The translations under genes were made by a program, and so were the position numbers. DNA of 59,072 bases from an uncultured Schlesneria sp. (GTDB lineage Bacteria; Planctomycetota; Planctomycetia; Planctomycetales; Planctomycetaceae), in contig CAIULL010000123.1 of the NCBI GenBank assembly GCA_903899985.1, forward strand, positions 1 to 59,072, read 5' to 3'. The notes beneath the pieces were generated by a model. That model saw only the letters and a program-made list of their open reading frames with translations, was not told where the DNA came from and did no database searches. Shown here piece after piece: positions 1-59,072 of this stretch. Each line of letters begins with the position of its first letter. The stretch's first letter is position 1.

Positions 1-485
1 CCGATCTAAAATCCGATGGTGACTTCCCTCGCTCATGCATCCTTGCATGTCGTGGCTCCTTGCCTAAATGGTTAGTTCGTAGTTTACCTAACCCTAGCAG
101 GAGCCACGATTTTCATGAATATTGAACGGTATTGCGTTTAACCCGAAGCCAGCGGCGCAGGCGGATCGGCGTTCAGCCGATCTCTGTGAGCGTTGCCGAG
201 CCTACTGTTTCACATTGCTCCAACGAGCAGCGATGCCGCGGCGGACCTCAGTTCCGCCGCTCCGATCCCGCTTCTCTGCGAGGCGCGGTTAAACGATGGC
301 GAAAGATAAAAGCATTCCCGAAAACTCGCTTGCAAAAGTTTTTCGTGAGATGTTGCGAACTGCGGACTGGTTTTCTATGATACTTGGCCCGTTCCGGCTC
401 CTGAGCTGAATGCTTGGATCGTCGTTTGCTCGACGCCGTGTGCTTGTCACACGCTCCGGATCTTTTTAACCCGAGATTGCTACAC
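1..485. other. Gene-free stretch upstream of ffh
   Basis: No convincing coding region is seen on either strand. The short open frames here have compositions typical of out-of-frame reading and no recognisable start context or motif. The left part holds two back-to-back hairpins (34-109); the rest, about 115-485, probably carries the ffh promoter and leader, but I cannot place a promoter with confidence. Confidence 0.5.
34..113 (+). terminator. Double hairpin with T-run, probable terminator
   Basis: Two adjacent stem-loops are visible. The first is CATGCA-TCCT-TGCATG at 34-49. The second has perfect 11-base arms TCGTGGCTCCT (50-60) and AGGAGCCACGA (99-109), with a further inner pairing GGTTAG/CTAACC. 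TTTT follows directly at 110-113, as in an intrinsic terminator on the + strand. It probably ends a gene lying to the left of the window. It could instead be the tail of a structured RNA. Confidence 0.55.
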
Positions 486-1964
486 ATGTTCGAAGGTATC
501 GCCAACGGCCTGAAATCCGCGCTCTCCGTGTTGGGACGCGGCGGTAAGCTCACCGAATCGAATATTCGGGATGGGCTGGCGCAGGTCCGTAAAGCCTTGC
601 TCGAAGCTGACGTTCATTATGACGTCGCCACCAGTTTCATCAAACGGTGCACAGAGCAGGCTCTTGGCGACGCAGTGATGAAATCACTGCGACCCGATCA
701 ACAGATCATCGGGATCGTTCATCAGCAGCTCGTCGAGTTAATGGGTCCGACGGACCATTCCTTGCACCTGCGTAAAGATACGCTCGGCAAGATCATGATG
801 TGCGGTTTGCAGGGAAGTGGTAAAACCACCACCTGCGGCAAACTGGCCCGGATGCTGAAAGAGCAAGGCAAAAAGCCGATGCTCGTCGCCGCCGACTTGC
901 AGCGTCCCGCCGCTATTGAGCAACTCAAGATTATCGGCCAGCAGTTGGGTGTCCCCGTTTACAGCGAGGCTCCTGCCGGAACGACGCCGCTCAAGGTCTG
1001 TGCCAACGGTTTGATTGCCGCTCAGAAGGCGGGCGTCGACGTCATCATCTTCGATACGGCCGGTCGTCTGCACGTCGATCAGGACCTGATGAAAGAACTC
1101 GAACAGATCGATCGGAAGGTTCAGCCCGATCAGATTCTGCTCGTCTGCGACGCGATGACCGGTCAGGACGCAGTCAACAGTGCCAAGGCGTTTAATGAAG
1201 CGCTGGAACTGGACGGCGTGATCCTGACAAAGCTTGACGGTGATACTCGCGGTGGTGCGGCGATCAGCGTGAAAGAAGTGACCGGCGTTCCGATCAAGTT
1301 CATCGGTGTCGGAGAGCAACTTGATAAGCTCGAACCATTCCATCCTGACCGGATGGCAGGACGAATTCTCGGCATGGGTGACATTGTCACCTTGTTTGAG
1401 AAGGCTGCCGAGCAGATGGACGAAGCGGAAGTCGCCCGCCAGCAGGAAAAGATGGCGGCGGGTAAGTTCACTCTGGAAGATTTCCGCGATCAGATGAAGA
1501 TGATCCGCAAGATGGGATCGCTGAAAGATCTGATGAAGATGATCCCCGGCCTGGGTGGATTACTTGCCTCTAACCCTGACATGGATGCCGACAGCGACAT
1601 GGGGCGAATCGAAGCGGTGATCAACTCGATGACTCCTTACGAACGGAATCATCCTGACAAGATCGATCGCAGCCGTCGTCACCGGATCGCTCGCGGTGCG
1701 GGAACGGACCCGGCGGATGTGAACCGGATTCTGAAAGATTTTCATCAGATGGCCGGTATGGCTCAGAAGATGTCTGGCCTGGGTGCGATGGACCGGATGA
1801 AAGCCGTACGTGATCTCGCTCAAGGAGGGATGTCCAATCCTGGCGGCGGTCTCCGGATGCAGAAAGAACGCTCAAAGCGTGGTCCGGCGGACGAAAGATT
1901 GGCGGAAGAAAAGCGTAAGAAAGCTCGCAAAGACGCCAAGAAACAGAAGAAACGAAACCGGTAG
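486..1964 (+). CDS. ffh: Signal recognition particle protein Ffh
   Basis: This is the SRP54-type GTPase that binds 4.5S RNA and signal sequences and delivers ribosomes to the membrane through FtsY. It is 492 residues from the ATG at 486; an upstream in-frame start at 414 adds 24 residues that do not fit the family, whereas the protein from 486 begins [13 protein letters not shown] as expected. Visible motifs are the N-domain four-helix start, the P-loop GLQGSGKTT (about 107-115), DTAGR (about 190), TKLDGD (about 248), and a methionine-rich M domain from about 330 with many GxxM repeats. The C-terminus is a Lys/Arg-rich tail. It is the first gene of a translation block; a 98-bp palindromic repeat separates it from rpsP. 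Confidence 0.97.
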
Positions 1965-1973
1965 CATGGCTTC

Positions 1974-2071
1974 GTGCCACTGCTTGATTGTCTTCGATCA
2001 AGCAGTGCTCTTCGAAAAACAGACGAAAATGCGAAGAGACTGCTTCGCCGAAGACCCTGAAGCAGTGGCAC
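1974..2071. repeat. 98-bp double-hairpin palindromic repeat, copy 1
   Basis: The element has outer ends GTGCCACTGCTT and AAGCAGTGGCAC. Inside are two hairpins: CACTGCTTGAT/ATCAAGCAGTG around an 8-base loop (11 perfect pairs), and ACTGCTTC/GAAGCAGT around a 12-base loop. A second copy of identical length lies at 16622-16719. This copy sits ten bases after the ffh stop and ahead of rpsP, so a transcript running from ffh into rpsP would fold it. Such elements resemble REP/MITE-like non-autonomous repeats; no transposase is nearby. Confidence 0.8.
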
Positions 2072-2135
2072 AATTCAAGACAAAGATCAAGAAAAAGAAA
2101 CTTACCTCGTTAATCAAAAAACCAAGGAGCATTGA

Positions 2136-2504
2136 GTGGCAGTTCGTATTCGAATGAAGAAAATTGGACGTAAGCATCGACCTTTCTATCGTATCTGCGT
2201 GATGGATTCGCGAGTCCATCGTGAAGGAAAAGCGATCGAAGAAATTGGCTGGTACGACACGTCCGTCGCCGATAAGTCAAAGCGAGTGAAGGTTGATCTT
2301 GCTCGAGTGGATTACTGGGTTTCGGTCGGGGCAAGTTTGTCCGATCGCGTCGCGACTCTCGTCAAGAAGGTCAAGACCAACAGCTTCACAACGGCTGCGG
2401 CACCAGCTCCGATGCAGTCTCCGAAGATCAAGGAAACAGCTCCTGCAGTACCAGAAGGAGCCGAAGGCGAAGCCGCTCCAGCAGAAGCCGCAGCAGCGGA
2501 ATAG
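2136..2504 (+). CDS. rpsP: 30S ribosomal protein S16
   Basis: S16 is a primary assembly protein of the small ribosomal subunit. The start is GTG at 2136, placed by AGGAG at 2125-2129 and by the canonical N-terminus MAVRIRMKKIGRKHRPFYRI. The S16 core (about residues 1-85, ending in a DRVATLVKK-like helix) is followed by an Ala/Pro/Glu-rich tail of about 35 residues; such tails are common in S16 proteins of this size (122 residues). Its place between ffh and trmD matches the widely conserved ffh-rpsP-rimM-trmD-rplS order, except that no rimM is present between rpsP and trmD (105 bases only). Confidence 0.97.
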   Translation: MAVRIRMKKIGRKHRPFYRICVMDSRVHREGKAIEEIGWYDTSVADKSKRVKVDLARVDYWVSVGASLSDRVATLVKKVKTNSFTTAAAPAPMQSPKIKETAPAVPEGAEGEAAPAEAAAAE

Positions 2505-2609
2505 TCAGATTGGCGAAGCTGTGACAAACAGGTTTGCTGGAATCTGGCCTGGCAATCATTGGTTTGTGTTTGACTGTGACTGGTTGAGTTTGTTTTTGTT
2601 GGCGTCACC

Positions 2610-3293
2610 ATGCGATTTGATGTCCTGACGCTGTTTCCTGAACTGTTTCACAGTTACCTGCAACAAAGCCTGCTGAAGCTCGCTATTGAGAAGAAGCTGG
2701 TGGATGTCCGGTTGTGGAATATTCGGGATTGGTCAACAGACAAGCATAAATCGGTGGACGACACGCCGTATGGCGGTGGGCCGGGAATGTTGATGGCCTG
2801 TCCTCCGGTTTATGGGTGTGTGGAAGCGGCTCAAGCAGACGGAACTGAGCCAGGTCGATTGATCATGTTGACGCCGCAAGGCCGAAAGCTGGATCAATCG
2901 CTGGTCAGGGAATTATCGACGTATCGTCGATTGTTGTTGTTGTGCGGACGTTACGAGGGGTTTGACGAACGGATCAACCAGGGGCTGGAGCCCCTGGAAG
3001 TTTCTGCAGGCGACTTCATCTGTAACGGCGGCGAAGTTCCCGCCATGATGATTATCGATACGGTGATTCGCCTGGTTCCAGGTGTTTTGGGAGACGAAAC
3101 AAGCAGCAAGTACGATTCGTTTGGAGAAAGTGGTCTGCTGGAATACCCGCAGTACACTCGACCACGCGAGTTTCGAGGAATGACGGTTCCTGATGTGTTA
3201 CTCAGCGGAAATCACGCGGTGATCGCGGAGTGGCGGCATCAACAAAGTATTGAACGGACTCGTCGCAAACGCGGCGATCTGATGAACGAATAA
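2610..3293 (+). CDS. trmD: tRNA (guanine-N1-)-methyltransferase TrmD
   Basis: TrmD methylates G37 next to the anticodon in tRNAs reading CNN codons, using S-adenosylmethionine, and so prevents +1 frameshifting. The protein is 227 residues, normal for the family. It starts MRFDVLTLFPELF and contains DDTPYGGGPGM (about 50-60). The deep trefoil-knot SAM site is seen as LLLLCGRYEGFDERI (about 109-123), CNGGEVPAMMIIDTVIRL (about 138-155), and the C-terminal helical segment with YPQYTRP and LSGNH. It lies in the rpsP-rplS translation block. Confidence 0.97.
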   Translation: MRFDVLTLFPELFHSYLQQSLLKLAIEKKLVDVRLWNIRDWSTDKHKSVDDTPYGGGPGMLMACPPVYGCVEAAQADGTEPGRLIMLTPQGRKLDQSLVRELSTYRRLLLLCGRYEGFDERINQGLEPLEVSAGDFICNGGEVPAMMIIDTVIRLVPGVLGDETSSKYDSFGESGLLEYPQYTRPREFRGMTVPDVLLSGNHAVIAEWRHQQSIERTRRKRGDLMNE

Positions 3294-3404
3294 CGAGAGA
3301 AGTTAAAAAATCAGTGTGGGTCAGACCCACCCGCTTCGAGGGACAAACTCGAGCGAACGTGAGTCAACGGCGAGACCGCTCGCCTCAGAGAATTGGAAAT
3401 AACC
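3294..3404 (+). promoter_or_regulatory. rplS leader with small dyads
   Basis: The 111-base gap before rplS contains a short stem GTGGGT-CAG-ACCCAC (3316-3330) and a second weak pairing GCGA/TCGC near 3369-3382. L19 leaders that autoregulate rplS are known in some bacteria, but the structure here does not match one I can name, so regulatory function is only a possibility. Confidence 0.25.
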
Positions 3405-3824
3405 ATGATTAAGCCACTCATTAAGCAAGTCGAAGATCAATATCTCCGCAAAGAGCCGCTCGTGTTCGAAATTGGTGACACCGTCGACGTGCACCAGCGA
3501 ATTCTCGAAGGGGATAAAGAGCGTATTCAGATTTTCAACGGAGTCGTCATCGCCCGACGTGGTGGTGGAACCCGCGAGAAGTTTACCGTCCGACGCATCG
3601 TGTCGGGTGAAGGTGTTGAGCGAACATTCCCGTTCCATTCACCGAAGATCGCCAAGATCGAAGTGAAGCGACATGGTAAGGTCCGTCGCGCCAAGCTGTT
3701 CTATCTACGTGACCGAATCGGTAAGGCCACCAAGCTGGTTGAACGAGTTGACAAGGCGGAAAAGGAAGCCGCACGATCGGCCAAGACTCAGGCCAAGGCC
3801 AAGTCAAAAGAAGCGACGACGTGA
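3405..3824 (+). CDS. rplS: 50S ribosomal protein L19
   Basis: L19 sits at the 30S-50S interface. From the ATG at 3405 the product is 139 residues and begins [16 protein letters not shown]. An in-frame TTG at 3393 would add four residues and is less likely. Family motifs are visible: [54 protein letters not shown] and [20 protein letters not shown] Lys/Ala/Glu-rich C-terminal tail of about 25 residues follows the core. It is the last gene of the ribosomal block before a strong terminator. Confidence 0.97.
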
Positions 3825-3875
3825 TCGGATTGAAGTGATGCCGTAGGTCGTGGATTGGTTGAATGAAGTCAAGTG

Positions 3876-3906
3876 TAGCCCGATTGGGAGTGTTCCAATC
3901 GGGCTA
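3876..3906 (+). terminator. Stem-loop after rplS
   Basis: Perfect 12-base arms TAGCCCGATTGG (3876-3887) and CCAATCGGGCTA (3895-3906) enclose a 7-base loop, 51 bases after the rplS stop. There is no T-run after it, so it may be a processing or stability hairpin, or a terminator acting without a U-tract. It marks the likely end of the ffh-rplS transcription unit. Confidence 0.6.
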
Positions 3907-3929
3907 CTACTTCGTACACAATCGGCCGC

Positions 3930-3969
3930 AACCCCAACTCCCCTGCGGGGGTGGTAAACGGGCCTTTGC
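3930..3969 (-). repeat. GC-rich hairpin repeat, copy A (inverted)
   Basis: The reverse complement of this 40-base segment matches 4111-4150 at all but four positions, including the palindromic GCAAAGGCCC head and the core CCACCCCCGCAGGGG with a GGGGTT tail. Related copies lie at 22514-22557 and 52090-52137. Together with copy B it forms a long inverted repeat around a 141-base spacer. Confidence 0.75.
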
Positions 3970-4107
3970 ACCAGCCGCGTTTACCGGGACGACGCAACGC
4001 TGAACTACAAAGAGCTAATCCGACGGTTGGAAGGGGCTGAGTGATCGAAGTCAGTCATTCAGGGGCACGCGATTTTCTTTGGATTCTCCGAGATGATACA
4101 AGACCGT

Positions 4108-4150
4108 AGGGCAAAGGCCCGATGACCACCCCCGCAGGGGAGGTGGGGTT
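4108..4150 (+). repeat. GC-rich hairpin repeat, copy B
   Basis: The segment begins AGGGCAAAGGCCCG and continues ACCACCCCCGCAGGGG followed by AGGTGGGGTT. It can fold on itself through CCACCCCC/GGGGAGGTGG. It is the right arm of an inverted pair with copy A and ends just before the yraN start region (ATG at 4187). The stretch 3825-4186 otherwise holds no supported gene. Confidence 0.75.
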
Positions 4151-4186
4151 GTGTTTTTCGTGTCAACTTCGCGGGGCGGCATCACG

Positions 4187-4612
4187 ATGTTTGGCTGGTT
4201 CACGAGGTTTTTGAAGTCGACCCGAGGGACTCGCCAGCAGTTCGGCAACAAGGGGGAAGCGGAAGCGGCGCGGTTCCTTGAGGGACTCGGTTACAAGATC
4301 CTTCACTGGCAGTTACGAGGTCGATACGGGGAACTGGACCTCATTGCCTTGGACGGCGATACAATTGTGTTCGTCGAAGTGAAGACGCGAGCCTCGACCG
4401 CAGCCGGTCACCCGACGGAATCGATCACACCGGCCAAACAAGGCAAGATCACCCGATCGGCCCTTGCCTTTCTCAAGAAACATCGCTGGCTGAACCGCAA
4501 AGCTCGGTTCGATGTCGTTTCGATTATCTGGCCCAAAGGGGGCGAGTCACCCCAGATTCAACATTACATCAACGCATTCGAACCGGTCGGATTTGGGCAA
4601 ATGTATTCGTGA
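4187..4612 (+). CDS. yraN: YraN/UPF0102 family nuclease-fold protein
   Basis: The YraN family has a Holliday-junction-resolvase/restriction-endonuclease-like fold; its cellular role is not firmly known. From the ATG at 4187 the product is 141 residues. Visible family motifs are GNKGEAEAARFLEGLGYKIL (about 23-42), RGRYGELDLIALD (about 46-58) and the acidic/lysine motif VFVEVKTR (about 63-70). These correspond to the E...D...EVK catalytic set of the fold. The extra start at 4151 (GTG) would add 12 residues that overlap repeat copy B. A yraN gene near the rplS block is a common arrangement in bacteria. Confidence 0.88.
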   Translation: MFGWFTRFLKSTRGTRQQFGNKGEAEAARFLEGLGYKILHWQLRGRYGELDLIALDGDTIVFVEVKTRASTAAGHPTESITPAKQGKITRSALAFLKKHRWLNRKARFDVVSIIWPKGGESPQIQHYINAFEPVGFGQMYS

Positions 4613-4653
4613 TTTGAATGAGAGAGCTCCATCGCAAGGAACTTGGATAACTC

Positions 4654-5343
4654 ATGGGACTCGACTTTGTTGAAATCGTGATGGAGGTCGAAGAAACCTT
4701 CGGCATGACGTTTCGGTCGGACGAGTTCGGCTCCATTAAAACGGTCGGAGATTTTGTCAGTCTGATTCGTTCGCGGATCGCGGCCGCCGATACAGTAGCC
4801 TGCCCCAGCTTGTCGCAATTTCTCCGGCTTCGATCTTTGGTTCGTGACGTTGCCGGCAAACCCGAACTGCGCATACGTCCGTCGCATCGACTTCAATCAA
4901 CGCTTTCCAATGACGAGATTCGCGGACTTTGGCAATCGATGCATGAAAGGCTTGGGATCTACCCTGACACACTGCGGCTTCCGCGTTATCTTCGGAATAC
5001 CGGGTTGTTAATCGCATTTGCGATCCCGATTGGATCCGTCTGGTATTCGATTGCGATTGACTCATTCCCGTTACCGCTGGCGTTACTTTTCAGTGCATTT
5101 ATTGCCATTTTTCTGATCCTCATTAGCGCACAGTTTCGATCGGTGCCCCCAAAAGGCTGGGTCACGTTTGGCGAAGTCACTCGACAATTGTCAGGCACCA
5201 TTGTTGCCAGCAGGAATTTACATTTGAAAACAGACGAATTGATTCTCGAAAAATTACGTCCAATTTTTTCAGACATTCTCAACATGAATCCGAACGCAAT
5301 TGTCCCATCCGCTCGGTTGATTGAAGACCTTCGTGTGGGCTGA
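4654..5343 (+). CDS. Membrane protein with split acyl-carrier-like halves
   Basis: This is a 229-residue protein. Residues 1-42 (MGLDFVEIVMEVEETFGM, then KTVGDFVSLI) look like helices II-IV of an acyl carrier protein, but the position of the phosphopantetheine serine (DSLD in carriers) reads MGLD, so no attachment site exists. An in-frame TAA two codons upstream fixes this start. Two hydrophobic segments follow at about 113-132 and 138-158. Residues 193-229 (LILEKLRPIFSDILNMNPNA, ending in LIEDLRVG) look like helix I plus the loop of an acyl carrier protein and stop exactly where DSL would begin. Function unknown; the two halves could pair into one permuted carrier-like domain. Confidence 0.7.
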   Translation: MGLDFVEIVMEVEETFGMTFRSDEFGSIKTVGDFVSLIRSRIAAADTVACPSLSQFLRLRSLVRDVAGKPELRIRPSHRLQSTLSNDEIRGLWQSMHERLGIYPDTLRLPRYLRNTGLLIAFAIPIGSVWYSIAIDSFPLPLALLFSAFIAIFLILISAQFRSVPPKGWVTFGEVTRQLSGTIVASRNLHLKTDELILEKLRPIFSDILNMNPNAIVPSARLIEDLRVG

Positions 5344-5398
5344 CATATCGGGATCACAAGATTCAGCCACTCGAAAGATCGTGATGTCGTCTGTCCGT

Positions 5399-7696
5399 TT
5401 ATGGCAGTTGTTTCAATTCAGCGATCACCATCGTATGCACATCGAGACGCGGTACCGTTACGGTCGTGCCCTCAGGTGTATTGCGTGCCTCAAGTGCTAT
5501 CCCTTCTGGTTCGAGGTGTACTCGGCTCAGAACATACTGTGGTCCGAAGGTGACTTGAATGTCGTGGATCGGAACGGTTTCTTCTCGTAGTGGAACATCA
5601 TCATTCGGAAAGGCGTGAGCCGCCGTGGTATTCAAGTCACTATAAAGATGGACGATCAACCGATCTTCTCCGCTGATTTGTTGTCTCATGATCGTGGAAT
5701 GGACGCACATCGGAGCCTTGATTCTAACTGGTTCAGGGGCGGAGGCAGCCCAGCGCGTGGCGTGGACCAGGGCCAACCGTTGATAGGGATACGCATAAAG
5801 GTAGTAGGCCGCATCGAGTCCGCCGGCAAAGTAGACGACGCGACCATTGCCATGTGTGCGCGAGATTATGCCGGGTAGTTTTGGTGAGCTTCCTCCAGCC
5901 TTATCGGTCAGCGAGCCGACGACCATTGCTTCGGGGTCATGGACCGACACTTTGACTGCGGGGCCTTTGAACGTGACGGGATCTCCGCCGATATAGGTTT
6001 TCATCTTGCCTTGATTCAAGAACGAATCGACATCCTGGCGAAAGTCGAAAACGCTTTTTCGCTTTTCCCAGTAATCGGGTCCGATTGACTTGGCGAAGTT
6101 CACGTCCAGTTCCTGGCCCGCTGTTGTCGGGCTTTGATCTGGCAGGCCGCGGTAGTCAACGCCGAATACAGATGCCAACGAAAAATTGTCGCGTGGATCA
6201 CCGTATTCATTGAAGAGTGACGTATCCAGACTCGCGACCAGCCCCCCGCCCTTTCGGACAAATTCGTCGATGGCAGCGGTTTGTTGATCATCGAGACAAG
6301 CCGCATTCGGCAGGATCAAAACCTGATAACGTGCCAGATCCGTCGGATTGAGGTTCCAATCGTTGATGACCGTCAACGGCAAATGTTCTTCCTGGGCCGC
6401 CCGGAATGTTCCCAAGACATTGGCCATGTATCGCTCTTCGACCCGACCTGCTGATCGACCGTAGAAATTACGAGTATTGTCCGACATCAACATCGCAGCC
6501 CACGGTTCAGGCTGTTTATGTGTCAACCAGGGTTTGCGGCGTTGGACTTCATCCATACAGGCATAAAGTTCCTGTTGCAGATGCTTCGGCTGAATAACGG
6601 CGATACTTGGACTGGCACCGTAGGTGAGTGCGAGCATCATGCGACGCTCGATCTCGTGTGGTGGAAACGAGTCTTTGCCGTAGGGGTTGCCGTGGCTGAG
6701 GATGTACGGTTCGCTGAATGCCACACGATGATTGGTCGTGGCCCAGATATAGGCATTGGCGAATGCAGGAACGATTGTTGTTCCCCGGTTGGATTCATCG
6801 AGCCAGAATTCTTGATCCGGGGCATCAAGCAGTAGATTCATTCGCGTTGGCATATTCCGGGGGATCGACAGAAAGTGTCCCCAACGGCCGGCGTTTGTTG
6901 TCCATGTCACCAGAGCGATTGTCGGCTTGATGGATTTGAGTCGGATTTGCATTCGGCGAACGAGATCCTCCATCCGTCTGTCGGCCCAATGCTGATAGCG
7001 GCGAAAGGCGGGATCGTTCAGATCGGGATTGGGGATTTCTGATTGGGTTTCGTTCCGATAGCTCGATCGACAATGCTGGCAGTAGCAGACGCCACCGTAA
7101 TGCAATCCGTCAAAACTGAAGGCATCAACATCGGGAAATTTAGTCACAATTTCCGCCAGGACATCAATAAAGAAATCTCCATAAGGACCGAGTAAGCAGA
7201 GCATCCCGCCGTGCGGAAATTTCTGCAGATCGATCTGAGGGATCGTCGTTGTATTGCTGTCGATCCTTCTCCATTCAGGATGCGTTTCATAGACCTCGCC
7301 CTGTAAACAAGGTGGGTAAACCCCAAGGATGCGAACTCCGAGACGTTTGTATTCCGCGATATCGTTCGTCAACCGTTCAGGAGGCACATGAGGACTTCGC
7401 CGTTTCAGCAGCTTGCTATCGTAGTACGCATAAAAGGGATCGACGAATCCCATCTCGCTGATCGTGACACCGTGCTTTGCGGCTTCCGTTCGGGCGACCG
7501 AGTCCATTACGGACAACGTGTAACCACAGCCAACCGTGTGCTGAACCCACTCAGGAATTGCGATCTGGCGAAACGGTTCCTGATCGAATGGTTGCGAGGC
7601 AATCTGTTTGCCGAAGACTTTTCGTTGGTTCTCTTGAGCCGAACAGAACGCCGAGGCATTGATAAGTAAGGCAACGATCAACCAGCGAGAAATCAT
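5399..7696 (-). CDS. Secreted glycosidase-like protein
   Basis: The product is 765 residues from the ATG at 7696, which gives a clean signal peptide (MISRWLIVALLINASAFCSAQ); an upstream start at 7726 would spoil it. The N-terminal 350 residues look like a TIM-barrel of the glycoside-hydrolase-like kind: ERLTNDIAEYKRLGVRILGVYPP, an acidic DVDAFSFDGLHYG strand, and a CYCQHCRSSYR cysteine motif after it. Residues about 430-560 (LARYQVLILPNAACLDDQQT, then VRKGGGLVASLDTS) resemble the class-I-amidotransferase-like trimerisation domain of GH42-type beta-galactosidases. The substrate cannot be read from sequence. The gene converges on the ACP-like gene with a 55-base gap. Confidence 0.6.
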   Translation of the reverse strand: MISRWLIVALLINASAFCSAQENQRKVFGKQIASQPFDQEPFRQIAIPEWVQHTVGCGYTLSVMDSVARTEAAKHGVTISEMGFVDPFYAYYDSKLLKRRSPHVPPERLTNDIAEYKRLGVRILGVYPPCLQGEVYETHPEWRRIDSNTTTIPQIDLQKFPHGGMLCLLGPYGDFFIDVLAEIVTKFPDVDAFSFDGLHYGGVCYCQHCRSSYRNETQSEIPNPDLNDPAFRRYQHWADRRMEDLVRRMQIRLKSIKPTIALVTWTTNAGRWGHFLSIPRNMPTRMNLLLDAPDQEFWLDESNRGTTIVPAFANAYIWATTNHRVAFSEPYILSHGNPYGKDSFPPHEIERRMMLALTYGASPSIAVIQPKHLQQELYACMDEVQRRKPWLTHKQPEPWAAMLMSDNTRNFYGRSAGRVEERYMANVLGTFRAAQEEHLPLTVINDWNLNPTDLARYQVLILPNAACLDDQQTAAIDEFVRKGGGLVASLDTSLFNEYGDPRDNFSLASVFGVDYRGLPDQSPTTAGQELDVNFAKSIGPDYWEKRKSVFDFRQDVDSFLNQGKMKTYIGGDPVTFKGPAVKVSVHDPEAMVVGSLTDKAGGSSPKLPGIISRTHGNGRVVYFAGGLDAAYYLYAYPYQRLALVHATRWAASAPEPVRIKAPMCVHSTIMRQQISGEDRLIVHLYSDLNTTAAHAFPNDDVPLREETVPIHDIQVTFGPQYVLSRVHLEPEGIALEARNTPEGTTVTVPRLDVHTMVIAELKQLP

Positions 7697-7739
7697 GACC
7701 GATCCCCTTGATGTCCAAGGCCGCATTGAACAACGACGG

Positions 7740-9545
7740 CTATGCGTCTTCGCCGAGTTCCTCTTGCAGGTGACACCATCGGTCTTCTGCCGCAGCCAGT
7801 TCCTTAGTCAATGATTCGACTTCGTTATGCAGCCTTAAAGATTCTTTGGCATCGGTGGTTTCCATCATCAGTGCACTGGACTTTCGCTTCTGATCGTCGA
7901 GACGCGCGATGGTCTTTTCGATGGTCGAGATTTCTTTGCGTACCTCGCGTTCGTTTCGCCGTGCGGCTCGAACAACTTCTGCCGGTTTTGCGACATCGGT
8001 TGGCTTGGCTGCGGAAGGGGGAACCTTTGATCGACGATTCGCTTCTTCCCGTTCGCCGTCGTCAATTTCCTTATTAACGTAATAGAGATAGGCCTCGTAG
8101 TTTCCCGCGTAGTTGGTGACGTGTCCGTCGCGAACTTCGATGATGTTGGTTGCGACCTTTTTCATGAAATGCCGGTCGTGGCTGGTAAAAATCACTGTTC
8201 CCTTGTAGGCCACTAACGATTCGGCGAGGGCTTCGACGGTATCCACATCCAGGTGGTTACCAGGTTCGTCCAGCACCAGAATGTTGTATTGGCTGAGCAG
8301 CAATCCGGCGAGACAAAGCCGTGCCCGTTCACCCCCGGAAAGGACGGAGATTTTCTTCTGGACGTGGTCATCTCGGAAGAGAAGTGCACCAGCAACACCG
8401 AGGATCTCCTGTGATTTTGTCCCTTTCGCCGCGCTCGACTCAAGGTATTCGAGTACGGTTTGTTTTTCGGAGAGGCTGGTATAGACGTGCTGTGCATAGA
8501 CTCCGATGTTGCAACCGTACCCCCAGCGGACCTCCCCTTCCAGCGGTTTTAATGAATCAACGACGGTACGGAGAAACGTCGTTTTTCCCTGACCATTGTC
8601 ACCAACGATTGCGGCTCGTTGGCCATGTTCGACTTCGATATCAATCCCTTCGGCGATTTTTCGCTCGGGGTAGCCGATCGCCAGGTTCATCGCCCGGAGC
8701 GCGGGACCTTGTCGAGGTTCAACCTGAGGTGCTCGAATTCGAGCGGTCGGATCATCACTGGCGATTTCAGCGACTTCCAGCCGTTCGAGCTGCTTACTTT
8801 TCGAACGGGCTTGATTGGCAGTACTGGCGCGAGCCTTGTTTTTTGCGATGAACTCTTCCAGATGCTTTCGCTTGGCAATCACAGCGGCGTTCGAACGTTC
8901 GAGATGCTCCTTTTGATCTCGCTGGTACTCCAGGAACGCATCGATCTTCCCTGGGAACATGGTGAGCTTGCCACGGGTCAAATCGAGCGTGTGAGTGCAG
9001 GTAGCACCGAGAAATCCTCGATCGTGCGAGACAATCAAACAGGCCTCACGATAGCCACGCAGGAAGTGTTCGAGCAGAATCTGGGTTCGCAAATCCAGAA
9101 AGTTTGTTGGTTCGTCGAGAAGCAGCAGATTGGGCTCGTGTAACAGGAGAGCGGCGAGCTTGACTCGTGTCTGCCAACCGCCAGACAACTTGGCAATCGG
9201 ACCGTCAAGGTAGGCCCCCTTCAACTCGAACTGACCTGCGACTTCACCGCACTTCCAGTCGGGTTGACCGCTATCCCGCATCAAGAATTCCTGAGCGGTC
9301 TCGCCGGGAAGGAAAGGGTCATGTTGACGCAAATAGCCGATTTGCAATTTCGGATGGCGGGTGACTTCGCCGGTATCGAGTTCTTCTTCGCCGAGAAGAA
9401 TCCGAAGCAGCGTACTTTTTCCAGCACCATTCCGGCCGACAAAACCAACTTTCACATCTTCCGAAAGCGTTGACTCCGCGTTATCCAGCAACACCTGGTT
9501 GCCATAACTCTTCGTGGCATTCTTAATCTGCATCAACACGGCCAT
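7740..9545 (-). CDS. ABC-F family ATPase (Uup/YheS type)
   Basis: ABC-F proteins have two ATPase cassettes and no membrane domain; they act on ribosomes or RNA, for example in translation rescue or antibiotic protection. The ATG at 9545 gives 601 residues; further starts at 9584 and 9533 are possible. The first cassette has Walker A GRNGAGKST and signature LSGGW; the second has GDNGQGKTT, LSGGERARL and LVLDEPGNHLD. Between them is a basic linker (AKRKHLEEFIAKNKARAST, about 220-260), typical of ABC-F. A charged coiled coil at about 530-600 resembles the C-terminal domain of Uup. It is read in the same direction as the secreted protein downstream, 43 bases away. Confidence 0.9.
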   Translation of the reverse strand: MAVLMQIKNATKSYGNQVLLDNAESTLSEDVKVGFVGRNGAGKSTLLRILLGEEELDTGEVTRHPKLQIGYLRQHDPFLPGETAQEFLMRDSGQPDWKCGEVAGQFELKGAYLDGPIAKLSGGWQTRVKLAALLLHEPNLLLLDEPTNFLDLRTQILLEHFLRGYREACLIVSHDRGFLGATCTHTLDLTRGKLTMFPGKIDAFLEYQRDQKEHLERSNAAVIAKRKHLEEFIAKNKARASTANQARSKSKQLERLEVAEIASDDPTARIRAPQVEPRQGPALRAMNLAIGYPERKIAEGIDIEVEHGQRAAIVGDNGQGKTTFLRTVVDSLKPLEGEVRWGYGCNIGVYAQHVYTSLSEKQTVLEYLESSAAKGTKSQEILGVAGALLFRDDHVQKKISVLSGGERARLCLAGLLLSQYNILVLDEPGNHLDVDTVEALAESLVAYKGTVIFTSHDRHFMKKVATNIIEVRDGHVTNYAGNYEAYLYYVNKEIDDGEREEANRRSKVPPSAAKPTDVAKPAEVVRAARRNEREVRKEISTIEKTIARLDDQKRKSSALMMETTDAKESLRLHNEVESLTKELAAAEDRWCHLQEELGEDA

Positions 9546-9899
9546 CAGAAACGGGTCCTTGGAACGACGTACAATCAGGATCACTTACGGGCGGAATCTT
9601 AGCGAAATTTCGACCAACGCGAGAGAGACTGTCGAAATCCATTTCGAGCAAATTCAGGCCATTCTCGTCGCATTATGAGTTTTATTCGGGCTGCAATCTG
9701 GTATCGCGACAAAAAACCCGCGTTATTCAAAGGAAAGTTCTTGTTTTCGCTTCTGTGCATGGTTTTGATCAATCTTCAAGCAATTCCAAACGTCAGTGCG
9801 AATGCCGTGTATCCAGTGATCTTCAGGATTACCTGGTTTCGCACAGACCTCTGGATGTTCACCCGCTCGATCGTCGGTTAAGAAGTTGTGAGGCTCGCC
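9546..9899. other. Intergenic stretch between divergent genes
   Basis: About 350 bases separate the ABC-F gene (-) from the haloperoxidase-like gene (+) and must contain both promoters. One + frame (9675-9881) has a hydrophobic run but no family resemblance and no convincing start signal, so I do not call it a gene. No repeat or strong hairpin was noticed. Confidence 0.4.
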
Positions 9900-11300
9900 A
9901 TGCTTCGTTCACTTGGATTTCTGTCATTTTGCATTTGTTTGCTCGTCGCATCGCTGGCTTCGGCACAGAACCCGGAGGGGCCGGCGATCGGTGATCCGCG
10001 AGGCAGGGACTCCATTCTGGACTGGAATGCCATTGCACTGAAGGCCGTTGCAGACGATTTCAGCAATATTTACGGCGTGCCCGACCAGAAGGGACCAACA
10101 CACACGTCACGCGCACTGGCGATTGTCCATCTAGCGATGTTTGACGCAGCGAACATGGTGACGCCCAGAGCGACTCCTTATCTTCCGAACCATACGCCTT
10201 CCAAAGAGCGAATCGTGTCGTTGGACGCTGCGGTTGCCCAGGCGGCCACAGATACGTTAACGGCGCTTTATCCAAAACAGGCTAAGGTGTTCTCAGCAGC
10301 GCTGACGCAGTATCTCACTCCGCTAAAAAATGCGAAGGCCAGGAATAATGGGATTCAGCTTGGTCATGCTGTGGCTCATGACCTGCTTCTTGCACGTTCG
10401 CAGGATGGTTCAACGGTTGTTGGCAAATACGTTCCAACGGGTGCACCTGGTAAACACGACGTTGATCCATTGAACGCTGGACAGGGATTCCTTGATCCCG
10501 CATGGGGAAATGTCTTGCCTTTCTCTCCGGTCCACAATTTTCACTACGTTCCCGGGGCTCCCCCGGCACTTGGAAGCCTGGCTTACGCGACAGCCTTCAA
10601 TGATGTGAAATCGTTAGGAGGTGATGGCATCACGACATCAACAACTCGTACACAAGAACAAACTGAAATTGGTCTGTTCTGGTCTTATGACGGATCACAC
10701 GGAATCGGTGTCCCGCCGAGGTTATACAACCAGATCGCACGTACGATTGCGATTCAGAAAAACAACACGGAAACCGAAAACGCCCGACTCTTCGGGCTTA
10801 TCAATGCCGCCATGGCGGATGCAGGAATCTGCTGTTGGGGTATCAAATATCAATATGACTTATGGCGCCCGATTCTCGGGATTCGACGAGCTGACGAAGA
10901 TGGCAATATTTCAACCGAAGCAGACCCGAAGTGGACTCCGCTTGGTGCACCTGCCAGTAACGGCGGGGGTAAGAATTTCACTCCGAACTTTCCCTCGTAC
11001 AGCTCTGGGCATGCTACGTTTGGTGCGGCCCTGTTCCGGACACTGCAAAATTACTATTGCACGGATCATCTCACATTCACATTCGTTTCGGATGAACTGA
11101 ATGGTGTGACAACGGACAATAACGGTCATGTTCGGCCATTAAAGCCGCGTACTTTTCATAAGCTCAGCGATGCAGCTGCCGAAAACGCCCGCAGCCGCAT
11201 GTATCTGGGAATCCACTGGCAGTTCGATGCCGATGAGGGACTGAAATCAGGTACGGCAATTGGAGATCACGTGTTCCAATCGATCCTTCAACCTCACTGA
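9900..11300 (+). CDS. Vanadium-dependent haloperoxidase-like PAP2-family protein
   Basis: These secreted enzymes oxidise halides with hydrogen peroxide using bound vanadate; the same fold serves as acid phosphatase (PAP2). The product is 466 residues with signal peptide MLRSLGFLSFCICLLVASLASA followed by QNPEG. The ATG at 9900 was preferred to the GTG at 9888 for that reason. The vanadate/phosphate site is complete: KYQYDLWRP (Lys about 316, Arg about 323), PSYSSGHATFG (His about 371) and SRMYLGIHWQFD (Arg about 433, His about 439). The N-terminal ALAIVHLAMFDAAN helix is also typical. Whether it is a peroxidase or phosphatase, and which halide it uses, cannot be decided from sequence. Confidence 0.85.
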   Translation: MLRSLGFLSFCICLLVASLASAQNPEGPAIGDPRGRDSILDWNAIALKAVADDFSNIYGVPDQKGPTHTSRALAIVHLAMFDAANMVTPRATPYLPNHTPSKERIVSLDAAVAQAATDTLTALYPKQAKVFSAALTQYLTPLKNAKARNNGIQLGHAVAHDLLLARSQDGSTVVGKYVPTGAPGKHDVDPLNAGQGFLDPAWGNVLPFSPVHNFHYVPGAPPALGSLAYATAFNDVKSLGGDGITTSTTRTQEQTEIGLFWSYDGSHGIGVPPRLYNQIARTIAIQKNNTETENARLFGLINAAMADAGICCWGIKYQYDLWRPILGIRRADEDGNISTEADPKWTPLGAPASNGGGKNFTPNFPSYSSGHATFGAALFRTLQNYYCTDHLTFTFVSDELNGVTTDNNGHVRPLKPRTFHKLSDAAAENARSRMYLGIHWQFDADEGLKSGTAIGDHVFQSILQPH

Positions 11301-11489
11301 TTCGCGCGGGCTGACGAATAAACAAATCTTGAGAATCACCAGAGTCGACATGATCCGTGAGCCCTCGTTATGCGTTCAATGCACGAGAGACCGCAACTGG
11401 CGATTGATGGCTTGACTGAAAATCACCGTAATCATTTTATGGGTTTGGGTCTCTGGCGTGTTTCGTCGATCAGTATCGATTAAACTGCC

Positions 11490-12884
11490 GTGCGTGATCA
11501 ATCATCCTGTTTAAAATGGAATACGCCTGTGATTGACGAGAATGAAGATGCGTTCGCCGCTTTTGTAAACACCTGTTCTTGGTTAAGAAACTGGCCCAGG
11601 CTTTTGCCACTTCTTCTCGCCATCGCATCCTTCGCAGGAAACCTGACGGCGGGTGAATTTAAGGTTGGTGTTGGTCGGCGGATTATCACTCCGAATCCTC
11701 TCTTACCTGTTTCGGGTGGACTTGGGCCATCAGCACCCGCTCGCGAGAAACAAGGGGAGTTAATGGCGCGAGCGGTCGTGTTTCAGCACGGCGAGACTTC
11801 GGTCGCGGTCGTCAGTCTGGATTTGCTTGGTTTTCCGTCTGTGTTGTGCAATCGCGTGCGAGCTCGGGTTCCGCGGATTCCGTCAACGAATATTCTGATT
11901 GGCTCGACGCATACTCACAGCGCACCGGATTGTTATGGATTCGCCGATGGGCGCGGCGGCTTTAGCGGTGATCTGAAATACATGGAGTTAGTTTGCGTCA
12001 AAGCGGCCGAAGCGGTGAACGAGGCGTTTGATGGACTAAAGCCAGCACGGCTGAAAATCGGTACTGACGAGGCTAAAGGAAAAATCGCATACAACTACTA
12101 TGCCCCCGATTTGTATGACCGGCGAATGAGTGTGATTCAGGCAATCGATACAGCGGACCAGCCGATTGTGACGCTCGTCAACTATGCCATTCATCCTGAG
12201 GTTCTCGGGTCGGGAATTGGAATTCTCAGCCCGGATCTGATTGGACCACTTTCTGATCGAATCGAAGAACGTGGCGGCGGGCAGGCGATCTTTATGAATG
12301 GGGCACAAGGAGGGATGATCACGGCGGACAATCGCGACCTCAGTCGTCCGAAAGATGCACAGAGAGGCTACTGGCACGATGACCGGACCTGGGACGAGTG
12401 TGTTCGGATTGGAAATACGATGGCGGACGAAGCTTTGCGAATCGTGAAAGATGTACCCATTCAGGAAAATCCGGATCTTTACTGCGGGTCAATTGATGTC
12501 AAATTTCCTGTGGATTCGGACCTGCTTTGGGCCGTCGTGATCAGTTCTCCGCTTAAGTATCCTCACAATCCCGATCATAGTATTACGACGCAGGTCAACG
12601 TCGTGAATATTGGCAATTCCCAGATATTGACGATCCCGGGCGAGGCGTTACCGAACATTGGATTTTATCTCAAGCGAAAGATGCGCGGCGAACATAATTT
12701 ACTGTTCGGGTTGACGAATGATGCCTTCGGTTACATTCTGACGAAGGTCGATTTCCGTAGTTTCCCGAGGTACGAATACGTTTCACGGACCTCATTGGGC
12801 GAAATGACCGGTGAAATCCTGATTGAACGATCGATTGAATTCGTGGAGAAAAGCCCGAAACCTCTGGCGATCTCGAAGCCGTAA
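11490..12884 (+). CDS. Neutral/alkaline ceramidase-like secreted protein
   Basis: The protein resembles the N-terminal catalytic domain of neutral ceramidases, zinc amidases that cleave ceramide to sphingosine and fatty acid. Seen: a hydrophobic export segment (RLLPLLLAIASFAGNLTAG, about 37-55), VGVGRRIITP, the zinc motif GSTHTHSAPD, a second histidine in NYAIHPEVLG, and FMNGAQGGM. At 464 residues it lacks the C-terminal immunoglobulin-like domain of full ceramidases, as many shorter bacterial homologues do. The start is uncertain: GTG at 11490 or GTG at 11529; both leave the hydrophobic segment well inside the N-terminus. The substrate is unproven. Confidence 0.75.
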   Translation: MRDQSSCLKWNTPVIDENEDAFAAFVNTCSWLRNWPRLLPLLLAIASFAGNLTAGEFKVGVGRRIITPNPLLPVSGGLGPSAPAREKQGELMARAVVFQHGETSVAVVSLDLLGFPSVLCNRVRARVPRIPSTNILIGSTHTHSAPDCYGFADGRGGFSGDLKYMELVCVKAAEAVNEAFDGLKPARLKIGTDEAKGKIAYNYYAPDLYDRRMSVIQAIDTADQPIVTLVNYAIHPEVLGSGIGILSPDLIGPLSDRIEERGGGQAIFMNGAQGGMITADNRDLSRPKDAQRGYWHDDRTWDECVRIGNTMADEALRIVKDVPIQENPDLYCGSIDVKFPVDSDLLWAVVISSPLKYPHNPDHSITTQVNVVNIGNSQILTIPGEALPNIGFYLKRKMRGEHNLLFGLTNDAFGYILTKVDFRSFPRYEYVSRTSLGEMTGEILIERSIEFVEKSPKPLAISKP

Positions 12885-12920
12885 GACTGATGTCACCACA
12901 ATTGAGTTGAAGTTAACTTC

Positions 12921-14297
12921 ATGCCCGCACGGAACTGGATTCGGCGACTCTTTTTCATTCTTTACGAACCTGACCCCAGTCAAATGGGGTTCTTAGTTCG
13001 TTCACAAACTCAAACTGCCTCTGATGTCGATGTGACGGTCGCTGTCCCAGATTCGAAAGAAAGTGAGCGGCTGTTTGGTGTGTCGCTCTCCCGCCGCGGA
13101 CTGCAGCCAATCCATCTTAAAGTCGTCAATCGATCGAATGTGCCGTTAAGGCTGCACTTTCGAAGTCTCGACCCGCATTATTTTCCTCCGCTGGAAGCCG
13201 CAGCACGCTGTCATTTTTCAATCCTCAAGCGGCTTTATGCCTTCGGAGTCTTCGCCTGGTTTTTGCTTCCGTTATTGCTTCTTGCTCCACTCAAGCTTTT
13301 GTCCGTCCACTGGGCGAACAAGAAAATGGATTCGTTATTTCAGTCGTTGGCATTCCATCGACGTCCGATTGCTGCAGGAGACAGCGCCACCGGATTCGTG
13401 TTTGCTGCGTTCGACGCCGGAACGAAAATGGTCCGCGTGAGATTGATGGCCACACAGGTACGTTCATCGACGGATCAGAACACGGGAGTTAAATCAACAT
13501 CGGCGAATTCTGCAGACTCGGAACGATCGCTCACAGAACTGGTACCCGATTCGTATGTGGATCTGACATTTGCAGTGACAGTTCCGGGTATCAACGCAGA
13601 TTACCTGCATCGGAAACTTGACACACTGATTCCCAAGGACGCCTTGCACGAGTGCGATGTTCCTGAACTGGTCAATCAATTGAGTCAGGTCGCCGTCGTG
13701 ACAACCAATCACAGCAACAAAGGGACGGGCGACCCGATTAATCTCGTAGTGATTGGTGGATTTGAGACGCTCTTAAATGCCTTTACCGGGCGTTGGGACG
13801 AAACAGAAGTCATCAGTTTTGCAACCTGCTGGAAGACGGCCCGAGCATTTCTCCTCGGTTCCGAGTACCGGTATTCGCCTGTCAGTTCGCTTTATCTGTT
13901 CGGCCGTAGTCAGGACATTGCCCTGCAGCAGATCAGGGAATCGATCAGCGAGCGTTTGCATCTGCGTTTATGGCTGACACAGTTGACCCATAAGGGGAAG
14001 CCTGTCTGGATTGGGCAAGTGAGTCGAGATATCGGAGTTCGCTTTACGACATCGGCCTGGAATCTCACAACGCATCGAATCGACCCCGATGTGGATGAGT
14101 CACGTGACTACGTATTGGAAGATCTACTCGATGCGGAACGAGTTGACGCGGCTGGTTATGTCGACACATCAATCGCCTGTACGCCTAACTCGCCCCGTCA
14201 CAATTTGACGGGTGATCCCTTTTACACGGACGGCAAGCGAGTTGTCATTCTCTTGAGTCCCAACAGGACGACGCCTCGATTCATTGCATGGTCATGA
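12921..14297 (+). CDS. LssY C-terminal domain protein, membrane-anchored
   Basis: This is a 458-residue protein. A soluble N-terminal segment is followed by a strong hydrophobic helix (AFGVFAWFLLPLLLLAPLKLL, about 110-130). Residues about 270-440 match the LssY_C pattern: NLVVIGGFETLLNAFTGRWD, YRYSPVSSLYLFGRSQDIAL and LWLTQLTHKGKPVWIGQVSRD, then DPDVDESRDYVLEDLL. LssY_C domains often occur fused to DedA or PAP2 membrane domains; here the domain stands without them. No enzymatic role is established for the family. The gene follows the ceramidase-like gene by 36 bases and is probably co-transcribed with it. Confidence 0.7.
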   Translation: MPARNWIRRLFFILYEPDPSQMGFLVRSQTQTASDVDVTVAVPDSKESERLFGVSLSRRGLQPIHLKVVNRSNVPLRLHFRSLDPHYFPPLEAAARCHFSILKRLYAFGVFAWFLLPLLLLAPLKLLSVHWANKKMDSLFQSLAFHRRPIAAGDSATGFVFAAFDAGTKMVRVRLMATQVRSSTDQNTGVKSTSANSADSERSLTELVPDSYVDLTFAVTVPGINADYLHRKLDTLIPKDALHECDVPELVNQLSQVAVVTTNHSNKGTGDPINLVVIGGFETLLNAFTGRWDETEVISFATCWKTARAFLLGSEYRYSPVSSLYLFGRSQDIALQQIRESISERLHLRLWLTQLTHKGKPVWIGQVSRDIGVRFTTSAWNLTTHRIDPDVDESRDYVLEDLLDAERVDAAGYVDTSIACTPNSPRHNLTGDPFYTDGKRVVILLSPNRTTPRFIAWS

Positions 14298-14367
14298 GGG
14301 TGAACTTATTCCAAGGCCCGCTATCCGGTGTGATTTGACCCGTTGGATTTGGCCATCATTAATCCCT

Positions 14368-15234
14368 TCATTCTTTTTTGGCGGACTGAAGAATCTGCTC
14401 ACGGGTCGGCGAATTGATCAAACCGTCTCGCAGTGCCGCGAACAACGTCGCGGCGATCAGATCGGCTGTCGTGCCAGGATTTCGGCGATGACCATCGGCT
14501 CGAAGCCAGGCATCGAATTTGTCTAATTCTCGCGGGTCGAACGTCAAGTCGACTCCCGTATGATCGATCAACTTTCGTGCTTTTAACGACGCCTCTTCGG
14601 CAATTGCCCAACCACACTTTCGAGCAATCAACGTATCTGGCCAGCAAGACATCATCCAGACATGTAACCAGACAACTGCTGATTCCCAATCACTTGACCG
14701 AGTCAGCAACTCGCATAATTTCTGCCTCGCGGTGAAAACCAGTCTGAAATCACTGACATATTGTTCTGCAATTCGGTCCCGATCTGCTGCAAGTGACATC
14801 GCCTGGTAAAGAGTGACCGTCGGACGTTCGCTGACGTCCTGTTTCACAGCTTTTCCGAGTCCGCCTGGATGAGCAAGACTAATTGACGCATAAACATGCT
14901 CGGCATCCTCAATCGTCGTGCTCTTCAGTATTCGTGGCAGACCATCCTCAAGTCGGTCATGATCGGGTACCGCAGCCAGCGGCGCGAACAACAGAATAAT
15001 CCCTAAATTGACGTTGGTTCCCGTCGTATCACGTGTTTCTTTTACCGAATTATAAATCGCCCGTCCCAAGCCGCTTTCGTGAATTGCCGACAATGGTTTA
15101 GAGATCGCATGAGCTGCCCGAACAAAATCATCGTAACTGAGGTCATCGAACGAAGCAGAGGGATGTACGTTCCCCGGCTTCCTGGCCGTTGCCTCCATCA
15201 GACAAGCGAGTTCAATCTGTTCGGCGAGTGTCAC
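14368..15234 (-). CDS. Triphosphoribosyl-dephospho-CoA synthase-like (CitG/MdcB family)
   Basis: CitG-type enzymes make the precursor of the prosthetic group of citrate or malonate lyases from ATP and dephospho-CoA. The 288-residue product shows ELACLMEATARKPGNVHPSASFDDLSY (written as motif pieces EATARKPGNVHP and FDDLSYDDF) and TGTNVNLGIILLFAPLAA, both family hallmarks. The start is GTG at 15234. No lyase gene is nearby. I recall CitG-family members among genes linked to methanopterin-dependent C1 metabolism, which planctomycetes can have, so that role is an alternative; this is recollection, not seen here. It diverges from the dehydrogenase gene with a 102-base gap. Confidence 0.78.
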   Translation of the reverse strand: MTLAEQIELACLMEATARKPGNVHPSASFDDLSYDDFVRAAHAISKPLSAIHESGLGRAIYNSVKETRDTTGTNVNLGIILLFAPLAAVPDHDRLEDGLPRILKSTTIEDAEHVYASISLAHPGGLGKAVKQDVSERPTVTLYQAMSLAADRDRIAEQYVSDFRLVFTARQKLCELLTRSSDWESAVVWLHVWMMSCWPDTLIARKCGWAIAEEASLKARKLIDHTGVDLTFDPRELDKFDAWLRADGHRRNPGTTADLIAATLFAALRDGLINSPTREQILQSAKKE

Positions 15235-15336
15235 AACATCGATTCCTGACGGGACAAAGTATCAATTGCCCCATATCATCACACTCATGTCGATTCAACG
15301 CTATCCAAACGAAAACCAGGAAAAACAGGAATTCAC

Positions 15337-16116
15337 GTGTCACCATTTGAGCAAACTCGTTTCGACCTGGCCGGTCGCGCCTCATTGGTGACCGGAGCTG
15401 GTGGTGGAATCGGTCAAGCCGCGGCACTGACGCTGGCCCAGGCAGGTGCTGTCCTCGGCATTCATTATCTTTCCAATGAAGAGGGTGCACGTGCAACATT
15501 GGCACAGATCGAACGGGCTGGCGGTCGAGGTATTCTGTTGCCAGGCGATCTGACAGTTGAAAGCGACGCCAATCGCGTGGTCGACGACTTTGCTGCATTT
15601 GCAGGAAGGCTGGATGTTCTCTTTAACAATGCGGGAAATCCGCTGACCCGGTCATCGATTGAACAATGCCCTACCGAACTTTGGATGCAGGCGTTTAGTG
15701 TGAATGTTCATTCGGCATTTCTGGTGACTCGACGTGCGATCCCGCATCTGAAGAATGCTGAAGGACACGGCAGCATCATCAACAATCTGTCATTATCCGT
15801 TCAGACCGGTGGTTCTGGAGGGGCCGGTCCCTACGCCGCAGCGAAAGGAGCCCTTCAAGTTTTTACCCGCACCCTTTCCCGTGAACTGGCACCACTGGTC
15901 CGAGCCAACTGTATCATGCCTGGGGTTGTTGAAACGCGTCACCATGAGGTTTTCAGTACGCCGGAGAAAATGGCTGATTACAGACGTCAGACACCCCTGG
16001 CACGCAATTCAACTTCCGACGAGATCGCACAGGCGGTGCTTTACCTCGCCTCGGATGCTTCCAGTTTCATGACCGGCGGCGTGATTGATCTGAACGGCGG
16101 TCGCTTTCTGCGGTGA
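15337..16116 (+). CDS. Short-chain dehydrogenase/reductase
   Basis: This is an NAD(P)-dependent oxidoreductase of the classical SDR family, close in style to 3-oxoacyl-ACP reductases. The product is 259 residues from GTG at 15337, with AGGA just upstream. Motifs in order: cofactor loop TGAGGGIG (about 18-25), structural FNNAG (about 91-95), catalytic Ser in [11 protein letters not shown], and Tyr/Lys in PYAAAKGAL. The C-terminus has the substrate-loop motif [10 protein letters not shown] and ends with DLNGGRFLR. The substrate is not inferable. The following DUF188 gene starts 23 bases after its stop. Confidence 0.88.
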
Positions 16117-16139
16117 ACATCGAGAACAGGAGATCGTGC

Positions 16140-16592
16140 ATGAGAATCTGGGTCGACGGCGATGCATGCCCGGCAGTCATTAAGGACATCCTGTTCCGGG
16201 CTGCAATTCGGACAAAAATTCCACTGACGCTTGTGGCTAATCAGCCCATGCACATCCCTCGATCAGACTTGATCACAATTCTGACGGTGCCCTCAGGTCT
16301 GAATGTTGCTGATCAAAAGATCGTGGAACTGCTCGATCCAGGTGACCTTGTCATCACAGCGGACATCCCATTGGCCGCCCATGTGGTAAACAAAGGGGGG
16401 ACGGCTCTTGACCCGCGAGGTGAATTGTATACCGACGAAAACATCGGCGAGAGATTGACGATGAGGAACCTGATGGATGAACTTCGCGGAGGGGGAATGA
16501 TCGGTGGCGGCCCCGCTCCGTTCAGTGGCAACGACCGTCAGGCATTCGCCAACCAGTTGGACAGGATTCTGGCGAAACTACGACGAAGTTGA
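16140..16592 (+). CDS. YaiI/YqxD (DUF188) family protein
   Basis: This is a conserved bacterial protein of about 150 residues with a PIN-like fold and no settled function. The ATG at 16140 has AGGAGA about eight bases upstream; the alternative GTG at 16113 overlaps the previous stop and adds residues foreign to the family. Family signatures are clear: [18 protein letters not shown] at the N-terminus, [34 protein letters not shown], and [17 protein letters not shown] followed by a Gly-rich [12 protein letters not shown]. Confidence 0.9.
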
Positions 16593-16621
16593 TTTTGGCT
16601 GAAAAGCCTGCGGAAAGAACT

Positions 16622-16719
16622 GTGCCACTGGTTGACTGCTTTGGGTCAAGCAGTGCTCTTGTCGGGTATCAATCATTTCGAAGACACTGCTTCTCCTGCG
16701 ATCTCCGAAGCAGTGGCAC
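16622..16719. repeat. 98-bp double-hairpin palindromic repeat, copy 2
   Basis: It has the same length and layout as the copy at 1974-2071. The left stem is CACTGGTTGAC/GTCAAGCAGTG, where both arms changed together at one pair (T-A to C-G) relative to copy 1 and one mismatch arose. The right stem is CACTGCTTC/GAAGCAGTG. Loops differ freely. It lies between the convergent DUF188 gene (+) and lipoprotein gene (-), where it could serve as a two-way terminator. Confidence 0.8.
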
Positions 16720-16757
16720 GACATTGATGAGATGTCGATCTGCGGTTCAGACGCTGC

Positions 16758-18842
16758 TCACGGTTCGGTCTGCAGGATATCAGCAAACGGGTCTGGCTCG
16801 TCCGACTCTTCTTGCTCATCGAGCTGTTCCGGCTCGTTGGGATTCTTTGGCTTTTTCAGCTTTTTCAGTTTACCGTGATCCAATTCACGAGGAGGATTGG
16901 AGGCGGTTGGATAAAGCTTTTCTGGTTTTGCCGCAACCTGATGAACGGCCTGCTCGACGTGATTGTCTGACGTGGTTGACAGGCTGGCTTGGACGATCGC
17001 TTGTGGTGCTCGTACCTTGCCGGTCGCCAATTGAGTTCTTAACGATTGCCGCAACGCGAGACGTTCTGATTCCTCTGGACCTGCAATCAGTATGACATCG
17101 TCGACGATGTAGCGATCAAACTCACGCCGCATCTGGACTTTGGCACCATATCGCTGGTCTCCGAAATTGACGACGACTTCTTTGTCGTCAATGGCGATAG
17201 ACCGAACTGGGGCCTGCAGGAACGTATCGGCCGACATCCCCGAATTAGGAACAAATCGAGATTGATTCCAGACCATTCGATTGAAATCGCTTGAAGAATT
17301 CCCCTGGATCAAGTCGAGCGCCTGTTGCTGCTGCTCAGGATCGCGTCCAAGCGTAATCCCCGCAGCAAAGTCCTGGATCGGGATCAGGATTTCCAAGGTG
17401 GACTTCACCGAGGCGGGAACGCCCGTGACTTGCCATTGAATATCATCGACGAGGAACTTGCCCCGTTCATCGCGGAGTAAATAGGTGAAGGGACGACCAC
17501 CCTGACGGACATCCATCTTGGTGAGTGCCCCCTGGTACGAGGCCGAGATAATTTCAATATCGGTGGAATCGAAACCTTCAAGAGGCATCGAAGGAACCGT
17601 CGCTTCCGTCATTTTATCCCAGACGCGGCTGGAAAAATCTCGCGTTGAACAATGTTTGATCTCTTCCAGTTTTCGATGTGACAACGCGTTCACAAAGACT
17701 TCGAGCATCCCATGCGATGTGAACATCGCGGAAAGTCGCATTTCCTGTTTCGTAGCGATCTCGTAGATCGTGACGTCGGAAACAACGAATTCTGGTAACG
17801 CGTCCGACGTTGTGTCAGGCTCACGCTGCATATCGACTTGTACGAACTCGGTTTCACTGCGAAGAGTGAAGTCAGCGCGATTGCCTCGCAATCGAACCTG
17901 CAATTCATGTTCTGGCAATTGCGGTTCTGGAAGTTTGGCCTGCTTGAGATCCGCGAACGACAGACTTCCTTCGAAGAAGTCGGCTTCGCACAACTCGGAC
18001 AGCTTTTTCTTGTCTTCCGTCTGATAGGCCGTAAGGAAAGCCACACATCGATTGACAGCATGAGCGACATTCAGGACGGATGGTAATTTTTCTTCTTCAT
18101 CTTTACAGGCAATTCCCACATCGGAGACCTGCCACTTCCCTTTGCGAAGTTCAAGGGTGATGACCGTTTCACCCGATTGTCGCGGCATTTTCACGACGGC
18201 AATCTTTTCGTCCATCGAAGCCACCGGTCGGAATTTTCCGCTCGACGATTTTCCTTTGGTGACCTGCCGTGTGACCTGAGCCAGGAACGAGGGAGGGACG
18301 TCTTCGAGAGCGGATCGCAATTTCGGTGTGGTGATAGAAAGGACCTGTTCACGATCGCCATGTGCCCATGCATCCAGGAACTCGCGAACCGTCAGCAACA
18401 GATCCATCTGTTCGGTGACCGATTTATACGCTTCGATCCCTTTTTTCTTCTGCTTCAGATAGATGTCATCGATGACCCACTTGCCAGATTCATCTTTCGT
18501 CAGTTCGTAGAAGACTTCTTTTTTGTCTTCGCCAACCTGGACGGACACCCGCTTCTTGTCGTCTGAAATCTGTTCGACGTCGACAATCGAAGTTTTTCCA
18601 TCCGGAATTCGCAGGATCTTGAGATCTTCAAGAGCGGAAGCGGTGCGTAGCGCACGCTTGTTGAAGTCGTCTGATGTGACGACCTTCAGCCCTTCAAGGT
18701 CTTGTGCCTTGAGGTTTTCGGAAAAGGCCATGATGGCGCGGTTCTCGATCAAGTGGGCGCAGCCGGCACCGGTGCCTGCAACGCTCATGGCGAGACATAA
18801 CGACCACACGAAGGAGCGAACAGCTCTGGACATGCGTGCCAT
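16758..18842 (-). CDS. Lipoprotein with five repeated NTF2-like units
   Basis: No named family was recognised. From the ATG at 18842 the product is 694 residues. The N-terminus MARMSRAVRSFVWSLCLAMS continues to a lipobox-like GAGC, suggesting a membrane-anchored lipoprotein. The rest consists of about five units of 100-120 residues, each starting with a helix such as FSENLKAQDLEGLKVVTSDDF or VREFLDAWAHGDREQVLSI. Each unit ends in a strand of the form GKW-x-V-x-D-[DV]: KWVIDDIYL, KWQVSDVGI, EFVVSDVTI, KFLVDDIQW and RYIVDDVIL. This layout suggests tandem NTF2/cystatin-like domains. The C-terminus is rich in Lys, Pro and Glu. It lies 286 bases downstream of the PDZ protein gene on the same strand. 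Confidence 0.6.
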   Translation of the reverse strand: MARMSRAVRSFVWSLCLAMSVAGTGAGCAHLIENRAIMAFSENLKAQDLEGLKVVTSDDFNKRALRTASALEDLKILRIPDGKTSIVDVEQISDDKKRVSVQVGEDKKEVFYELTKDESGKWVIDDIYLKQKKKGIEAYKSVTEQMDLLLTVREFLDAWAHGDREQVLSITTPKLRSALEDVPPSFLAQVTRQVTKGKSSSGKFRPVASMDEKIAVVKMPRQSGETVITLELRKGKWQVSDVGIACKDEEEKLPSVLNVAHAVNRCVAFLTAYQTEDKKKLSELCEADFFEGSLSFADLKQAKLPEPQLPEHELQVRLRGNRADFTLRSETEFVQVDMQREPDTTSDALPEFVVSDVTIYEIATKQEMRLSAMFTSHGMLEVFVNALSHRKLEEIKHCSTRDFSSRVWDKMTEATVPSMPLEGFDSTDIEIISASYQGALTKMDVRQGGRPFTYLLRDERGKFLVDDIQWQVTGVPASVKSTLEILIPIQDFAAGITLGRDPEQQQQALDLIQGNSSSDFNRMVWNQSRFVPNSGMSADTFLQAPVRSIAIDDKEVVVNFGDQRYGAKVQMRREFDRYIVDDVILIAGPEESERLALRQSLRTQLATGKVRAPQAIVQASLSTTSDNHVEQAVHQVAAKPEKLYPTASNPPRELDHGKLKKLKKPKNPNEPEQLDEQEESDEPDPFADILQTEP

Positions 18843-19128
18843 CCTTGGCGAGTCAGCGCAAAGGTCACGCGGACTCAAAAGTCTGACAAAGACAGGAATT
18901 GTGAAATGGGAGGACGGGCTTCTCTCAGATTCCGAATTTCAGGTCAAGATCAGGATCACCACTTTTCGGCAAATAAATTACTCAACCCGAAAAGTTTTTG
19001 ATAAAGGCCTCGAACATCGGCTTTTTGGAGCGACTCGAAGCCTTTTGGACCGGAAAACTGACGGACCGATTTTGATTATCAACTTGACTCAAACACGTGG
19101 TCAAAACCAATCGCTTTCGAGTCTCAAT

Positions 19129-22100
19129 TCAACGCGATATCTCGACCTTTGGCAGAACATCCGATTCGGTTTCCATAGGTGCCGTTTCCTTCGCAGGGTC
19201 AAACGGAAGATACCCGAACCGCATCTCAGTCCCTCTGTAGATGAAGAATTTGATCAGATTTTTGCCGAGAGGATCGGAGGGTCGTTCTGCGACCTGTTTT
19301 GCGAACTGAGTTACAATCCACGAGACGTTGTCGAGGGTCACAGTTTCCCATTTGTCGAGTCCAACAAGGATGTCGTCCTTCTGGATTCCGTTATCGGCCG
19401 CGAGACTTTTGGGTTCGACTTCCAGAACCTTCAGCCCTCCTCGATATTTGTTAGTGGTTTTGGCGAGCCTGTTCGTGTCGTCGGCGGATAACTTCCCCAA
19501 TTTCAGACCCATTTGCTGAAGTGGTTGCAGGTCGGATTGGGACGTGAATGTCAACGGCTCGCCCTTACTCTCAGCAATTCCTTCACCGAGTTTCTTGTAA
19601 TGCTCATAACGAGCCAACAAACGTTTTAAGGTCAGATGAGCCTGAACTCTTTTGTTCGCCGCCTCAAGAATTGCTTTTTGGGAAACAGCCCCTTTTTCCG
19701 CTGCAGAGCCGAATTGCTTTGACAATGTCTCTGCCAATTCGTGATCGGCCTGGGCCCCTTCGATCTGAAACTGCAAGTCCTGTACAGCCGCGTTGTAAGT
19801 CTCTTTTAAAATACGCGCTTTTCGAGTTGCGGTTTCCAGTCGTCGTCTTGCGCTCTCCATTTCCTGGACGGTCGTAACATGACTCTTTAACAGCTTTTCT
19901 TGTCGCAAAAACTCACTCTGTGCGGCGGCAACTTCTTCACGGGCACTTACCAGGTTGGTGGCCAATTCGTCACCTGATGGAAATGAAACAGGAACGGGGA
20001 CAAGGTTTTCTGAGTTCTGATCGGGTTCCGACTTGAGAATAACTCCATTTTCATCGGTCGTCACGGCCGTCGGATGGGGGTTCTTTCCGTCCCGAGCATC
20101 TCCGTAAAAGAACGCTGATTTTTGTCCCGAGCCGGGTTTACTCGCCTGCGGGGGTCGCCATCTCGTCGGTTCCGTTTTCAGGTTCTCATCCGAGGGAAAC
20201 CTCAAGACGGCGAGCACGGTCCCACGTCGCTCCGCTTCGACGATCGGGTCAACGCCGGGATCAAGCTTTGACGACGTGATCGTTTCAATATTGGCGATCG
20301 CCAAATGCTGAACTTTGGAATCCGGTAAATAGGCGACTTTTGTCAGCAGATTACCACTCCGGACATAATCCAGGTCTGCATTCGTGATTTCGAAAGGGAC
20401 GCTGTTGTGACTCAGGTAAGCCTCACTACTCGAATTCGCTGGATAGACATCCAACAAGAGTGGTCTTGAATTCGATTTAAAATAACCAGATGTGACTTGA
20501 AGCGGATAATGCCGAACTTCCTTTGAACCTCGTTCAAAGTTCAGACGAGCGGGGAGACCAATTGTTTCTTCCAAATAAATGATCTTGGGAACGATACGCT
20601 CGGGCCCCTTAAATGTCAGAAAACGGACTTGAGTCGATTTTGGATCGGGTAAAGGCTCCGATTGTCTATCGAGCGTTACAGAAGGCACTGTTCGTTCGAG
20701 ACTCTCTGTTGAAGCTCGTTCGGCTTTCAACGGATTCTCAAGCTGCGCCCTCCCATTCGGGTCGCTGTTCCATTCCGTCTCTTCCCCGGCGATCAGCTCA
20801 TTCGTCCGTCGTTCAATGATTTGTTTCTGTTGAGCCTGTCGTCGGCCAATCTGTTGTTCTAATCGACTGAGTCGGGAATGGAGTTCCTTCACTCGCAATT
20901 TTTCCAATTGCAACTTGAGATCGAACGCTGCCGAGAGTGAAGCCTCAACGTCTCGGCGCAAATCTTCGATGGTCGGTGTTACGGGCCTTTCAGGCGGTAT
21001 CGTTCTTGATATCGCCCGAATCCTTTCGGCAGTCACCACCGCCTTTGATTCATGTTCAGCAATCGCTGCTGACAATCGATTCGATTCCGACGTGTCGATG
21101 GCGAGTCCTAGTTTTTTTTCCGCGTCTTCAATCGTTGAAGTTGCACTGACGTGTATGAGACTCAATGACGGGGTTTGTACTTCGACTGCGCCTGTACCCG
21201 AAGTGTCGTCGTCTGACGATGTCCATTTCCCCGTGACGGGCGACAGAACAAATGTCCGATCACCGATTGTTGCCGAGATCATGTTCCATCCATGCTCAGG
21301 CTTGACTTTACCGACATATTCCTTCGGAATCGTCAGCTTGCCCCACTTGCCAGCTTTGCTGCTGAAGCCGAACAATTGATCATCAACAATGACCGAACAA
21401 AAGCTGCTGCTTGTGATCGATTGCTTCAAACGTGGCTGACCATCTTTGGGAAGACCGACAACAACGCGATCCCATTTTCCTGTTAAGGTACTGTAGGCCG
21501 ACAACCCTTCTTTGGTTTCAATCACAAGAAGCTCTTGAGAAGAAACCCGGTCAAACGGACGGACCGCATCTCCCAAAATTTTGGTTGGAGCAGAATCACT
21601 ACTCGACAAATCTGAAATGCTTGGCAGACGCAGGTCGCTTGAACCGGGAGGGGACCCTGGGATTGAAGACGAATTCAGTTGTTCAGCGGACGGCCTTGTC
21701 TTCTGGAAAGGGTCAGCATCGGTATCTGAAACAGGCTTCGAATTGGAATTGCTCGAGTCAGTCTCAACAGCTTCAGGCTTTTTTTCCTTGATTTGAATCG
21801 TTTGGTCGTTTGATTTCGGATTGCCAACTATTTGAATGGGTTTGCCATCCAATTTTTGGCCGAATGTGTTCCGCCGCGTCCATTGCATATCGAACAGATA
21901 ATCGATTTCTTCCTGCGTCACGCCGGCATTTTTTATCAACTCTTTCTTTTTTTCCTCAACAAGTTCGGGTGTCAATTCCTCTAAAGAGAGTTTCCCGTTG
22001 AGCTTGTTGCCTGTTTCGTCCGGTGTCATCGTGAAAGTGGCAGTCAATCCATTTAGGAGACCGCTTTGATCAATAAGGGCCCCCTGGAATTGGTGCTCCT

Positions 22101-22401
22101 TTTCTCGCCATTTCAATTTCACCCATGGCTGCCCGTTGATAGACGTTTGAAAATCGGCAGTTCCGTCAGTCACTCGACTTACCGTACATCTGTCAAAGCT
22201 TCCTTTGCGTCCCATTTCCCATTCACCCGAGATATTCGGCATCGAACTACGACGCGGGGTGGTATTTTCAACGCTCGACTCTGGTTTGGCGCGATCCGAA
22301 TCGGCTAATGCTGGTTCATCGTTCGCCGATGAGATGGCAAACCACACGGTGCCGATGATCACCGCGATCACGAATCGAGAGAGAAATCTGTACTTGTTCA
22401 T
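19129..22401 (-). CDS. Large exported protein with coiled coils and C-terminal PDZ domain
   Basis: This is a 1090-residue protein of no family I can name. Its N-terminus is an export signal or anchor (YRFLSRFVIAVIIGTVWFAIS). Residues about 50-160 (ISGEWEMGRKGSFDRCTVSR and following) look like a small beta domain. A Ser/Pro-rich linker follows. Residues about 470-550 and 830-930 are charged heptad-like coiled coils (SRLEQQIGRRQAQQKQIIER; VAAAQSEFLRQEKLLKSHV). Residues about 1000-1070 form a PDZ-like domain (YRGGLKVLEVEPKSLAADNG, IQKDDILVGLD). It follows the kinase gene by 176 bases on the same strand and may be a periplasmic or envelope partner of that signalling unit. Confidence 0.6.
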   Translation of the reverse strand: MNKYRFLSRFVIAVIIGTVWFAISSANDEPALADSDRAKPESSVENTTPRRSSMPNISGEWEMGRKGSFDRCTVSRVTDGTADFQTSINGQPWVKLKWREKEHQFQGALIDQSGLLNGLTATFTMTPDETGNKLNGKLSLEELTPELVEEKKKELIKNAGVTQEEIDYLFDMQWTRRNTFGQKLDGKPIQIVGNPKSNDQTIQIKEKKPEAVETDSSNSNSKPVSDTDADPFQKTRPSAEQLNSSSIPGSPPGSSDLRLPSISDLSSSDSAPTKILGDAVRPFDRVSSQELLVIETKEGLSAYSTLTGKWDRVVVGLPKDGQPRLKQSITSSSFCSVIVDDQLFGFSSKAGKWGKLTIPKEYVGKVKPEHGWNMISATIGDRTFVLSPVTGKWTSSDDDTSGTGAVEVQTPSLSLIHVSATSTIEDAEKKLGLAIDTSESNRLSAAIAEHESKAVVTAERIRAISRTIPPERPVTPTIEDLRRDVEASLSAAFDLKLQLEKLRVKELHSRLSRLEQQIGRRQAQQKQIIERRTNELIAGEETEWNSDPNGRAQLENPLKAERASTESLERTVPSVTLDRQSEPLPDPKSTQVRFLTFKGPERIVPKIIYLEETIGLPARLNFERGSKEVRHYPLQVTSGYFKSNSRPLLLDVYPANSSSEAYLSHNSVPFEITNADLDYVRSGNLLTKVAYLPDSKVQHLAIANIETITSSKLDPGVDPIVEAERRGTVLAVLRFPSDENLKTEPTRWRPPQASKPGSGQKSAFFYGDARDGKNPHPTAVTTDENGVILKSEPDQNSENLVPVPVSFPSGDELATNLVSAREEVAAAQSEFLRQEKLLKSHVTTVQEMESARRRLETATRKARILKETYNAAVQDLQFQIEGAQADHELAETLSKQFGSAAEKGAVSQKAILEAANKRVQAHLTLKRLLARYEHYKKLGEGIAESKGEPLTFTSQSDLQPLQQMGLKLGKLSADDTNRLAKTTNKYRGGLKVLEVEPKSLAADNGIQKDDILVGLDKWETVTLDNVSWIVTQFAKQVAERPSDPLGKNLIKFFIYRGTEMRFGYLPFDPAKETAPMETESDVLPKVEISR

Positions 22402-22513
22402 ATTATTGCGTTCTGTCAGGAATTAATTTGTTATTGAACCATTCGTAGTAATGACGTTGGTTTCTTCGCGTACCCAAAAGTAGGTGGCATTCGGGGTGGA
22501 TTCGTCAGCCACT

Positions 22514-22557
22514 AGGGCAGAGGCCCGTTAACCACCCCCGTGGAGGGGGTGGGGTTT
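22514..22557 (+). repeat. GC-rich hairpin repeat, copy C
   Basis: AGGGCAGAGGCCCGTTAACC followed by ACCCCCGTGGAGGGGGTGGGG and TTT. The stem CCACCCCC/GGGGGTGG is perfect. It sits 21 bases after the kinase stop (as read on the - strand), in the gap before the PDZ protein gene. Confidence 0.75.
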
Positions 22558-22577
22558 CGTTGGAAACGCTTAATTGG

Positions 22578-24128
22578 CTACGGGCCATTGCGACCGGGCA
22601 TTTCTTCCCCATTCACGGTCGTCTCAAGAAGCTCAATCAGATCTGTTGTTGCGTCGAGTTCGGTCTCTACCGCATTCCAAGGTTCTGCGGAAGTTGGCGT
22701 TATCGATACGTCCGATGGTCGAATTCCGGATTGTTCGTCAGAGTCAATTCGAGCGCGTGCGTCTGGCTTTAGATTGACGAACCACATCAGCAGCGAAATA
22801 CCGAACAGTGCCGTGATTGAGAAAAGCGTCCCGCGAACGATGTATTTTCGTGGCCAATCCAGGGAATTTCTGGAATCACTTTCGTGTTTCGGCACCAGCA
22901 ACCAATCATCAACACCAGTTGGCAAGTCGACGGACGTTGGTTGCTGGACGTGAGCAAGGCTTTGTTCCAGCAACGTCGCCACTTCTGCTGCAGAGCCGAA
23001 CCGTTCTGCAACATCCTTGGCGAGCAGTTTCATCACAATTCGTTCGAGCCACTGCGGAATCTCGGGGTTGATTTCCCGAATGGGCCGCGGGGCGGTCTCA
23101 CGAATCCTGCGGAGAATTCCAAACGTGGTGTCCGCTCGAAATGGAGGCCGACCCGTACACATCGCGTATAACACGGCTCCCAGACTGAACAGGTCACTGC
23201 GATGATCAACCGCGTCGCCGTTCGCCTGTTCCGGCGACATATACTGTGGTGTACCAGCAATGATTCCCGTTCGAGTCAATGTCGCATCATCGACCGCCCG
23301 AGCCAGACCGAAGTCGGTTAGCAACACTCGGTCGACGTTTGTTTCCAGCAAGATGTTCGCGGGTTTCACATCACGATGAACGAGACCTTGAGCATGTGCT
23401 GCCGATAACCCAAGGGAAGCCTGCATACCGATTCGTAACACGTCCTTTACATCGAGCGGCCCCTGTTGGTCGAGACGCTCCTGTAGCGACTGACAAGCCA
23501 CATACGGCATGACCAGATACGGCAGCTTGGCATTCGCATTGACGGAGTGAATTGCCATCACATGCGGATTGACGACGGCTGCCGTGGCCTGAGCCTCGCG
23601 TGCAAACCGCCGCCTTGCAGCACCACTCGTTGCCAGATGAGGCGAAAGAACTTTCACAGCAACGTGCCGGTGCAGTTCTTTCTGAAACCCCTTCAGGACA
23701 ATTCCCATTCCACCGCGACCGATCACCTCGACGATTTCATAGTCACCCAGACGCCCCAGACTCGATTGATCGTCGCTCGGTTCCAGGAAATCGACGGCAA
23801 AATCGGCTGAGAAATGAGAAGCATCGTCGTCATGTGACGAATACCCATGAGTGCTGAACCCTGCTCGCCGGGCCGCACTGCGTGAGAGACGCTCGCTCGC
23901 TTCTGACCACCACTCGTTCGTCGCGGCAAGCACTTCAAATTCGTGGCGACATTGAGAACAGTTAGACAAATGCTCGGAAACTTCGGTCTCTTCCTTTTCC
24001 GGAAGAGATTCCGTCAGCAGGTTTTGCAACTGCTTTCGATCACAACAGGTCTTTGAAAAATCAGTCATAGACAAACGATTCAAATAGGTTTTATGAGTCA
24101 TACGGCGACGAATGACAGATTTCGACAC
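22578..24128 (-). CDS. Ser/Thr protein kinase with anti-sigma-type zinc-finger N-terminus
   Basis: This is a Hanks-type kinase of up to 516 residues. The N-terminal 70 residues carry CCDRKQLQNLLTESLPEKEE and HLSNCSQC, the H-x3-C-x2-C pattern of zinc-binding anti-sigma domains. The kinase domain follows at about 125-390: GRGGMG glycine loop, VAVKVL lysine, HRDVKPANILL catalytic loop, and LTDFGLAR. A single transmembrane helix lies near 440-455 (YIVRGTLFSITALFGISLLM), with a short outer tail. The GTG at 24128 starts three bases after the sigma gene stop; ATGs at 24101 and 24068 are alternatives and the last gives a typical N-terminus. The sigma-kinase pair suggests the kinase controls that sigma factor. 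Confidence 0.88.
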   Translation of the reverse strand: MSKSVIRRRMTHKTYLNRLSMTDFSKTCCDRKQLQNLLTESLPEKEETEVSEHLSNCSQCRHEFEVLAATNEWWSEASERLSRSAARRAGFSTHGYSSHDDDASHFSADFAVDFLEPSDDQSSLGRLGDYEIVEVIGRGGMGIVLKGFQKELHRHVAVKVLSPHLATSGAARRRFAREAQATAAVVNPHVMAIHSVNANAKLPYLVMPYVACQSLQERLDQQGPLDVKDVLRIGMQASLGLSAAHAQGLVHRDVKPANILLETNVDRVLLTDFGLARAVDDATLTRTGIIAGTPQYMSPEQANGDAVDHRSDLFSLGAVLYAMCTGRPPFRADTTFGILRRIRETAPRPIREINPEIPQWLERIVMKLLAKDVAERFGSAAEVATLLEQSLAHVQQPTSVDLPTGVDDWLLVPKHESDSRNSLDWPRKYIVRGTLFSITALFGISLLMWFVNLKPDARARIDSDEQSGIRPSDVSITPTSAEPWNAVETELDATTDLIELLETTVNGEEMPGRNGP

Positions 24129-24131
24129 CAG

Positions 24132-24743
24132 TTACACATCCCGCTCCGTCTCATACACCTCCACGAGCTGTCGTAATCTGGAAATGACGCGACTGCGGGC
24201 GACGTAGACACTGCCGCTCGTCAACTTCAGGCTTGCGGCCACATCAGCAATCGGTTCGCACAACACACAGGTCCTCCAAAAAGCCTGCCAGGTTGATTCA
24301 CGGAACTCACTGCGAGCCTGCTCCGCCGCCAGATCAAAAATCTCGTTCCGATATTCGTCATCAAATGCGACCACAGTGCGGTGCTCAGGTTCGGGAAGAT
24401 TCTTGAGCAGATCCATCAAGTCAGACCCACCGACACCACGACGTCCTGCCCCGCAAACATTCCCCCGCTGGATGAATTTGAGCGCCAGGTTCCGAGCAAT
24501 CGTGAATAACCATCGACGAAACGAAGCCTCGCGCCCGTCCGGCTGCCAATCATCAACGGCCTGAGTCACCGCCAGAATGACCTGTTGAGTCACATCTCGG
24601 GCGTCTGCCTCCTGCAATCCTCGCTGCCGCAACATTCGCAGAACAAGAGGTTCGTAAATGGAGACGAATTGAGTCCACGCCTGCTGATCCTGCGGATCTC
24701 GCAGTCGCAGCATCAGGCTCGGACGCGTCTCCGGTTCCAACAT
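24132..24743 (-). CDS. ECF-type RNA polymerase sigma factor
   Basis: This is a 203-residue sigma-70 family factor. Region 2 is seen in WTQFVSIYEPLVLRMLRQRG, DARDVTQQVILAVTQAVDDW and the promoter-melting FRRWLFTIARNLALKFIQR. Region 4 is a helix-turn-helix, EPIADVAASLKLTSGSVYVA followed by RSRVISRLRQL. The linker between regions 2 and 4 is long, as in planctomycete ECF groups that are linked to Ser/Thr kinases (known from published surveys of planctomycete ECF factors). The ATG at 24743 was chosen over a GTG at 24752. It is translationally adjacent to the kinase (three-base gap), so the two are almost certainly one operon. Confidence 0.9.
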   Translation of the reverse strand: MLEPETRPSLMLRLRDPQDQQAWTQFVSIYEPLVLRMLRQRGLQEADARDVTQQVILAVTQAVDDWQPDGREASFRRWLFTIARNLALKFIQRGNVCGAGRRGVGGSDLMDLLKNLPEPEHRTVVAFDDEYRNEIFDLAAEQARSEFRESTWQAFWRTCVLCEPIADVAASLKLTSGSVYVARSRVISRLRQLVEVYETERDV

Positions 24744-25009
24744 CGATGGCACTCCACTCGCTACATATTCCGATTGATGCTTATTTATTCCATCGCGAGA
24801 CTGAATCTTGCAAGGAATTTTCGTAATTCAGGCAGAATTACCGATTTTTTAGCGCGTCGACCACGGGCTTGTTATCAAATCACAGCCCGTCACACCGCTC
24901 GCTGTTCAATCGATTTCCCTCTACAATCCTGCGGCTGTTTCCTGGTTCACTTGATCCCGCATTGCCCCTGCTGGCTTTGTCGGGATGCATGTGTTTGCGC
25001 TGATGACAA

Positions 25010-28000
25010 ATGCTTCAACGAGTAATGGATGTGGTAGAAGAGAACTTGATTACACAATTGACGGATCTTCCATTAAGGTTGCTGTCTCAACCCGGAATGG
25101 CCGAGGTGATCGCGAAGCTGCGAGAGGGAAAAGATGCCACCATCGACGGAGCGTGGGGATCATCATCCGCCCTGGTTGCTGTCGCTTTGTGTCAACAATC
25201 AGAAAGCACGCTTGTCGTTGTCCTGCCGCATGAGAAGGACGTAGATGGATTTACATCGGATGTATCCGCATTCGGGTTTGAACCGGAATGCTTTCCCGCC
25301 TGGGCCGCCCTGCCCCAGGAATTGAGTATCACCGACCCGATTCTGGGAACGCGGTTGAGAATCTTGCGAGCCTTCGAATCCGCAGCTCCACCACGCATCG
25401 TCGTCACGACGATTCACGCATTGCTGCAACCGGTTCCCAGTCGCGAAGCGCGCACTGTTGCCTCACGGACACTGACCGTTGGCAGCGAACTGGATTTGGA
25501 GGAATTGACCACATGGATGGTCAGTCGCGGGTTTGAGCGAGTGACGGCAATTGAGCTTCCCGGTGAATTCAGTATTCACGGCGGCATCGTGGATGTCTTT
25601 TCTCCGGACGCCACTGACCCGGTTCGTATCGAACTGTTCGGGGATGAGATCGAATCGATCCGACTGTTCGATGTCGAATCACAGCGAAAAGTGAAAGATC
25701 TTAGCGAAATCGACATCGCGATCGTGACACCGATCCCCCAAACTCCTGTCGAGACGCAGGAACCACAAGCGGATAGCAAGGGAAGAAAAAAACGTGCTAA
25801 GGATACCGAGACAGAAACACCTTCGGCTGATTACTCGCCGATTTCCGATCTGAACTCGTCGGCCCTTGATTCATTGCCCGCCCAGTCCTGGGTCGTTCTG
25901 CTGGACCTTGCGGAAATTGTCAGTGAAGGAAAACGTTATCTCGATCGGATGGCGGACCCCCGAGGCTTATTCGGCGTTTCAGCGACTCTTGAGAAGTGTA
26001 CGCGCCGACCATACGTAACGATGGCACCGCTGCTGTCAGACAGCCTGTCACCGACTTGCCATCTGCAAGTCGAATCGATCGAGCGATTCGGTGGACTCAA
26101 GGGGGAGGCTCTTCAAGAACTCGCCCGATTCGTTCAACAGGATGAAACGGTTCTCATCGCCTGTCATAACGAAGCGGCTCGGACGCGACTGAGTGAGTTG
26201 ATGACGGAAGTCTTTTTAAATGAAGGAAAGGAATCTGCCAAAACAACGGATGAAACTGGTCATCAAACCAGATCTGGTAAACCTGCTAACGCAGCAGAAG
26301 CAGCAATAAAACTGGACGCACCGACGGAACCTGACTCGAAGAAGAAAGGCACAAAACCAGCTGCAGCGCCCGAAGCGGGAAAACCAAGCACCAGCCGCGC
26401 CGTCATGGACTCCAATGCGGGTGGTGGATTGAAAAAGTTCCTGCGAGGTGCTGCTAAAGAACAACAGGCAGAAGTGAATTCTGATGAATCAACGAACCCT
26501 TCGTCACCCCAGAACTATTCGAGCGATGGCGGTATCAATCCTTCGGAAGACAAACATCAAAAAACGAATCATCCACTGCTGTCGCGAATTCAACTTTGTG
26601 TAGGCCATGTCTCACGCGGTTTTCGTCTTCGGCCGAATCGTATTATTGTCCTGGGTGACAATGAATTGTTTGGACGGGCGGAAGTTCGGCGAACGGCAAA
26701 AAAGAGCAAAATCGAATCGCGAGCGATCGACAGTTTTCTCGACCTCAATTCTGGTGACCTGGTTGTCCATCTCTCACATGGAATCGGCCGATTCCGAGGG
26801 ATGGAAATTCAGCAGAAGGGTGACCACACCGAGGATCATCTGGCGATCGAGTTCGGTGGCGGCGTCAAAATGTACGTCCCCGTCTCATTGATTCACCTCG
26901 TCCAGAAATATATCGGCGGGGGAAAGGCTTCTCCCGAGTTATCAAAGCTGGGTGGATCGAGTTGGTCGAACAAGAAGAAGCGGGTGACCGAAGCGGTCTG
27001 CGACATGGCTTCGGACATGATCAAATTGCAGGCTGATCGAGACATGAAGCCCGGACTGCAATGTCCCCCCGACAGTCACTGGGTTGAGGAGTTCGACGCA
27101 GCATTCCCCTACACCGAAACCGTCGATCAGTTGCATGCGATCACCGACCTGAAACGTGACATGGAACAACCACGTCCGATGGATCGGCTGATCTGTGGCG
27201 ATGTCGGTTACGGAAAGACCGAAGTCGCCATGCGTGCCGCATTTAAAGCGGTTGATGCCGGACGACAGGTGGCGATCCTGGTTCCGACCACAGTCCTGTG
27301 CGAACAACATTTTCGCAGTTTCAGCGAGCGAATGGCCGAGTTTCCCGTCAATATCGCTTCATTGAATCGATTCAAGTCAGCCAAAGAAGTCCGCGATACC
27401 CTGAAAGGACTTGCGGAAGGAACGATCGACATCTGCATTGGCACGCATCGGCTGGTCAGCAAGGACGTCAAGTTCAAAGACCTCGGTCTCTTGGTAATTG
27501 ATGAAGAGCAACGATTCGGGGTCGAGGTCAAGGAACTGCTGAAACACATGCGACTGGAAGTCGACGTACTGACACTTTCGGCAACCCCCATTCCGCGAAC
27601 GCTTCACATGTCACTTGTCGGGGTTCGAGATATTTCTAATCTGGAAACGCCACCACAGGATCGTCAGGCGGTTGAAACGCACATCTGTCGCTGGAATAAA
27701 GAACTGATCCGATCGGCCATCATTCGCGAACTGAATCGCGACGGGCAGATCTATTTCGTTCACAATCGGGTTTACAATATCGAATCGATCGCAGACCAGA
27801 TTCGCAGCCTGGTCCCCGAAGCGACAGTCGATGTCGTGCATGGCCAGATGTCGGAAGAACCGATGGAACTGGCGATGATGAATTTTGTACAAGGACGGAC
27901 CGACGTTCTCGTCGCCACTACGATCATTGAAAGCGGCCTTGATATCCCTAATGCCAACACGATTTTCATTAATCAGGCCAACAATTACGGATTGGCCGAT

Positions 28001-28756
28001 ATGCATCAATTGCGAGGGCGCGTCGGTCGATACAAGCACCGGGCCTACTGCTACCTGCTGCTCGACGAAGGCAAATCGTTAACACCTCAAGCATCGCGCA
28101 GGCTGAAAGCAATCGAAGAATTCAGCGAACTTGGCGCGGGTTTCAAGATCGCCATGCGAGATCTTGAAATCCGGGGCGCCGGCAACATCCTCGGGACCGA
28201 GCAATCAGGCCACATTGCGGCAGTCGGATATGAACTGTACTGCCAACTGCTGGAAAACGCGGTCCGGGCCGCCAAGCGACAACCGTTACGCGAACATCGT
28301 CACGTCGAAGTAAATCTTCCGGTGACCGCTTATTTACCTTCGGAATATATCCCCGATGGTCGTCCCAAGATCGAGATGTACCGCAAGTTTTCTATCGTAT
28401 CGACGCTCGATCTGCTGAATGAGCTGACGCAAGAACTGCGAGACCGATACGGACCGATCCCCGAGCCGGTGGAAAAGATGATTCAAATCCGCGAACTGCA
28501 GATCCTGGCGGTCGGTTGGCAGATCGACGATATCCACCTGGAACCTGGCTATGTCGTTTTTGGTTATCGGAATCCGAAAAAGATCGCAAAACTATCGCGA
28601 CTCAGTTCGACGCCATTACGAATCGTCGATGATCGAGAAGCATGCCTTGTGCTCCCTCCAAGACCTCCCGAGCCTGATGAGTTATTAAAACTGCTCAAGA
28701 GTGTATTTGAATCTCAACTGCCGACGTTTGCCGAGAAGGGATATCACAGCGATTAA
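25010..28756 (+). CDS. mfd: Transcription-repair coupling factor Mfd
   Basis: Mfd removes RNA polymerase stalled at DNA lesions and recruits UvrA. The product is 1248 residues, about 100 more than the E. coli protein. The UvrB-like N-terminal part (PHEKDVDGF..., VTTIHALLQPVPS, GEFSIHGGIVDVFSP) is followed by the RNA-polymerase-interaction domain (LNSGDLVVHLSHGIGRFRGM). The translocase has GDVGYGKTEVAMRAAFKA, DEEQRFGV, LSATPIPRTLHMS, ATTIIESGLDIPNANT and QLRGRVGR, then the TRCF C-terminal domain. The extra length comes from a low-complexity insert at about 403-525 (rich in Lys, Ala, Ser, Asn) and a smaller Lys/Glu-rich one at about 245-275. Its stop codon overlaps the stop of the convergent downstream gene within TTAA. 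Confidence 0.96.
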   Translation: MLQRVMDVVEENLITQLTDLPLRLLSQPGMAEVIAKLREGKDATIDGAWGSSSALVAVALCQQSESTLVVVLPHEKDVDGFTSDVSAFGFEPECFPAWAALPQELSITDPILGTRLRILRAFESAAPPRIVVTTIHALLQPVPSREARTVASRTLTVGSELDLEELTTWMVSRGFERVTAIELPGEFSIHGGIVDVFSPDATDPVRIELFGDEIESIRLFDVESQRKVKDLSEIDIAIVTPIPQTPVETQEPQADSKGRKKRAKDTETETPSADYSPISDLNSSALDSLPAQSWVVLLDLAEIVSEGKRYLDRMADPRGLFGVSATLEKCTRRPYVTMAPLLSDSLSPTCHLQVESIERFGGLKGEALQELARFVQQDETVLIACHNEAARTRLSELMTEVFLNEGKESAKTTDETGHQTRSGKPANAAEAAIKLDAPTEPDSKKKGTKPAAAPEAGKPSTSRAVMDSNAGGGLKKFLRGAAKEQQAEVNSDESTNPSSPQNYSSDGGINPSEDKHQKTNHPLLSRIQLCVGHVSRGFRLRPNRIIVLGDNELFGRAEVRRTAKKSKIESRAIDSFLDLNSGDLVVHLSHGIGRFRGMEIQQKGDHTEDHLAIEFGGGVKMYVPVSLIHLVQKYIGGGKASPELSKLGGSSWSNKKKRVTEAVCDMASDMIKLQADRDMKPGLQCPPDSHWVEEFDAAFPYTETVDQLHAITDLKRDMEQPRPMDRLICGDVGYGKTEVAMRAAFKAVDAGRQVAILVPTTVLCEQHFRSFSERMAEFPVNIASLNRFKSAKEVRDTLKGLAEGTIDICIGTHRLVSKDVKFKDLGLLVIDEEQRFGVEVKELLKHMRLEVDVLTLSATPIPRTLHMSLVGVRDISNLETPPQDRQAVETHICRWNKELIRSAIIRELNRDGQIYFVHNRVYNIESIADQIRSLVPEATVDVVHGQMSEEPMELAMMNFVQGRTDVLVATTIIESGLDIPNANTIFINQANNYGLADMHQLRGRVGRYKHRAYCYLLLDEGKSLTPQASRRLKAIEEFSELGAGFKIAMRDLEIRGAGNILGTEQSGHIAAVGYELYCQLLENAVRAAKRQPLREHRHVEVNLPVTAYLPSEYIPDGRPKIEMYRKFSIVSTLDLLNELTQELRDRYGPIPEPVEKMIQIRELQILAVGWQIDDIHLEPGYVVFGYRNPKKIAKLSRLSSTPLRIVDDREACLVLPPRPPEPDELLKLLKSVFESQLPTFAEKGYHSD

Positions 28757-30399
28757 TTGGCGGGCGAATCGAGACTGGTCAGGTCATAGACTTGAAACGT
28801 TCCGTTACGATAGATCGGCTCCAGCTCAAGTGGCCCCAGTCGGTCGGTTAACAGGTGAGTCAACCCGGTCGTCTGACGAAGACTTTTCAGTTCACCGGCA
28901 GAATAGAATTCGTCCTCATAATTCTTCTCGAACCACTTTTGCAAAAAATTGAGTCGGGTGTTCCACTCGACAATCCCAGCGGCATCCTGCGGACAATCCT
29001 TGAATGCCACGTATTCGGCGCGACGTGCAAACCATTTGAAAGCCCATCCGTTCGTCGGTGTCTGAACAAGCGCATTGGGAGGAAGGTGTTTATCGATCCA
29101 GGCACAGACGTCGAGCCAATCCGCGCGGTCTTCTCGCGAGTACCGATTCGTTTCCGATGACAAGTGGGCTCGCCATAGACCGGCAACGAAGATCAGCGTC
29201 AGAATCCACAATGGATGCGTAATGAATCCACGCCACGTTTTAGGTGACGTTGCATTGAACGCTGTTCGTTCCAGGACGCTAACCAGACCGACGGCGACGG
29301 CGATGGGAATCAAAACATCAGCCAGTCGAAACGGATAGAATTTCAACAGGTTCATTCGCTGGTCATAAAATGGCATACGTACCGGGGGGCGCGGCCCCCA
29401 GCCAATCAGAATGCCCGCCAATGCAAATATCACGGACCAGAACACAATCAGGTCCAGCCGCTTTTTCGCGATTGTTCGACCTTCCCATCGACAACTGCAT
29501 AGCCAGATGACCACCAGCAGGGCATAACAAACGTAAGAGCGAAGCGGAAACAACATCGGATCGAGATGGTGTGCCAGTCTGTAGTAAACCTGAATGTAGG
29601 TCCCCGCGCGGCGCGTCTCGGCTGAGACAGCTTCTGTCAGCAATCGATAAACGGGAATCAAACCTGGCAAAGCGAGCACGATCAGAATCAGGCAAGGCAC
29701 AAGGAAGGAACCAGGAAATGAAAATGGCCCCTGCCCCGCACCTGTTAACAAATTCGCTTTCACATTGATTGGCTCTTCGTTCAACGTGTTCGATTCCGCC
29801 AAACGCCGTTTATTTCGAGTCGTTTCGATGAATTGCTCAATAATCCCGCTTAAGGTGAAAGCAAGCAGACTCCAGATACCGACGACGGGATGAAAACTGA
29901 CTGCCAAGCCGGCCCATGCGGCCCCGAGCATCAATCGACGACGAAACGCGTCGCCGAGCGCTGCCAGCAGGAATCCGTAACAGGGAACCTTCCCTTCAAC
30001 GCCACCAACAAGCCATTCGCCCGAGAAGTTTCCGCACGCCGAGAACACCAAGAAGATCCAGGCAGACCAAAGCACAGACCAAGGAGCAAAAAACATCAGT
30101 GACAAGCAACGGGTCCACCCCCAGGCGAGCACAAAAGTCACCACAATTCGACCGATTACGGCGGCCTGGGTGAACGAGACGAACCGTGTCAGTCCACCGA
30201 TCGTCGCATAGAACACGGTGTGTGCGTTCGGTGAGACAAGGAAGAAATCCCGGTCACACCAGTCGGACTGCCAGAAGTGCTTTGATTTACAGAGATAGTG
30301 TGGCTCGTTCACTGCCGGCAAAGGAGCCGCGAATAGACCATACACCAGAAATGTCGCCCATACCGCGATCAGTATGGGCCACATTCGTCTGTCGTTCAT
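28753..30399 (-). CDS. DUF6798-like polytopic membrane protein
   Basis: The product is 548 residues from the ATG at 30399, which gives the N-terminus MNDRRMWPILIAVWATFLVY. About ten hydrophobic helices alternate with short loops; the pattern GLFAAPLPAVNEPHYLCKSKHFW near the N-terminus and FYDQRMNLLKFYPFRLADVL near residue 370 fit the planctomycete DUF6798 membrane family as I recall it. The C-terminal 120 residues are soluble (WLDVCAWIDKHLPPNALVQT, then KDCPQD and TDRLGPLELEPIYRNG), as in membrane glycosyltransferase-like proteins, which would be one possible function. It is convergent with mfd and shares the last four bases with it. Confidence 0.7.
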   Translation of the reverse strand: MNDRRMWPILIAVWATFLVYGLFAAPLPAVNEPHYLCKSKHFWQSDWCDRDFFLVSPNAHTVFYATIGGLTRFVSFTQAAVIGRIVVTFVLAWGWTRCLSLMFFAPWSVLWSAWIFLVFSACGNFSGEWLVGGVEGKVPCYGFLLAALGDAFRRRLMLGAAWAGLAVSFHPVVGIWSLLAFTLSGIIEQFIETTRNKRRLAESNTLNEEPINVKANLLTGAGQGPFSFPGSFLVPCLILIVLALPGLIPVYRLLTEAVSAETRRAGTYIQVYYRLAHHLDPMLFPLRSYVCYALLVVIWLCSCRWEGRTIAKKRLDLIVFWSVIFALAGILIGWGPRPPVRMPFYDQRMNLLKFYPFRLADVLIPIAVAVGLVSVLERTAFNATSPKTWRGFITHPLWILTLIFVAGLWRAHLSSETNRYSREDRADWLDVCAWIDKHLPPNALVQTPTNGWAFKWFARRAEYVAFKDCPQDAAGIVEWNTRLNFLQKWFEKNYEDEFYSAGELKSLRQTTGLTHLLTDRLGPLELEPIYRNGTFQVYDLTSLDSPAN

Positions 30400-30479
30400 T
30401 TCGCACGCAGGCTTTTCACGAATCGACATCGACAAAAATCCCTCTTGGGGTCAGGTCGCCGATTTCGAATCTTGTCGTA

Positions 30480-30662
30480 CTATTTTTTCTTCTTCGCAGC
30501 AGCCTTCTTAGCGGCGGCCTTTTTCGGAGCCTTCGCTTCTGCTTTGGTCGCTGTTTCCTTTTTGGAAGCGCCAGCTTTCTTCGAAGTCGTACCGCTGAAA
30601 ATACGATCGTAATTTTCCCAGAACTTGGGAGTCGTACCGGTACGGACAATCGGGCCACCCAT
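30480..30662 (-). CDS. Small Lys/Ala-rich basic protein
   Basis: This is a 60-residue product from the ATG at 30662, which is preceded by GAGGAG about seven bases away. The first 24 residues are ordered in look and end in GTTPKFWENYDRIFSG; the rest is a run of Lys, Ala and Thr ending in KKAAAKKKK. Longer frames starting at 30746 lack a good ribosome site. Similar short proteins with a folded head and a histone-H1-like Lys/Ala tail occur in planctomycetes, as I recall. The function is unknown; nucleic-acid binding by the tail is plausible. Confidence 0.65.
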   Translation of the reverse strand: MGGPIVRTGTTPKFWENYDRIFSGTTSKKAGASKKETATKAEAKAPKKAAAKKAAAKKKK

Positions 30663-30812
30663 CTGATGCTCCTCTACATACTTACTAAAATTGCGTGTCG
30701 AATTGCCGCAACGAAGCGACAACTTTGCGAGTGTAACGAATCTCAACGTTCAACGCGCGGAGATTCTTCAAATCATGCGATCAAGTGTCAAGTGAAATCG
30801 AACTCGTCTTCG

Positions 30813-31976
30813 TCATTCGGTTCGTTCGACGGCTTCCGTGGTGGTAAGAGTCAGCGGTACTTGAATTCGTCGACCATCACGCACGATCGTCAGTGTCACT
30901 TCATCACCCGGACGTTTTCCTTCAATATATCCCAGAAAATCTTCGGCGGTCGCGATTTTTTGATCGTCAATCGCCACGATCAGGTCGGCTGCCGACTTGT
31001 CGATCCTGTTCAACGTAAATGGTCCACGGCGGGCCTTCGTAATCTTGGGGCCGCGTAACCCAGCTCGTTCAGCGGGTCCGTTTGGTCGCATTTCAGCAAT
31101 CAACAACCCCTTGTCGTTCTGATAGACCTTATCAATTCCACTTTCGGGTCGGACCACATGGCCAATTCTCAACAGTTGAGGAACAACACGTGAGATCAGG
31201 CTGACGGGAATGGCAAAACCAACCCCAGAACTCTGACCCGATGTCGTGGCGATGGCCGTGTTAATTCCAATCAGCCGCCCATGAGCATCAAGTAATGGCC
31301 CTCCGGAACTTCCGGGATTAATCGCCGCATCAATCTGAATAATCGATTTGATCTTCCAGTTCCCATGAATCTGCAGCGACCGATTTAAACTCGAGATGAT
31401 TCCCGTCGTCAGCGTTCGTTCCAGCCCGAACGGGTTTCCTAAAGCAAACACTCGCATACCAACTCGCAATCCGCGGGAGTCGCCAAGAGAAACCGGAAAC
31501 AGTTCATCTTCGGTGGATTCAATCTGGATGACGGCCAGATCATTTAGCGGATCGGCACCGATCGTCGTGGCTTCATAGGTTTTACCGTTATAAAGCGTGA
31601 CTGCCACTTCTTTGGCACCCGCCACGACGTGGTAGTTAGTCAGAATGTGCCCTTCCTGATCGATGATGGCTCCCGAACCGGAACCTTCGGAATGTTCTGT
31701 CATGATCAGTCGCTCGGTTTTAACCGACTTTGAAGTGATATTGACCACGCTCCGATTCACCGCCTCGTATACAGAAACAGCGATGGCTTCATCGGGAGTG
31801 AATCCGTCTTCGTCGTAGATTCTTGTTGCACTCGGACGGACTTTTTCGACAGGCGATTCAATCCTGAACCGACGGTCTTGAGCGGTCAGTGATCCATCGT
31901 GCGACTCGCTCACCATCCAGATTGTGAACGAGCTCGCCAGAAGTGCCGAAAGTAAGCATCCCACGAAAAAACGCAT
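30813..31976 (-). CDS. HtrA/DegP-like trypsin-type serine protease with PDZ domain
   Basis: This is a 387-residue S1C-family protease of the cell envelope. It has an N-terminal anchor (MRFFVGCLLSALLASSFTIW). The catalytic triad is complete: His in LTNYHVVAGAKEV (about 115), Asp in DPLNDLAVIQI (about 145), Ser in INPGSSGGPLLDAHG (about 224). A single PDZ domain follows (about 285-385, GPAERAGLRGPKI, DLIVAIDDQKIATAEDF). One PDZ domain makes it DegS-like in size. It lies 30 bases downstream of the 209-residue gene and is likely co-transcribed with it. Confidence 0.92.
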   Translation of the reverse strand: MRFFVGCLLSALLASSFTIWMVSESHDGSLTAQDRRFRIESPVEKVRPSATRIYDEDGFTPDEAIAVSVYEAVNRSVVNITSKSVKTERLIMTEHSEGSGSGAIIDQEGHILTNYHVVAGAKEVAVTLYNGKTYEATTIGADPLNDLAVIQIESTEDELFPVSLGDSRGLRVGMRVFALGNPFGLERTLTTGIISSLNRSLQIHGNWKIKSIIQIDAAINPGSSGGPLLDAHGRLIGINTAIATTSGQSSGVGFAIPVSLISRVVPQLLRIGHVVRPESGIDKVYQNDKGLLIAEMRPNGPAERAGLRGPKITKARRGPFTLNRIDKSAADLIVAIDDQKIATAEDFLGYIEGKRPGDEVTLTIVRDGRRIQVPLTLTTTEAVERTE

Positions 31977-32006
31977 TGAAGATCCTCATTCCAGTCACGA
32001 CCAAAA

Positions 32007-32636
32007 CTAGTCAATACGTGAATCCGCTGTTTTTATGAGTCGCATCGGAGCCGGAGGCGCGTCGTCCCGATAATTCGCAAGTTGAATTCGATTTTCATCA
32101 GACCCCTGACTCGACTGCCAGACGATTTGCTGTTGTTGATTTCGACCAACAACAACAATTTGCTCCGGGACCGCTTTTTTCGTATTCAATGAAATGCGGA
32201 AGGATCGGAAGAACAGTCGATCGGTTTCATCATGTGAGACAGCTTCGAGAGTGACCCGCTGATCAGTTTGTTCGACAATCTTCCATTTGTACGTTTCATT
32301 CAGCACATCGGAACTGACATGACCGACAAACTGTTCCGCCGCGACGGCGGTATGTTCGTTAAATTCCCGCTGAATCGATTGACGAAACTCTTCCTGCCGA
32401 GATCGATTCCACGTCACCTGACCGCTTGTTGACTGTTCCCATTTCTTCAGCCACGACGCAATCTCATCGAGATCGCCGATAGGTTTAAGAACTGTCGCGT
32501 AGACAGCATCGGGTTCGACTGTCTTCACGTGAGGGCGAACACAGGTCGCGATCGTTGCCGATCCGTTTTTTTTCGATCCCTCGACGTGCACAGGATCAAG
32601 CTGCCAGAGCAGGGAAAACAGTCCGATTTCAAGCAT
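32007..32636 (-). CDS. Conserved hypothetical protein, 209 residues
   Basis: No family was recognised. The ATG at 32636 begins MLEIGLFSLLWQLDPVHVEG, a weakly hydrophobic start without a clear signal peptidase site. Residues about 75-110 form a charged helix (RQEEFRQSIQREFNEHTAVA). The second half alternates strands (ETYKWKIVEQTDQRVTLEAV, RSFRISLNTKKAVPEQIVVV), suggesting a beta-rich domain similar in rhythm to outer-membrane lipoprotein-sorting-like proteins. Its 30-base spacing to the HtrA-like protease suggests a shared transcript and perhaps an envelope role. Confidence 0.6.
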   Translation of the reverse strand: MLEIGLFSLLWQLDPVHVEGSKKNGSATIATCVRPHVKTVEPDAVYATVLKPIGDLDEIASWLKKWEQSTSGQVTWNRSRQEEFRQSIQREFNEHTAVAAEQFVGHVSSDVLNETYKWKIVEQTDQRVTLEAVSHDETDRLFFRSFRISLNTKKAVPEQIVVVGRNQQQQIVWQSSQGSDENRIQLANYRDDAPPAPMRLIKTADSRID

Positions 32637-32871
32637 AAGGTCACATCCATGCGTTCGTCGACAACGTGGTCGGCCAATCCCGCCCGGATCAAACGAATCA
32701 ATTCCTGGAGATTTCTAATAGGGTTCTTAAGCGCTAACTCAACAGCCAACATTGCCTCATTGCGTGGCATCCACCTGAAAGGGGTGGTGTTTTAAAGGAA
32801 AGTCGACAACAGAGGAAGATGAACTGGCCGTTCAGATCGTGTCGAAAATCACTGGCTCCCCGCTGATCGAC

Positions 32872-33654
32872 TTAAACGACAATCAACCACGTTAACAGGA
32901 TCGCAAACGAACCCAGTATTGTGGCAAGGACCTGAAACGAATCGGTCGATTCTTCAACAATCTCCACCTGCTCACCCAGCCAGTCAGGAAAACGTTTCAT
33001 GATATCACGCCAGAATCGTTCCTGAACAAATCGTTCGATGAATAGAAGCGAAAACGCAAGACAAGGAATTCCCAGGTTCGTTTCATCAACAATGGTCTCA
33101 CTCGATGTCTTCGAGAATCGACTTGAACGAGCTTGATGCGGGTCCACTGATTCTCGTGTAAGTCGAATCAGGAGCCCTGCCAGAACACTGATGGCTAACC
33201 ATCCAAGGAGAGATTGAGCCAGATTCGGTGCATAAAGAAAACTTGTCAGAGCGACATAGAGCAGACTCTCGACAAGACTGAGATTTTCTGAGAGTGAGGG
33301 GCGAGTTCGAACCCCAATCGATAATTGCTTTGCCAGCAGCACACCCCCAAGTAGACTGTCCAGTAAGGCTTTAACCCAAGTGGCCTGCAGTCCAAAAGAA
33401 AGGGAAATGGAGCGCGGATCGGTCATCGAAAACCATGTCCACATCGGGACTTGAACCGATGGAAGAACATTGAATTCATGGCTGTATAAAAGAATCACAA
33501 GAACGGCGGAACCGATGCATCCACCAGCGAACCCCGTTCGTGCTGCGGCGACACCCCATCTTTGAAACTCGAAAAGGGTGCCGATCAATAAACCGATTGC
33601 CCCGAGTATCGGGAACGCTGCAGCCGCGATCAGCCAGAATTCAGGGGCCGTCAT
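32872..33654 (-). CDS. NuoL-like truncated membrane protein
   Basis: This is a 260-residue protein with six or more hydrophobic helices. The segment VESLLYVALTSFLYAPNLAQ followed by SLLGWLAISVLAGLLIRL resembles the NuoL stretch that normally reads NL-x6-GWE-x-VGL-x-SYLLIGF. The glutamate after GW, conserved in complex I antiporter subunits, is leucine here. The C-terminus (FIERFVQERFWRDIMKRFPD to the final hydrophobic helix) resembles the last part of NuoL. The middle antiporter core is absent, so the protein is less than half the usual length (about 600). Its start overlaps the NuoK-like gene by four bases (ATGA). The resemblance is inferred by eye. Confidence 0.55.
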   Translation of the reverse strand: MTAPEFWLIAAAAFPILGAIGLLIGTLFEFQRWGVAAARTGFAGGCIGSAVLVILLYSHEFNVLPSVQVPMWTWFSMTDPRSISLSFGLQATWVKALLDSLLGGVLLAKQLSIGVRTRPSLSENLSLVESLLYVALTSFLYAPNLAQSLLGWLAISVLAGLLIRLTRESVDPHQARSSRFSKTSSETIVDETNLGIPCLAFSLLFIERFVQERFWRDIMKRFPDWLGEQVEIVEESTDSFQVLATILGSFAILLTWLIVV

Positions 33655-33947
33655 GATCTCGATTGTTCCTCGTCCAATGGCAGCTCGTCGTTGACACTCG
33701 GCGACCCCAATGTGGATTGAACGATCAGTAGTCCTACGATCACAACTGCGCCGAGTTTAAGTTCGCTTTGACGCTGAAAAAACGCGGCACTGACGACGAA
33801 AGCCAGTAGAATCCCCTGCAACAACACGCTCTGTCGCATCGATCGCTCGGCACCATTTCGCGCCAGGACAACACCGATAATTCCCATCACAATGCATACC
33901 GACGCAAACAGAATGTGACTGCCCCAGTTGCCATTTTCAATGTTCAT
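33651..33947 (-). CDS. NuoK-like small membrane protein
   Basis: The product is 98 residues with three hydrophobic helices, the size and layout of NuoK. The segment IVMGIIGVVLARNGAERSMR aligns with the NuoK pattern LG-x-x-G-x-x-IRRN-x-L-x-x-L, and GILLAFVVSAAFF with its second helix end. The two buried glutamates of NuoK (GLE in helix 2 and AAAEA in helix 3) appear as S-V and V-Q here. The tail is acidic and polar. It sits between the NuoJ-like gene (four-base gap) and the NuoL-like gene (overlap), the canonical J-K-L order. Confidence 0.55.
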   Translation of the reverse strand: MNIENGNWGSHILFASVCIVMGIIGVVLARNGAERSMRQSVLLQGILLAFVVSAAFFQRQSELKLGAVVIVGLLIVQSTLGSPSVNDELPLDEEQSRS

Positions 33948-33951
33948 GGAT

Positions 33952-34800
33952 TTACTCAGGAATGTTTCCGGTTGTCACTTCGACGATTCTTGCCCCGTCT
34001 ACCGATTCACCCGAAGCAGAGCCCATCGACATTGCCAAATAGACAAAGACAATCACGGTCATCAGCACTAAGATATCCGATCGGCGACCCAACGCGAGAT
34101 TGAGCGGAGAACCAACCTGATCGGGATGATTTCGATTGACCAGAACTTCATTCAACCGGTCGCGTGTTGGCAGAGCAGTCTGTTGGGGACTCGACACGAC
34201 ATGCGACATCTCGCTGCGCAGGGTATAGGAAATCGTGCCGAACGAAGTGAACGCTAACAGACTGACCAGCACACCGACCAGCCAATAGCGCCCCGGTTCC
34301 CCTGAAGCGACTGGCTTATCATCAAACGGTACCGCAGCCATTAACCAATCACGGACCGAAATCGGTGCTGGTCTGGACAAGTTACCAAAAAGAGGTCGTG
34401 CGGCCACGCTGGCGACGATCAAGAGCCCAAAAGCGACTTCCCGCTGTTGAAACAAAGCACAAATGCACGCATTGGCAAGTGTATGTACGACATAACCCGC
34501 ACGTTGACACAGTAACGAGACGCGACCTGAAGAATAAATACTCGCTGCCAGGCTGACTGCCAGACAAACGCCAAAACCAAAATCAGCCAGTTGGGAAAGA
34601 GTCGAACGAGACGACGAGGAAACATCCTGGCCTGGATTGGTTCTCAAAGCCAAAAAGATCAGGGCAAGATAAACCAGAGTTGCCAGACCAGACCAAAGCC
34701 GAACTTCTCGATTAACGTTAGGGCGAACCCATAACGTCAGAGCGACCGACCACATTCCAAGCAGTATTGCTAACCACCAGGGAATAAAAGGATCATTCAT
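33952..34800 (-). CDS. NuoJ-like membrane protein
   Basis: This is a 282-residue protein with about seven hydrophobic helices. Residues about 75-140 (DFGFGVCLAVSLAASIYSSG then QQREVAFGLLIVASVAARPL) have the rhythm of NuoJ, where a glutamate opens a helix before an LLLVA-type segment. The C-terminal part (SDILVLMTVIVFVYLAMSMG) ends in a polar tail. The resemblance is weaker than for the next two proteins and leans on their order. It could be a different membrane protein. The gene lies 117 bases downstream of the DUF3467 gene and four bases upstream of the NuoK-like gene. Confidence 0.45.
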   Translation of the reverse strand: MNDPFIPWWLAILLGMWSVALTLWVRPNVNREVRLWSGLATLVYLALIFLALRTNPGQDVSSSSRSTLSQLADFGFGVCLAVSLAASIYSSGRVSLLCQRAGYVVHTLANACICALFQQREVAFGLLIVASVAARPLFGNLSRPAPISVRDWLMAAVPFDDKPVASGEPGRYWLVGVLVSLLAFTSFGTISYTLRSEMSHVVSSPQQTALPTRDRLNEVLVNRNHPDQVGSPLNLALGRRSDILVLMTVIVFVYLAMSMGSASGESVDGARIVEVTTGNIPE

Positions 34801-34917
34801 TCGCGCGCCGACAGCAAATGGCCAGTGTCAATAAACTAAGGTATTGCACTGATTATCCCAGTTGAGCCGCGAAAACAAAAGTCCGGGACGCTTTGGTCTG
34901 GATTAGCCAATCTCAAA

Positions 34918-35265
34918 CTATTTGACGTTGCGCTGTGGAATCACTCGCTTGTTGACGTCAATTTGAACTTCGCCAAATGCCTGCTCGTGACGCTGAAGGA
35001 AAGCCCCAAGAGCCAGCCACAGACGTTTTGCAGTGTAGTAGTTGACAACCAGACGTTGCGAGACTTTGACTGGCGTCGATTGTGCACCCGCTGGCTGAGG
35101 ATTCAAACCGAAATCCAGAATCAGCTCTTCCGGCAATCCAGAAACCCGAGCGAAATTCGCGTACAGCGGTTCGAGACCCTCAGGCTCAACAACCTGCTGG
35201 ACTGGCTGAGTTACTGCGGGTTGTTGGGTTGTTGCACTAGCGTCAAGATTCGGGGTATCTGCCAC
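34918..35265 (-). CDS. DUF3467 family protein
   Basis: The product is 115 residues, starting at GTG (35265) with GGAG upstream. A Pro/Gln/Val-rich leader of about 30 residues precedes the DUF3467 core: LYANFARVSGLPEELILDFG, VKVSQRLVVNYYTAKRLWLA and LQRHEQAFGEVQID. The family is small, beta-rich and widespread, with no settled function. It is the first gene of the - strand group that continues into the three NuoJKL-like genes. Confidence 0.85.
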   Translation of the reverse strand: MADTPNLDASATTQQPAVTQPVQQVVEPEGLEPLYANFARVSGLPEELILDFGLNPQPAGAQSTPVKVSQRLVVNYYTAKRLWLALGAFLQRHEQAFGEVQIDVNKRVIPQRNVK

Positions 35266-35527
35266 GATTTGTTCTCCAAAGCAAGTTTGTCACGGGGATT
35301 AAGTCCTGCGCGAAGACATGATGCCTGCAATAACTTATCACTGTCAACGAACCAAGGACGATGCCCATCAAGAATATGAAGAATTTGGTTTTGAACCAGG
35401 AAATGTCACACTTTCTTCAACACCCCTTCCTACGCAACCAACCCTTGCCACGAAAGCATGCCAAACCACCCCAACGTCGCCATCGCTCGGAAGAACCCAT
35501 TTTATTTCAAGAACCTGAGCAACCAGT

Positions 35528-35555
35528 TTGACAACTTCAGTTCATGACGTATGTT
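35528..35555 (+). promoter_or_regulatory. Candidate sigma-70-type promoter
   Basis: TTGACA (35528-35533, consensus -35) is followed after 16 bases by TATGTT (35550-35555, four of six matches to the -10 box). It would start a transcript near 35562 that ends at the terminator at 35680-35693. Promoter calls by eye are weak on their own. Confidence 0.35.
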
Positions 35556-35561
35556 TTGAAC

Positions 35562-35693
35562 GTGTGGCCTGACTGACACACAAATTGAGTTAAGCAGCGT
35601 ACATCATTTGGCTTCGCAAGAGGTCGAGTGTCTTAACGCGGCAAGGAGGAGCTGGGAGCTTCGAGGGGACCTTGCCGCGTTTTTCTTTTCTTT
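35562..35693 (+). ncRNA. Candidate structured small RNA
   Basis: The segment between the candidate promoter and the intrinsic terminator is about 130 bases. It can fold as GTGTG/CACAC (35562-35566 with 35577-35581), then GTTAAG/CTTAAC (35589-35594 with 35632-35637), then the terminator stem. The GTTAAG/CTTAAC pairing shares three bases with the terminator's left arm, so the two would compete. It does not match SRP RNA, tmRNA, RNase P or 6S RNA features that I can recall. It might also be an attenuated leader of the secretin gene 410 bases downstream. Confidence 0.4.
35635..35693 (+). terminator. Strong intrinsic terminator
   Basis: Perfect 12-base arms AACGCGGCAAGG (35635-35646) and CCTTGCCGCGTT (35670-35681) enclose a 23-base loop. 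The loop itself contains AGCT/AGCT. The stem runs into TTTTTCTTTTCTTT. The T-rich side fixes the direction as +. No protein gene lies upstream on this strand nearby, so it must end a non-coding transcript. Confidence 0.8.
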
Positions 35694-36104
35694 GCAGGTC
35701 GCCACAGTAACATCCGTAACTGGCAAGGCTTACGAATACGCAAACGTGCAAGGACTTGACGTCAGCGCTGATTTCGCCTTCGGCGCTAATGGCTTTGCAA
35801 CCGGTGAAGCAGAGGCACCCTTTTCCGTGAAGCAAGTGATTTCTTGAAGAAAAACGCCTCGCAACGCTGAGCAACTTGATCATTAGCCATTGCAACACAA
35901 TACCTTGCGGAAACTGTACGTCTCCGTTGCAAATGCTGACCGCTTCGTCACGCCACAAAATTCTCACAAGATACAGGCGTTATCTTCCGATCAACTGATA
36001 CTGCCAGTTCAGTTTGCGCATTCGGTATCTCTTAGCAGTCATGCGGTCTGCGGGGACAATTCGAAAGGCCAGACGATTGACCCTTGGCGGTCAGGGATCA
36101 TGCC

Positions 36105-38336
36105 ATGCCGAGTCAACAACGCCCAAGTAGCCCTTTCCAATCTGCCTTCTGGGCGATGGTACTGGCGGTGGGTCTACCCTTGGTTGTTTTGATGTTTGGA
36201 GTGATCCGAACACGCCAATTGCAATCGACAGCCAATCCTCGCTGGGCAAAGTTCGCAAAAGGGACAACTTCCCCAGAGCCAAAGACGCAGACGGCGTCGC
36301 GCCAAACCCCCGCGCGTCAGCCAACGATTCAGTTTCAGGAAATCACCGCATCGGATAGCGATCACTCGCCCGTCCCTCAAGTGAATTTCACGGGTTCTGT
36401 AACCAGACGGAAACCAGTGGAACCAAAGATCGATTCGGAATCGACTTTGACTTCCACACACCAGACGATCAGTTCACGTTCGCAACCCGAATTTGAAGAA
36501 CTCCCCCCGATTATCTTCCGGCCCGTTGACGACGAAGACGATTCCCGGACTGCCCAGTCAACCCGTCGTCTCGAATCACAACTGACGGATGTACGGCAAC
36601 AACTCGATCGATTATCGACCCAACAGCAACAGCAGCAGGCAGAAGAAATTGCCCGCCAGGCGAAATTACTTGATGTCATCACGAAACTCAGCGAACGACC
36701 AACGAGCGATTCCGTGAGTCCTGAGCTGTCATCTGTCCCTTGCACAAAAGAACCCGCATTCGATCCTCAAACTCCGACATTGATTGCCGAAGATTTGCCG
36801 AGTTCTATCGACGTTTTGCCGGTCGAAACACCCACCGCTGAAACACCGATGGTCGAGGTACCAGCCCCCGAGCCACTCAATCCTGCGTATGATGATGAAT
36901 CGCCGATCCGTATCCGGCGGTCAACAGAACTCGGTGCGCCTGAAACATTCTCGATCAGTGCTGACAATGCTGATATCCGTCGTATCTTCGCGAAACTGAG
37001 CGACGTGGCACAAATCAGCATCATCCCAAGCCCTGAAATTCAGGGACGAATCTCGTTGAACTTACGTGATGTCCGAATTGAAGCCGCTCTTAAGGCCATC
37101 GTTGCCGCGCAGGATTACGTCATCGAGCGAGATGACAATATCATCATTGTCCGCACTCTGGCTGAAATCGCTCGGCGAAAACAGCAGAATCGCAAACTGA
37201 TCGTGAAAGTATATCGCCCGAATTTTCTGAGTGCTGCCGAATTGGTCGGCTTGATCGAACCGCTTCTCTCAAGTGACGGTCGACATTCGGCCACGTCACC
37301 AGAACTGACAGGATTAGCCGTCGACGAAGGATTGTCTTCCGGAGATCCGACTGCTCAGCGGGATACAGTGATTGTCCAGGATGTACCCGAAGTTCTGGAT
37401 CAGATCGACCAGATTCTTGTGGATGTGGATGTTCCACCCCTGCAAGTCAGTATCGAGGCGAAAATCCTCAGCGTCAGGTTGTCGGACGGCATACAGCAGG
37501 GAATTGATCTGAGCCAACTTCCATGTTATCGCGATGCAGGCGTCTCACTGGCCGAAGGGGGATTAAAACAGGCTCGTCTCTCGTGCAGCATTCCCGCGTT
37601 CATCAAATCGGTCGAGAGGATCGCCGATACGAGCATTGTGACCTCGCAACGGATTCAAGTTCTTAACAAACATCGAGCCGAGATGTTGATCGGTGACCGG
37701 ATCGGATATCAGTCGCAAGCAGGAAGCGAAGTTCGTTTTATGGACGCAGGAACTCGGCTGATCTTACGACCATCCGTTTCTGCTGACGGATTCATCCGAT
37801 TAGACATTCATCCGGAGCGAAGTTCCGCCACGACGGCGAAACGGTCGAGGCAGCCTGTGCAAACGACTGCCGAATTGACAACACAGGTCATGATCCGCGA
37901 CGGAGCCACAGTTGCAATTGGCGGCCTGATCGCAGAACAGGGGACCGATTCGACGAACCGTCTGCCCGTGGTAGGCTCGATCCCTGTGATTGGCATTCCG
38001 TTTCGTAACAAAAGGGAACGCCTTCAGCGGACCGAGCTGATCGTTCTTGTCACTCCGAAGATCGTCATCGACTGTGATAGCGAAGCGGAAGGGAAATGTC
38101 TTGAACACGCCGCCGAAGAACGAGCCGCCGAATTCCGCGATAAGCAAAGCCCTAAGAGTCGCCATAACCTTGCTCGAGCTCACTATGACAGGGCCTGCCA
38201 GGACTATCAGCAGGGGAATTTTGTCAAAGCTCGACAACAGATCAATGCTTCCCTGCGTGAAAACAAGACGGACCTTGACGCGATTCGCCTGCGAAACCAG
38301 ATCGATCAATGCCTGTTGCCACGAGTGATTCGTTGA
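36105..38336 (+). CDS. Secretin (GspD/PilQ-type outer-membrane channel)
   Basis: Secretins form the outer-membrane pore of type II secretion, type IV pilus and related systems. The ATG at 36105 gives 743 residues with an N-terminal membrane segment (FWAMVLAVGLPLVVLMFGV). A Ser/Thr/Pro-rich linker and a Gln-rich coil at about 165-195 follow. The short STN domain is at about 290-345 (IRRIFAKLSDVAQISIIPSP, LRDVRIEAALKAIVAAQDYV). Next come a secretin N-domain (VYRPNFLSAAELVGLIEPLL) and the secretin core (LQVSIEAKILSV ... VAIGGLIAEQ ... VVGSIPVIGIPF ... ELIVLVTPKIV). A TPR-like C-terminus (ARAHYDRACQDYQQGNFVKA) ends it. No other secretion gene is adjacent, so its partners must lie elsewhere. Confidence 0.9.
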   Translation: MPSQQRPSSPFQSAFWAMVLAVGLPLVVLMFGVIRTRQLQSTANPRWAKFAKGTTSPEPKTQTASRQTPARQPTIQFQEITASDSDHSPVPQVNFTGSVTRRKPVEPKIDSESTLTSTHQTISSRSQPEFEELPPIIFRPVDDEDDSRTAQSTRRLESQLTDVRQQLDRLSTQQQQQQAEEIARQAKLLDVITKLSERPTSDSVSPELSSVPCTKEPAFDPQTPTLIAEDLPSSIDVLPVETPTAETPMVEVPAPEPLNPAYDDESPIRIRRSTELGAPETFSISADNADIRRIFAKLSDVAQISIIPSPEIQGRISLNLRDVRIEAALKAIVAAQDYVIERDDNIIIVRTLAEIARRKQQNRKLIVKVYRPNFLSAAELVGLIEPLLSSDGRHSATSPELTGLAVDEGLSSGDPTAQRDTVIVQDVPEVLDQIDQILVDVDVPPLQVSIEAKILSVRLSDGIQQGIDLSQLPCYRDAGVSLAEGGLKQARLSCSIPAFIKSVERIADTSIVTSQRIQVLNKHRAEMLIGDRIGYQSQAGSEVRFMDAGTRLILRPSVSADGFIRLDIHPERSSATTAKRSRQPVQTTAELTTQVMIRDGATVAIGGLIAEQGTDSTNRLPVVGSIPVIGIPFRNKRERLQRTELIVLVTPKIVIDCDSEAEGKCLEHAAEERAAEFRDKQSPKSRHNLARAHYDRACQDYQQGNFVKARQQINASLRENKTDLDAIRLRNQIDQCLLPRVIR

Positions 38337-38407
38337 CGAACCGGGAGCTGACGCATTTTCATGGCGACAAACATGAATCATATTTTGGGTCGCTCAACTC
38401 TGATTCA

Positions 38408-38469
38408 GGGTTTGCACATGAAATGGGTCCGTCTCTTTGCTTTGATCCATCAGACCTTGGTGCAAACCC
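38408..38469 (+). repeat. Inverted repeat after the secretin gene
   Basis: Perfect 10-base arms GGGTTTGCAC (38408-38417) and GTGCAAACCC (38460-38469) are separated by 42 bases. The rest of the gap 38337-38591 holds no gene. It may be a terminator-like fold or an operator; there is no T-run immediately after it. Confidence 0.35.
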
Positions 38470-38591
38470 GTCTTGTCTGGTTTTCCTAGTCTGACTACAT
38501 TCCGCCGCATCGGGTCGGGTGATTTTTTTACCGGGATAAGAGGCCGAAATGCGTTTTCGATGAATGCCTCGATCACGGTCGCGAGACGTAT

Positions 38592-39908
38592 ATGTTCCGC
38601 GCTGGACTGACTTTAGTTCGTCGATTGATCTTTGCAGCGACATTACTCGTTCTGTTGGCCTGCGGAGCAGAAGTCGCGGTGCGCACTTACGAAGCCTCAA
38701 CCGGTGACAAAGTCTGCTCGATGGCTGATGGCGTTTGTGGCGACACATCCAAACTGACAGAGCCTTCCCGGTCGTTCTACCAGGAGCTGAAGCCGATGGC
38801 TGTCGCTCACGTCGAATGCCGCGACTCTGATTCGATCGTGGAAGTTCGCACCAACAGCCTCAGGCTGCGTGGCCGCGAACTGGCGTTTCCTAAGCCACAA
38901 AACCTCTGCAGAATTGTCGTGCTGGGTGATGAAACAATCTTCGCCCCAGAGACTGACGAGAGGGATCACTTCTGCACTCTGCTTCAACAGCAGTTGCAAC
39001 AGCGGTCATCGATGCGAATCGAAGTCGTCAATGCGGGGGTCCCGGGACACTGCCCTTTGACGGAATATCTCCTTTTCAAGCAGCGTTTGATGCTGTTGAA
39101 GCCAGATGTCGTTTTGCTGCATTTCGACTGGTCCGATGTTTCCGAAGACCAGTTGATTCGCCGTCGAGCCCGTTGCGATGAGGCCGGTATTCCGCAGTCG
39201 TGCCCGCATGCAAAGCTGGACACGACAAAAAAGGAACGACCGCACGATGTCTGGCGACAACATTTTCGCCTGATGGATTGGGCGATGAATTCCCTCAGCG
39301 TCGAATGGAAACAGCAATTGGCTCAGCAAAAAGCGGTCAGCCGCGATGTCGACACGAACCCCTATGCCTGGCTTCGAGACGAACGGCCAGAGAAAAATCT
39401 GTCGTTCCGTCACGCTGCCGAGCCGATCGATCACCTGTTCCAATTATGCCAGGCGGAAAATATCCAGTTCGTGCTGATGACTTCACCGAAACCGTGGCAA
39501 GTCTCGGCAAAGTGCAGCCGGGGTCCGGGTGTTCGCCTTGCCGCTGGGGTGGCTCAGGATGCCTGTTACTTGAATCGTGCCCCTTTCGATCTGCTGGCAA
39601 GTTATGCCGAACGAGAGCAGATTCCCTTTGTTGATGGATCGATGGTGTTGACACCTGGAAACGATGCCGAATCCAACTTCCTGCGATATGCACCGCGCTG
39701 GTCACCCACGGGACATCAGCGGATGGCCGAACTGGCTGCCGATTGCTTTTTGCAGCAAGTTCCTGGACCCTGGAATCGCGGGTATTTCCAACAGAATGAA
39801 CAGCCACTGAGCCGCGAAAATCGACGTGACGACTCGGTTCAACCTGCCAGTGGGGAACGATCTAACATCAATCGCTTTGAGCCCGCTCACAACCGTCAAT
39901 TCCGATGA
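38592..39908 (+). CDS. SGNH-hydrolase-like exported protein lacking the usual serine
   Basis: This is a 438-residue protein with an N-terminal anchor or signal (LVRRLIFAATLLVLLACGAE). Residues about 107-390 have the SGNH/GDSL layout. The block I strand RIVVLGDETIFAPETDERDH is followed by block II NAGVPGHCPLTEY, and VVLLHFDWSDVSED stands at block III. The C-terminal RWSPTGHQRMAELAAD has the histidine of block V. In block I the serine of GDS is glutamate (GDET), so ordinary ester hydrolysis by Ser is not expected unless another residue serves. Related proteins may modify polysaccharides. The window gives no partner gene. Confidence 0.65.
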   Translation: MFRAGLTLVRRLIFAATLLVLLACGAEVAVRTYEASTGDKVCSMADGVCGDTSKLTEPSRSFYQELKPMAVAHVECRDSDSIVEVRTNSLRLRGRELAFPKPQNLCRIVVLGDETIFAPETDERDHFCTLLQQQLQQRSSMRIEVVNAGVPGHCPLTEYLLFKQRLMLLKPDVVLLHFDWSDVSEDQLIRRRARCDEAGIPQSCPHAKLDTTKKERPHDVWRQHFRLMDWAMNSLSVEWKQQLAQQKAVSRDVDTNPYAWLRDERPEKNLSFRHAAEPIDHLFQLCQAENIQFVLMTSPKPWQVSAKCSRGPGVRLAAGVAQDACYLNRAPFDLLASYAEREQIPFVDGSMVLTPGNDAESNFLRYAPRWSPTGHQRMAELAADCFLQQVPGPWNRGYFQQNEQPLSRENRRDDSVQPASGERSNINRFEPAHNRQFR

Positions 39909-40105
39909 CGAAGCACGTACGCAGTCGCGTCGGCTTACCGCCGACACCCGTCGCACAGGCTTTAACCCTTACGACACAACATCGAGTTTCGGCGTAAATT
40001 CCGAGACGACAAAAACGGACAACCTCATCATCGCGTGCCTTTCTTTCGCCAGTTTGGTAAATCTTCTTTCCAACTCGAATCACCCCCCTTCCCCCGGAAG
40101 CAACA

Positions 40106-41332
40106 ATGACCACGAAATCCGAAATCTATTTTCACACGGCGGCCGATCACCTGAAGATTTCTGATCGGATGAGAACCCGGATGCTCACACCCGAGCGTGA
40201 CGTGAAAGTGCAACTGGCCATTCGCCTGGATAACGGCGAGATCGGCACCTTCGTCGGTTACCGGGTTCAGCATGACAGTGCACGAGGTCCGATGAAGGGT
40301 GGCCTTCGATACCATCCTCAGGTCGATGACGAAGAAGTTCAGACACTGGCTCAATTGATGACATGGAAAACAGCTGTCGTTGACCTGCCATACGGCGGGG
40401 CCAAAGGAGGGATCGCCGTCGATCCACGCAGCCTGAGCAAAGGTGAACTCGAACGATTGACCCGCAAATTTGTCGATCAAATCCATGACATGGTTGGACC
40501 GGATAGCGATATCCCCGCACCGGACATGGGAACGAACGGCCAGGTTATGGCCTGGTTCATGAACCAGTACCAAAAGTACCACGGGTTTCAACCTGCCTGT
40601 GTCACCGGAAAGCCACTCGAACTGCACGGCTGTGAAGGACGTGAAGAAGCAACCGGACGGGGCGTTGTGATTGTTGCCGACCGACTGTTCCATCAATTAG
40701 GGAAGTCATTGAAGGGGAAGAAAGTCGCTCTTCAAGGGTTTGGGAACGTCGGTGCATTCACCGCAAAGTTTCTCCACGAGCGAGGAGCCATCCTTGTCGC
40801 GATCACCGACGTCCGTGGGGGTTGCGCGAACCCCAAGGGAATCGACGTCACAAAGCTGCTTGAATATTCCAAGAACAATAACGGCGTTCAGGGTTTTCCG
40901 GGGACGGAGCCTCTGACAAATGAGCAGCTATTCGGCACGAAATGTGACCTGCTGATCCCTGCCGCTTTGGGTGGACAATTGACGGCAAAGACAGCTCCGC
41001 TGGTCAAAGCAAAATACATCGTTGAAGCGGCGAACGACCCGACAACCCCGGAAGCCGATGAGATTTTCCACGAAAAAGGGATCCTCGTCGTTCCCGACAT
41101 TCTGGCTAATGCGGGCGGTGTGACGGTCAGCTACTTTGAATGGGTTCAGAATCGTTCGGTGGTCCACTGGCCGTTGGAAGAGATTCGAGGCAAGCTGGAA
41201 CTGAAGATGACAGCCGCCTTCGACGAAGTCTGGAAAATCGCTGAAGAACGTAAAGTCACGATGAGAACAGCAGCCTATATTCTGGGAATCGATCGGGTCG
41301 CGAAGGCAACCGAATTGGCCGGCGTTTCCTGA
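40106..41332 (+). CDS. gdhA: Glutamate dehydrogenase (Glu/Leu/Phe/Val dehydrogenase family)
   Basis: It catalyses reversible oxidative deamination of glutamate to 2-oxoglutarate and ammonia. The product is 408 residues, normal for the hexameric bacterial/archaeal type. Motifs: [20 protein letters not shown] (about 52-71, substrate-binding Lys), [20 protein letters not shown] (catalytic Lys in GGAKGG), [19 protein letters not shown], and VTGKP. The Rossmann loop is [14 protein letters not shown], then [12 protein letters not shown] and [17 protein letters not shown]. The ATG at 40106 is the natural start. Residues 85-90 beyond the loop suggest NAD rather than NADP is possible but this is not decided. 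Confidence 0.95.
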
Positions 41333-41367
41333 ACAGCCGAAGGTCGATTGTTAGTCGTATCGGTCGC

Positions 41368-41442
41368 ATAAGTCCCAGGGGTCCCATCAGTCCCATTCTT
41401 GCCCTTGAAAGAAATGGGACTGATGGGACCCCTGGGACTTAT
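41368..41442. repeat. Perfect 30-bp inverted repeat of 9-base units
   Basis: The left arm at 41368-41397 and right arm at 41413-41442 are exact reverse complements over 30 bases with a 15-base loop. The left arm and the bases before it are made of 9-base steps: TCGGTCGCA, TAAGTCCCA, GGGGTCCCA, TCAGTCCCA. It lies between gdhA and the HEAT-repeat gene, both on the + strand, 36 bases after the gdhA stop. It may end the gdhA transcript, and its build resembles short palindromic repeats found many times in some planctomycete genomes, as I recall. Confidence 0.85.
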
Positions 41443-41466
41443 CTGTAATTAAGTTGGTTCAATAGG

Positions 41467-42408
41467 ATGCCACCCCGCCAATCGATTGATGAAAAACTTC
41501 GCGTCCTGCGCGAAGTTCGCACCGAAGGCGACCTGGCGAAAATCCGCGAAACCGCCGTCAAATTTCTTGCCGACAAAACAAACCTCGTGATTTCCGAGGC
41601 GGCTAAGTTAATCGGCGATTTCGAACTCATGGGGTTAGAGTCGGAATTACGGGCCACCTGGAATCGGTTGATCGAGCATTCAGATCCGGTCAAAGCGGAT
41701 AAAGGTTGCACGGCAAAAACGGCGATTATCGAAGCCCTGGGAAACTTAAGTCATGACGATTCCGAATTTTACCTGACTGCAATTCAGTATCGCCAGATCG
41801 AACCTGGCTGGCCAGACGCGCAAGATACCGCAGAAAATGTGCGAGCTGGCAGCGCGTTCGCCATCGCACGGTCGCAGCAATTGCGAATCGTCGACAAGCT
41901 GACCACCTTTGTCGATTACCTGCAAGGTTCGCGCGCCGATCGAATCAATGCAGTCAAAGCAATCGCCGATACCCGGCACGAATCAGCCATCCCGTTACTG
42001 CAACTGAAACTTCTGTCTGGCGATTCCGAAGCAGAAGTCATGGGAACATGTATGTCTGGTCTGCTCGACCTCGCACCTCAGCGTTCGATCCCGCTCGTTG
42101 CCAAGTTTCTGACGAATCCGTCGGAAAATATCGTCTACGAAGCTGCCGTAGCACTCGGTGTCTGCGGAAAACCAGCGGCTGTCGAAGCGTTAATCAATGT
42201 ATTGAAGCGAACAGGAAATAAAGATCAACAGCGGTCGCTACTGATCAGCATCGGCCTGTCACGAGATCCTTCGGCGATTAACTTTCTGATCTCGCAGCTC
42301 GAAGCACATCGAGACATTGAAACGGTCCTTGAGGCGCTCAAACCATCATGCGTCTACGAAGAAACACAACGACGAGTCCGCGAAGTAATGCAACAGATCG
42401 AGGGATGA
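41467..42408 (+). CDS. HEAT-repeat protein
   Basis: This is a 313-residue soluble protein made of paired helices. Clear repeats are DRINAVKAIADTRHESAIPL, AEVMGTCMSGLLDLAPQRSI and ENIVYEAAVALGVCGKPAAV, each followed by a second helix such as LLQLKLLSG or ALINVLKRTG. Such alpha-solenoids mediate protein-protein contacts; PBS-lyase HEAT-type proteins have this spacing. The N-terminus (IDEKLRVLREVRTEGDLAKI) is charged. No signal peptide, no enzymatic motif. It starts 25 bases after the 30-bp inverted repeat. Confidence 0.8.
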   Translation: MPPRQSIDEKLRVLREVRTEGDLAKIRETAVKFLADKTNLVISEAAKLIGDFELMGLESELRATWNRLIEHSDPVKADKGCTAKTAIIEALGNLSHDDSEFYLTAIQYRQIEPGWPDAQDTAENVRAGSAFAIARSQQLRIVDKLTTFVDYLQGSRADRINAVKAIADTRHESAIPLLQLKLLSGDSEAEVMGTCMSGLLDLAPQRSIPLVAKFLTNPSENIVYEAAVALGVCGKPAAVEALINVLKRTGNKDQQRSLLISIGLSRDPSAINFLISQLEAHRDIETVLEALKPSCVYEETQRRVREVMQQIEG

Positions 42409-42764
42409 TTGATCTAACCGATGACCGCTGTGTCATCATGGCATGGAAAGAAGACATTCGTTTTTTGGCCTCAAATCGGACGAACCCCACGAATAAGAGG
42501 AGACATAACTCCAAACTCCCAAGGGGACGGCCCGATCGCAGCCGGGATTGCCAATATCGCGCAAACACTCCCATAGTTGCGCAAGCGGTTCGGAAAGGGG
42601 TTGATCCAGAATGAATTCCACCAAGGAAAAACCAATGTCATCCTCCTCTTCAAATCTTCATCAATTCTTCATCATTTCCCGCGAGTTGGTAGGCCAGCAT
42701 GCTTTCACAGTACAATCCAATCGCCTCGGCTCGCCGTGTTAAAAATTGAACGTGGCTGAACCTC
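42409..42764. other. Intergenic stretch before the hybrid kinase
   Basis: About 356 bases hold no frame with a family resemblance and no notable repeat or hairpin. The promoter of the histidine kinase gene is presumably in the right part. Confidence 0.4.
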
Positions 42765-44894
42765 ATGAACGAATCGCAAGAAACCTTGATCGCGGACGAA
42801 ATGAACTCGAGCGGTGAAATATCGACGCGAGCGTGGCTGAAATCTCTTACGGCAGAGACAACGCTTGGTGGGATTCCGTCGTTTGAAGTCACGGTCTCGC
42901 CCGAAATGTTAACAAGCGTCGTTGACCGGGAACTCGGTTCGGCTCCTGATGTTCCCGGAGTGGTCATTGCTTCAGGGACGGAACTCCTGGGGATGATTTC
43001 CCGTCCGATGTTATTCGCTCAACTGTCGCGACCGTTCGGGCAAGATCTTTACTTAAAGCGCCCGATTCGATTATTGCTTGAAGCCGAACGGAATGAACCA
43101 CTTGTTTTACCGAGCAGCATGCTGGTCAGCGAAGCGGCTCATACGGCTTTGCATCGTCCGGCGGATCGCGTGTATGAACCAATTGTTGTCCGGGATGTCA
43201 GTGAATTTCGATTGCTTGACGTCCACACATTATTGATCGCACAGTCCCAATTGCTGGTTCTTGCAAACGAAACGATTCGGTCTCAAGCCGACGTTGCCGA
43301 GGCTGCCAATCGGGCGAAAAGTCTATTTCTCGCAAACATGAGTCACGAGATTCGGACTCCACTGACAGCGATTCTTGGATTTGCCGAGAACCTTCTCGAT
43401 CCCGATTGTACGTCAGACGAACGAACCGCAGCGACCCAAACAATTTTGCGAAATGGTCATCATCTCTTACAATTAATCAATGACATCCTGGACCTGTCGA
43501 AGATCGAAGCAGAAAAATTAGAGATTGAACGACTGAGGTTTTCGCCAGGCGAATTGGCGGCGGATGTGATTTCGGCACTGCAAGTCCGTGCGGCCTCGAA
43601 ACAGATTGGACTGTCACTGATCTACGACGGGCCAATACCAGATTTGATCGAAAGCGACCCCACTCGATTGCGTCAGATCCTGATGAATCTGATCAGTAAC
43701 GGGATTAAGTTTACGGAACGGGGACACGTCAGCCTGCGGATGAGTATTCTTGATGAAAATGGCAACGTCTGTCGATCGGCGAATCAGGACAGTCAACTGT
43801 GGCTGCAGTGCGACGTCGTCGATACGGGTATCGGGATGTCAGACGAGCAACTTGCCCGATTATTCTCGCCTTTCATGCAGGCAGACGAATCGATGGCGAG
43901 GCGTTTTGGCGGTACGGGGCTGGGTCTTTCGATCAGCCGTCGACTCGCCAGAATGCTGGGTGGCGACGTCGTTGCGACGAGCCAGAAAGGAGTCGGCAGT
44001 ACGTTTCGTGTCCATGTTGCGACAGATCCGATCGCTGATGCAAAGTGGCATGATCGCCCTTCTTCCATTGGAAAACTGGCGTCTCCCGTCATTGGATCAG
44101 CTGATGCGCGATTGTCAGCTCACATTCTGCTGGCGGAGGATGGACCTGACAATCAACTGCTGATCGGGTCGTTCCTTCGCAAACTCGGAGCCGAAGTCAC
44201 GATCGTCGACAACGGACGCAAAGCCGTTGATTCTGCTCTCGCTTCGATTTCCGATGGTCATCCCTTCGACATTGTGTTGATGGATATGCAGATGCCAATT
44301 CTGGATGGATACGCGGCCACCAGTGAACTTCGTGCTCGCGGGTGGACTCGGCCGATCCTGGCTCTAACCGCCAACGTGATGCAGGGAGACCGCCAGAAAT
44401 GTACCGACGCCGGTTGCAATGATTTTGCCACCAAGCCGATCAACCGAACCGAATTGTTTGAGCAGATTCAAGCTCTCATTTCAACACCGATTGAAGACTC
44501 AACGACACCGCAACTCTCGGACGGCGTTGTCGAAACGCCTGTCATCACAGGCAACGCTTTTGATCGTGCGGCGGCCCTTGAGCGCGTCGGAGGAGACGAA
44601 GACCTGCTTCGTCAAATTGCCGAGATGTTCATTCAGATTTGCCCGGATTGGATTGATAGTTTGCAAACTCACTTGAACGAACGAGATCAAGCAGCAGCGC
44701 GTCGCATGGCTCATTCGCTCAAATCTTCTGCGGACAACGTTGGTGGTCATCTGGCTTGTGCATCGATGTCCCGACTTGAAAAGGCGGCTGCAGAAGGGGA
44801 TCTCGACGAAGCGATGTCGATGTGGCCTGAATGTCGCGGACAATATGTTCGATTAATGGATGCGGTTTCGTTATTTCTCGCGAATAAAAGCTGA
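42765..44894 (+). CDS. Hybrid sensor histidine kinase with receiver and Hpt domains
   Basis: This is a 709-residue cytoplasmic protein with no transmembrane helix. The N-terminal 170 residues look like a pair of CBS-type motifs (VPGVVIASGTELLGMISRPM; DRVYEPIVVRDVSEFRLLDV). The HisKA domain has LFLANMSHEIRTPLTAILGF (His about 195). The ATPase domain has LMNLISNGIKFTE, DTGIGM and GGTGLGLSIS. The receiver domain has LLAEDGPDNQ, VLMDMQMPILDG (Asp about 508) and ALTANVM with KPI. The C-terminal Hpt domain has MAHSLKSSADNVG. It can therefore run a full His-Asp-His relay in one chain. Its output regulator is not in the window. Confidence 0.92.
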   Translation: MNESQETLIADEMNSSGEISTRAWLKSLTAETTLGGIPSFEVTVSPEMLTSVVDRELGSAPDVPGVVIASGTELLGMISRPMLFAQLSRPFGQDLYLKRPIRLLLEAERNEPLVLPSSMLVSEAAHTALHRPADRVYEPIVVRDVSEFRLLDVHTLLIAQSQLLVLANETIRSQADVAEAANRAKSLFLANMSHEIRTPLTAILGFAENLLDPDCTSDERTAATQTILRNGHHLLQLINDILDLSKIEAEKLEIERLRFSPGELAADVISALQVRAASKQIGLSLIYDGPIPDLIESDPTRLRQILMNLISNGIKFTERGHVSLRMSILDENGNVCRSANQDSQLWLQCDVVDTGIGMSDEQLARLFSPFMQADESMARRFGGTGLGLSISRRLARMLGGDVVATSQKGVGSTFRVHVATDPIADAKWHDRPSSIGKLASPVIGSADARLSAHILLAEDGPDNQLLIGSFLRKLGAEVTIVDNGRKAVDSALASISDGHPFDIVLMDMQMPILDGYAATSELRARGWTRPILALTANVMQGDRQKCTDAGCNDFATKPINRTELFEQIQALISTPIEDSTTPQLSDGVVETPVITGNAFDRAAALERVGGDEDLLRQIAEMFIQICPDWIDSLQTHLNERDQAAARRMAHSLKSSADNVGGHLACASMSRLEKAAAEGDLDEAMSMWPECRGQYVRLMDAVSLFLANKS

Positions 44895-45003
44895 AGAGCT
44901 AACCAACCTGCCCCAAATACGGCGAGACTTACTCGCAGATCGTTAGATTACTCTGCTAAACTCCCACATCGTTTAACTTTAGGGTCATTTTTAAGATACC
45001 AAC

Positions 45004-46254
45004 ATGACTTTGTTTTTCGGCCAACGTGTTTGCCTCGGTTTGGGACTGATCTTCTGTATTGGGGGTTGCCAACCCGCCTCGACGACCCCGTCAAAACAAA
45101 CCCCGCCGTCAAAAGTGACAGGGGCCGTCAAAGAAGACACGCTGACGACAGTCGAGCTTACTGAAGAAGCAGAAAAACGACTTGGCATTGAAACGGCAGC
45201 CATTGAAATGCGCTCGTTACCTCAGCATCGGACTTATGGCGGGGAGGTGACCCTTCCGACTGACGCCACGATCACAGTCTCAGCCACAGTCGCCGGACAG
45301 CTTCAACTGCCGAAAGGAGCCAAACCGCCGAAGGCCGGTGCCATTGTCGCAGGAAAACAGCCAATCCTGACGCTCCAGCCACTGGTGCTGACTCCATCAG
45401 ACCGAACGGCTCTCGCCATGGCACGCAACGGGGTTGCCACGCAACGAGCCGACGCAGCGGGGCTTGTCCAACAGGCTCAAACACAAGTCGACGCCGCTCG
45501 GATTGCCCTCAACCGTGCCGAACGGCTGGACAAAGACGGTGCGGGGAGCAAACGGGTCGTGGATGAGGCAAAAGCACAACTGACTTTGAGTGAAAAAGCG
45601 TTGGAAGCGGCAATGTCACGCAAGAAAATCGTCGACGAAACCCAGTTGGATGAAGAATCAAACAGCGAACAAACACCGCTCGTGATTGAAGCCCCGCAAG
45701 CGGGCATCATTCGAGCGATGCACGCACTGCCTGGCGAAGTGGTGATGGCAGGGGCACCCTTATTTGAAATCATGAATACGGAATCGCTTTGGATTCGAGT
45801 CCCGGTCTACGTCGGCGAAACCGATGATCTGGCGACCGATGAGCCTGCTGCGATCGGTGAACTGGCGTCGCGACCAGGACAGGAAACAATCAAGGCCGAA
45901 CCGCTTGCCGCCCCTCCCACGGCAACCGCACTGGCATCAACGGTGGATCTCTATTATGCCCTTTCAAACGTTCAGGGAAAATTACGACCTGGTCAGCGAG
46001 TCAGTGTCCAACTTCCGCTTCGTGGCGACAAGGAGCAACGAGCGATCCCCTGGTCTGCGGTCGTGCAGGATATCCACGGAGGGTCATGGATTTACGAAAA
46101 ACGGGCCGATCGAAAATTTGTTCGGCGGCGAGTTCAAGTCAAACAGGTGGTTGATAAATGGGCGGTCCTCGAACAAGGCCCCCCCGTTGGTACGACAATT
46201 GTCGTAACGGGAGTCGCCGAAGTATTTGGCACGGAATTCTGGGTTCAAAAATAG
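45004..46254 (+). CDS. RND efflux periplasmic adaptor, lipoprotein (CusB-like)
   Basis: This is a membrane-fusion protein that links an inner-membrane RND pump to an outer-membrane channel. The product is 416 residues. The N-terminus has a lipobox (GLIFCIGGC) after a short hydrophobic stretch. Features: QHRTYGGEVTLPTDATITVS (beta-barrel start), a lipoyl-like LQLPKGAKPPKAGAIVAGKQ, an alpha-helical hairpin (VQQAQTQVDAARIALNRAER; AKAQLTLSEKALEAAMS), and a second lipoyl half IEAPQAGIIRAMHALPGEVV. It is followed by the pump gene after 72 bases. The metal-binding Met motifs of CusB were not noticed, so substrate is open. Confidence 0.88.
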   Translation: MTLFFGQRVCLGLGLIFCIGGCQPASTTPSKQTPPSKVTGAVKEDTLTTVELTEEAEKRLGIETAAIEMRSLPQHRTYGGEVTLPTDATITVSATVAGQLQLPKGAKPPKAGAIVAGKQPILTLQPLVLTPSDRTALAMARNGVATQRADAAGLVQQAQTQVDAARIALNRAERLDKDGAGSKRVVDEAKAQLTLSEKALEAAMSRKKIVDETQLDEESNSEQTPLVIEAPQAGIIRAMHALPGEVVMAGAPLFEIMNTESLWIRVPVYVGETDDLATDEPAAIGELASRPGQETIKAEPLAAPPTATALASTVDLYYALSNVQGKLRPGQRVSVQLPLRGDKEQRAIPWSAVVQDIHGGSWIYEKRADRKFVRRRVQVKQVVDKWAVLEQGPPVGTTIVVTGVAEVFGTEFWVQK

Positions 46255-46326
46255 ACGAACAATCTGACTTCGTACTTGTTCGCGTGGTGCCCCTGCCCTG
46301 AAATCCGATAACGGTTGGTACTTGTT

Positions 46327-49300
46327 ATGAATTGGCTCGTTTCGACATCGTTAAAACTTCGAGTGATGGTGCTTGCCGCATCGATCGTGCTTGTCGTCGT
46401 CGGCACCTTAACGCTTAGAACGGCTCCACTCGATGTCTTCCCCGAATTTGCCGAGCCACTGGTCGAAATTCAGACGGAGGCACCTGGTCTATCAACGGAA
46501 GAGGTTGAGAGTCTCATTACGATTCCGCTCGAAAACGGATTGAAGGGGACACCCTGGCTCAAGACTTTGAGATCAAAATCCGTATTGGGGTTGTCGTCGG
46601 TCGTACTGATCTTTCCGCGGGGAACGGACCTGGTTCGAGCACGCCAATTCGTGCAAGAGCGATTGGCCATGGAGGCGAGTCGACTTCCTGTCGTGGCACA
46701 CGCCCCTGTCATGCTTTCACCATTATCTTCGACCAGTCGCGTTCTGAAGATTGGCGTGACTTCGAAGACGATGACACAGATGGAAATCAGCGAACTCGCG
46801 AAATGGACGATTCGGCCGAACCTGATGGCGATCCAAGGTGTGGCCAACGTTGCGATCTGGGGTCAACGAGACCGTCAACTGCAGGTGCTGGTCAATCCTG
46901 AACAATTACGGGCTCACTCGGTGACACTCGATGCCGTACAGCGTGCCGTTGCCGATAGTGTGGCTCTCAGCGGAGGTGGATTTGTCGACACCCCCAACCA
47001 GCGAATCGCTGTCCGTCAAATGACGGGAGTTGACAACCCCGATGATCTGGGTGCGGCGATCGTCGATTACCGATCGGGTTCGCCGATTCTGTTGCGGGAT
47101 GTCGCCAATATCGTCGAAGGTCACCCGCTGCCGATCGGCGATGCGGTCATCAATGACGGGCCTGGCTTACTCCTGATTGTCGAGAAACAACCTTGGGGTA
47201 ACACGCTTGAAGTGACTCAAAAGGTCGAAGCCGCACTGGAAGAACTGCGTCCGGGCCTGAAGGGGGTTGATATTGATCCGACAATTTTTCGCCCGGCAAC
47301 ATTCATCGAACGATCACTACATAATCTGCGGCATGCAATGGGTGTGGGGTGCCTGCTGGTCATCATCATTCTGCTCGTGTTTCTGTTCGACTGGCGAACG
47401 TCATTGATCAGCCTGACGGCAATTCCTTTATCGTTGATTTCAGCGGCTCTTGCTCTTTACTACACTGGATCAACGATCAACACGATGGTGATCGCCGGAC
47501 TGGTCATCGCACTGGGCGAAGTGGTGGATGACGCGATTATCGACGTCGAAAACATTCTGAGACGGCTCACGCTGAATCGAAGCCTTGAGAAACCTCTTTC
47601 CTCCTTTCAAGTCGTTCTTCAGGCATCGCTGGAAGTTCGTAGTGCCGTTGTCTACGCCAGCTTGATCGTGACGCTTGTGTTCCTGCCTGTCTTATTTCTA
47701 GATGGGATTTCCGGGGCGTTTTTCAGACCACTGGCGATTGCCTACATTCTGGCGATCCTCGCGTCGCTGCTGGTCGCGCTCACGGTGACTCCTGCGCTCT
47801 CGTTGATGCTGTTGCCAGGCTCCACAAAGGACCGTCACGAAGCACCTCTCGCACAGTTTTTGAAAGGAATCTACGGCAAGATTCTTCCGTTCTGGATCAC
47901 GAGGCCAGTCCTTGCCATCGGACTGATTATCGCCATGTTCGTATCGACCGCATTTGGAGCCTTGAGGCTGGGACAAGAACACCTTCCAAGCTTCAAAGAG
48001 ACCGACTTCCTGATGCACTGGGTTGAAAAACCGGGCAGTTCGCTGGAATCCATGCAACGTATCACCGTTCAAGTCAGCCGTGAGTTACGGGCGATCCCGG
48101 GAGTTCGCAACTTTGGTTCTCATATTGGACGCGCCGAAGTGGCGGACGAGGTCGTCGGCCCGAACTTTACGGAGCTGTGGATCAGTGTCGATCCCGAAGT
48201 GAATCTGGATAAAACGATCGTCAAGATCGAAGAGGTTATTAACGGATACCCTGGCCTGAAACGGGACGTCCTGACCTATCTCAAAGAACGAATTAAGGAA
48301 GTTTTGTCAGGAGCTGGAGCGAGTATCGTTGTCCGAGTCTATGGCACGGACCTGACGGTGCTCAGAGCCAAAGCTCAAGAAGTCTATGCCACCATGAATC
48401 AGGTAAAGGGTGTCAAAGATCTACAGGTTGAATCGCAAGTGCTTGTACCACAAATTCAAGTCCGTCTTCGCCCGAATGCGGTGACTCGCTTCGGCCTGAC
48501 CGCAGGTCAAATTCGCCGGGCAGTGGCGACGCTCATCAAAGGTACAAAAGTCGGGGAAATCTATGGTGATCAAAAGACGACCGACGTCGTCGTCTGGGGA
48601 ACGCCTGAACTGAGGACTGACATTACATCGCTTCAGGGCATTCTGGTCGACATCCCCAATGGAGGGGGCCAAGTCCCCTTAGGCGATCTGGCTGATATTC
48701 AGGTGTTGCCCGCCCCGAATGAAATCAAGCACGAAAAAGCGTCGCGCCGAATCGATATCACATGCAACGTGAAAGACCGGGATCTCGGTTCCGTTGCTCG
48801 TGAAATTGAAGAGGCGGTCAAGAAACTCGATTTTGCACAAGGTTATCACCCAGAGTTCTTAGGTGAATACGCCGCTTTGGCTGAATCCCGGCTACGTCTG
48901 GCCGCGCTTGGCTTTTTGTCCATGATTGGCATCCTGCTGCTTTTACACGTTGATTTTCGTTCGTGGAAACTGACGTCGATCGTATTTTTGACTCTTCCCT
49001 TCGCCCTGTTCGGCGGCGTGGCTGGAGTGCTGCTCGACAATCGGATTGTCTCGCTGGGCTCAATGGTCGGCTTCGTGACAGTGCTTGGCATCGCGGCTCG
49101 CAATGGCATCATGCTGGTCAGTCATTACCGTCATCTGGAAGAGCAGGAAGGAGAACCGTTTGGTGCGGCACTCGTGCAACGAGGTTCTGAAGAACGTCTG
49201 GCACCAATCCTCATGACCGTTCTGGCGACGGGCTTGGCATTAGTCCCGCTGGTCTGGGGTGGCAACCTGCCCGGTCACGAAATCGAATATCCCATGGCCA

Positions 49301-49401
49301 TTGTGATCCTCGGTGGATTAGTCACATCGACAATTCTCAACCTGTTCTTACTACCACCGATTTATCTGGCATTTGGACGGGTCAACCGGCACGAAGAGTA
49401 G
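46327..49401 (+). CDS. RND efflux pump, heavy-metal (CusA/CzcA) type
   Basis: This is a proton-driven inner-membrane exporter of 1024 residues from the ATG at 46327 (an in-frame TTG lies at 46315). Twelve transmembrane helices are arranged as 1 + 5 + 1 + 5 with two large periplasmic loops. Family features: [39 protein letters not shown] and the proton-relay helix [18 protein letters not shown] with its acidic pair, plus [20 protein letters not shown] and [14 protein letters not shown]. The loop 1 sequence [20 protein letters not shown] is typical of the HME branch. No outer-membrane factor gene follows within the window, so it must use one encoded elsewhere. Confidence 0.92.
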
Positions 49402-49448
49402 CATTCTTTTTGAATGAAGGATCGGCGAAGCACTGTCACCACAGATCA

Positions 49449-50741
49449 TTAAATCACTCGTGCAACGATCATGGTCCGGTCGTCGTCAGCGGGTCGGCCG
49501 TTCGCAAACCGTTCAACTGCTAGCAAAACCGATTTCATCAAGGCGTCTGCCTGGAACGAGCACTTTGCCAGTTCTTCATCCAATCGATTTGTTCCAAAAA
49601 AAGTCCCGTCAATGCTCTGTGCTTCTGTAATCCCATCCGTATAGAAAATGATCTGGTCTCCTCGCTGAAGCTGCAGCCGGGCTTCTTCGTAAGTCGTGTC
49701 GTCAATAACGCCCAGCGGAAGCCCACCAGCCTGATCGAGTGACAACAGCGAACCATCCTGACAACGCTTGATCCGTGGCGGATTGTGTCCTGCACAGGCA
49801 TAAGTCAAAACGCGGCTGATCGGATCGTAGATACCATAAAACCCCGTTACGAATGTTGCGTTCATACCGACGTACTTGGCTGACAGGTGGCCATTGAGAT
49901 ACTCAAGTAATTTTCCAGGAGGAAGAGGTGGCCCTGGATGTGTATGGGCAATGCAATGAGTGACTGCCATGAGTACGGCGGCTGGAGTACCGTGTCCACT
50001 GACGTCGGCGATGAATATTCCCCATTGATCGTCGGGCATCGGGAAGAAGTCATAGTAATCGCCACCTGCGCGTTGAGCTGGCTGATAATAAGCAGCCAGG
50101 TCAAGTGTGGGGATTTTCGGCAATTCTGCTGGTAACAACGATCTTTGAATCTGGCCGACAACTTTCATTTCACGATCCAGATCGTGATAGGCTCGACCCA
50201 GTTCCTCTTTCAGGACCAGGTTGTTTGTCGCCCGTCCAAACAAGTTGCTTCTCCAGACGATATCGGGGATCTGTTCGGGGTCGAAACCATTCGTTTCCTG
50301 CTGCAACATAATGACCATGTTCATCGATACCCCTTGATCGAACATCGGGATGGCAAGTAACGATCTGTGCCCTGCCAGAAATTCGTATGCAGGTTCATCG
50401 GCTGACACCTCAAAATCTTCAAGTAACACCGTTTCGTTTCCGTAGATCAATCTCGCCAGCAGGCCTCCTTCTAATAGTGGCAGACGATCCTTTTCCCGCC
50501 AGGGGTTCACTTCATCCGTCCAGGTTGAACTACGAGTCACACGGTAATACGGCGCCTCTAACCCTCGTCGACTGAGTGAGATTCGGCGATCGACCGTGAG
50601 TAGTTGCTGGATCTTCTCTCCGTACGAGCGGACCATCGCTTGCGGATCGGTATGACGGCTCATATCTCGCATCATGTCGACGATCACTTCGAGTCGCTGT
50701 TGCCATGGAGTCTGTTCAAACGTCGTCTTTTCAAGGGCCAT
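49449..50741 (-). CDS. SpoIIE-type PP2C phosphatase with GAF-like N-terminus
   Basis: These phosphatases dephosphorylate anti-sigma-factor antagonists in partner-switching systems. The product is 430 residues from the ATG at 50741 (a TTG at 50750 is also in frame). Residues about 15-180 are GAF-like (RLEVIVDMMRDMSRHTDPQA; RLIYGNETVLLEDFEVSADE; SLLAIPMFDQGVSMNMVIML). The SpoIIE domain runs from about 205 to 430: VQRSLLPAELP-like QIQRSLLPAELPKIPTLDLA, AGGDYYDFFPMPDDQWGIFI and ADVSGHGTPAA (metal-binding Asp), then YACAGHNPP, GLPLGVIDD, IFYTDGITEAQ and DDRTMIVARV. Its partner anti-anti-sigma factor is not adjacent. Confidence 0.92.
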   Translation of the reverse strand: MALEKTTFEQTPWQQRLEVIVDMMRDMSRHTDPQAMVRSYGEKIQQLLTVDRRISLSRRGLEAPYYRVTRSSTWTDEVNPWREKDRLPLLEGGLLARLIYGNETVLLEDFEVSADEPAYEFLAGHRSLLAIPMFDQGVSMNMVIMLQQETNGFDPEQIPDIVWRSNLFGRATNNLVLKEELGRAYHDLDREMKVVGQIQRSLLPAELPKIPTLDLAAYYQPAQRAGGDYYDFFPMPDDQWGIFIADVSGHGTPAAVLMAVTHCIAHTHPGPPLPPGKLLEYLNGHLSAKYVGMNATFVTGFYGIYDPISRVLTYACAGHNPPRIKRCQDGSLLSLDQAGGLPLGVIDDTTYEEARLQLQRGDQIIFYTDGITEAQSIDGTFFGTNRLDEELAKCSFQADALMKSVLLAVERFANGRPADDDRTMIVARVI

Positions 50742-51014
50742 TTTCTTCAATCCTGTTGCCGATAAGATTCTGTGGTCGATTCACCCAAGTCGCTGAAATC
50801 ATCGCCAATTCTGATGACTGACTTACAGATTCTGAACGTGACACCAATCCCCATGACCAGCAATCTTACCAATGTATCCCGATTGTTCGGGAAGGGGAAA
50901 GCAGTATGCGAGGCAAATTGGCTGATGGAATTGCCGATCGATCGGGGATGTCTATGATGATCTCGCGCACTCGCAGATCGAAGGTTTTCCTGGCTCAACA
51001 AGAAAGATTGCCCC

Positions 51015-52034
51015 ATGTCGACAACATTCAAAGCGTATGCAGCGACCTCTGCCGCCGGTGAATTGAAGCCATTTGAATTCGATCCGGGCCCGTTAAAAGA
51101 GGAACAGGTCGAAATTGCGGTCAGTTACTGTGGGATCTGCCATTCGGACCTGTCGATGCTCGATAACGAATGGGGCTTCAGCCAATACCCATTCGTTCCT
51201 GGACATGAGATTGTCGGAACCATCGTTGCTGTCGGAGACCACGTCAAGAACGTGAAAGTCGGAGACCGTGTCGGCCTGGGCTGGTTTTCGGGAAGCTGTA
51301 TGAGTTGCCAGCAATGTCTTTCGGGTAACCACAATCTCTGTACGAATCCGGCTGGTCGCGAAGAAACGATCATCGGGCGGCATGGCGGGTTTGCGGATCG
51401 CGTCCGTTGTCATTGGATCTGGGCGACGCCGATCCCCGATACTGTCGATCATGAGAAAGCGGGACCGCTGTTCTGCGGTGGACTAACCGTGTTCAATCCT
51501 CTCGTTCAATTCGACATCAAGCCGACGGATCGGGTTGGCGTGATCGGGATTGGTGGCCTTGGACATATGGCACTCCAGTTTCTTAACAAATGGGGTTGCG
51601 AGGTCATTGCGTTCTCATCGAGCGACTCAAAAACGGCAGAAGCGATCAAGCTTGGTGCACATCGCGTCGTGAATTCCCGGGATGAAAAGCAGTTAGCCGA
51701 TATCGCAGGAAGCTTGAACCTGATCGTATCGACAGTGAATGTGTCGCTTGACTGGCAGGCCTATATTGCCTGCCTTGCACCCAAAGGCCGCTTTCATACT
51801 GTCGGTGCGATTGCAGAACCAATATCGGTCACCGCATTTCCGCTGATCATGGGGCAAAAGTCCGTTTCGGGATCGCCGCTGGGCAGCCCGACGACAACGA
51901 AGCTCATGATTGACTTCTGCGCGCGGCACAACATTGCGCCCGTGACAGAGACGTTTCCGATGTCGAAAGTTAACGACGCGATCGAGCACCTTCGCTCGGG
52001 TAAAGCGAGATATCGCATTGTGCTGAAGAATTGA
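51015..52034 (+). CDS. Zinc-dependent alcohol dehydrogenase (YahK/CAD-like)
   Basis: This is a 339-residue medium-chain dehydrogenase. The catalytic zinc ligands are Cys in SYCGICHSDLSM and His in VPGHEIVG. The structural zinc site is CMSCQQCLSGNHNLC, with the regular C-x2-C-x2-C-x7-C spacing. The NADP-type Rossmann loop is GIGGLGHMALQFLNKWG. The overall pattern (HEIVGTIVAVGDHVKNVKVG, GGFADRVRCHWIWATPIPD) matches broad aldehyde reductases such as YahK. The natural substrate is likely an aliphatic or aromatic aldehyde but is not known. It diverges from the SpoIIE gene with a 273-base gap. Confidence 0.92.
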   Translation: MSTTFKAYAATSAAGELKPFEFDPGPLKEEQVEIAVSYCGICHSDLSMLDNEWGFSQYPFVPGHEIVGTIVAVGDHVKNVKVGDRVGLGWFSGSCMSCQQCLSGNHNLCTNPAGREETIIGRHGGFADRVRCHWIWATPIPDTVDHEKAGPLFCGGLTVFNPLVQFDIKPTDRVGVIGIGGLGHMALQFLNKWGCEVIAFSSSDSKTAEAIKLGAHRVVNSRDEKQLADIAGSLNLIVSTVNVSLDWQAYIACLAPKGRFHTVGAIAEPISVTAFPLIMGQKSVSGSPLGSPTTTKLMIDFCARHNIAPVTETFPMSKVNDAIEHLRSGKARYRIVLKN

Positions 52035-52089
52035 CCGAAGACTCCGTTTTTATCAGGAGTTCGGTTGCTTTCGCTGGAATACAAAAACC

Positions 52090-52137
52090 AGGGCAAACGG
52101 CACGTTAACCACCTCTCAGCAGGGGAGGTGGGGTTTT
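52090..52137 (+). repeat. GC-rich hairpin repeat, copy D
   Basis: AGGGCAAACGGCACGTTAACC continues with ACCTCTCAGCAGGGGAGGTGG and GGTTTT. The hairpin CCACCTC/GGGGAGGTGG precedes TTTTGTTT, so here the repeat looks like an intrinsic terminator on the + strand for the alcohol dehydrogenase gene. The region between the convergent alcohol dehydrogenase and PhoH genes is only 116 bases and is mostly occupied by this element. Confidence 0.7.
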
Positions 52138-52150
52138 GTTTCCCAGCTCT

Positions 52151-53491
52151 TTAGAGCAAGTTACTTGCCAATTCTGCCAAGGCTGATCGTTCCCCTTTTT
52201 CCAAGGTCACGTGAGCATAAATCGGTTGACCGACCATGCGGTTAATCAGATAGCTCAGCCCATTAGAAAGCGAATCGAGATAAGGATGATCGATCTGCTG
52301 GATGTCGCCCGTCAATACAATCTTGGTCCCCTCCCCTGCCCGAGTGATAATCGTCTTCACTTCGTGCGGGGTGAGGTTTTGTGCTTCGTCAACGATGAAG
52401 AATACTCGCTGTAAACTGCGTCCGCGAATGTATGCCAGCGGAGTGACTTCCAGCTTATACTTTACAAGCAGGTCATCCAGTTTCGAGCGAACATCGGACT
52501 CGCCAAGATGGGCACACATCACTGACAAATTGTCGTAAAGGGGCTGCATGTAGGGATCGAGCTTGGCATTAATGTCACCCGGCAGGAATCCAAGATCACG
52601 ATTGCTGAGCGGGACAACCGGCCGAGCCAGCAGCGTCTGGCGGTAACGAGACCGGCATTCGAGCGCCGCTGCCATCGCAAGCAGCGTTTTTCCCGAACCC
52701 GCTTTTCCGCCAATCGTGACCAGCTTGATCGAATCGTCCATCAGCGCACTAAGAGCGAACGACTGTTCGGCATTGCGTGGCGTGACACCGGCTGCCGTTA
52801 CCTTTTCGAGTCGAGAGTACTTTTTCTCGGTGGCATGATAAGTCGCAAGAACGGATTTTGAACCATTTCGCAGGATGAAATTCTCGTTGGCGATCGGTTC
52901 CTCCACCATTGGCAGACGGTCCGTACCAACATATCCGCTGTTGATAAAGAACTCTGAGATCAATTCAGATGGAAGATCAGTCACCTGGCGTTTGCCGGTA
53001 TAAAGTTTGTCGAAGCTTTCCACCTTATCGCTGTTATAGTCCTGGGCGGGGAGTCCCATCGACTTTGCCTTGAGCCGCAGATTGGTATCCTTGGTAACGA
53101 GGATCACCGATCGTGGCTGTTCCTGATCCTGAAGTGTCAGCGAGATATCGAGAATTCGATGATCAGGAGCATCGCTAAAGAAGGCCTTCTTCAATTCATC
53201 GCCGTGATCGCCTCTGAGGACGACTCGAATCTTTCCGAGGCCGGGGCCGAGCGACGTTCCATCATCCGAGAGCACATCACTTGTCAGATCATCCAGCCGG
53301 CGAAGAAACGCGCGGGCCTGAAAGTTGATGTCTTCGTTCCCCTTCTTGAACCGGTCTAACTCTTCGAGGACCGTGATCGGGACGGCAATATCGTGTTCTT
53401 TAAAATTCCAGAGGCAGCCAGCGTCGTGAAGAATGACGTTCGTATCTAGAACAAACAACTTCGAGCGAGTGCTCGGCGTGGTTGCCGCCAT
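52151..53491 (-). CDS. PIN-PhoH family ATPase/ribonuclease
   Basis: This is a 446-residue protein of the PhoH2 type: a PIN ribonuclease-like domain fused to a PhoH helicase-like ATPase. The PIN start is [19 protein letters not shown], with further acids in LEELDRFK and [18 protein letters not shown]. The PhoH part has Walker [19 protein letters not shown] (about 262-279), [20 protein letters not shown] (Walker B) and [17 protein letters not shown]. PhoH2 proteins unwind and cleave RNA and are often stress-linked. The ATG at 53491 fits the family start. Confidence 0.92.
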
Positions 53492-53755
53492 CGAGTCCTC
53501 CGTGACTAAAAGTGATCTGCCGCATTCAGCGGATTCCGAGGATCACCGCTCCAACAGACCAGTCACACTGGCCGATGTCGGAAGCCGCGATTACCGCGGA
53601 GAAGGCCGTCCGTACCATCTAGAGCGAACACTAAACTGCAAAGTCGATTCGGTCAATCGAGTCTGATCACAAATCCCAAGAATTCTCTGTGAAGATTCAG
53701 AAATAAAAAACAACTCGACCAACCACGTTGTCGCGAAACACGGTAAACCAAAAAA

Positions 53756-55102
53756 TTATTTGACGGCATTTTTTGCTAAATTGATCGCTTCGGCACAAAG
53801 CGATTTTGCCATGTCGTCGCCTGGCGCTTCGGCAATCACTCGGATGATGGGCTCGGTATTACTGGCGCGAACCTGAACCCAGCGGTCAGGCCAGTCGAGT
53901 CGCAGTCCGTCCCCTTCCGTTGCCGTCGCACTTCCATAGGCAGAACGCAATGCCGTACACGCGGCACTCACTCGCTCGCGAGGACAATGCAGCTTGTCTT
54001 TGACAATCGAGTATTGTGGAAGCGTATCAACCCAGGCGGCAAGTGATGTACGTCGCACCACGAGGCCATCCAGCACGTAGGCCATACTGACGAAACTATC
54101 CCGGACAAAACCAACTTGCGGTTCAATGACTCCGCCGTTCCCTTCACCTCCAATCAACGCATTCACTTCTTGCATCTTCGCGACAACATTCGCTTCACCC
54201 ACGTGCGAACGATGAAACGCGCACCCGTATTTCGCAGCAAGATCAGCCGTGACACGGCTTGTCGAGCCATTAACAACGACGGGTCCCTTTTTCCGCGACA
54301 AGATATGGTCAACGGCGAGTCCCAAGGTTAGTTCTTCACCAATGTAGCGCCCGGTGTTATCGACGATGGCCAGCCGGTCTGCATCCGGATCTTGAGCAAA
54401 TCCGACATCAGCTCCATTTGCCACGACAGCCGCCATCAATGTCGTCAGATTATCCCTTAGCGGTTCGGCAGGATGTTCAAATTGACCATCGGCAACGCCT
54501 CCCATAACGACCACGTCACAACCGAGTTCGCGAAGCAAATGCGGGCCCAGAATACTTCCGGAACCGTGATTACAGTCGAGCACAACTTTGAACTTTTTTG
54601 CTCGAATCGCTGCAACATCAACCAGCTTGAAAACTCGACTTTGATGTTCGCTGTTAGGATCAGCAACCGCCTGGACCGAACCCAACCCGGACCAGGATCG
54701 ATAAACAGGGGCTCCGTTGATAACCGTCAAAAGCCTCTCGCCGGTGGCCTTATCAAAAACCGAACCTTGTGGGGAAAACGGTTTCAGTCCATTCCATTCG
54801 ATCGGATTGTGACTGGCTGTCAGCTGCAATCCCCCTGCGGCGCCGAGTGCTGTCACCATCACACCACAAGTTGGCGTCGATGCGATCCCCAGGTCAAGCA
54901 CTTTGCAGCCAGTCGCCATTAATCCGGCTAAAACCGCATGACGCAACATCTCACCGGTTGAACGACCGTCGCGAGAAAGAACGACCGTTCCTCCGTTGAC
55001 AATGGTCCCGAGAGACGCAGCAAATCGAGTGACATACTCGGGATCTAAACCGTCACCAACAACGCCGCGCAAACCTGAGATACTGAGAATCCGTTCCGAC
55101 AT
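53756..55102 (-). CDS. Phosphoglucosamine/phosphomannomutase family (GlmM-like)
   Basis: This is an alpha-D-phosphohexomutase of 448 residues from the ATG at 55102, which gives MSERILSISGLRGVVGDGLD; the much longer frame to 55294 overlaps the PLA2-like gene. Active-site features: catalytic serine loop LQLTASHNPIEWNGLK (about 98-113), Mg loop DPDADRLAIVD (about 237), sugar loop GEGNGGVIEP, and phosphate loop RASNTEPIIRVIAEAP. Members make glucosamine-1-phosphate for cell-wall and glycan precursors, or mannose-1-phosphate. The sugar loop GEGNGG rather than GE-x-SGH means the exact substrate is uncertain. It starts 14 bases after the PLA2-like stop. Confidence 0.88.
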   Translation of the reverse strand: MSERILSISGLRGVVGDGLDPEYVTRFAASLGTIVNGGTVVLSRDGRSTGEMLRHAVLAGLMATGCKVLDLGIASTPTCGVMVTALGAAGGLQLTASHNPIEWNGLKPFSPQGSVFDKATGERLLTVINGAPVYRSWSGLGSVQAVADPNSEHQSRVFKLVDVAAIRAKKFKVVLDCNHGSGSILGPHLLRELGCDVVVMGGVADGQFEHPAEPLRDNLTTLMAAVVANGADVGFAQDPDADRLAIVDNTGRYIGEELTLGLAVDHILSRKKGPVVVNGSTSRVTADLAAKYGCAFHRSHVGEANVVAKMQEVNALIGGEGNGGVIEPQVGFVRDSFVSMAYVLDGLVVRRTSLAAWVDTLPQYSIVKDKLHCPRERVSAACTALRSAYGSATATEGDGLRLDWPDRWVQVRASNTEPIIRVIAEAPGDDMAKSLCAEAINLAKNAVK

Positions 55103-55115
55103 TTCGATTCCTTGC

Positions 55116-55460
55116 CTAGCGATACATGCTGCCGCCGAACAAACGTGCCGTGTTGTAATAGAATCGAGCCTTCCGATAACAGGCTCGTGGGTTCGAAGAA
55201 CAGTCACAAGCCGCTTGCATGTTACAGAGGAACTGGCGATCACACTCACTCCGCGAGAAACCACTTCCTGTATAACAGGCATCGTGCGCGGCACATGCGG
55301 GACGGAAATCGGCCCCGTAAAAACCCTGAGGAATCAGGCGGTTTCCACCTGCAGGACTCCCAGGTCCACATGGACGCCAAGGGGGACACTCCGCCTGCAC
55401 AGTTAAACAATTCGCGAGAAAAACCAACGCAACAATCGACGCCATTTGAATCGTTCGCAT
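55116..55460 (-). CDS. Secreted phospholipase-A2-like protein
   Basis: This is a 114-residue protein from the ATG at 55460, with AGGTGAAG just upstream and a signal peptide (MRTIQMASIVALVFLANCLTVQAEC region). The mature part is Cys-rich. RPACAAHDACYTGSGF matches the CxxHDxCY catalytic His/Asp motif of phospholipases A2. The motif SECDRQFLCNMQAACD supplies the second Asp and paired cysteines, and RACYRKARFYYNTARLFGG closes the helix. PLA2 would release a fatty acid and a lysophospholipid from membrane lipid. The calcium-loop glycine pattern is present only loosely (CGPGSPAGGNRLIPQGFYG). The gene lies between the LplT-like transporter and the mutase on the same strand. Confidence 0.75.
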   Translation of the reverse strand: MRTIQMASIVALVFLANCLTVQAECPPWRPCGPGSPAGGNRLIPQGFYGADFRPACAAHDACYTGSGFSRSECDRQFLCNMQAACDCSSNPRACYRKARFYYNTARLFGGSMYR

Positions 55461-55627
55461 CTTCTCACCTCGAAATAGTTGGGTCACCACAAATCGAAGC
55501 TCCCAAAATCTTTGGGGGCACTCCCTTCAAGACCGGGATCGTGGCAGTTCAGGCAAACATTTTCAAGTTTCGCAAACTTTCTCATTCGACTCGTCGGGTC
55601 GATTTCAAAAATATCAACATCCGTGAT

Positions 55628-57094
55628 TTATTGAGTCGAGGCCCCAATCTGTACTTCTGGCGGGCGGTAGAACAAGGCGACAGGGAGCATCAGCGCTGCG
55701 GCAAGGCCAAAGAGAGAGGCGTAAGGCAGCATCAGCCAGTCGACAAGTACGATCCGCCCCAAAGAACAAACGCCGCCCGCTGAGGCAATTCCGATCCAAT
55801 TAATCAAATTGTTTGCACCAATGATACGTCCCTTTTGCTCCACGGGGGCTGTTGATTGAAGATAGACTTGCAGAGGAACACTATAGAACCCGGCAAACAG
55901 CCCGACAGAAATTAAAGCCAATGCGCATCCAAAGGGCCCAAGGATCGTTCCCCGATAAAATCGCTCGGTTGCGTTAGTGACTCTCTGTGGTTCAGGGTCA
56001 CCCTGTTTCGCGGAGTTTTTCCGATCGTTATCTGACAATTCTGTGCTCGTGTGATCGGTATGAACGACGTCGACCTTCGCTTGAGTCGCAGATTTGGCCC
56101 GCTGTTTCAAGTCGCGGATTTCTTCCCGGACTGCGTTCCAGCCCGGGCCGGGTAGCGCCAGTAGCAACAGACTTAACGTAATCCCCCACGCCCCGGTTCG
56201 GACGATCCAACCTCGAACACGATCTTTCGACAATATCCCGGCAATCACACAACCCATGGCAATTCCCACCCCAGTCGTCGCAGCCAGGATTCCAGTGATC
56301 AAATCATTAAAATGGAACTGTTCTTTCCCCAGGGCATTGATGGCCGGGGGATAGATTGTCCCACCCACGAACCAGAAGACGGACGACATCAACAGCACGC
56401 CAAAGAGTTTTGGTCGATCTCGCAACAGACTTCGTGTCTCCGGAGCAATCAGCAGGTACGATGCGTCGAATTTCAAGCTCGGCTGAGCCACCGGTGTTGA
56501 ACGAACCGCCAGCGACGTTAACAAGCCCATGATTGAAATAACCAGACAGGGTAGGCTCGCTAACCAAAGTGTGTCCGGAAAAAAATACTTCGCAGTCCCG
56601 GCTGCGGTCAGCCCGAAGATGATCGCAAGAAATGTCGCCATCAGCATCATCCCATTCGCACGCGGCAAGTCTTCTGCACGAAGCATCTCCGGCAGGATGC
56701 CATATTTTGATGGACCGAAGAACGCACTGTGAGCCCCCATCAAACACAGGACCGCCAGGAGAAAAGGGAGGCTATGAGTCACAAACCCAATCATTCCGAG
56801 CAGCACGATCACGACTTCGGCCAGCTTACACAGGACGATGATCGTCCGTTTGCTAAATCGGTCGGACAGGTATCCTGCATAACCAGAGATGGCAATAAAC
56901 GGGATCGAGAACACCACGATCCCTAATCCCTGCAAGTCCCGACCTCCCTGACTTGCCTGATCAAGACAATCAAGCATCACAAGCTGCTTGAATAGATTGT
57001 CGTTGAAAGCTCCGAAAAACTGTGTCAGATTGAGCCCCCAGAATCCTCGATCCTGCAACAGTGGCTGTCGGTCGTCATGAACTTGAGTGGTCAT
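55628..57094 (-). CDS. MFS transporter, LplT-like (lysophospholipid flippase type)
   Basis: This is a 488-residue major-facilitator protein. The N-terminus reads GFWGLNLTQFFGAFNDNLFK, and helix 4-5 MGAHSAFFGPSKYGILPEML, both strong hallmarks of LplT, which moves lysophosphatidylethanolamine across the inner membrane for re-acylation. About eleven hydrophobic helices can be counted. A long hydrophilic loop at about 305-375 (KQRAKSATQAKVDVVHTDHT) is unusual for LplT and splits the C-terminal half. No acyltransferase/ACP-synthetase (Aas) gene adjoins. The PLA2-like gene follows after 167 bases on the same strand, which fits a lipid-turnover role. Confidence 0.78.
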   Translation of the reverse strand: MTTQVHDDRQPLLQDRGFWGLNLTQFFGAFNDNLFKQLVMLDCLDQASQGGRDLQGLGIVVFSIPFIAISGYAGYLSDRFSKRTIIVLCKLAEVVIVLLGMIGFVTHSLPFLLAVLCLMGAHSAFFGPSKYGILPEMLRAEDLPRANGMMLMATFLAIIFGLTAAGTAKYFFPDTLWLASLPCLVISIMGLLTSLAVRSTPVAQPSLKFDASYLLIAPETRSLLRDRPKLFGVLLMSSVFWFVGGTIYPPAINALGKEQFHFNDLITGILAATTGVGIAMGCVIAGILSKDRVRGWIVRTGAWGITLSLLLLALPGPGWNAVREEIRDLKQRAKSATQAKVDVVHTDHTSTELSDNDRKNSAKQGDPEPQRVTNATERFYRGTILGPFGCALALISVGLFAGFYSVPLQVYLQSTAPVEQKGRIIGANNLINWIGIASAGGVCSLGRIVLVDWLMLPYASLFGLAAALMLPVALFYRPPEVQIGASTQ

Positions 57095-57391
57095 CTTGCC
57101 GGGCCTTCTGACAAGTTTGTCAATTCAACGAGATTTTGCGATCCATTGAGCAGGATTCTTGCAGGATGTTGTGAATGAGGATAGCCATTCTTGTGAATCT
57201 CGATTGTCAAACTTTAGAACACCGGTTTACGATGCTGCATCGATAAAAATGTCGCGGGCATGACCCGCCACGCAATGGGAGTCTGAGGCCTGAAACGATC
57301 CGCTTTTTCGAAGTGTCTTGTTTGGTGAATCGGAGAGTGCGGTCCCCTTCTCCGTTTACATTAGGAATTCGCAGCCGCGAGCAGTGAAAAC
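57095..57391. other. Gap between divergent genes
   Basis: The 297 bases hold no supported gene. A short stem GCGGG-CATGA-CCCGC lies at about 57255-57269. Promoters of the LplT-like (-) and zinc-ribbon (+) genes must lie here but I could not place them. Confidence 0.35.
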
Positions 57392-59072
57392 ATGTCAATT
57401 CAAATTCCCTGTCCGAACTGCGGTCGAGAGCTCAAGCTTCCTGACCGTAGCTTGCTCGGTCGAAAGGGCAAATGCCCCAAATGTGCTCATACGTTTATCC
57501 TCGAAGAACCACCCGTAGTGGCACTGGAATTGGCAAATCCGGAACCCGTCGCTTCCGTGACAAACGCCCCTTTGAAAGCGACAGGTACGCCCGTATTTTT
57601 TGACCTCAACCAACCGACAAAGCCGAGCCAGCCCACTTCGCAAGGACATGTGACGTCCGCTATGGGCAGCTCCCCAGTTCTGGCTGACCTCGATCAAGTC
57701 GTTAAACCAAAAGGAACCGCAGAACGACTGAAAGAACAACAGAGAAAAAACGCACGACAACGCAATATTGGATTGGCAATCGCTGCGGTGGCGGCTGCGT
57801 TGATTGGTGGGTTCGTGATATTCGGTTCGAAATCAGTGGATAAAAACGCTGTTTCGAAAACCGCAGAAAAACCAGCTGGAACCGACCCCGAACATGTCGA
57901 AGATTCCGGCCAGACTCCGGCGACGGGTTTTGCGAATCCGAAGTCGCCCACCAAAGGGAAACCAATTCAACTGCAGTATATTCCGTTTGGAACGCAGGTC
58001 GTGCTGAATCTTCATCCGGCCGAACTCTGGAAGCCCGGTAGCCCGGGTGAAGAAATCCGTTATTGTGTTCCCCCGCTTGCCAAACTCGTCGAAACTGTCC
58101 TGAACGACTTGTTCCAGCGAAAGCCCGAACAGGTCGAAGAATTATTGATCTGCCTGCTTCCAGGAATACGAGGCAGCCTGCCCGATGTTGCAGCCGTCGC
58201 TCGTCTGGTTGACGAACAAAAACAAAGCCAGCTGATTGATCAGCTAGGCCAGTATCTTGAGGTGGATGGGCAATCGGTGTACACGAAAGGGGATCGTACT
58301 TATATGATCGTCGATCTGAAGACACTTGTCGTCTGCCCCAAAAGCCAGACTCAGGAAATGGTCGAGGCGATCAAGAAGCGACACCCCGTTGAGCAAATCG
58401 ATCCGCTGCTTCCAATGACGGATCGTGATCGACATATCACTGCGATTTTTACGCCAATCACGCTCGGCCTGCAGGAAGCGTGGTTTCCTGAAAACGTTCG
58501 TCCGTTCGTCAAAAACTCGCTTGACTGGCTGGGTGAAGAAGTCGAGACGGTTTCATGGAGCTTTCACATGACCGACGAACAATTTTATTCAGAAATTCTT
58601 TTACACGGAAAAGGAAGTTCCGGAAAGAATTCGTCAAAGAAACTCGAGCAAGACATTAAAGTGAAGCTGGCACAACTGGCAGAAAGTCTTCTCACGCAAG
58701 TCGAACAGATGAATCCGCGAGAGCAAGGCAAGCGAATGGTGATTGGTCGCCTTCCAGCGATGGTCGAAGTCTTTTCGCTGGCGACGATCATTAATCACGG
58801 ACCGCAATACGTGCAGCTCATCACCCCACTACCCGACCGAGCCGCTCCGAACCTGGCCTTGGGAACGCTACTCGCCTGGGACGAATCGACAAGAACCGAT
58901 TTTTCAAAAGCTAAGACAAAACCACCGACCACCGAAGGTACGGCAGTGCCTGAACTGATCGCGGACCGGTTGAAAATGAAAATCGATGTGGACTTTCGAA
59001 ATACGGAGATGCACGAGGCGTTTGCGTTCATCGGAGGTGAGATCAAAACATCGATTACACTTGATGGTGACG
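57392..59072 (+). CDS. Zinc-ribbon membrane protein, incomplete at right edge
   Basis: The frame from ATG 57392 stays open to the window end (560 residues seen). The N-terminus is a zinc ribbon with C-x2-C pairs: CPNCGRELKLPD and CPKCAHTF. It is followed by a proline/threonine-rich region and a single hydrophobic helix (NIGLAIAAVAAALIGGFVIFG, about 127-148). The remainder is a large soluble domain, for example YIPFGTQVVLNLHPAELW, with no named family recognised. At the edge the sequence DVDFRNTEMHEAFAFIGGEI hints at a further repeated beta unit. Zinc-ribbon plus one membrane helix plus a big outer domain is a recurrent planctomycete layout. C-terminus unseen. Confidence 0.8.
   Translation, partial: MSIQIPCPNCGRELKLPDRSLLGRKGKCPKCAHTFILEEPPVVALELANPEPVASVTNAPLKATGTPVFFDLNQPTKPSQPTSQGHVTSAMGSSPVLADLDQVVKPKGTAERLKEQQRKNARQRNIGLAIAAVAAALIGGFVIFGSKSVDKNAVSKTAEKPAGTDPEHVEDSGQTPATGFANPKSPTKGKPIQLQYIPFGTQVVLNLHPAELWKPGSPGEEIRYCVPPLAKLVETVLNDLFQRKPEQVEELLICLLPGIRGSLPDVAAVARLVDEQKQSQLIDQLGQYLEVDGQSVYTKGDRTYMIVDLKTLVVCPKSQTQEMVEAIKKRHPVEQIDPLLPMTDRDRHITAIFTPITLGLQEAWFPENVRPFVKNSLDWLGEEVETVSWSFHMTDEQFYSEILLHGKGSSGKNSSKKLEQDIKVKLAQLAESLLTQVEQMNPREQGKRMVIGRLPAMVEVFSLATIINHGPQYVQLITPLPDRAAPNLALGTLLAWDESTRTDFSKAKTKPPTTEGTAVPELIADRLKMKIDVDFRNTEMHEAFAFIGGEIKTSITLDGD

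Follow-up and report, generated by a model that had tools for sequence, protein, structure and literature searches.

Relatives of the Complex I Membrane Arm

In the membrane arm of complex I, NuoL occupies the distal position. The proteins described here, J', K', L', M' and N', resemble this arm in their subunit set, in the order J-K-L-M-N that their genes keep in one genome (G010), in the predicted fold of J' and L' and in an N-terminal extension found in NuoJ of the type encoded on contig C161 of the genome under study. They differ from it in that most proton-path residues are gone and NuoH is absent from the row, L' measures only 246–298 aa in eight members, and the genes are dispersed in one genus (g1). 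The Mrp antiporter (MrpA/MrpD) shares the antiporter-like fold, and Mrp chains appear low in the fold lists of L' and J'; however, family models place the long L', M' and N' nearest to NuoL/NdhF, NuoM and NuoN. DabA-DabB, in which a DUF2309 protein is combined with the NuoL-like DabB, also has a NuoL-family protein outside complex I. Contigs C111 and C189 of the same genome (L106, L107) each encode a NuoL-like protein with a large soluble neighbour, pairs that were read by eye and that we take to be of the DabA-DabB type; C189 carries a second NuoL/M-like gene too. Unlike L', these DabB-like proteins keep the TM7 Lys motif (SKSA, GKSA), and they adjoin the large soluble protein with no J or K seen beside them.

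Natural remodelling of the arm is also known from the Nitrospira 2M, rhizobial green and Manganitrophaceae Complex_I_3 enzymes, for which extra pumping subunits are described (PMC9040806). Pumping subunits have been added there, whereas here an extra arm has lost pumping residues. Jarman and Hirst left open whether uncoupled or reduced-stoichiometry forms of complex I exist (PMC9802314). No description of an arm such as the present one was recognised in the open-access literature, as represented by listings and the openings of abstracts.

The Locus and Its Surroundings

The window is the whole analysed stretch of 59,072 nucleotides, contig C123 of an uncultured Schlesneria sp.; its genus, g1, is taken as Schlesneria-like from database labels, and the protein-database homologues of K' (74% identical) and of L' carry the label Schlesneria sp. 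The four reading frames claimed on the minus strand by a preliminary description are present. They encode, in this order, a DUF3467 protein of 115 aa (35265–34918; PF11950, E 1.1e-13, over the Pfam cut-off), the degenerate NuoJ-like J' of 282 aa (34800–33952) with the N-terminal extension of C161-type NuoJ, the degenerate NuoK-like K' of 98 aa (33947–33651) and L', a reduced NuoL of 260 aa (33654–32872). J' and K' are 4 bases apart, and the end of K' overlaps the start of L' by 4 bases (33651–33654). All 14 genus loci keep this overlap, and in each of them the frames of J', K' and L' are open. On C123 no match to the NuoK and antiporter Pfam models was obtained and NuoH is lacking (in the own genome its model matches only C161 and C164), which bears out, for these models, the observation that no other Nuo gene is nearby. 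A gene of 750 aa, secretin-like by eye (36084–38336, plus strand), adjoins the DUF3467-J'K'L' unit; of the 13 other genus loci compared, 7 have such a gene close to the trio.

In 12 of the 14 genus loci DUF3467 is encoded immediately upstream of J' and in the same orientation; it is missing beside the trio in the other two, so its position at the head of the cluster holds for most of the genus, and not as a fixed part. It is linked in five of six distant members whose locus lacks the window's 209-aa and secretin-like neighbours; one of these has an HtrA-like match, 31% identical. In the genome of G040 no DUF3467 was found. In the genomes of other genera that were searched for both (G010, G047, G045), DUF3467 lies away from the trio, and 57 of 61 genomes of the order carry it, which indicates that it is independent of J'K'L'. 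A role as fixed partner is thus rejected beyond the genus, and in many of the other genera DUF3467 genes often have, close by, a further gene that encodes two DUF3467 domains. Judged by gene arrangement, DUF3467 is a genus-level neighbour, possibly within the same transcription unit in the genus.

Descent from NuoJ, NuoK and NuoL

Sequence comparison strongly supports the descent of J', K' and L' from NuoJ, NuoK and NuoL, and the identities first assigned by eye turned out to be correct for all three. In profile–profile comparison, proposed earlier as a test, 17 rows of J' matched 18 canonical NuoJ with E 3.4e-9 and probability 96, and K' matched NuoK with E 5e-5. The hhalign scores against one canonical sequence each (E 0.009 for J', 0.0055 for K') are weaker than those with profiles on both sides. 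The seven best PDB matches of a profile of 14 K' are solved NuoK/NdhE chains (E 0.0015–0.093). K' alone gives a weak match to the NCBIfam NuoK model (E 0.008), and the Pfam matches of J' and K' are at chance level. The J' sequence profile found no NuoJ chain in the PDB; the predicted fold of J' superposes on NuoJ, and that of L' on NuoL, in agreement with the idea that the complex I arm fold is reused. The N-terminal extension of J' is common to C161 NuoJ and absent from C164 NuoJ. The trio evolves fast: within the genus, the identity of J' to the window copy falls from 74 to 25%, against 98 to 67% for canonical NuoJ of the same genomes compared with the own NuoJ.

The descent of the reduced L' rests on its long relatives in the same genus, since these proteins of 491–633 aa match NuoL with E 1e-27 to 2e-12. 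NuoL was the best NCBIfam model for the long L' of four of the five genus members scanned, and NAD(P)H-quinone oxidoreductase subunit 5 for that of G093. Matched directly, the 260-aa L' yielded nothing useful in Pfam or NCBIfam and no Pfam match. A profile of 14 reduced L' found no NuoL in the PDB, and 18 reduced rows scored no better than E 0.1 when compared with the own NuoL. The reduced L' is predicted to consist of TM1–5 with a beta hairpin, a disordered linker, a long helix and a C-terminal TM. In the alignment, the stretch bearing the TM7, TM8 and TM12 residues is absent from the window's L', in accord with the reported lack of the central antiporter core, and alignment and model together indicate that TM6–15 are lost from L' of eight genus members. 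Glu231 is invariant in all 25 aligned L' rows at a site where the own NuoL has Arg; it is a possible new functional residue.

Loss of Proton-Path Residues

Positions follow E. coli numbering, and motifs in the C161-type subunits of the own genome served to anchor the residue columns. In the window, residue alignment shows Glu36 of NuoK replaced by Ser and Glu72 by Gln in K', and Glu144 of NuoL by Leu in L', as had been claimed. Among 18 K' copies, Glu36 is present in none and Glu72 in one (G070), the alignment near Glu72 being loose. Glu144 is present in 0 of 17 L' copies, the Lys229 site reads Arg in 9 of the 9 copies that retain it, and neither His254 nor Lys399 occurs in any of the 17, so that TM5 Glu, TM7 Lys, TM8 Lys/His and TM12 Lys/Glu are all gone. 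Since no relative aligned keeps Glu36 or Glu144, the window does not hold one decayed copy; this possibility is also ruled out by the presence of J' in 14 of 15 genus members searched.

In M' (18 copies), Glu144 is kept in 6, Lys234 in 0, Lys265 in 4 and Glu407 in 5; in the eight g1 members whose L' is short the respective numbers are 0, 0, 0 and 1 of 8. In N', the TM5 glutamate Glu133 is kept in 15 of 18 copies, and none of the 18 has Lys at 247 (TM8) or 395 (TM12); at position 217, canonical C161 NuoN itself carries Arg. The row of G064 was left out of the L' counts (168-aa ORF) and of the N' counts (wrong frame). The losses in M' and N' differ between genera, and because different residues are lost in M' of g1 and of genus g25, part of the loss must be parallel. 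By descent, the module is a paralogous complex I membrane arm without most of its proton-path residues.

M', N' and the Spread of the Arm

The antiporter model gave two more weak matches in the own genome, one on contig C6, which encodes M', and one on contig C210, which encodes N'. The own M' (548 aa) matches NuoM TIGR01972 with E 1.6e-27 and has no Pfam match; the own N' (627 aa) matches NuoN TIGR01770 with E 3.3e-18 and is over the Pfam cut-off. NuoM was the best NCBIfam model for three of three M' scanned and NuoN for two of two N'. Each gene is solitary and away from the canonical complex I loci C161 and C164. The trio described at the outset is therefore real but not the whole module. 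J'K'L', M' and N' occupy three separate contigs, and gene order consequently gives no support for co-assembly here. Of 14 genus genomes searched, 13 have M' (the exception is the fragmented G093) and all have N'. An in-frame TAA occurs in M' of G088 and an in-frame stop in J' of G151 (g25). The own N' frame (L105:5424-7304, C210) is free of stops; its relatives in G038, G046, G088 and G051 show at least one against it.

In G010, of genus g6, the genes of J', K', L' (655 aa), M' (541 aa) and N' (466 aa) form a single row, beside which no further Nuo gene was recognised; this N' has no Pfam family match. G070 (g25) has J'K'L'M' together, and each of the g25 genomes searched for M' and N' (G070, G064, G152, G149) has both. 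G000, G046, G105 and G010 have two NuoH each, those of their canonical loci, versus three JKLMN sets; those that belong to g1 (G000, G046, G105) yielded no third NuoH. In G070 a third NuoH match falls below the cut-off. In G152 the third NuoH-family match is weaker than the others but passes it (C6:15857-16723 of that genome, E 1.2e-33).

When 120 genomes of the order were searched with a single J' query, 14 matched, and every one of them belongs to g1 (1 of 47 genera). The wider J' profile (17 rows) found 39 of 170 at E <= 0.01. These comprise 14 of the 15 g1 genomes, two from g6, eleven from g25 and 12 with weaker matches in other genera, the g6 and g25 figures being genomes with matches and not shares of genus totals. 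A third g6 genome (64% complete) gave no J' match, nor was J' found in the g1 member G161 (89% complete, about 1560 contigs). Five of the 12 weaker matches were read by eye: each is a canonical NuoJ preceded by NuoH, and in four of them NuoK and/or NuoL come next within the extent of the locus. In a class-wide search, 20 of 347 genomes matched at E <= 0.001, in genera g1, g6, g25, g29 and g36; the g29 match is one of the canonical NuoJ read by eye. The survey of other planctomycetes proposed in the preliminary description thus finds the cluster conserved in its genus and extending beyond it: the residue-stripped arm occurs in three genera of one family (g1, g6, g25).

Shortening and Absence of L'

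Within g1, L' is about 630, 490 or 246–298 aa long, the last in eight members. In the M' tree, members with L' of 490 and 630 aa group together, apart from these eight, which implies at least two separate shortenings; a single stepwise series from 630 through 490 aa is not supported. The L' of G010 matches the long L' of the genus with E 4.8e-9. That of G047 (649 aa) does so with E 1.5e-4 and matches the G010 protein with E 4e-27; neither has any Pfam or NCBIfam family match. The 692-aa L' of G070 matches NuoL with E 1.4e-29, and NuoL is its best NCBIfam model. In g25, no recognisable L' lies beside J'K' in nine of ten readable loci, an absence that refers to the stretch beside J'K' only; G150, whose contig stops inside J', was excluded from this count. 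J'K' directly abut a gene that is moeA-like by eye in six g25 genomes (G152, G149, G151, G154, G045, G153; loci L097, L100, L103, L217, L218, L220). In G064, G100 and G148 (loci L098, L215, L216) the two are separated by a membrane ORF of about 168 aa. The ORF of G064 was considered as a cut-down L' and dropped (BLASTP against the G070 L', E 3.3). Because NuoL is the distal subunit, the part cut or missing corresponds to the outer end of the arm.

Origin and Selection

In an unrooted NuoM tree, 17 M' rows from g1 and g25 split from 21 canonical NuoM of two types with support of 100/99.7; M' of G010, a long branch, was not included. M', C161 NuoM and C164 NuoM form three clades, so that the tree singles out neither type as the parent of M'. 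At least three genera of the family probably inherited the nuoJKLMN duplicate from their common ancestor.

The ratio omega, calculated by the Nei-Gojobori method with our own script, is 0.19–0.28 for J', 0.21–0.37 for K' and 0.24–0.32 for L' (five pairs each), 0.18–0.20 for M' (four pairs) and 0.14–0.17 for N' (two pairs), i.e., 0.14–0.37 for the arm overall at dS 0.2–1.4. DUF3467 has 0.05–0.08 (five pairs). Canonical NuoJ and NuoK have 0.02–0.09 and 0–0.05 (five pairs); compared pair by pair, J' has an omega roughly 3- to 12-fold that of canonical NuoJ. The arm proteins are under purifying selection and are less constrained than their canonical cousins.

What the Arm May Do

We infer that the module does not pump, and the arm is most likely a non-pumping membrane assembly with a new role. 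More specifically, we see about an even chance that J'K'L'M'N' is a non-pumping paralogous arm serving as a membrane scaffold or anchor for another partner. According to this proposal, the arm arose from a duplicate of nuoJKLMN, probably already carried by the ancestor of at least three genera; it has lost most proton-path residues, and in g1 L' has been shortened and the genes have been dispersed. Its subunits may still pack side by side in the complex I order J-K-N-M-L, as suggested by the fact that shortening and loss affect the distal subunit. Such an arm would be unable to pump protons the complex I way and could act as a membrane-embedded scaffold or anchor, whose partner may be soluble, for example DUF3467 in g1. 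Several points tell against the proposal. Without the long relatives there is no profile link of the reduced L' to NuoL, the J' sequence profile finds no NuoJ chain in the PDB, and family matches are lacking for L' of G010 and G047 (Pfam and NCBIfam) and for the own M' and the N' of G010 (Pfam). The raised omega of J' and the in-frame stops in G151 J' and G088 M' would also fit slow decay, and the placement on three contigs gives co-assembly no support from gene order in this genome. The loss is not full either, as N' Glu133 (15 of 18) and M' Glu144 (6 of 18) indicate. The broader view, that a complete arm was freed from energy conversion and is now a different membrane machine, scattered in one genus, with its NuoL end cut or dropped separately in two genera, has in our estimate a chance somewhat below even.

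It is unlikely, although three JKLMN sets versus two NuoH in G000, G046, G105 and G010 would fit it, that J'K'L'M'N' sit as an alternative arm on canonical NuoH/NuoA and the peripheral arm, giving a second form of complex I in which NADH oxidation drives little or no pumping, or else a dormant form. The extension that J' has in common with C161-type NuoJ and the keeping of J', K', M' and N' in g25 where L' is not seen beside J'K' point the same way; however, Paracoccus mutants of such residues slow or stop catalysis with no uncoupling (PMC9802314), and E. coli with truncated NuoL has little active complex I (PMC3274701). A functionless relic in slow decay, kept because its loss is recent, is quite improbable: omega of 0.14–0.37 at dS 0.2–1.4, open J', K' and L' frames with an intact K'/L' overlap in all 14 genus loci and the retention of genes at three separate places in 13–14 of 14 genomes all speak against it, while the fast change (the raised omega of J' included), the cut-down L', its absence beside J'K' in six g25 genomes and the in-frame stops in G151 J' and G088 M' are what decay might produce. 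We consider it very doubtful that the antiporter-like subunits form a new transporter or channel that passes another ion or solute without the Lys/Glu chain. The Arg at the Lys229 site in every L' that retains it and the invariant Glu231, Arg in the own NuoL, would suit such a role, but alignment and model indicate that L' lacks TM6–15 in eight genus members, no L' intervenes between J'K' and the following gene in six g25 genomes, and the losses in M' and N' differ by genus.

These relatives present a natural set of cases in which NuoL is long, shortened or missing and residues of NuoL, NuoM and NuoN are differently lost, with canonical complex I kept alongside. They would reveal what a complex I arm can become without pumping, and which surfaces, rather than channels, selection keeps.
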